Notes under the pieces: generated by a model | The model's database searches: none | What the model saw: the letters and a program-made list of their open reading frames with translations, nothing else | What the model was told of the DNA's origin: nothing | Source: a virus | DNA length: 20,172 nucleotides | IMG/VR virus record: IMGVR_UViG_3300007640_000343 | Location: 1-20,172 of that record | Direction: 5' to 3' (one strand) | Position numbers and translations under genes: made by a program | Part shown: positions 1-20,172 of the stretch, one piece after another | Layout: every line of letters starts with the position of its first letter | Position numbering within the stretch: the stretch's first letter is position 1

Positions 1-1278
1 AACCCAGACTTTCCGAAAGGATACAAACCTGAGTACGCATTCTGGTACAGCCTTTTTGTACAAGTGTGCGAATCACCCTCATGGCCACGGCTAGTCAGTC
101 TCTCGATTGGAGATCAGTTCACCTCAGGTAACAACGCTGTGAACGTGTTGAACGAGCTCAGCGAAATCCTGATGGTTGAGCTAGAGAACAACTCACTTAG
201 TGAGGAGCTCCTGAGCCAAGGTGCTCAACAGCTTCAAGACATTCGTGAACAGTTCATGGAAGCTAAGAAGCGAGGCGACAATGCGAAAGCTGCTGAGTTG
301 CGCCAGCAGGGGAAGGAGCTCGGTCGTCAGATGGAGCAGAGCTTGCTTCAGGTAAGCGAGCAGATGCAGCCTCAGGTGGACAAGGCAGTCGATCGTGCGC
401 ACCAAGCAGCTAAGGACAACCAGGAAGCAATAGCTGCCCTCGCTGGAACTGAGGCTGGTAAAGGGATCGGCCTCAACGATCTTGAACAAAAGCGAAACCT
501 CGCTCGAAAGCTCAGCAGCAATCCTGGCCTTAAGGAACTTGTGCGCCGCTTGGGTGCCTTGCGACAGGCATGGGCTGATCGCAAGCGAACTCGCAGATCA
601 CAGACCAGCTATAGCGATATTGTCGGCGCCAAGTTCTCTGACACAATCACAAAAGCTTTCCCTGCTGAGATCGCGTTAGCTGCCACGGAGCAAGGTCGTG
701 CTCTATTTGCCCTGAGGTACAGTCAGAAAACACTGTTGTGTAAAGACTACGAAGCGAAAGTAAAAGAGCTCGATAAAGGCCCTGTTGTTCTTTACATCGA
801 CATCAGTGGTTCGATGGCAGGAGAGTGTGAGCTCTGGTCAAAAGCTATTGCTTACGTCGTTGCTGAGGAATGCCTCAAGCAGAAGCGTGCAACACACATT
901 CATCTCTTCGATACTGTTGTGCAGAAGAGTATTCACCTGGATAAGGATCGAGCGGATAACGAGCGTCTCCTTAACTTTGTCCTTTCATGGACAACCAGAG
1001 GCGGTACGTCCTTCTGTTCAGTTATTAACCACGCGCTGTCGGAGGTCAACTTTGTCGATAAAGCCGATATTTTGATGATCACAGACGGAAACGCTGAGGT
1101 CTCAGATCCGTTCGTGCGCCGTCTCAACGCATTCAAGCAAGAGCACGGTGTGCAGTGGAACAGCTTCTGTATCGGCAAGCAAGCTCGTGTGCTTAAAGAG
1201 TTCAGTGATTATGTGCACACTGTAGATGTTCTGGACGATCCTAAGAGCGCAGAGTTGTTTCAAGATGCTCTCCGGTAA
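1..1278 (+). CDS. VWA-domain protein, N-terminus outside the window
   Basis: The reading frame is open from the first base, so the gene starts upstream; the GTG at 64 is only an internal candidate. The N-terminal half is helical and charged (coiled-coil-like, rich in Glu, Gln and Lys). The C-terminal ~160 residues form a von Willebrand factor A domain with a complete metal-ion-dependent adhesion site: DISGS near window residue 267 (bases 799-813), a Thr in the TRGGTSF stretch (about 995-1015) and Asp in ITDGN (about 1078-1092). In bacteria and phages such proteins commonly pair with a MoxR-type AAA+ ATPase and act as chaperone-like complexes; the ATPase gene would have to lie left of the window, which I cannot see. 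The domain call is firm; the role in the phage is unknown. Confidence 0.85.
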   Translation, partial: NPDFPKGYKPEYAFWYSLFVQVCESPSWPRLVSLSIGDQFTSGNNAVNVLNELSEILMVELENNSLSEELLSQGAQQLQDIREQFMEAKKRGDNAKAAELRQQGKELGRQMEQSLLQVSEQMQPQVDKAVDRAHQAAKDNQEAIAALAGTEAGKGIGLNDLEQKRNLARKLSSNPGLKELVRRLGALRQAWADRKRTRRSQTSYSDIVGAKFSDTITKAFPAEIALAATEQGRALFALRYSQKTLLCKDYEAKVKELDKGPVVLYIDISGSMAGECELWSKAIAYVVAEECLKQKRATHIHLFDTVVQKSIHLDKDRADNERLLNFVLSWTTRGGTSFCSVINHALSEVNFVDKADILMITDGNAEVSDPFVRRLNAFKQEHGVQWNSFCIGKQARVLKEFSDYVHTVDVLDDPKSAELFQDALR

Positions 1279-1308
1279 GGGCCTTCTATTAGAAACCGCA
1301 CTTAGATT

Positions 1309-1329
1309 GAGGGGCAATTGCCGCCCCTC
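1309..1329. other. GC-rich hairpin between two genes
   Basis: Arms GAGGGGC (1309-1315) and GCCCCTC (1323-1329) pair perfectly over 7 bp around a 7-base loop. No T-run follows, so it is a poor classical terminator. It ends two bases before the GTG start of the next gene and covers the place where a ribosome-binding site would be (AGGGG is inside the left arm). It may act as a weak terminator, a processing site or a translational control element. Confidence 0.55.
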
Positions 1330-1331
1330 TC

Positions 1332-1760
1332 GTGGATCGACACACGGATGCAAAGGTCGTTCGACGTATAGAGGCTGAGTACTCACCAGCCACCGAGAAA
1401 TTCGAGCTCGAGGATTGGCTGGCGCAGCAGTTGTTTGACACGTATCACAATCTGTACGAAGGAGAACCAGAACTATTTAGGTTCCGAGAAGCTGTCCTCC
1501 TTTACGCGCCGCAGACTGAGCTTATCAATGCGACAAGGCTCGTGGAGGATGACGTCACTGAACACTGCATACTTCTTAGTGGTTTTCTTTACAAGAACTA
1601 CGGAGTCAAGAGGTTAAATCACAAAGCCGACGTTGAGATGCAACTGATGCTCACAGAGCATGATTTTGAACTAATGGCTATTCAGATCACAGATGAATTA
1701 ATCGCATGGTACGAGACTGTGAGCTGTATGCAGGAAGTAATGAGTATGAAGCTAAAATGA
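1332..1760 (+). CDS. Hypothetical acidic helical protein (142 aa)
   Basis: I do not recognise this family. The protein is acidic, predicted mostly helical, with no signal peptide, membrane segment or visible catalytic motif. GTG at 1332 is the only good start near the 5' end, since there is no in-frame ATG nearby. It lies 53 bases after the VWA gene, directly behind a GC-rich hairpin. Same strand and close spacing suggest co-transcription with the VWA gene. Confidence 0.6.
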   Translation: MDRHTDAKVVRRIEAEYSPATEKFELEDWLAQQLFDTYHNLYEGEPELFRFREAVLLYAPQTELINATRLVEDDVTEHCILLSGFLYKNYGVKRLNHKADVEMQLMLTEHDFELMAIQITDELIAWYETVSCMQEVMSMKLK

Positions 1761-1802
1761 CTGAATCCTTAAAAAAAGCTGAAATCCCCTTGCGGTAAAG
1801 AA

Positions 1803-1823
1803 ACGGAAAGATAGCATTTCCGT
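1803..1823. other. Small hairpin in leader of the next gene
   Basis: ACGGAAA (1803-1809) and TTTCCGT (1817-1823) form a perfect 7-bp stem with a 7-base loop, 17 bases before the ATG at 1841. There is no T-run after it, so it is not a convincing terminator. It may be a 5'-leader structure. Confidence 0.35.
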
Positions 1824-1840
1824 GTTCCGCTTTCCATTAC

Positions 1841-2653
1841 ATGAACTTCAAGTTCAAAATCGGCGACACAACTCTGGACAACAGCGAAGCAAAAGCACTC
1901 CTCAGTGCCGCAGGTCGCGACGCAGCAATCGTGGTTGACATTGCTGAGCACGTCGATCCTTCTATGATCGACGCCAAGAAACTGTTCTCTATTAGCGTCG
2001 AAACCAAGAACCCCACGCTGGCCTCTTTGGCTGCGCGTTTTGCTATAGAAGGAGTGGAGACTCCTAAGAAGCGCACCTACACCCGCACCGACGCGAAACG
2101 AATTTCTCGGATCGAACCGAAGAAGGTTATTAAGCAGCCTGCAGAGGCAATCGAAGAGCTCTGCAAGCTCAACAGCCTCAAATCAATCGGTGCGGCGATG
2201 ATCCTAGAAGGTGTTGGTGAAGGTCACAGTCGGACGCTCCGACAGGTTGCTACCAACTGTGTCAACGCCATGGCTTACAGGGGCTCGGTGAGCCCCGACT
2301 CTCAGTGCTTTATGGGGTTCTGCAAAGATGGTGACGGGCACTACCGGACCTTGAATCAGGGGCCAAACGTTCCTCGTAGTGCTTCCTACCACGCGTCGCC
2401 GATGTACACGGCAGTCCGCGATGGAGCTCAGCTGCTCAAAGAGTGGGGTTTGATCGAGCTCAAGGAGCTGATCGAATTCGGCAGCAAAGATAAAGAGCTA
2501 GACGGGAACAGCCAGCAGCTGCGCCGCGTGGTCTACGCTGTGTCGGCTACGGCTATGGGTAAGCAAGTGGCTAACGAGTGGGGCGACATTGCTGATTTCA
2601 TCAGTCACCGCTGGAGTAGCCGCATTCGGGAGAAAAAGTCCTACGCTGCCTGA
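1841..2653 (+). CDS. Hypothetical protein with winged-helix-like C-terminus (270 aa)
   Basis: No family recognised by name. Residues about 75-100 are strongly basic (TPKKRTYTRTDAKR and following). The last ~80 residues read like a winged helix: a helix ending in LLKEWGLIEL, a charged hairpin region, then a YAVSATAMGKQVANEW stretch that resembles the wing and last helix of transcription-regulator folds. A DNA-binding role is therefore plausible but inferred. The ATG at 1841 follows a hairpin and has no clear Shine-Dalgarno sequence. The gene is closed by a strong terminator at 2675-2701, so it is the last gene of the leftmost transcription unit. Confidence 0.7.
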   Translation: MNFKFKIGDTTLDNSEAKALLSAAGRDAAIVVDIAEHVDPSMIDAKKLFSISVETKNPTLASLAARFAIEGVETPKKRTYTRTDAKRISRIEPKKVIKQPAEAIEELCKLNSLKSIGAAMILEGVGEGHSRTLRQVATNCVNAMAYRGSVSPDSQCFMGFCKDGDGHYRTLNQGPNVPRSASYHASPMYTAVRDGAQLLKEWGLIELKELIEFGSKDKELDGNSQQLRRVVYAVSATAMGKQVANEWGDIADFISHRWSSRIREKKSYAA

Positions 2654-2674
2654 ACGGCAAACCGCTGAATCCAC

Positions 2675-2701
2675 GGGGCGTCGAAAGATGCCCCTTTTTT
2701 T
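2675..2701 (+). terminator. Rho-independent terminator
   Basis: An 8-bp stem (GGGGCGTC, 2675-2682, with GATGCCCC, 2687-2694; one G-T pair) is capped by a GAAA tetraloop and followed by seven T's (2695-2701). It lies 21 bases after the 1841-2653 gene. The T-run ends only six bases before the ATG of the DNA polymerase gene. Confidence 0.9.
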
Positions 2702-2707
2702 ACTCTC

Positions 2708-4603
2708 ATGAAAATCTTTTACGCAGACGACGACACCAAGTTCCAACAATCACTCGAAGAATTGAATCAAATCCCAAAGCTGTGTCTCGACGCTGAAACG
2801 ACTGGCTTGGACTCACACGTTGCAAAGTTACGCCTGCTTCAGCTCTGCACAACTGATGAAAAGGTAGAAGACAGAACCGTTTACGTTTTAGATCTGTTCA
2901 AAGTAAAGAACACAGCGGGACTAAAAGAACTAATCGAGAGCCGAGAAATGCTCTTAGGTCACAACCTCAACTTTGACCTTCAGTTTCTTTTATCTCTTGG
3001 TATCGATTACAAAGGTAAAGTTTTCGACACCTACGTAGCTGAGCGCTGCCTCCGCGCCGGGTTTAAGGAAAAGAAAATATCACCAAAACTTCAGAAACCA
3101 TATTTCGACGACGTGAGCTGCTCGTTGAAAGCTGTAGTGAGTCGGCGACTCGAACTCGACATCAGCAAAGAACAGCAGGTTTCTGACTGGAGTAAGCAAG
3201 ATCTCGACATCGAACAAATCGAATACGCGGCAAAGGATGTTGACCTTCTGCCCAGCATCGCCGCAGATCAACTCAAAGAGTTAGTGGAGGAAGCGCTGCT
3301 TGACATCTACTCTCTTGAATCCAAATGCGTACGCCCCGTGGCCAAAATGTGTCACAGGGGATTCAACGTTGATGTTAGCAAGTTAGTAGCATTAAAGAGC
3401 GCTATAGGGTTGAAGTTAGAAGAAGTTACACTAGAATTCTGCACTAAGCTCGACGAGGCCCTTCCCCCTGACCTCAAGCTCCCGCGAAACTCAGATGGAT
3501 CCCTGGCAATCGGCAAAAATCTTAGAAAGGAATTCAATCCTGGATCTGGTACGCAGTGCAAAAAACTCTTCGACGCACTTGGAGTTGCTCTACCAACAAA
3601 CCCTGCTACAGGAAAGAGCACACTCAATCAGATTCAACTTGCAGAATTCGACAGCGACGACCCCCTGTTAACCCTCTACCGAAAGCGAACGAAGATTGAA
3701 ACACAGTTAGAGCACGCAGAAAAACTTATCGCCAACGTCAACCCAATAACCCAGCGGATACACTCGGGTTACAACCAATATGGAGCCAACTCAGGGCGAT
3801 TTACGTCAAGCGGAGCTAAGAAAACGAGCGCTAAAAAAGTTAAAAATCAGTTCGCAATTAACGCTCAACAGATACCTAGGGACAAGGAGTTTCGTGAGTG
3901 TTTCGTAGCCACGCCTGGGCATCAGTTGATTATTTGCGACTTTAGTCAGATCGAGTTGCGACTAGGAGCTGAGCTAATTGGTATTCCTCAGATGATCCAA
4001 GCTTTCAAGGACGGACACGATCTCCACACAGTGACGGCGAGTTTGATCTACAAAGTGCCTTTGGAAGAAGTTCAGAAGAGCCAGCGCCAGGAAGGGAAGA
4101 CACTGAACTTTGCACTCTTGTACGGCATGGGCTTCCGCAAATACAAAACCTATGCAGCTCAGAGCGGAAAAATAATCTCGCTGTCGGAAGCTAAGGTTGC
4201 TCACACGGCTTTCCACAACGCCTATCCACGCCTGAGACAATGGCACCGCGAACGTTCAGCTCTTGTTGAAGACGGTTGGACTTACGTTCGCACGCCGTTA
4301 GGCAGGCGTCGGCTTCTCTCGTATGACGACGCCACCATGACTGCTTGTGCCAACACGCTGATACAAGGCGCCGGAGCTGATATCCTTAAGCTGTCGTTAG
4401 CCAAGCTCAACCCTTTCCTAGGGGACGAAGCTCACTTAGTTGCCTGTGTGCACGATGAAATTGTACTCGAAGCAGTCGATGATAAAGTGGAGTACTATAA
4501 AGAAGTACTTGAGCACTGTATGAAAGAAGCAGCAGAGACCATTTTAAAAGAAGTACCTGCTAAAGCAGACGCTAGCCACGGAGAAACCTGGGCAGAAAAA
4601 TGA
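2708..4603 (+). CDS. polA: Family A DNA polymerase with 3'-5' exonuclease domain
   Basis: This is the replicative phage DNA polymerase (631 aa), shorter than bacterial Pol I because the 5' nuclease is absent. The N-terminal proofreading exonuclease shows Exo I D28/E30 (DAETTGLD), Exo II N86 to D90 (NLNFD) and Exo III Y173 to D177 (YAAKD). The polymerase domain has motif A with D411 (DFSQIELR), motif B R460-K464-F468-Y472 (KTLNFALLYG) and motif C H582-D583-E584. F468 aligns with Phe762 of E. coli Pol I. All catalytic residues are present, so it should be active for synthesis and proofreading. The ATG at 2708 has no Shine-Dalgarno sequence and sits directly behind a terminator. The stop overlaps the next start (ATGA), so the two genes are probably translationally coupled. 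Confidence 0.97.
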   Translation: MKIFYADDDTKFQQSLEELNQIPKLCLDAETTGLDSHVAKLRLLQLCTTDEKVEDRTVYVLDLFKVKNTAGLKELIESREMLLGHNLNFDLQFLLSLGIDYKGKVFDTYVAERCLRAGFKEKKISPKLQKPYFDDVSCSLKAVVSRRLELDISKEQQVSDWSKQDLDIEQIEYAAKDVDLLPSIAADQLKELVEEALLDIYSLESKCVRPVAKMCHRGFNVDVSKLVALKSAIGLKLEEVTLEFCTKLDEALPPDLKLPRNSDGSLAIGKNLRKEFNPGSGTQCKKLFDALGVALPTNPATGKSTLNQIQLAEFDSDDPLLTLYRKRTKIETQLEHAEKLIANVNPITQRIHSGYNQYGANSGRFTSSGAKKTSAKKVKNQFAINAQQIPRDKEFRECFVATPGHQLIICDFSQIELRLGAELIGIPQMIQAFKDGHDLHTVTASLIYKVPLEEVQKSQRQEGKTLNFALLYGMGFRKYKTYAAQSGKIISLSEAKVAHTAFHNAYPRLRQWHRERSALVEDGWTYVRTPLGRRRLLSYDDATMTACANTLIQGAGADILKLSLAKLNPFLGDEAHLVACVHDEIVLEAVDDKVEYYKEVLEHCMKEAAETILKEVPAKADASHGETWAEK

Positions 4604-5481
4604 GCAGCACAACCAAACGCATCCGACCCCTAACACCCAGCAAGTTCAAGATTGGGGATCGTGTAACTGAGAACATCAAGAACATAGCTTGTTTCAGTGA
4701 GTCCCTAGATCAGAAGATTAAAGATAAATTGACTGGCTATGTAAACGAAACGCGTGTAGGCACAGTCAAAGAAGTTTTCGTAAAAACAAACAAAAGAGGG
4801 GATCGGCGACACTACGCTTCTGTCCTGTGGGATGGCTTCAAATCGACTACAGAACACGAGCAAGGTCGGTTGGCTATCCACGCGGCAGCGCAAATTAAAA
4901 AGGAAGACGCAGCTGCGACTGCATCAAATAAAAAGAAAAAATCAGTAACGGCAGTTGAGATCTTAAACCTCGACGCCGTGAAGGAGAAGGAAGTCTTTAC
5001 AGCTAAAACGGAACAAGGTTATGTGGGCTGCGTAAGGTTAACGGCCGGAGTGTGCTTCACAGTTGAAATCTTCTCGAATGCGTTAGAGGCAGCCAACAAA
5101 GCTCGTAGCCTGAAGAGGCAGCTGGAACAACCGACAACTCCAGAATGTAAAGAAACCAAAAAAAACACAGAAGAAATTAAAAAATGTGTAGTCAAAAAAA
5201 CGAATAGAAAGGTAGCCTTGAGGTCGAGATTGTACACCCTCGACGAGACCAAGGCAATGCCGCTCCTGCGTTTCCAAGAGGTGTGGGTAATTATAAAAGA
5301 CTCTATGTACGTTAGTGACTGTCTAGATAAAGAGAGGCGTAACTTAGTAAGTTATACTTCCAATAAGGATAAAGCTCTTTACTTCACTTGTCACGAAAAA
5401 GCGAAGATGACGATGCGTGTCCTTAAGGGCACTATCGGTCCAGGGTTTGACCTCAAACGATTTTTTATCGAGAATAAGTAA
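4600..5481 (+). CDS. Hypothetical basic protein with SH3/Tudor-like N-terminus (293 aa)
   Basis: It starts inside the polymerase stop codon (ATGA overlap at 4600-4603), which suggests coupled translation and a related job. Residues about 15-95 look like a small beta-barrel of the SH3/KOW type: FKIGDRV, then VGTVKEVFV, then YASVLWDG and a RLAIH end. The middle is very Lys-rich with a low-complexity linker (about 98-115 and 180-205). The C-terminal ~90 residues, from RFQEVWVIIKDS onward, form an unrecognised domain. Nucleic-acid binding or a polymerase accessory role is inferred from charge, fold resemblance and position only. Codon use is more AT-rich than in the genes further right. Confidence 0.7.
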   Translation: MSSTTKRIRPLTPSKFKIGDRVTENIKNIACFSESLDQKIKDKLTGYVNETRVGTVKEVFVKTNKRGDRRHYASVLWDGFKSTTEHEQGRLAIHAAAQIKKEDAAATASNKKKKSVTAVEILNLDAVKEKEVFTAKTEQGYVGCVRLTAGVCFTVEIFSNALEAANKARSLKRQLEQPTTPECKETKKNTEEIKKCVVKKTNRKVALRSRLYTLDETKAMPLLRFQEVWVIIKDSMYVSDCLDKERRNLVSYTSNKDKALYFTCHEKAKMTMRVLKGTIGPGFDLKRFFIENK

Positions 5482-5496
5482 AGGGTTACTAATAGT

Positions 5497-5781
5497 ATGG
5501 CCACAAGATTTGCTGGTGATTTCTTCGGGGTCTCTTTAGTAGACCCGGAACGAGAGGACTCGAGGCTCCTCGACTATTACCCAGAATTGCGTCGACTTGT
5601 AAAGACGAGCTCGAGTTCAGGGGGTTCCAGCGAGGACGAAGGTGCTCGATTATATGGAGGGGCTAAAGCAGTGCCGGCTTTCAGCGGCTTCAAAACATTT
5701 GAGAAAGCTGGGAAAGAGCAGGCCACAGCTCCTCTCTTTTACGGCTTTAAAACGTTCGAACAACCCAAGAAGCTCGATTAG
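5497..5781 (+). CDS. Small hypothetical protein with two GFKTFE repeats (94 aa)
   Basis: Unrecognised protein. It has a serine/glycine-rich acidic middle (SSSSGGSSEDE) and two copies of the hexapeptide GFKTFE near the C-terminus (bases 5686-5703 and 5743-5760), in contexts FSGFKTFEKAGK and FYGFKTFEQPKK. The copies differ only at synonymous positions, which points to selection on the peptide. Its N-terminal FFGVSL followed by an acidic stretch loosely resembles LFGLDL in the next protein, so the pair may be functionally linked (inference). It lies 15 bases after the previous gene. Confidence 0.65.
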   Translation: MATRFAGDFFGVSLVDPEREDSRLLDYYPELRRLVKTSSSSGGSSEDEGARLYGGAKAVPAFSGFKTFEKAGKEQATAPLFYGFKTFEQPKKLD

Positions 5782-5858
5782 CTAGACGAAGTAAACTATA
5801 CTGATTAAATAAGGGGGCGTTTGTTGCGTCGCCACAGGGTACATCTGCATCTACTGCG

Positions 5859-6743
5859 ATGACGGCCACGCCGAAAGCTAATCAAAAACCTCAGTTAGAG
5901 GCCTTCCGTAAGGCTGGATCTCTTTTCGGTCTTGATTTATCAGGACTGTTCGATGACTCCGAAGACGGAGAACAGTCTGGTTTTGAAGGCCTGCAGCCTG
6001 GTTTTAAGGTTACAGCGAACCTTAAAGGTCGCAGCCCAAGCACCTTAACTTATAAAACACCTACAACCCCCTCCAGGACTGCTGAGTTCACGCTAACTCC
6101 AGTAACCGAATCAGCTTTCGCTCTACCTAGCCTGCCTTCTCCTATCGCAGCCAAGCCTGCAGAGGAAGCTGCGCCTGCTCCTGCGCCCGCACCTGCTCCT
6201 GCTCCGGCACCTGCGGCACAGCAAGCACCGCCCCAGGAAAAGATCTATCAGGGTTATGCAGGCGGTATCTCCGCACTTCGTGATCAGCCTGAGTACGGCG
6301 GTATTGGCTTTGGTATGGGCGACCTGGATCGCGCCCTGCAGGAAGGTTACTCAGAGTCAAGCATCAAGACGTACCTGGAGAACTTCCCAGGCATGATTGG
6401 TCCTGACGCTGCCTCACGTCTAGGTATCGCACCCAAGTCTACCGCCAGTATTTATGGGTCCTCTGCGGCGGCGCCTGCTCCTGCTCCCGCACCTGCTCCT
6501 GCTCCGGAACAGCGCTACACTCCCACCTCGGCTCCTGTTTCTCAATACCAAGCTCCCACAGCGCAAAACTGGCAGCAGAAAGCCCTCGCCGAAGGCGGCT
6601 TCGGTCAAGGTTCTCTCGCGGCTGCTCGTTCCGTTACAGGCGACAACGAGATTCGTGACTTCTTACGTCGTAATCGACAGATTCAGGTCGGTCCCACGGC
6701 GGCGAACTTACTCGGATGGGGTGGGGGTAACCTCTACGGCTAA
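5859..6743 (+). CDS. Proline/alanine-rich protein with duplicated domain (294 aa)
   Basis: Not recognised by name; possibly a virion or virion-associated protein (inference). Two (Ala-Pro)n linkers, at about residues 105-123 and 205-216, separate an N-terminal region from two related ~45-residue modules. Module one runs from GFGMGDLDRALQEGYSESSI to IGPDAASRLGI, and module two from GFGQGSLAAARSVTGDNEI to VGPTAANLLGW; the shared pattern is FGxGxL, a helix, xxIxxxL, then GPxAAxxLG. AP linkers usually act as extended spacers. The start at 5859 lacks a clear Shine-Dalgarno sequence. Two terminators follow the gene, so it ends its transcription unit. Confidence 0.75.
   Translation: MTATPKANQKPQLEAFRKAGSLFGLDLSGLFDDSEDGEQSGFEGLQPGFKVTANLKGRSPSTLTYKTPTTPSRTAEFTLTPVTESAFALPSLPSPIAAKPAEEAAPAPAPAPAPAPAPAAQQAPPQEKIYQGYAGGISALRDQPEYGGIGFGMGDLDRALQEGYSESSIKTYLENFPGMIGPDAASRLGIAPKSTASIYGSSAAAPAPAPAPAPAPEQRYTPTSAPVSQYQAPTAQNWQQKALAEGGFGQGSLAAARSVTGDNEIRDFLRRNRQIQVGPTAANLLGWGGGNLYG
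6171..6207 (+). repeat. AP-linker DNA repeat, copy 1
   Basis: A 37-base GC-rich stretch coding alternating Ala-Pro. It matches 6471-6507 at 36 of 37 bases (one difference, at 6184 versus 6484) and lies exactly 300 bases before it. The near-identity at DNA level, including silent positions, suggests recent duplication or gene conversion of the linker. Confidence 0.85.
6471..6507 (+). repeat. AP-linker DNA repeat, copy 2
   Basis: Second copy of the 37-base Ala-Pro coding repeat at 6171-6207, in the same frame and exactly 100 codons downstream. The flanking bases do not match, so the copied unit is only the linker. Confidence 0.85.
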
Positions 6744-6763
6744 ACAGAGGTATAAGATAAAGG

Positions 6764-6793
6764 CAGAATTCCTACAGAAGGAATGCTGTTTTT
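6764..6793 (+). terminator. Probable Rho-independent terminator, first of two
   Basis: CAG-A-ATTCC (6764-6772) pairs with GGAAT-G-CTG (6780-6788), giving 5 plus 3 bp with one mismatch around a 7-base loop, followed by TTTTT (6789-6793). It lies 21 bases after the 5859-6743 gene. Confidence 0.6.
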
Positions 6794-6816
6794 CTTCAAA
6801 GCGATTACGCTCAAAC

Positions 6817-6852
6817 GGGGGATGCGGCAAAAGCTGCTCCCCCTTTTATTTT
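6817..6852 (+). terminator. Strong Rho-independent terminator, second of two
   Basis: GGGGGA (6817-6822) pairs with TCCCCC (6838-6843), and inside it GCGGC (6824-6828) pairs with GCTGC (6833-6837) across an AAAA loop, with a single bulged T and one G-T pair. TTTTATTTT follows (6844-6852). Together with 6764-6793 it isolates the gene block to the right. Confidence 0.9.
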
Positions 6853-6903
6853 GCACTGAGAGCGAGTTAGATCTTATTCTCCGGTCGGTGGAATTCCAAC
6901 CGA

Positions 6904-7464
6904 ATGACGTCTACTGATTACTGTTTAGTGCTACAGCGCACAGGAAAGAGGCTGGAATTAGCAGTAACAGGCAACGACTCAAACCACGCGCAGGCACAAG
7001 CAGCGGACATAGCGAGAGCCTTACAAGCAGAAACGTTCTCGTTGTCCTACAAAAATATTGAAGACAGCCCTTTATCTTGCCTGTTCCGCAGACTTGCCAT
7101 AAGCGACTTCGAACACGGTGCTTGTGACATCTGGGAAGGTTCGTTTTGTAACGGGTCCCCCGTGGTCTACGCACTGGGTAGCAAGTACTACGTGCGCCCC
7201 CTGATACTAGATTATCTAGAGATCAACAAAGACGGCTGTGTAAAACCGTCATGCGGTAACAAGGAGTGCATAAACCCCTATCACAACTCTTACAAGAAGA
7301 TGAAAGCTTCAAAACTGGGTGACGCGGACACGAATTTGGTACTAGCATTCTCCAGCCAAGGCGTTCCCGTTCGCGAGATCGCCCGAGCACTTAAGGTACA
7401 CCGCTCAACGATTTACAGAACGTTAAACCGTGAACATCTTCATCTTGGGTCTGCGCATCACTGA
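6904..7464 (+). CDS. HTH protein with degenerate HNH-like Cys/His cluster (186 aa)
   Basis: The C-terminal ~40 residues form a clear helix-turn-helix of the resolvase/Hin type: a first helix in NLVLAFSSQG, then VPVREIARALKVHRSTIYRTL (read in two parts), so it should bind DNA. Before it, about residues 113-128, is a cluster CGNKECINPYHN that looks like the zinc-binding end of phage HNH homing-type proteins (C-x4-C-x4-H), but the usual His just before the first Cys is replaced (VKPSCGN). Nuclease activity is therefore doubtful. A GGTGGA motif about 12 bases before the ATG may be its ribosome-binding site. Its 3' end overlaps the SSB-like gene by 35 bases. It could be a regulator or a former homing nuclease. 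Confidence 0.75.
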   Translation: MTSTDYCLVLQRTGKRLELAVTGNDSNHAQAQAADIARALQAETFSLSYKNIEDSPLSCLFRRLAISDFEHGACDIWEGSFCNGSPVVYALGSKYYVRPLILDYLEINKDGCVKPSCGNKECINPYHNSYKKMKASKLGDADTNLVLAFSSQGVPVREIARALKVHRSTIYRTLNREHLHLGSAHH

Positions 7465-8077
7465 TGCGGCCGATACAGACGAAAACAAAGTCGTGCATGT
7501 ACTGGCGGAATCACTTCCGTCAAGCGACAAGCGCGTAGCAACGAAGGTCCAGCTTTCAATGAAAGAGGACCACTACAACGGCAAGATTTTAAAAACCCTC
7601 AAAGAAAAGCAAACGATCTTCGCTGTCGGTCCGACGAAGACAACGCCAGATGGCGTGCTTCAAATGCAGCCGATGCTTGTGGTTACAAGTGATAACTGGG
7701 ATGACCTCCTGGCTATCAATCTCTTCGTGTCCACAGGTGGTCTGGGTCCTGTTACTGAGGAGACTCAGCTAGGCGACAACACGGTTACTAACCGTTCGCT
7801 CGCTTGGCAAGATGAAAAGGGCGAGACCTCTTGGTTCAAGCTGACCGCTTGGGACGCGCTTTCGACGCAACTTGCAGAACTTGCCCCAGGCACACCAACG
7901 ATTGCTGTTGGTCGAGTCAGCACTAGCGAAAAGGAAGATCGTAAGTACCTTAACTATGGCGTAGAGAAAATTCTCTATCTACCCCGCAGCAAGAAAGCTG
8001 CTCCCGCTAAGGCCGCCGATCCTGATAAGGGCAAGGTGTCCACGGCTGCTCTCGGTTCTCTGGACTTCTCTCTCTGA
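7430..8077 (+). CDS. SSB-like single-stranded DNA-binding protein (215 aa)
   Basis: Residues about 97-185 resemble the OB fold of bacterial SSB: a first strand with GGLG, then RSLAWQDEKGETSWFKLTAW, then LAPGTPTIAVGRV and the final strand up to ILYLPR. The first ~95 residues may form another beta-rich domain. A Lys/Ala/Pro linker leads to a C-terminal tip ending LDFSL, similar in style to the acidic-hydrophobic tip with which SSBs recruit partners. The role is coating single-stranded DNA in replication and recombination. The start is GTG at 7430, inside the previous gene, indicating coupling. Nine bases separate it from the next gene. The OB fold is well supported; the strict family is not established. 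Confidence 0.8.
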   Translation: MNIFILGLRITDAADTDENKVVHVLAESLPSSDKRVATKVQLSMKEDHYNGKILKTLKEKQTIFAVGPTKTTPDGVLQMQPMLVVTSDNWDDLLAINLFVSTGGLGPVTEETQLGDNTVTNRSLAWQDEKGETSWFKLTAWDALSTQLAELAPGTPTIAVGRVSTSEKEDRKYLNYGVEKILYLPRSKKAAPAKAADPDKGKVSTAALGSLDFSL

Positions 8078-8086
8078 TTAACGACC

Positions 8087-8911
8087 ATGGTATTTATCGC
8101 TGGCAAATTTTCGGCTGATGAAATTCTCTGCCAAGTCCCACCGCACACGCTCCGGATCGATCTTCAAAGCCGCTATTGGAAATCCGATACTGACAGCGAA
8201 GCGGCGATCGTCGACAGTAACGGGAATGGGATACCGATTTCGTTTGTCCTTCTCGGCTTCACGCCGTACTTCGGCAACCTCGGTATGCGATCGCATGAAG
8301 AGTTTATTCGTATTGCTTACATTGGTGTTACACCTAACCATCGTCTGCTGCCACCTCGCTGTGTATGCACTAGCATCATCAGTGGCAAATCGTCTCAGAG
8401 GAACTTCATCTCGTACTTCCAGACGCTCTATAACAACCGTATTAACGTAGGTGAGGTTGTCACTGAAACCAAGTTCGTTCAAAAATCTTTCAACGAACGT
8501 GATCCAATGACTGGGGCGGACGGCGCAAAGATCAACTACAACGTTTTAGAGTTCAGGGATCGTCCTGCTCAAACGGATGAAGAGCAAAAGCTCATCGAAG
8601 ACATCAGTAATTGGCTCGACGCTGGTTCAGGAGATCTGGTGGCATCTGCTCTACGCAGTACTATCTCCGGCGCTCATCTGGTTGAGCTTCCTCTTGGAGA
8701 AGACCACACGGCCATTAAGGAGGCTTTCATCGAAGCTAATCCGAAACGGCTAGAAGGATCCGCCCCGGCTGGCCTCGCTGCTCTGCCTGCAGGCGCGGGT
8801 GCACCAGGCTCTAAAGCTGAAGCTCCACCCGAACCCAAAAAGGCTACGGGTAAAAAAGAGCTGACGGAAGATCAAAAAGCTGCGCTTAAAGCTGCAGGAC
8901 TTGATTTTTAA
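8087..8911 (+). CDS. Hypothetical protein with SSB-like C-terminal tip (274 aa)
   Basis: I do not recognise the family. Residues 1-165 appear to be one mixed alpha/beta domain without visible catalytic motifs; a Pro/Ala/Gly/Lys-rich linker (about 220-258) follows, and the protein ends in KAAGLDF. The LDF ending matches the SSB-like neighbour, which ends SLDFSL. It is directly downstream of that gene and in the same operon, and a PD-(D/E)XK exonuclease lies 1.2 kb further on, so a recombination mediator or annealing protein is a reasonable guess but unproven. A strong terminator follows 25 bases after the stop. Confidence 0.7.
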   Translation: MVFIAGKFSADEILCQVPPHTLRIDLQSRYWKSDTDSEAAIVDSNGNGIPISFVLLGFTPYFGNLGMRSHEEFIRIAYIGVTPNHRLLPPRCVCTSIISGKSSQRNFISYFQTLYNNRINVGEVVTETKFVQKSFNERDPMTGADGAKINYNVLEFRDRPAQTDEEQKLIEDISNWLDAGSGDLVASALRSTISGAHLVELPLGEDHTAIKEAFIEANPKRLEGSAPAGLAALPAGAGAPGSKAEAPPEPKKATGKKELTEDQKAALKAAGLDF

Positions 8912-8936
8912 GCTACACTAAGCATGGTCTCCTTTT

Positions 8937-8964
8937 AAGGGCGCTAACAAAGGCGCCCTTTTTT
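8937..8964 (+). terminator. Rho-independent terminator
   Basis: AAGGGCGC (8937-8944) pairs with GCGCCCTT (8953-8960) over 8 bp with an 8-base loop, and TTTTTT (8959-8964) follows. It ends the plus-strand unit 6904-8911. It also lies immediately after the stop of the reversed nblA-like gene, so it may serve both convergent genes, though the minus direction has only a weak T-run. Confidence 0.9.
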
Positions 8965-8968
8965 GTGC

Positions 8969-9202
8969 CTACAGTTCGAGGAGGTCTCCAAAAGACGGGA
9001 GGTGCACCCCGTAAGCCACGCAGTATTTGATTATGTTTTCCAGAAGTTTTGCGCGAATCAAGTAGTTGGCGTAGACAACCTCAAGTACTTCACGAGCTTC
9101 TTTACGGCTAAGCTTATCCATGCCATCCAAGAAGGCACGGTGTGTGAACTGCTGCTCAAGCGTTAAGTGAGATCGCAGCTTGTCTACTAGCTCCTCCGCC
9201 AT
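8969..9202 (-). CDS. nblA: NblA-like phycobilisome degradation adaptor (77 aa)
   Basis: Small helical protein with the NblA (Ycf18) pattern: LTLEQQF at residues 13-19, a first helix, then LSRKEAREVLEVVYANYLIRAK-type second helix (from residue 31) ending in LLENIIK. NblA proteins bind phycobiliproteins and guide phycobilisomes to Clp-type proteolysis under starvation; phage copies are known, for example in a Microcystis phage. Length is slightly above the usual ~60 residues because of a C-terminal tail after residue 60. It is the only minus-strand gene in the left 14.7 kb. Its ATG overlaps the ATG of the divergent gene at 9201, and its stop abuts the terminator 8937-8964. No clear Shine-Dalgarno sequence. 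Recognition is from memory of the family, not from an alignment. Confidence 0.68.
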   Translation of the reverse strand: MAEELVDKLRSHLTLEQQFTHRAFLDGMDKLSRKEAREVLEVVYANYLIRAKLLENIIKYCVAYGVHLPSFGDLLEL

Positions 9203-9737
9203 GACAAATTTCTATCGTGTCCCTCGTTACATCTTTGATCCTATCCGGAATGCCGGCTTGGTTGAAGGTGCGGTTCTTTTACCGTTTGACCCCCAAGGAG
9301 CTTTAGAAAAACAGGTCCGTAAGGCGCAGGTGACGGAAGTCATCAGCAACTCTTGCGAGGAAAACCTCGTAGATCTTGATTGGTGGTCGCAGCAAAAAGG
9401 GACAATCGACTGGGTTGTGGCAATCACCCAGGGAATGAAGGACTACACGAAGTGGATAACTGAATGTGGACTACAAGCGGCTAGAAAAGGTGTGTGCGTT
9501 TTAGATAGACTCACATTCCTCGAGCCGACGCGAGCACGCGAAGATTTCTTAAAAGACGCATCTCTCACAAACATTAAGATCTTGAGCCCAAGGCCATCAT
9601 TCCGTGCGGATGGTACTAATTCAAAAGATCCTGTGACTTCTGCGTGGTTTATATTTCAGAAACCCGGAGCTGCTCAAGTCAGTACAACGATCGATTTCGA
9701 AGTAAATTGGCACCGCCCACAAGACCTCAAGCTATGA
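9201..9737 (+). CDS. Degenerate DNA methyltransferase-like protein (178 aa)
   Basis: The order of elements mirrors phage class I adenine methyltransferases: a strand region LLPFDPQGAL (about 26-35) where the DPCAGxG-type SAM motif should be, IDWVVAI (69-75) where the NPPF/Y catalytic motif should follow, then a helix and KGVCVLDRLTFLEP, and the late SPRPSFRADG (129-138) and SAWFIFQK (147-154) motifs. However the catalytic NPPY-type motif is replaced by ITQGMK and the SAM loop is altered, so the protein is probably not an active methyltransferase. The ATG at 9201 is chosen over the TTG at 9180; the latter would extend into nblA. It may instead be a DNA- or enzyme-binding relic with a new function. 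Confidence 0.6.
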   Translation: MTNFYRVPRYIFDPIRNAGLVEGAVLLPFDPQGALEKQVRKAQVTEVISNSCEENLVDLDWWSQQKGTIDWVVAITQGMKDYTKWITECGLQAARKGVCVLDRLTFLEPTRAREDFLKDASLTNIKILSPRPSFRADGTNSKDPVTSAWFIFQKPGAAQVSTTIDFEVNWHRPQDLKL

Positions 9738-10054
9738 GCAAGCGGCTCTTTCGACGACTAGATCAACTAATCGAGCTCCAGAAAGAAAATAACCGACAGC
9801 TCGATAAGATCACTGCATTGCTTGTAGGTCAACAGCTTCTCACAGAATGCGTAGACTATAAAGGTAACGCACGTACTCCTGAAGACTGCGCAGAGATAAC
9901 CATAGAAGGTTTCTCAGCTGCTCTTTGTTTAATGGGAGAACTCGACCAAAGAAATCGTGACTATCAATATCAGAAGAGTGAATTCTTTTTAGACAGTGAT
10001 GATGAAGACGAAGATGAAGAAGGTGATGGTCCCGTTACGTCGAGTTCGTTCTAA
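9734..10054 (+). CDS. Small acidic hypothetical protein (106 aa)
   Basis: The ATG at 9734 overlaps the previous stop (ATGA), the arrangement seen at several junctions here, and is preferred to a GTG 90 bases upstream. The N-terminal ~35 residues are a probable coiled coil (RRLDQLIELQKENNRQLDKI). The C-terminus has an acidic low-complexity run (DSDDEDEDEEGDG, about residues 87-99). No family is recognised. Acidic tails of this kind occur in DNA mimics and in partners of DNA-binding proteins, but nothing else supports that here. Confidence 0.7.
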   Translation: MSKRLFRRLDQLIELQKENNRQLDKITALLVGQQLLTECVDYKGNARTPEDCAEITIEGFSAALCLMGELDQRNRDYQYQKSEFFLDSDDEDEDEEGDGPVTSSSF

Positions 10055-10080
10055 TATATTTAGGAATTGACACGATAATT

Positions 10081-10860
10081 GTGTCCGATACAAGAGTAAC
10101 GATCAACGGATTAAGGCATTATCTCTGTGATGGTGTTCCTAGACCACTACCGTCCGTAACATCTGTTCTTAGCGCCACTCAAACTGAGACGACGCGAAAG
10201 AAGCTAGCCCACTGGAATCTTATGAATCCAGGGGCTGCTGATGCTGCGGCAACTAGAGGTACGTGGATTCACAACAGCGTAGAAGATTATCTACGTGGAC
10301 TTAAGGTAATACCATCAGAACAATACAAGCCTTACTGGGAAGGAGTTCCGGAACTGCTAGATGACCTTTTAGAAGGAGGTCGCGTGCTCTGGAGCGAAAA
10401 ACCATTTAACCAACCACGCTGGTCCAAATACGTCGGCGACGACGGAGTCGGGCGCATACACTATTACGATGAGTCTACAGGTCACGGTTACGCTGGTTGT
10501 TGTGACTTGATCTACATGAACTCGAACGCTGAGATCGTGCTGGCTGATTTCAAGACCAGCAACGGTCCTTACTCAGCTAGGTTCCCAAATAAGAGCCAGA
10601 ACATCGATGAAAAAACTAAAAAAGCTCTTATCTCAGGCGTCTTTAAAACCAAAAAGACAAAGCTTCAGCTAGCAGCTTACAAATTAGCGGCAGAAGCGTG
10701 CCTCGGGATTAAGATAGTTAAGACGCAAATTATCGTTACTACCGCCATCAAAGAGTTCAATACTCAGATATTTACGTTTGGCTCTGAAGAAGTTGAAAAG
10801 GATTGTGAGAGTTGGCTTCAAGTTCTAAAAAACTACTACGAACTTCACCCACCGGCGTAG
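10081..10860 (+). CDS. PD-(D/E)XK exonuclease, RecB/Cas4/MGME1-like (259 aa)
   Basis: All core motifs of the RecB-type nuclease fold are visible in order: H64 in RGTWIHNSVEDYL, D142 in GYAGCCDLIY, D156 and K158 in EIVLADFKTS, and Q196 with Y200 in QLAAYKLAAE. This set binds metal and cleaves DNA ends, usually processively. Phage members supply resected DNA for recombination or degrade host DNA; the SSB-like gene nearby fits a replication/recombination role. The start is GTG at 10081, with AGGA 14-17 bases upstream, a rather long spacing. The gene lies 26 bases after its neighbour and about 100 bases before the primase-helicase. Confidence 0.88.
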   Translation: MSDTRVTINGLRHYLCDGVPRPLPSVTSVLSATQTETTRKKLAHWNLMNPGAADAAATRGTWIHNSVEDYLRGLKVIPSEQYKPYWEGVPELLDDLLEGGRVLWSEKPFNQPRWSKYVGDDGVGRIHYYDESTGHGYAGCCDLIYMNSNAEIVLADFKTSNGPYSARFPNKSQNIDEKTKKALISGVFKTKKTKLQLAAYKLAAEACLGIKIVKTQIIVTTAIKEFNTQIFTFGSEEVEKDCESWLQVLKNYYELHPPA

Positions 10861-10887
10861 AATCAAACCCACTCGGAGGCGCCCCAC

Positions 10888-10908
10888 GACAGGGTTCTTC
10901 AACCTGTC
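10888..10908. other. Hairpin in the gap before primase-helicase
   Basis: GACAGG-G-TT (10888-10896) pairs with AACCTGTC (10901-10908): 8 bp with one bulged G and a CTTC loop, followed only by TT. It is a weak terminator or processing signal at best. A CATACT element at 10936-10941 downstream could be a -10 box for the primase-helicase, but I see no matching -35. Confidence 0.4.
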
Positions 10909-10962
10909 TTAAGGTTCGCCTGCCCCAAAATAGGCCATACTAGAGGCGCTCAGCGACATCCC

Positions 10963-13740
10963 ATGAAGTTCATTTGCTCTGTAAACCTCGGGGTCGTTCC
11001 TCACCTAGACCCTGAGCTGGGCAAGATCGCGAGCGGCGGGAACTTCACAGCCTTCAACTCAGGCTGGGACTCATCTGAGTTAGATACGTCTGAACTCGCT
11101 GAAATTTTAGGCAAGCAAGCTGGCTTGTGTGCGTGGCACCTGCAGGACGGCAAGCGGCAAAAGAATCAAACTGGAGTTATCAAAGCTGGTTTGATTATTG
11201 TCGATATCGACAATCAAGCAGATCACAAAGATGAGAATGGAAATAAAGTTCAGAAACAAGAACTCACAGTAGAACAGGCACTACAACTTGACATTTGTAA
11301 GAAGTATTTAACTCTGGGCTACTACAGCCCATCGACCTCCGAAGGGTGGCCACGCTTCCGCTTGGTTTTTGGCCTCGAACATACGGTCATCAACCCTGCT
11401 TTTTATCAGTGGTTCTGCAAACAAATTTACTCTCAGATACCTGGCTCTGACGTCAGGGCGACGACAATACCGAACCTTTTCTACGGACCCAAAAACCCAG
11501 AGGCAATTTTCGCCAAACCGGGACGCTTCATCCCGACCGAGAAAATTGACGAAGCGATTAGGGCATTTGCCGCACTGCCTCCCGACGAAACCGACTTAGG
11601 TGGAGATCCGATTGAGTCCCTAAACCAGGTAACCCTCCGTGAAAACGGAATGGATCTGGTCCGCCTAGTCTCCAACACGGTTCGTTCAGTTCTTGAAGGC
11701 GAGGAAGTAGGTGACCGCAGCTCGACAATGGCTGCAGTATTTAAAGAACTGCTTGGCTGGGCTAACTGGTGCACGGCGAACGAGATAGCTCTATGCGTAT
11801 CACCGTTGACAGTGGCACAAGATGCGTTCTATAATATCTATGGTTACCCGCACGACATCGATGGTAAGTTTGAGCGCATCCTGAACTCCATCAGGAATCC
11901 CGAGGAGCTCCAGCCCGCAGTATCACTGGCTTCCGAGCTCGGTGAGCTAGGCACCTGGAAAAAGATCCGACGAATCAGTCGATCTGTCTTCGATACCCAC
12001 GCCTCGAACGAGGTTAAGGCAGCTCTCGAACAAGCCAAGCGTGAGGCAGCAGTCAACGCTGTCCTCGATATGTCTGAATTTGACCTCAGCTCCCCGGAGC
12101 CTGAGACAACAACATCAAAACCCAAATCAAAAGTCAAAACTAAAGAGCAGGAAATGAACGTTCCTTCTACTCCGAGTCAGCTTGTCAGCCTCCAAGGCGG
12201 CACCAAAAACCGCGAGTTTTCAGAGAATGACGTAGCCGACATCATCGTCACCAACCAAGGCGATCAGTTTATATACGACAGCTACTTAGATCAGTTCTAC
12301 CACTACGACGACGATCAGGACATTTGGTACCACCAGGACGAGCAGCACATCAAACGCCGCATCGTTAAGGCGCTCGACTCCTTTGTGATTGCTGGGGTCC
12401 TCGCCAAGTACAACGCGGCGATGATCAACAGCGTATTCTCAATCCTGAAGGCCAAACTTCTGAAATCTGCAGACGGAGGTCGCCGAAGCATCTGGACTAA
12501 GTCCCGTGGCTACATCCCGTTTAAAAACGGTGTGCTCGACACAACGACGCTCGAGTTTGAGGAAGGCCAGCACAAAGAACTGTATCTTCGTCACAAGCTG
12601 CCTTATGAATACAACGCCAAGGCACAGTGCCCAGAGTTCATGCGCTGGATCACCTCAGCGCTAGATAAAGGGCAAGAGGTTTTGATCCAAGCTTTCGCTC
12701 GAGCACTACTGACCGGATACACCGCAGGCGAACGCTTCCTTCATCTGGTGGGTCCTGGTGGCACGGGTAAGTCGACCATGCAGCAGCTAATGGTGGCTCT
12801 CGCTGGTTTCCACGGCACTCACACGTCCAGCCTGGAGGTAATCGAAACAAACAAGTTCGAGAGCTACAACCTCATCGGCAAGAAACTTCTGCTGCTGACG
12901 GATGAATCGAACTACAACCGCCGCATGGACGTGCTCAAGAAGCTGACCTCGGCTTCTGACACGCTGCGTGCTGAGCGTAAGTACGGCAAAGAAATCATCA
13001 GCTTCAAGCCTGAGTGTTTGGTTTGTATCGCCAGTAACGAGCACATCACATCAAACGACTCCAGCAGCGGCCTCGAGCGTCGTCGACTCACCATTGTGAT
13101 GGATAAGGTCGTTGACCCGAGCCTGCGCAAAGAACTGATCAGCGTGTTCGACGACCACATCGAAGGCGCTTTTGTGCCTGAGATGAGTGGCATCGTGACT
13201 TGGGCACTGTCGATGGACTACGCCACGATGAAAGATGTCTTAGCTAACCCGACTAAGCACGTCCCTTCTCTCAACCGCACCAACATCGAAGCGCTGCTGT
13301 TCAACAATCAGTTCGTGGCGTGGCTGCACGACTGCTGCCTGTACGCTCCAAACACAGTGACTCCTGTCGGCCAGGGTGCACGTAAGCCCAATACGGATGA
13401 AGCCGAAAAAGGTATGTACGTGGCTAACGCGTATGGTGCCTTGTATCCCAGCTATGCCAACTTCTGCAAGTCATGTGGATACAAACCAGCAGCCAAGCAC
13501 CGTTTCGTAGAGCGTACTAAGGAAGCAATGGTGAACATCTTGAAGCTGCCAAATGTGAAGATAGTATTGAACGATGGCGTTGCTGGCATTAAAGGGCTGC
13601 GAATCAAGGCGTATGACCTACAATCCGACCGTGCAGCAAAAGGTCCAGAGCGACTCCCCAGCCCTGTGGAGTTTGCTCAAGACACAAGCAGCAACCGCTG
13701 GGATACAGCTTTCCAAAAACATGATCCGGCTAAATCCTAA
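10963..13740 (+). CDS. Primase-helicase (PrimPol-like plus D5/P4-type SF3 helicase), 925 aa
   Basis: The N-terminal ~200 residues resemble an archaeo-eukaryotic-type primase: metal-binding DID at 81-83 (GLIIVDIDN), a YYSPSTS strand at 120-126 and RFRLVF at 131-136, then an FYG motif near 173-175. A linker follows (about 365-400, Lys/Thr/Ser-rich). The C-terminal half is a phage/plasmid P4-type helicase: Walker A GPGGTGKS at 597-604, Walker B with D647-E648 (LLLLTDESN), a sensor Asn at 692 (CIASNEH) and an arginine-rich GLERRRLTI. It would unwind DNA and lay down primers for the family A polymerase. The ATG at 10963 lacks a Shine-Dalgarno sequence. The last 20 bases overlap the next gene. The helicase half is certain; the primase half is by motif pattern. 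Confidence 0.93.
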   Translation: MKFICSVNLGVVPHLDPELGKIASGGNFTAFNSGWDSSELDTSELAEILGKQAGLCAWHLQDGKRQKNQTGVIKAGLIIVDIDNQADHKDENGNKVQKQELTVEQALQLDICKKYLTLGYYSPSTSEGWPRFRLVFGLEHTVINPAFYQWFCKQIYSQIPGSDVRATTIPNLFYGPKNPEAIFAKPGRFIPTEKIDEAIRAFAALPPDETDLGGDPIESLNQVTLRENGMDLVRLVSNTVRSVLEGEEVGDRSSTMAAVFKELLGWANWCTANEIALCVSPLTVAQDAFYNIYGYPHDIDGKFERILNSIRNPEELQPAVSLASELGELGTWKKIRRISRSVFDTHASNEVKAALEQAKREAAVNAVLDMSEFDLSSPEPETTTSKPKSKVKTKEQEMNVPSTPSQLVSLQGGTKNREFSENDVADIIVTNQGDQFIYDSYLDQFYHYDDDQDIWYHQDEQHIKRRIVKALDSFVIAGVLAKYNAAMINSVFSILKAKLLKSADGGRRSIWTKSRGYIPFKNGVLDTTTLEFEEGQHKELYLRHKLPYEYNAKAQCPEFMRWITSALDKGQEVLIQAFARALLTGYTAGERFLHLVGPGGTGKSTMQQLMVALAGFHGTHTSSLEVIETNKFESYNLIGKKLLLLTDESNYNRRMDVLKKLTSASDTLRAERKYGKEIISFKPECLVCIASNEHITSNDSSSGLERRRLTIVMDKVVDPSLRKELISVFDDHIEGAFVPEMSGIVTWALSMDYATMKDVLANPTKHVPSLNRTNIEALLFNNQFVAWLHDCCLYAPNTVTPVGQGARKPNTDEAEKGMYVANAYGALYPSYANFCKSCGYKPAAKHRFVERTKEAMVNILKLPNVKIVLNDGVAGIKGLRIKAYDLQSDRAAKGPERLPSPVEFAQDTSSNRWDTAFQKHDPAKS

Positions 13741-14296
13741 TTTGACACTGGCTGTAGCCGCTTCGGCTGCTGTCGGCATCACCACAGCGATTACAGCACC
13801 TCAGTTTGTAGGCGCTTCACTTGCATTTGCCGGGGGCCTGATAGGGGGTGCCGGAATTGGGAGGGAGCGGGCGCGTCGCCAAAAACGAAACGAGGAAGCT
13901 GCGACGAGGGTAACTGCGTGCTTTACAGCCTTGTACGAAGCCAATCGTGGTGTTGTAGACCCTATGCAACTTGGGATCCTTGCGAACATCCCCGGAGATC
14001 AGGCTCACTCGTTCTTGACTGGACTAGCTGAAACCACGAACGGGCAGAAAATCACCGTAAAACAAGGTGCCGGCGTTATCTTCGCTTTCCCTCACTCACA
14101 ATCAGCCCTCGACGAGCTGACGGTAAACGCTCGCAAGTGGGCTGAGGCTCAAACACAGCAGTTGAGTGCCGAGTTAAATCAGCACAGGCAAGCTCTGCAG
14201 TACATCCAGCTTCAGCAAGCTGCCGCAGCGGTCCCTAAGACACCTGCCCCTAGTATCGAACCTAGTCCCTGGGAGAACGTAGCACCTCCGGCTTAG
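13721..14296 (+). CDS. Membrane-anchored winged-helix-like protein (191 aa)
   Basis: The ATG at 13721 lies inside the last 20 bases of the primase-helicase gene and is the sensible start; longer in-frame versions would run much further into that gene. Residues 8-24 and 29-46 are two short hydrophobic helices rich in Ala and Gly (glycine-zipper-like), followed by an Arg/Lys-rich stop (RERARRQKR). Residues about 68-124 look like a winged helix: a helix, GVVDPMQLGILANIPGDQAH, a third helix and a beta wing ending VIFAFP. A coiled-coil segment (about 130-168) and a Pro-rich tail finish the protein. It could tether replicating DNA to the membrane, which is inference; no known family is recognised. 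Confidence 0.7.
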   Translation: MIRLNPNLTLAVAASAAVGITTAITAPQFVGASLAFAGGLIGGAGIGRERARRQKRNEEAATRVTACFTALYEANRGVVDPMQLGILANIPGDQAHSFLTGLAETTNGQKITVKQGAGVIFAFPHSQSALDELTVNARKWAEAQTQQLSAELNQHRQALQYIQLQQAAAAVPKTPAPSIEPSPWENVAPPA

Positions 14297-14360
14297 TTAT
14301 CACTATGACTCACTACGAGATCGGCGCCATCAAAATCGGCTAGCTAACACTGAACTACCC

Positions 14361-14666
14361 ATGAAAGAATCAAAGCGCACAAGTCGGTGGGTCGATTTGG
14401 AGGAGTATGACCACACCGCTAAAGGAGACGATTTCCTAGAGGTGACTGAGTGGTCGAATGGTGAGGGGTTTGATCTCCACATCAGCCGTGGTGAACAGGC
14501 GATCTCACTAACCTGGGGCGAATTCACTGCTATGCAGAAAGCGCTGGGCGACTGGTTCGATCAACCCAGCTCCACGTGCCCTCACATCGTCAGCTCTGAT
14601 GAAGGCACCAGCTACTGCCGATTAGCAGAAAAAACAGCTGTATTACTAGAGAAGTTACGTGCCTGA
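14361..14666 (+). CDS. Small hypothetical protein with C-terminal Cys/His pair (101 aa)
   Basis: Last plus-strand gene before the strand switch. The middle reads as a small beta-sheet domain (FLEVTEWSNGEGFDLHI, then ISLTWGEFTAMQKAL). A CPH motif near residue 72 and a Cys at 85 (TSYCRLA) could bind metal, although two more ligands are not evident. Family and function are unknown. It lies 64 bases after the previous gene, and the start has no obvious Shine-Dalgarno sequence. Confidence 0.65.
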   Translation: MKESKRTSRWVDLEEYDHTAKGDDFLEVTEWSNGEGFDLHISRGEQAISLTWGEFTAMQKALGDWFDQPSSTCPHIVSSDEGTSYCRLAEKTAVLLEKLRA

Positions 14667-14717
14667 CCCGAACTTGAAGCCCAGTAGTCACCTTCGCTAA
14701 GATATTTACCGATAGAG

Positions 14718-14760
14718 CCTGAGCCCCTGCTGCGTCCTTATGAGACGCATCACGCTCAGG
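14718..14760. other. Compound hairpin at the convergent junction
   Basis: Outer arms CCTGAGC (14718-14724) and GCTCAGG (14754-14760) enclose an inner stem TGCGTC (14731-14736) with GACGCA (14744-14749), separated by a 6/4 internal loop. It lies between the last plus gene (ends 14666) and thyX (ends 14784), the usual site for a shared terminator, but no T-run follows on either strand. It may be a bidirectional stop needing other factors or an RNA stability element. Confidence 0.6.
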
Positions 14761-14783
14761 TCATCAAACTCTTAATCCTCTTT

Positions 14784-15482
14784 TTACTGAGGCAAGTAGC
14801 GAATAAAGTCCCAACCTTTTAACGAGGGATCTTCCGATTGCTTAATCGCTTTAACAACAGTCGGCAGCTCACGAGCTAAGCGGTACCCAATCGAACGAGC
14901 GATTTCACGATGCTCCTTCTGGGTGTCGTCTTTGCCGCGCAGGCCAACGTAATGAATAAAGCTGCGGATTGTGCCGCTCATGTGCATACGCGTAGGTGTG
15001 TACAAGGGCAAAATATTTCGAGCACACTCACGCGCCACGCCGGCGTCGAGCATCTCGTTGTACAACCCTTGAATCTGACTATCGACAATCTCGAGCCGCT
15101 CCCAGAACGACTCACACATATAGAGCGGTAGACGCTCCACACTGCTCTGGCGATTCTTTTGAGCTTGGAACCTCAGTTCGAACTGAAACGGTTTTTCTTC
15201 AAGCTCTAAGGTCTCACTAGGTGCGCAATACCTTTGAGAGAGTTCCTGGAATACGAAGCTTCTATGTCGAAGGATCTGCGGCGAGATTGCCCTGGTCGTT
15301 GAGATTTCAAAGCTCGCAGACGCTTGCTCGTAAACTGACCAGTGAGCGTGTTTGATGCAGTACGTTAAAAGTTTCTCGTATTCTTCGCGGTCAGGATCTT
15401 TAGTAGAAACCCTGGCGTGTCTTGCGATTACTTTTTCCGCATCCTGTGTGATCCAATCCAGGTCAGCGGAATGTAGCTGCAT
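14784..15482 (-). CDS. thyX: Flavin-dependent thymidylate synthase
   Basis: ThyX methylates dUMP to dTMP using methylene-tetrahydrofolate and FAD/NADPH, feeding phage DNA synthesis. The signature is RHRSFVFQELSQRY at residues 72-85, which keeps RHR-x7-S (R72, H73, R74, S82) and the final RY; the usual N before E is Q79, as in many cyanobacterial and phage forms. The C-terminal part has the RNILPLYTPT stretch and LRGKDDTQKEHREIA, matching the LR...Q.E.R..A folate/dUMP region. The length of 232 aa is normal. The ATG is at 15482, with a TAATG overlap with the stop of the 46-residue gene upstream, so translation is probably coupled. Confidence 0.96.
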   Translation of the reverse strand: MQLHSADLDWITQDAEKVIARHARVSTKDPDREEYEKLLTYCIKHAHWSVYEQASASFEISTTRAISPQILRHRSFVFQELSQRYCAPSETLELEEKPFQFELRFQAQKNRQSSVERLPLYMCESFWERLEIVDSQIQGLYNEMLDAGVARECARNILPLYTPTRMHMSGTIRSFIHYVGLRGKDDTQKEHREIARSIGYRLARELPTVVKAIKQSEDPSLKGWDFIRYLPQ

Positions 15483-15622
15483 TAGCTGCGTGGGAACGTC
15501 TGCTGGAAACGAAGCCTAGCAGTGATCTCACTCGGATTAGATACCATCCGAGCCAAATCTTTAGGCCCCCAGCCGAGTTTCATGCCTGCCATGCGGATAG
15601 TATCGGCACCCTGCGTAATCAT
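15482..15622 (-). CDS. 46-residue micro-protein between thyX and its upstream neighbour
   Basis: Reading the minus strand from the ATG at 15622 gives a 46-aa frame (MITQGADTIRMAGMKLGWG...) that ends TAA at 15482. Its ATG overlaps the upstream stop (ATGA) and its stop overlaps the thyX start (TAATG), so it exactly fills the space. That double coupling is the main evidence that it is real. It is basic, with a probable helix-loop-helix shape (MKLGWGPKDLARMV). Function is unknown. Confidence 0.75.
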   Translation of the reverse strand: MITQGADTIRMAGMKLGWGPKDLARMVSNPSEITARLRFQQTFPRS

Positions 15623-16134
15623 TTTGCAGCTTTCGTAGGGAGTTGAAGGGGAAGAGTCCCTGGCGTGTTGTAACTGTTAGGCATCATCGCCGCGCTAGGA
15701 TCAGGCGCGTTCAGAAAATTCTGCTGAGGCATCGATGTAAGAATCTTGAGCTGATTACGAAGCTCAGGATTAAGAGTATTTTGCGTTTTAACGAGATATT
15801 CGCCTTTACTTAAGTCAGCAGCTCGATCGGGAATAACAAGGTTGTCTCGATGGTTGTAACCAGCAGGCCCTGTCAACTGCTGACTCGGGACAATATTACT
15901 TGCTTGAACGTCAGTAGGTCCCACGGGTTCGCGGACATACTCACCGCGATCACGTTGATATTGGGAGTAAACGCGATTGACGTTATCGAGTTGAGTAGCT
16001 CGATTAAGCTCAATCATCTCGGGAGTGTTCTGGTACAGCGCGGGAACTGCTGTAGCCAGGCTTCCAAGCGGCTTTACACGCTCAGCCATCGGGCCAAGAC
16101 CGCCGGGACGCTGTAAAAAGTTTTGGCCGTTCAT
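15619..16134 (-). CDS. Proline/asparagine-rich hypothetical protein (171 aa)
   Basis: A low-complexity, hydrophilic protein rich in Pro, Asn, Gln and Leu with no catalytic motif, signal peptide or membrane segment. Such composition is common in phage scaffolding or internal virion proteins, but this is only a resemblance. The stop overlaps the start of the 46-residue gene (ATGA). A 6-bp inverted repeat (TGAGTT 16134-16139, AACTCA 16146-16151) spans the short gap in front of it, and no Shine-Dalgarno sequence is visible. Confidence 0.65.
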   Translation of the reverse strand: MNGQNFLQRPGGLGPMAERVKPLGSLATAVPALYQNTPEMIELNRATQLDNVNRVYSQYQRDRGEYVREPVGPTDVQASNIVPSQQLTGPAGYNHRDNLVIPDRAADLSKGEYLVKTQNTLNPELRNQLKILTSMPQQNFLNAPDPSAAMMPNSYNTPGTLPLQLPTKAAK

Positions 16135-16148
16135 GAGTTTAGTTTAAC

Positions 16149-16382
16149 TCAATCTGGGTTACGAGTACGATTTCGAGAAGCATCAATAGCTCTCAAATTA
16201 CCCGGCTCATTATTATGCGGATTCCCATCTTTATGATCGACATCTTTACCATCACCCTTACGGACCCTGCCTTCGCGCATCATAAAACGCCGCGCTTTAT
16301 TACGAGCAGCGCGACGCTTCTTTACTTTCTCAGTACCATCGTAGTTCTCGTATTCTTTTTTATAGTCTCGCTTATACGTCAT
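16149..16382 (-). CDS. Small HNH nuclease-like protein (77 aa)
   Basis: The N-terminal half is strongly basic (KVKKRRAARNKARR). The C-terminal half has the compact phage HNH core: DVDHKDGNPHNNEPGNLRAI with D49-H50, N54 and N62, followed by the RNR tail. No zinc-binding CxxC pair is present, as usual for this short class. Proteins of this kind are frequent in cyanophage and other marine phage genomes and may nick DNA in packaging or act as minimal homing nucleases. It lies between virion-type genes on the same strand, 15 bases from the gene downstream. Confidence 0.82.
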   Translation of the reverse strand: MTYKRDYKKEYENYDGTEKVKKRRAARNKARRFMMREGRVRKGDGKDVDHKDGNPHNNEPGNLRAIDASRNRTRNPD

Positions 16383-16397
16383 CAGCTCGCTAAGTTT

Positions 16398-16631
16398 TTA
16401 CAATTCTAATCCAGCTCGGAACAGCTCAGCTACGTCCATCCCACGGCGGGTCACAAGGTGCCTGCAGAACTCAGCAATATCTGACTGAAATCGCTGAAAC
16501 AGACCGGTATAGCAACCATTGCCCGGAGCATAGAACTCATACAAAGCATCCAAGAAATCTGCTTTGCTCTGCTCGTCATCTACGGACCAGTTCTCCAAGA
16601 TCTTCAGATAGTCGAAATCAGGAGCCGGCAT
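16398..16631 (-). CDS. Small acidic hypothetical protein (77 aa)
   Basis: Compact helical protein with several aromatic residues (DFDYLKILENW, LYEFYAPG) and an FCRHL stretch. No motif or membrane segment is recognised. It is in line with the minus-strand genes, 29 bases after the endolysin gene in transcription order and 15 bases before the HNH gene, so it is most likely transcribed with them. Confidence 0.65.
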   Translation of the reverse strand: MPAPDFDYLKILENWSVDDEQSKADFLDALYEFYAPGNGCYTGLFQRFQSDIAEFCRHLVTRRGMDVAELFRAGLEL

Positions 16632-16660
16632 AAGGGAGCGGTTGGGGGTCTCACTCTAAC

Positions 16661-17896
16661 TCACTTGGCTTGGATGATCCAGCCAGACTTGGCGCCTTCG
16701 ACCAGGAAACGAGGGCCGAGATTTTTCTTGGAGTACAGCCGATACTTCCCGTCAGTAGAGACATAACCGCCACTCACGAGGTCCATTTCACCAAAGGGGT
16801 CATGTATCCAGAGCTTCGTTTTATCTTCCGTGACGCCCACGCAGCAGATCCAATGCCCTCCCCCAACTGGATTAGAAACGGGTCCTTTATGGAGAACCCC
16901 CATAGGGACAGGTATTCCTTTTTTAAGTTGAGATTCGATTAAAGCCCAATCAGCATTTTGAACAAAATTGGCGTCAACGCCGAAATGCTTGAGGGCTCCA
17001 AGCTGAGCAGAAGCCTCTGTAGTGTCACCATACTTATAAACTTCGTTTATATACTCGTCGTCACCATCGATCGCATCAGGATCTAAAGACGCCAAAAGCA
17101 TGGCGCAACTGCTAGAGAAGCAGGTACGCATAGGGTCTTTTTTATTATCTCGTTGGCTGAAATAAGGAACAACGAGCTTTATCTCACCATCTAAGACAGG
17201 TGGCCCTTCTTGCGTTTGCGCATCATTGATTATCTTCCAGTGATCGGGGAAGATCCACCACTCTCTGTCAGGCTGCGCTTCTAAAAACACACGGTGGTGT
17301 GTCTCACCCGAAAACATTCGAATCTCAGACCATTGCCAAGCACTGCCTTTGGGTACGAACAGTTTCTCCTCTGCTGAAAGCGAGGCAGAGTCCGCAGGGC
17401 GTCGCTTGAGCCAGGTGTCGCGCTTGGCAAGAATCGACTTACTCAAGAGAGGGTGCTTACTCTTCTCCAAGAATAAAGCTTTCTCAGCCTCTCTTCGACG
17501 TACTAAACCAGGAACAGGTTCATCGCCACCTGCCTTAACCCAACGATCAAACTCACCAGCTACAACTTTGCGATCGGCACCGTGATTTAGGAGTTTCAAT
17601 AAGGTGCTATTTACAAAAGCAGTAGGACCAACATTGAAAGTGAAAGAAACTAACGAGTCATACTCGTTTTGATTTATTTTGACGGATACAAAACTACTTA
17701 CAGTTTGCTGAGCACTTTCGGTGTCTTTCCACAGCAGTCGTTCTGCTTCCTCTTCTGTAATCTGCTGGTTTGGGTATACGTCTGGACCTGTATGTCCGTA
17801 ACCAATAGTTAGAACACCAGCCGGACAGATGTAACTTTTTAAACGTATACCCTCAAACTTTTTGATTAAATCTATACCCTTCTGAGAAACACGCAT
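16661..17896 (-). CDS. Endolysin: GH24 lysozyme plus SH3-like and C39-like peptidase domains (411 aa)
   Basis: The N-terminal ~145 residues are a T4-type muramidase: catalytic E15 in FEG, C24 in YICPAG at the position of T4 Asp20, and T30 in LTIGYGHTG. Cys at this position is known in active relatives. Residues about 158-222 look like a small SH3-like binding domain (TWLKRRPADSASL to WIFPDHW). The C-terminal part is a papain-like C39-family peptidase: Q247 in YFSQRDN, C259 in RTCFSSSCAM, H348 in GGGHWI and D366 in IHDPFGE. It could cut both glycan and peptide bonds of the cell wall; alternatively the second half processes a virion or host protein. No signal peptide is present, so a holin would be needed. 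The start codon lies in a long hairpin (17895-17940). Confidence 0.93.
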   Translation of the reverse strand: MRVSQKGIDLIKKFEGIRLKSYICPAGVLTIGYGHTGPDVYPNQQITEEEAERLLWKDTESAQQTVSSFVSVKINQNEYDSLVSFTFNVGPTAFVNSTLLKLLNHGADRKVVAGEFDRWVKAGGDEPVPGLVRRREAEKALFLEKSKHPLLSKSILAKRDTWLKRRPADSASLSAEEKLFVPKGSAWQWSEIRMFSGETHHRVFLEAQPDREWWIFPDHWKIINDAQTQEGPPVLDGEIKLVVPYFSQRDNKKDPMRTCFSSSCAMLLASLDPDAIDGDDEYINEVYKYGDTTEASAQLGALKHFGVDANFVQNADWALIESQLKKGIPVPMGVLHKGPVSNPVGGGHWICCVGVTEDKTKLWIHDPFGEMDLVSGGYVSTDGKYRLYSKKNLGPRFLVEGAKSGWIIQAK

Positions 17897-17940
17897 CGGT
17901 CAAATCCTGCCCTTAAATACTCTGGCAGAACCTGACCGAT
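17895..17940 (-). promoter_or_regulatory. Start-codon-sequestering hairpin of the endolysin gene
   Basis: On the minus-strand transcript, an 8-base arm (AUCGGUCA, 17940-17933) pairs perfectly with UGACCGAU (17902-17895), whose last two bases are the A and U of the endolysin AUG. Inside a 4/4 internal loop, CUGCC (17928-17924) pairs with GGCAG (17911-17907), with a 12-base loop. The likely ribosome-binding AGGA ends 8 bases before the AUG and overlaps the inner stem and internal loop. The fold would block initiation. No T-run follows, so it is not a terminator. Confidence 0.7.
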
Positions 17941-17958
17941 TACGGCGTGAAGTTTTAA

Positions 17959-18357
17959 TTAAGCGACTAAAGCTGTAATGCGATACTCGCTCTCACTGCG
18001 TCCCTTACGGAGCACGTAAACTGTTGCGGTGTCACCAGATGTTACCCCATAACCTACGCCGATTCCGGTACGGCGAGAAGTCTTAGGAGCATTAACTTCA
18101 CCAGCTAAGGTTCCGTCAGCTTTATACACAGCGATACCAGAAACGCCAAAAGCTTCGGCGTTTAAGAGAATTGTTGCAGTACCGGTCGACCCGTAAGTCA
18201 ACTCATAAACATCAGCTAAACCGAAGTTCCCATCAGCCGCAAACGAACGATAGCTGTTAACGGTTACGTTCAGTCCATCATCAGTGCGTAACTGACCAAA
18301 CCGAGTAATGCCGGCAGGAGCGGCACCAAGTTCGCGGTTGAAGGTAGCCTCGGCCAT
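17959..18357 (-). CDS. Probable small virion (decoration- or fibre-like) protein (132 aa)
   Basis: The protein is rich in Gly, Ala, Thr and Val with an alternating beta-strand pattern throughout (for example TATILLNAEAFGVSGIAVY and GDTATVYVLRKG), no membrane segment and no catalytic motif. This composition is typical of phage decoration, spike or tail-fibre domains. The role is inferred from composition and from its position next to the endolysin. An AGGTGAG sequence about 13 bases before the ATG may be its ribosome-binding site. It is divergent from the plus gene at 18397, with 39 bases between them. Confidence 0.65.
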   Translation of the reverse strand: MAEATFNRELGAAPAGITRFGQLRTDDGLNVTVNSYRSFAADGNFGLADVYELTYGSTGTATILLNAEAFGVSGIAVYKADGTLAGEVNAPKTSRRTGIGVGYGVTSGDTATVYVLRKGRSESEYRITALVA

Positions 18358-18396
18358 GGCTAGATTTAACTCACCTCAATATAAAGATTCTAAGAC

Positions 18397-18723
18397 ATGT
18401 ACAACAAAACAAATGCCCTTATTTACGAGCTGATTATGTTCCTATGTAGATTTTATCCCTTGAAGCAAAAAGCTTGGATCAGACAGATTCTCGATTACTG
18501 CCGACCTGACTGGGCTGCGTTTCGAGCTGAAGTCGCGATGAAGGAGGTCGACAAGCAAGTCGAAGACCTCCACGCGCAGTGGGAAGAGGAAGAAAAAAAT
18601 AAACAGAAGCCTGTGTATACCGAACTCGAACCAGACGGATCTAAAGCTCAGGAGCTGCTAGGCGGCGAAATGAGACTCAGCGCCCCTTGGACTGTCGAGA
18701 CTCGCGATAAGAACGCGCCTTAG
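18397..18723 (+). CDS. Hypothetical protein on the opposite strand (108 aa)
   Basis: A plus-strand frame inside the minus-strand block. Residues about 8-22 form a moderately hydrophobic helix (IYELIMFLCRFYPL); residues 45-70 are a charged helix (KEVDKQVEDLHAQWEEEEKNK). No minus-strand gene competes over 18397-18676, which supports it. Its last 47 bases overlap the convergent micro-gene 18841-18677, and its ribosome-binding site is weak. No family is recognised. Confidence 0.55.
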   Translation: MYNKTNALIYELIMFLCRFYPLKQKAWIRQILDYCRPDWAAFRAEVAMKEVDKQVEDLHAQWEEEEKNKQKPVYTELEPDGSKAQELLGGEMRLSAPWTVETRDKNAP

Positions 18724-18841
18724 CTTTGGCTTCTTTAGCTTTCGGTACGCAGTTCGGGACCTCTTTTCCGTCTTTTTTCTTCATACCGACCATCTCGAAT
18801 CCCTTCCAGCAAGGGTCCTCACCTTTCATTTGATTAGCCAT
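18677..18841 (-). CDS. 54-residue micro-protein with DPCWKGFEMVG motif
   Basis: From the ATG at 18841 the minus strand encodes 54 residues ending TGA at 18677. The sequence GEDPCWKGFEMVGMKKKDG and VPNCVP is a short conserved pattern I associate with many tailed-phage genomes (PCW-x-G-[YF]-x-x-x-G-x-K...VPNC), usually among structural or packaging genes. The two Cys residues (11 and 31) could bind metal. The C-terminus is a basic Lys/Ala/Arg tail. Its start shares one base with the upstream stop (TGATG), so it is coupled to the 86-residue gene. Function is unknown. Confidence 0.8.
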   Translation of the reverse strand: MANQMKGEDPCWKGFEMVGMKKKDGKEVPNCVPKAKEAKAKARSYRESRQSKGR

Positions 18842-19101
18842 CAGTCCCGGCCCTCCGTATTACGCTTATCCTTTTTACCTCGTTCACGTTCTATCTTGTA
18901 TTTACGTGCACGAGTTTTAGCTCTTGTGGCTTTCGACATCTCACCACGCCTATCGCCTTTCTTTGTAGCCTCCTGAGTACCTTCTTTTAAATCGCCTGAT
19001 TTCTGCAACTGGCTAGTTGCAATCGCATACGCACGAGACTCACTCATCTTAGGGTTATCTTCCATTATCGACTTAACTGCCTTATCGAGTATCGCGGGCA
19101 T
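18841..19101 (-). CDS. Small basic phage protein (86 aa)
   Basis: The N-terminal half carries the pattern VKSIMEDNPKMSESRAYAIA plus TSQLQKSG, a short helical motif found in many phage small proteins, often beside the PCW-type protein as here. The C-terminal half is an extreme Lys/Arg/Glu run (KATRAKTRARKYKIERERGKK read in part), likely nucleic-acid binding. Function is not known. It is coupled to the next gene through a TGATG overlap. In the divergent gap, a TAGAAT element on the minus strand could be a -10 box, but this is weak. Confidence 0.75.
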   Translation of the reverse strand: MPAILDKAVKSIMEDNPKMSESRAYAIATSQLQKSGDLKEGTQEATKKGDRRGEMSKATRAKTRARKYKIERERGKKDKRNTEGRD

Positions 19102-19145
19102 AAAACTACGAATGCTCTTAGAATTCTACTAGCTGAGTTAAACCC

Positions 19146-19325
19146 ATGATTCACTATTTAGCGGAAAATTGGGCCGAGGTTGCCGGTATTTTGGCTGCTC
19201 TGCATGTGCTTGCGTTGGCTGTGGTGAACGCCACGCCGACTCCGAAGGATGACGAAATCTACGGCAAGCTTTACAAAGTGATCGAGGTTATCGCTGGCAT
19301 CGTCACCAAAACCGCCAAGAAGTAA
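19146..19325 (+). CDS. Holin-like single-membrane-segment protein (59 aa)
   Basis: The ATG at 19146 gives 59 residues ending TAA at 19325. Residues about 8-26 are a hydrophobic helix (WAEVAGILAALHVLALAVV), followed by the distinctive ATPTPKDDEIYGK stretch and an amphipathic helix ending KTAKK. The TPTPxDD pattern recurs in small phage membrane proteins often listed as putative holins. Size, one membrane helix and basic tail fit a holin or lysis accessory protein for the endolysin, but the function is inferred. It lies on the strand opposite to the endolysin. Two bases separate it from the end of the convergent HNH gene. Confidence 0.65.
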   Translation: MIHYLAENWAEVAGILAALHVLALAVVNATPTPKDDEIYGKLYKVIEVIAGIVTKTAKK

Positions 19326-19326
19326 T

Positions 19327-19692
19327 TTAAGCGGCTAAGGGGCTCGGACCCCAGTAGACAGGTACCAACGAAAGAGGATCAGATTCTGACTGGTTAACCC
19401 AGCGCAGGATCCGATCCTCTCTTTCTGGCGTCCAGAAGTCCTGAGATCTAAACCAGGAATACCAATCTTCAGACGACTTTAAGATGTTGCAGTCCCCACA
19501 GGCTGCAATCAGATTTTTTCTGGTGGTGGAACCGCCTCGTGCTTTAGGCACTACGTGGTCCAGCGTCGTGGGATTCTCTTTTCCGCAGTAGGCACAGGAT
19601 CCCCAATCCTCAAATATCTGTTTACGGAATCGTTTTTTGGCAAATCGTTTTTGAAGACACGAAAGGTCAAATAAAAGATCCCGTTCACACAT
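19327..19692 (-). CDS. HNH endonuclease (121 aa)
   Basis: Zinc-type HNH nuclease: CAYC (C33, C36), catalytic LDHVVPKARGG with D45-H46, N60 in RKNLIAAC, and C65/C68 (ACGDCN) completing the metal site, followed by NILK. The C-terminal ~50 residues (DWYSWFRSQDFWTPEREDRI) match a frequent cyanobacterial and cyanophage form. It could be a free-standing homing nuclease or a packaging-related nicking enzyme. All catalytic residues are intact. It faces the holin-like gene tail to tail. Confidence 0.93.
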   Translation of the reverse strand: MCERDLLFDLSCLQKRFAKKRFRKQIFEDWGSCAYCGKENPTTLDHVVPKARGGSTTRKNLIAACGDCNILKSSEDWYSWFRSQDFWTPEREDRILRWVNQSESDPLSLVPVYWGPSPLAA

Positions 19693-19720
19693 ATAGTGTG
19701 ATTGCGGCTGACTTTAGTTT

Positions 19721-19763
19721 AGCTGGGTTTGGCTAATAAGAGCCTAAAACCCAGCTGTTTTTA
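19721..19763 (+). terminator. Long hairpin terminator
   Basis: AGCTGGGTTT (19721-19730) pairs perfectly with AAACCCAGCT (19747-19756), and inside it GGCT (19731-19734) pairs with AGCC (19741-19744), with a 2-base bulge. GTTTTTA follows on the plus strand (19757-19763). The T-run fits plus-strand termination, although both flanking genes (19772 and 19692) are on the minus strand. Confidence 0.75.
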
Positions 19764-19771
19764 TAGATGAA

Positions 19772-20017
19772 CTATTCGGGTTGGTTCAGTGAAGCTTGAT
19801 AAGCAGCAATGACTTCCGGTGTCCACAGTGCAGCAGCAACGGCTTGCAGTTCAGGACAGTCACCACTCACGTCATCACCAGGGGCGCGAACATGGCGGTG
19901 ATAGGTCTTACCGACTTCCACACCATCCTTTTCGATGATGTCCGCACGACGGCATTGGATGATGGAGTAAGGCGGGATGATTTCGAGCTTGTGCTCAGAG
20001 CGTTCTGTAAAAGCCAT
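19772..20017 (-). CDS. Small conserved-looking phage protein next to fibre gene (81 aa)
   Basis: Begins MAFTERSEHKLEIIPPYSI and contains IIEKDGVEVGKTYHRHVRAPGDD, then a C-terminal helix WTPEVIAAYQASL. This layout resembles small proteins that follow tail or fibre genes in marine phages; the function is not known to me. A good Shine-Dalgarno sequence (GGAGGA, complement of 20026-20031) lies 8 bases before the ATG at 20017, one of the best in the window, suggesting high expression. It is 63 bases after the fibre-like gene in transcription order. Confidence 0.75.
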   Translation of the reverse strand: MAFTERSEHKLEIIPPYSIIQCRRADIIEKDGVEVGKTYHRHVRAPGDDVSGDCPELQAVAAALWTPEVIAAYQASLNQPE

Positions 20018-20080
20018 TAGGGGAATCCTCCAGATTCGACAGGTTTAGGCTTAGTTTTGAGACGATTGCGGTCTCGATAA

Positions 20081-20172
20081 TTACACGAAATAGAATCCGA
20101 AGATTTGGACTTGACTATCATTATTAAAGTTTGCCTGAGATACCGTTGCATATCCAGTTGCACCATTCTGAA
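20081..20172 (-). CDS. C-terminus of a fibre-like virion protein, continues beyond the window
   Basis: The last 92 bases encode the final 30 residues of a minus-strand gene ending TAA at 20081: QNGATGYATVSQANFNNDSQ, then VQIFGFYFV. The alternating polar/aromatic pattern and Phe/Val end resemble the C-termini of phage tail-fibre or structural proteins. Another minus frame is also open from the right edge to 20017, but its composition looks non-coding. The call is tentative because most of the gene lies outside. Confidence 0.5.
   Translation of the reverse strand, partial: QNGATGYATVSQANFNNDSQVQIFGFYFV

Follow-up and report, generated by a model that had tools for sequence, protein, structure and literature searches.

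A selected RNA helix over the endolysin start of an S-EIV1-like cyanophage, with a predicted promoter in its loop

The endolysin gene and the hairpin in front of it

The window, that is, the whole stretch of 20,172 nt that was analysed, encodes on its minus strand an endolysin of 411 aa with a phage lysozyme domain at residues 12-138 (PF00959, E 5e-44) and a C39-like peptidase domain at residues 243-367 (PF13529, E 5e-7). A family A DNA polymerase (2708-4603) and a D5-like primase (10963-13740) are also encoded in the window, together with a protein (14784-15482) which we take, from its sequence, to be a flavin-dependent thymidylate synthase (ThyX)-like protein. As a ThyX-like protein, a family A DNA polymerase and a D5-like primase constitute the gene kit of phage S-EIV1, the window was assigned to an S-EIV1-like cyanophage. 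The features of the endolysin locus are as follows.

16661..17896, minus strand: endolysin, 411 aa, ATG at 17896-17894 (open reading frame and domain matches)
17895-17940, minus strand: whole hairpin, AUCGGUCAGGUUCUGCC / AGAGUAUUUAAG / GGCAGGAUUUGACCGAU
17895..17911, minus strand: 3' arm GGCAGGAUUUGACCGAU, containing the Shine-Dalgarno sequence and the A and U of the AUG (fold and covariation)
17905..17908, minus strand: Shine-Dalgarno sequence AGGA, 8 nt 5' of the AUG and within the 3' arm (sequence)
17912, minus strand: predicted +1, the last base of the loop, giving a 16-nt leader GGGCAGGAUUUGACCG and then the AUG
17912..17923, minus strand: loop AGAGUAUUUAAG (sequence and fold)
17919..17924, minus strand: predicted -10 CAGAGT, which begins with the base that closes the 5' arm; the conserved form is [C/A]ARAVT, 26-30 nt upstream of the endolysin start
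17924..17940, minus strand: 5' arm AUCGGUCAGGUUCUGCC, present on read-through transcripts only
17941..17958, minus strand: spacer from the stop codon of the 132-aa gene (17961-17959) to the hairpin, without a detectable terminator
17959..18357, minus strand: preceding gene, 132 aa (MAEATFNREL...), whose synteny upstream of the endolysin is conserved
18387..18392, minus strand: predicted -10 TAGAAT for the 132-aa gene, located 35 nt upstream of its ATG, with A at +1

A preliminary description of this DNA had placed a hairpin in front of the endolysin, and its position at 17895-17940 proved exact. The structure had been drawn as an 8-bp stem, a 4/4 internal loop and a 5-bp stem, a drawing that has to be corrected: the supposed internal loop, GGUU facing GAUU, pairs as G-U, G-U, U-A and U-G (three G-U pairs and one A-U pair), and the helix is thus a run of 17 uninterrupted pairs. 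The AGGA (17908-17905) and the first two bases of the start codon (A17896 and U17895) lie within its 3' arm, as had been described. The folding energy was -26.3 kcal/mol for the hairpin alone and -33.7 kcal/mol within 91 nt, the latter corresponding to a z of -4.8 against dinucleotide shuffles, none of 200 being equally stable. A scan of both strands of the window gave no other stem with 14 or more pairs around a loop of 3-14 nt; this helix was also the longest, and the hairpin was the lowest-energy 46-nt segment among the 10,064 scanned. No Rfam family was matched by the hairpin at gathering scores. A covariance model (R1) found one strong site per genome, always 5' of the endolysin. Temperature sensing, which had also been proposed, found nothing in its support, and an RNA thermometer was rejected, as a helix of 17 bp with -26 kcal/mol at 37 C is not marginal and had no Rfam match.

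No isolate homologue of the preceding 132-aa gene was found. Its TAGAAT, together with the A at +1, recurred in each of the 16 relatives checked whose gap before the endolysin exceeds 60 nt; in the hairpin groups, 61-66 nt lie between this gene and the endolysin. No intrinsic terminator, searched for as a stem followed by a U run, was found in 17700-18500. The stop codon of the 132-aa gene lies 18 nt upstream of the hairpin, so that a terminating ribosome would be unlikely to melt the helix. Some relatives (L089 and L095, and the leaders L147-L150 and L171-L187) have a gene for a holin-like membrane protein after the 132-aa gene or directly before the endolysin, and its 3' end bears CAGAATTAAG-like motifs; the group of the window is without this gene. 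A small open reading frame or holin remnant in the spacer was rejected, since the distance from AGA to AUG is either 26 or 27 nt, so that the frame varies, and the invariant positions would be third codon positions.

Covariation of the helix among relatives

Endolysin homologues in viral contigs provided 59 distinct leaders, which are interrelated and not independent of one another. A strong hairpin was present in 13 of them (L123, L125-L129, L133, L134, L136-L138, L200 and L086), and among these the sequences of the arms are largely replaced while the pairing persists, as in L138 (arms TTGATCGGTTTTTGCC / GGTTAAAGCCGATCAA) and L134 (arms GCCCAGTCTC / GAGGCTGGGC). The end of the 3' arm always falls within a few bases of the endolysin start codon. 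Matches of the DNA pattern in L079, L084, L085 and L087 were set aside as coincidences in coding sequence.

In an alignment of ten rows in the same register, the covariation sum of the true helix was the highest among 276 possible 16-bp helices, and the values of pairs 12-53, 13-52, 14-51, 17-48 and 19-46 were matched or exceeded by at most two of 1,415 background column pairs. When all 13 rows were aligned, with L134-L137 in a shifted register and hence scored as partly unpaired, 84% of the helix cells were paired against 77% in shuffles, and 17 cells were doubly changed against 6.6; none of 500 shuffles reached the true paired percentage, the number of double-change cells or the covariation score. 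Two-sided changes were seen in 7 of the 17 helix pairs of this alignment. On the endolysin tree the compensatory changes repeat in separate lineages, pair 12-53 being U-A in L126, L128, L129 and L138, and pair 17-48 being G-C in L126, L133 and L138. Such changes had been named beforehand as a check on the hairpin, and their occurrence in separate lineages supports the earlier claim that the ribosome-binding site is sequestered. By this comparison of leaders, the helix is an RNA structure kept by selection.

A covarying inverted repeat could in principle function in DNA, as the operator of a DNA-binding protein or as a cruciform element. We regard this as highly improbable for the endolysin leader, where the arm sequences are unconserved and many pairs are G-U, and where the 3' arm keeps its place at the start codon, which a DNA operator would not require. 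In gapless phages, where the endolysin start adjoins or overlaps the upstream stop codon, there is no hairpin, which indicates that other lineages use a different solution.

The loop motif and the -10 layout of these phages

Across the hairpin leaders the loop starts with A[GA]A[GAC]TA preceded by C. The motif NARAVT was found 25-31 nt upstream of the endolysin start in 33 of the 59 distinct leaders, against 0-7 in other windows of 7 nt, and its positions A2, A4 and T6 are invariant while neighbouring bases turn over. Leaders in which no stable hairpin forms (L139, L140-L146 and L158-L166) also have this motif at an unchanged distance, as do phages with the holin-like gene upstream, e.g. L171, L178 and L196; its presence thus does not depend on the hairpin. 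In the holin-upstream phages it overlaps the final codons of the upstream open reading frame, and this overlap may itself explain its conservation there.

These observations bear on the suggestion, already made in the preliminary description, that an RNA-binding protein controls the element. A phage or host protein could recognise the conserved loop AGAGUA and stabilise or open the helix, and a loop of the form A-N-A-N-U-A that stays invariant while the stem sequences change is the usual signature of a recognised loop. In the operator of T4 and RB69 gp43 a hairpin near the ribosome-binding site likewise has a loop conserved between related phages, and the polymerase binds that loop (PMC3014915). 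The endolysin motif differs in that it persists without the hairpin, which points to a use at the DNA level. Conservation of an operator loop should depend on the hairpin, and the motif instead stands at 26-30 nt in the hairpin-less leaders (L139, L140-146, L158-166) and the holin-upstream phages; it also agrees with the -10 layout of other genes, and no binding protein is known. The suggestion has therefore become a less likely one, and we hold a protein operator to be quite improbable. Three further readings of the loop were rejected: a sarcin-ricin-like loop, whose key G is unconserved; a pseudoknot with the start of the coding region, whose partners are broken in L129 and L137; and an antisense promoter TACTCT on the plus strand, which is conceivable but has no -35 and is unlike the phages' own -10s.

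The -10 layout was apparent in the leaders of other genes, in which TAGAAT, TAGACT and TAAACT recur about 30 nt upstream of the starts, as among 80 homologues of a 206-aa gene. In five genomes, TARAVT peaked 25-39 nt before the starts of genes preceded by a gap of 30 nt or more (39, 23 and 16 per 5-nt bin, against mostly 2-7 elsewhere), and the positional test revealed no peak of TANANT or TARAVT for gapless genes. Alignment of 117 TARAVT-type sites placed an A at hexamer +12, i.e. at +1, in 59% and disclosed no -35 element. In the isolate S-EIV1, for which the deposited gene starts were used, the same peak was found (9, 10 and 3, against 0-3 elsewhere), with A at +1 in 12 of 22 sites. The layout of TARAVT or TANANT 25-39 nt before starts is common to G001, G003, G010, G013, G015 and S-EIV1 (L311), and their leaders are mostly about 15-25 nt long. 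Synechococcus phage S-EIV1 (KJ410740) resembles the phage of the window in its DNA polymerase A, ThyX and primase, in having a 56% homologue of the 206-aa gene and in this -10 layout; it differs at the gene annotated as its lysozyme (2654-2962), where TAGAAT stands at -30.

Before the endolysin the motif reads [C/A]A[AG]A[ACG]T, which agrees with this layout at positions 2-6 and in its spacing of 26-30 nt. From the position of A at hexamer +12 in the 117 sites, the +1 was predicted at 17912, and a purine stands at the predicted +1 in all hairpin relatives. Sigma70 captures A-11 and T-7 of bacterial promoters, and both are among the invariant bases of the endolysin motif. Position -12 departs from the T that is the norm of the layout, being C in 26, A in 6 and T in one; C-type hexamers were not enriched upstream of other genes in the positional test, and a position weight matrix that included position -12 did not choose CAGAGT as the best site in the leader of the window. 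With C or A at -12 and no enrichment of the C-type elsewhere, the motif could be a weak promoter, a different promoter, or none. L129 and L138 have a further good -10 about 60 nt upstream, from which a transcript would contain the entire hairpin. We infer that the -10-like loop motif is an active endolysin promoter of sigma70-like type without a -35.

A transcript much like the short one could also arise if an endonuclease, for example cyanobacterial RNase E, cleaved the read-through mRNA within the AU-rich loop and so freed the 3' arm and the start codon. The RNase E of Synechocystis prefers A at -4 and -3 and U at +2 (PMC10989914). The loop offers CARA|VUA, in which -3 is always A and +2 always U, and the product of the cut would be approximately the same short mRNA. 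Position -4 is C and not A, however, and cleavage does not account for a spacing that agrees with the phage -10s, for the purine at hexamer +12 or for the presence of the motif in leaders without a hairpin. We accordingly give a cleavage switch little credence.

Occlusion of the ribosome-binding site and a proposed switch

The cost of opening positions -15 to +3 of the endolysin start was computed for the long and the short transcript. For the long transcript the 13 hairpin leaders all gave 12.4-24.9 kcal/mol, and for the short one 2.9-5.5 kcal/mol; in leaders without the hairpin the long transcript already costs about 5 kcal/mol. On G001, a 56.6-kb contig of the same phage, the opening cost of the endolysin was the highest of 81 genes (24.9 against a median of 6.2 kcal/mol); the endolysin was the most occluded start also in G010 and G015, but not in G003. 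In a shuffle test of 115 promoter-bearing genes, which asked how far occlusion requires the segment 5' of the predicted start, the endolysins ranked first, second, third and fifth; 10 genes had z above 2.5 and none had z below -2.5, and in the hairpin phage L128/G003 the effect was moderate only (z 1.9).

Computed costs of 12-25 kcal/mol also bear on another reading, that of a hairpin which only reduces endolysin translation without ever being switched, with the loop motif left over from a promoter that has decayed or from the end of a holin gene since lost. The C at -12 would suit such a reading, as would the occurrence of CAGAATTAAG at the same distance in the holin 3' ends of relatives, and the gapless phages do without the hairpin, their start and stop codons being nearly adjacent or overlapping. 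Yet an opening cost of this size should nearly abolish translation, which is awkward for an essential lysis enzyme unless there is another mRNA, and A2, A4 and T6 are fixed while their neighbours turn over. A static attenuator is in our judgement improbable.

The explanation we favour, with a fair measure of confidence, is a cis-acting RNA switch with an internal promoter. It builds on features observed directly in the leaders: the helix, its covariation and its position over the ribosome-binding site, and the conservation and spacing of the motif with its match to the phages' -10 layout. A read-through mRNA from the TAGAAT promoter of the 132-aa gene, with no terminator between, would carry the whole hairpin, and we infer its existence from this arrangement. 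On that mRNA the 17-bp helix would hide the Shine-Dalgarno sequence and the start codon, and translation is predicted to be blocked, with almost no endolysin made. The weak -10 CAGAGT in the loop, with its C at -12, would start transcription at the last loop base, and the resulting short mRNA, GGGCAGGAUUUGACCG-AUG, would have the complete 3' arm with the ribosome-binding site and no 5' arm, and would be translatable. Endolysin output would thereby be decoupled from the preceding gene and its dose set by its own weak promoter. The anatomy points to an insulation of the endolysin from the read-through mRNA of the preceding gene; a timing of the endolysin as early or late is possible. The preliminary description had envisaged release by a shorter transcript beginning within the left arm, and a -10-like motif does lie within the hairpin, with the predicted start at the last base of the loop and not in the arm.

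The same description had likened the element to T4 lysozyme, with a late promoter inside the stem. In T4 gene e a helix over the Shine-Dalgarno sequence and/or the AUG blocks translation of the long transcripts about 100-fold (PMC3014915), and the two leaders share the helix over the ribosome-binding site on long transcripts and a lysis enzyme as product. The promoter predicted here is of another kind, a sigma70-like -10 in the loop, with no -35, and is not TATAAATA; a T4-like late promoter was rejected, as no TATAAATA occurs in 17895-17960. The read-through mRNA, moreover, probably comes from the adjacent gene and not from early transcription, the host genomes of the element are S-EIV1-like cyanophages, and its transcript is predicted from sequence. 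By this analogy the element, which is not a member of the T4 late-promoter group, may work like T4 gene e and is probably an arrangement of the same type that arose convergently. The hairpins of homing endonuclease genes (segB, mobE of Aeh1 and I-TevI/II/III; PMC2988022) are similar in that an internal promoter omits the 5' strand of a hairpin over the ribosome-binding site, and differ in their endonuclease products and their T4-type middle or late promoters. A literature search, with subscription journals mostly outside its coverage, found no such element described for cyanophages.

Other leaders have comparable features. The 142-aa gene (1332-1760, plus strand) is preceded by a hairpin at 1304-1334, in which a -10-like TAGATT is followed by the stem GAGGGGC/GCCCCTC ending 2 nt before the GTG; homologues have different stems in the same place (GGAGTAG/CTACTCC in G003, TTAGGGGACA/TGTCTCCTAA in G010). 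Upstream of a 355-aa late gene, at 41237-41300 of the G001 contig (L110/L111), a conserved ACGTAG/CTACGT encloses TAAACT and GGGAGGG, the arms being ACGTAA/TTACGT in G003 and ACGTAG/TTACGT in G010, with a fold not clearly better than shuffles; this is possibly a third leader with a promoter in a hairpin. In G013 (54308-54326, minus strand) and G014 (15124-15142, plus strand) an inverted repeat GTGCC AAAGTATAT(A/G)T GGCAC surrounds CAAAGT, 36 nt before an 87-aa cysteine/histidine-rich gene, and is a weak match to the endolysin model.

The genes whose occlusion depended on the upstream segment also included the 142-aa gene, the 355-aa late gene and, in G015, the 206-aa gene. Four of the five folds checked lay within about 1.75 sd of shuffles, so occlusion beyond the endolysin is a lead only. 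It is conceivable, though on balance doubtful, that S-EIV1-like cyanophages have a general device, a helix over the ribosome-binding site whose 5' strand is omitted by the gene's own -10-only promoter, at the endolysin, the 142-aa gene, the 355-aa late gene and in some phages the 206-aa gene, each gene answering only to its own promoter. Such a device would insulate each gene in a genome with many small promoters and few terminators.

The endolysin leader thus presents, on sequence evidence and outside the T4 group, a lysis gene that would be silenced by a helix and bypass it by means of its own promoter, and the compensatory changes make this helix hard to dismiss. It suggests that the promoter-bypassed helix over a ribosome-binding site arose more than once. 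The -10 TARAVT without a -35, the A at +1 and the leaders of about 15-25 nt provide a testable promoter map for these little-studied cyanophages, known mostly from metagenomes. If the switch is confirmed, it would be the endolysin's own weak promoter, and not the mRNA of the preceding gene, that sets the endolysin dose.
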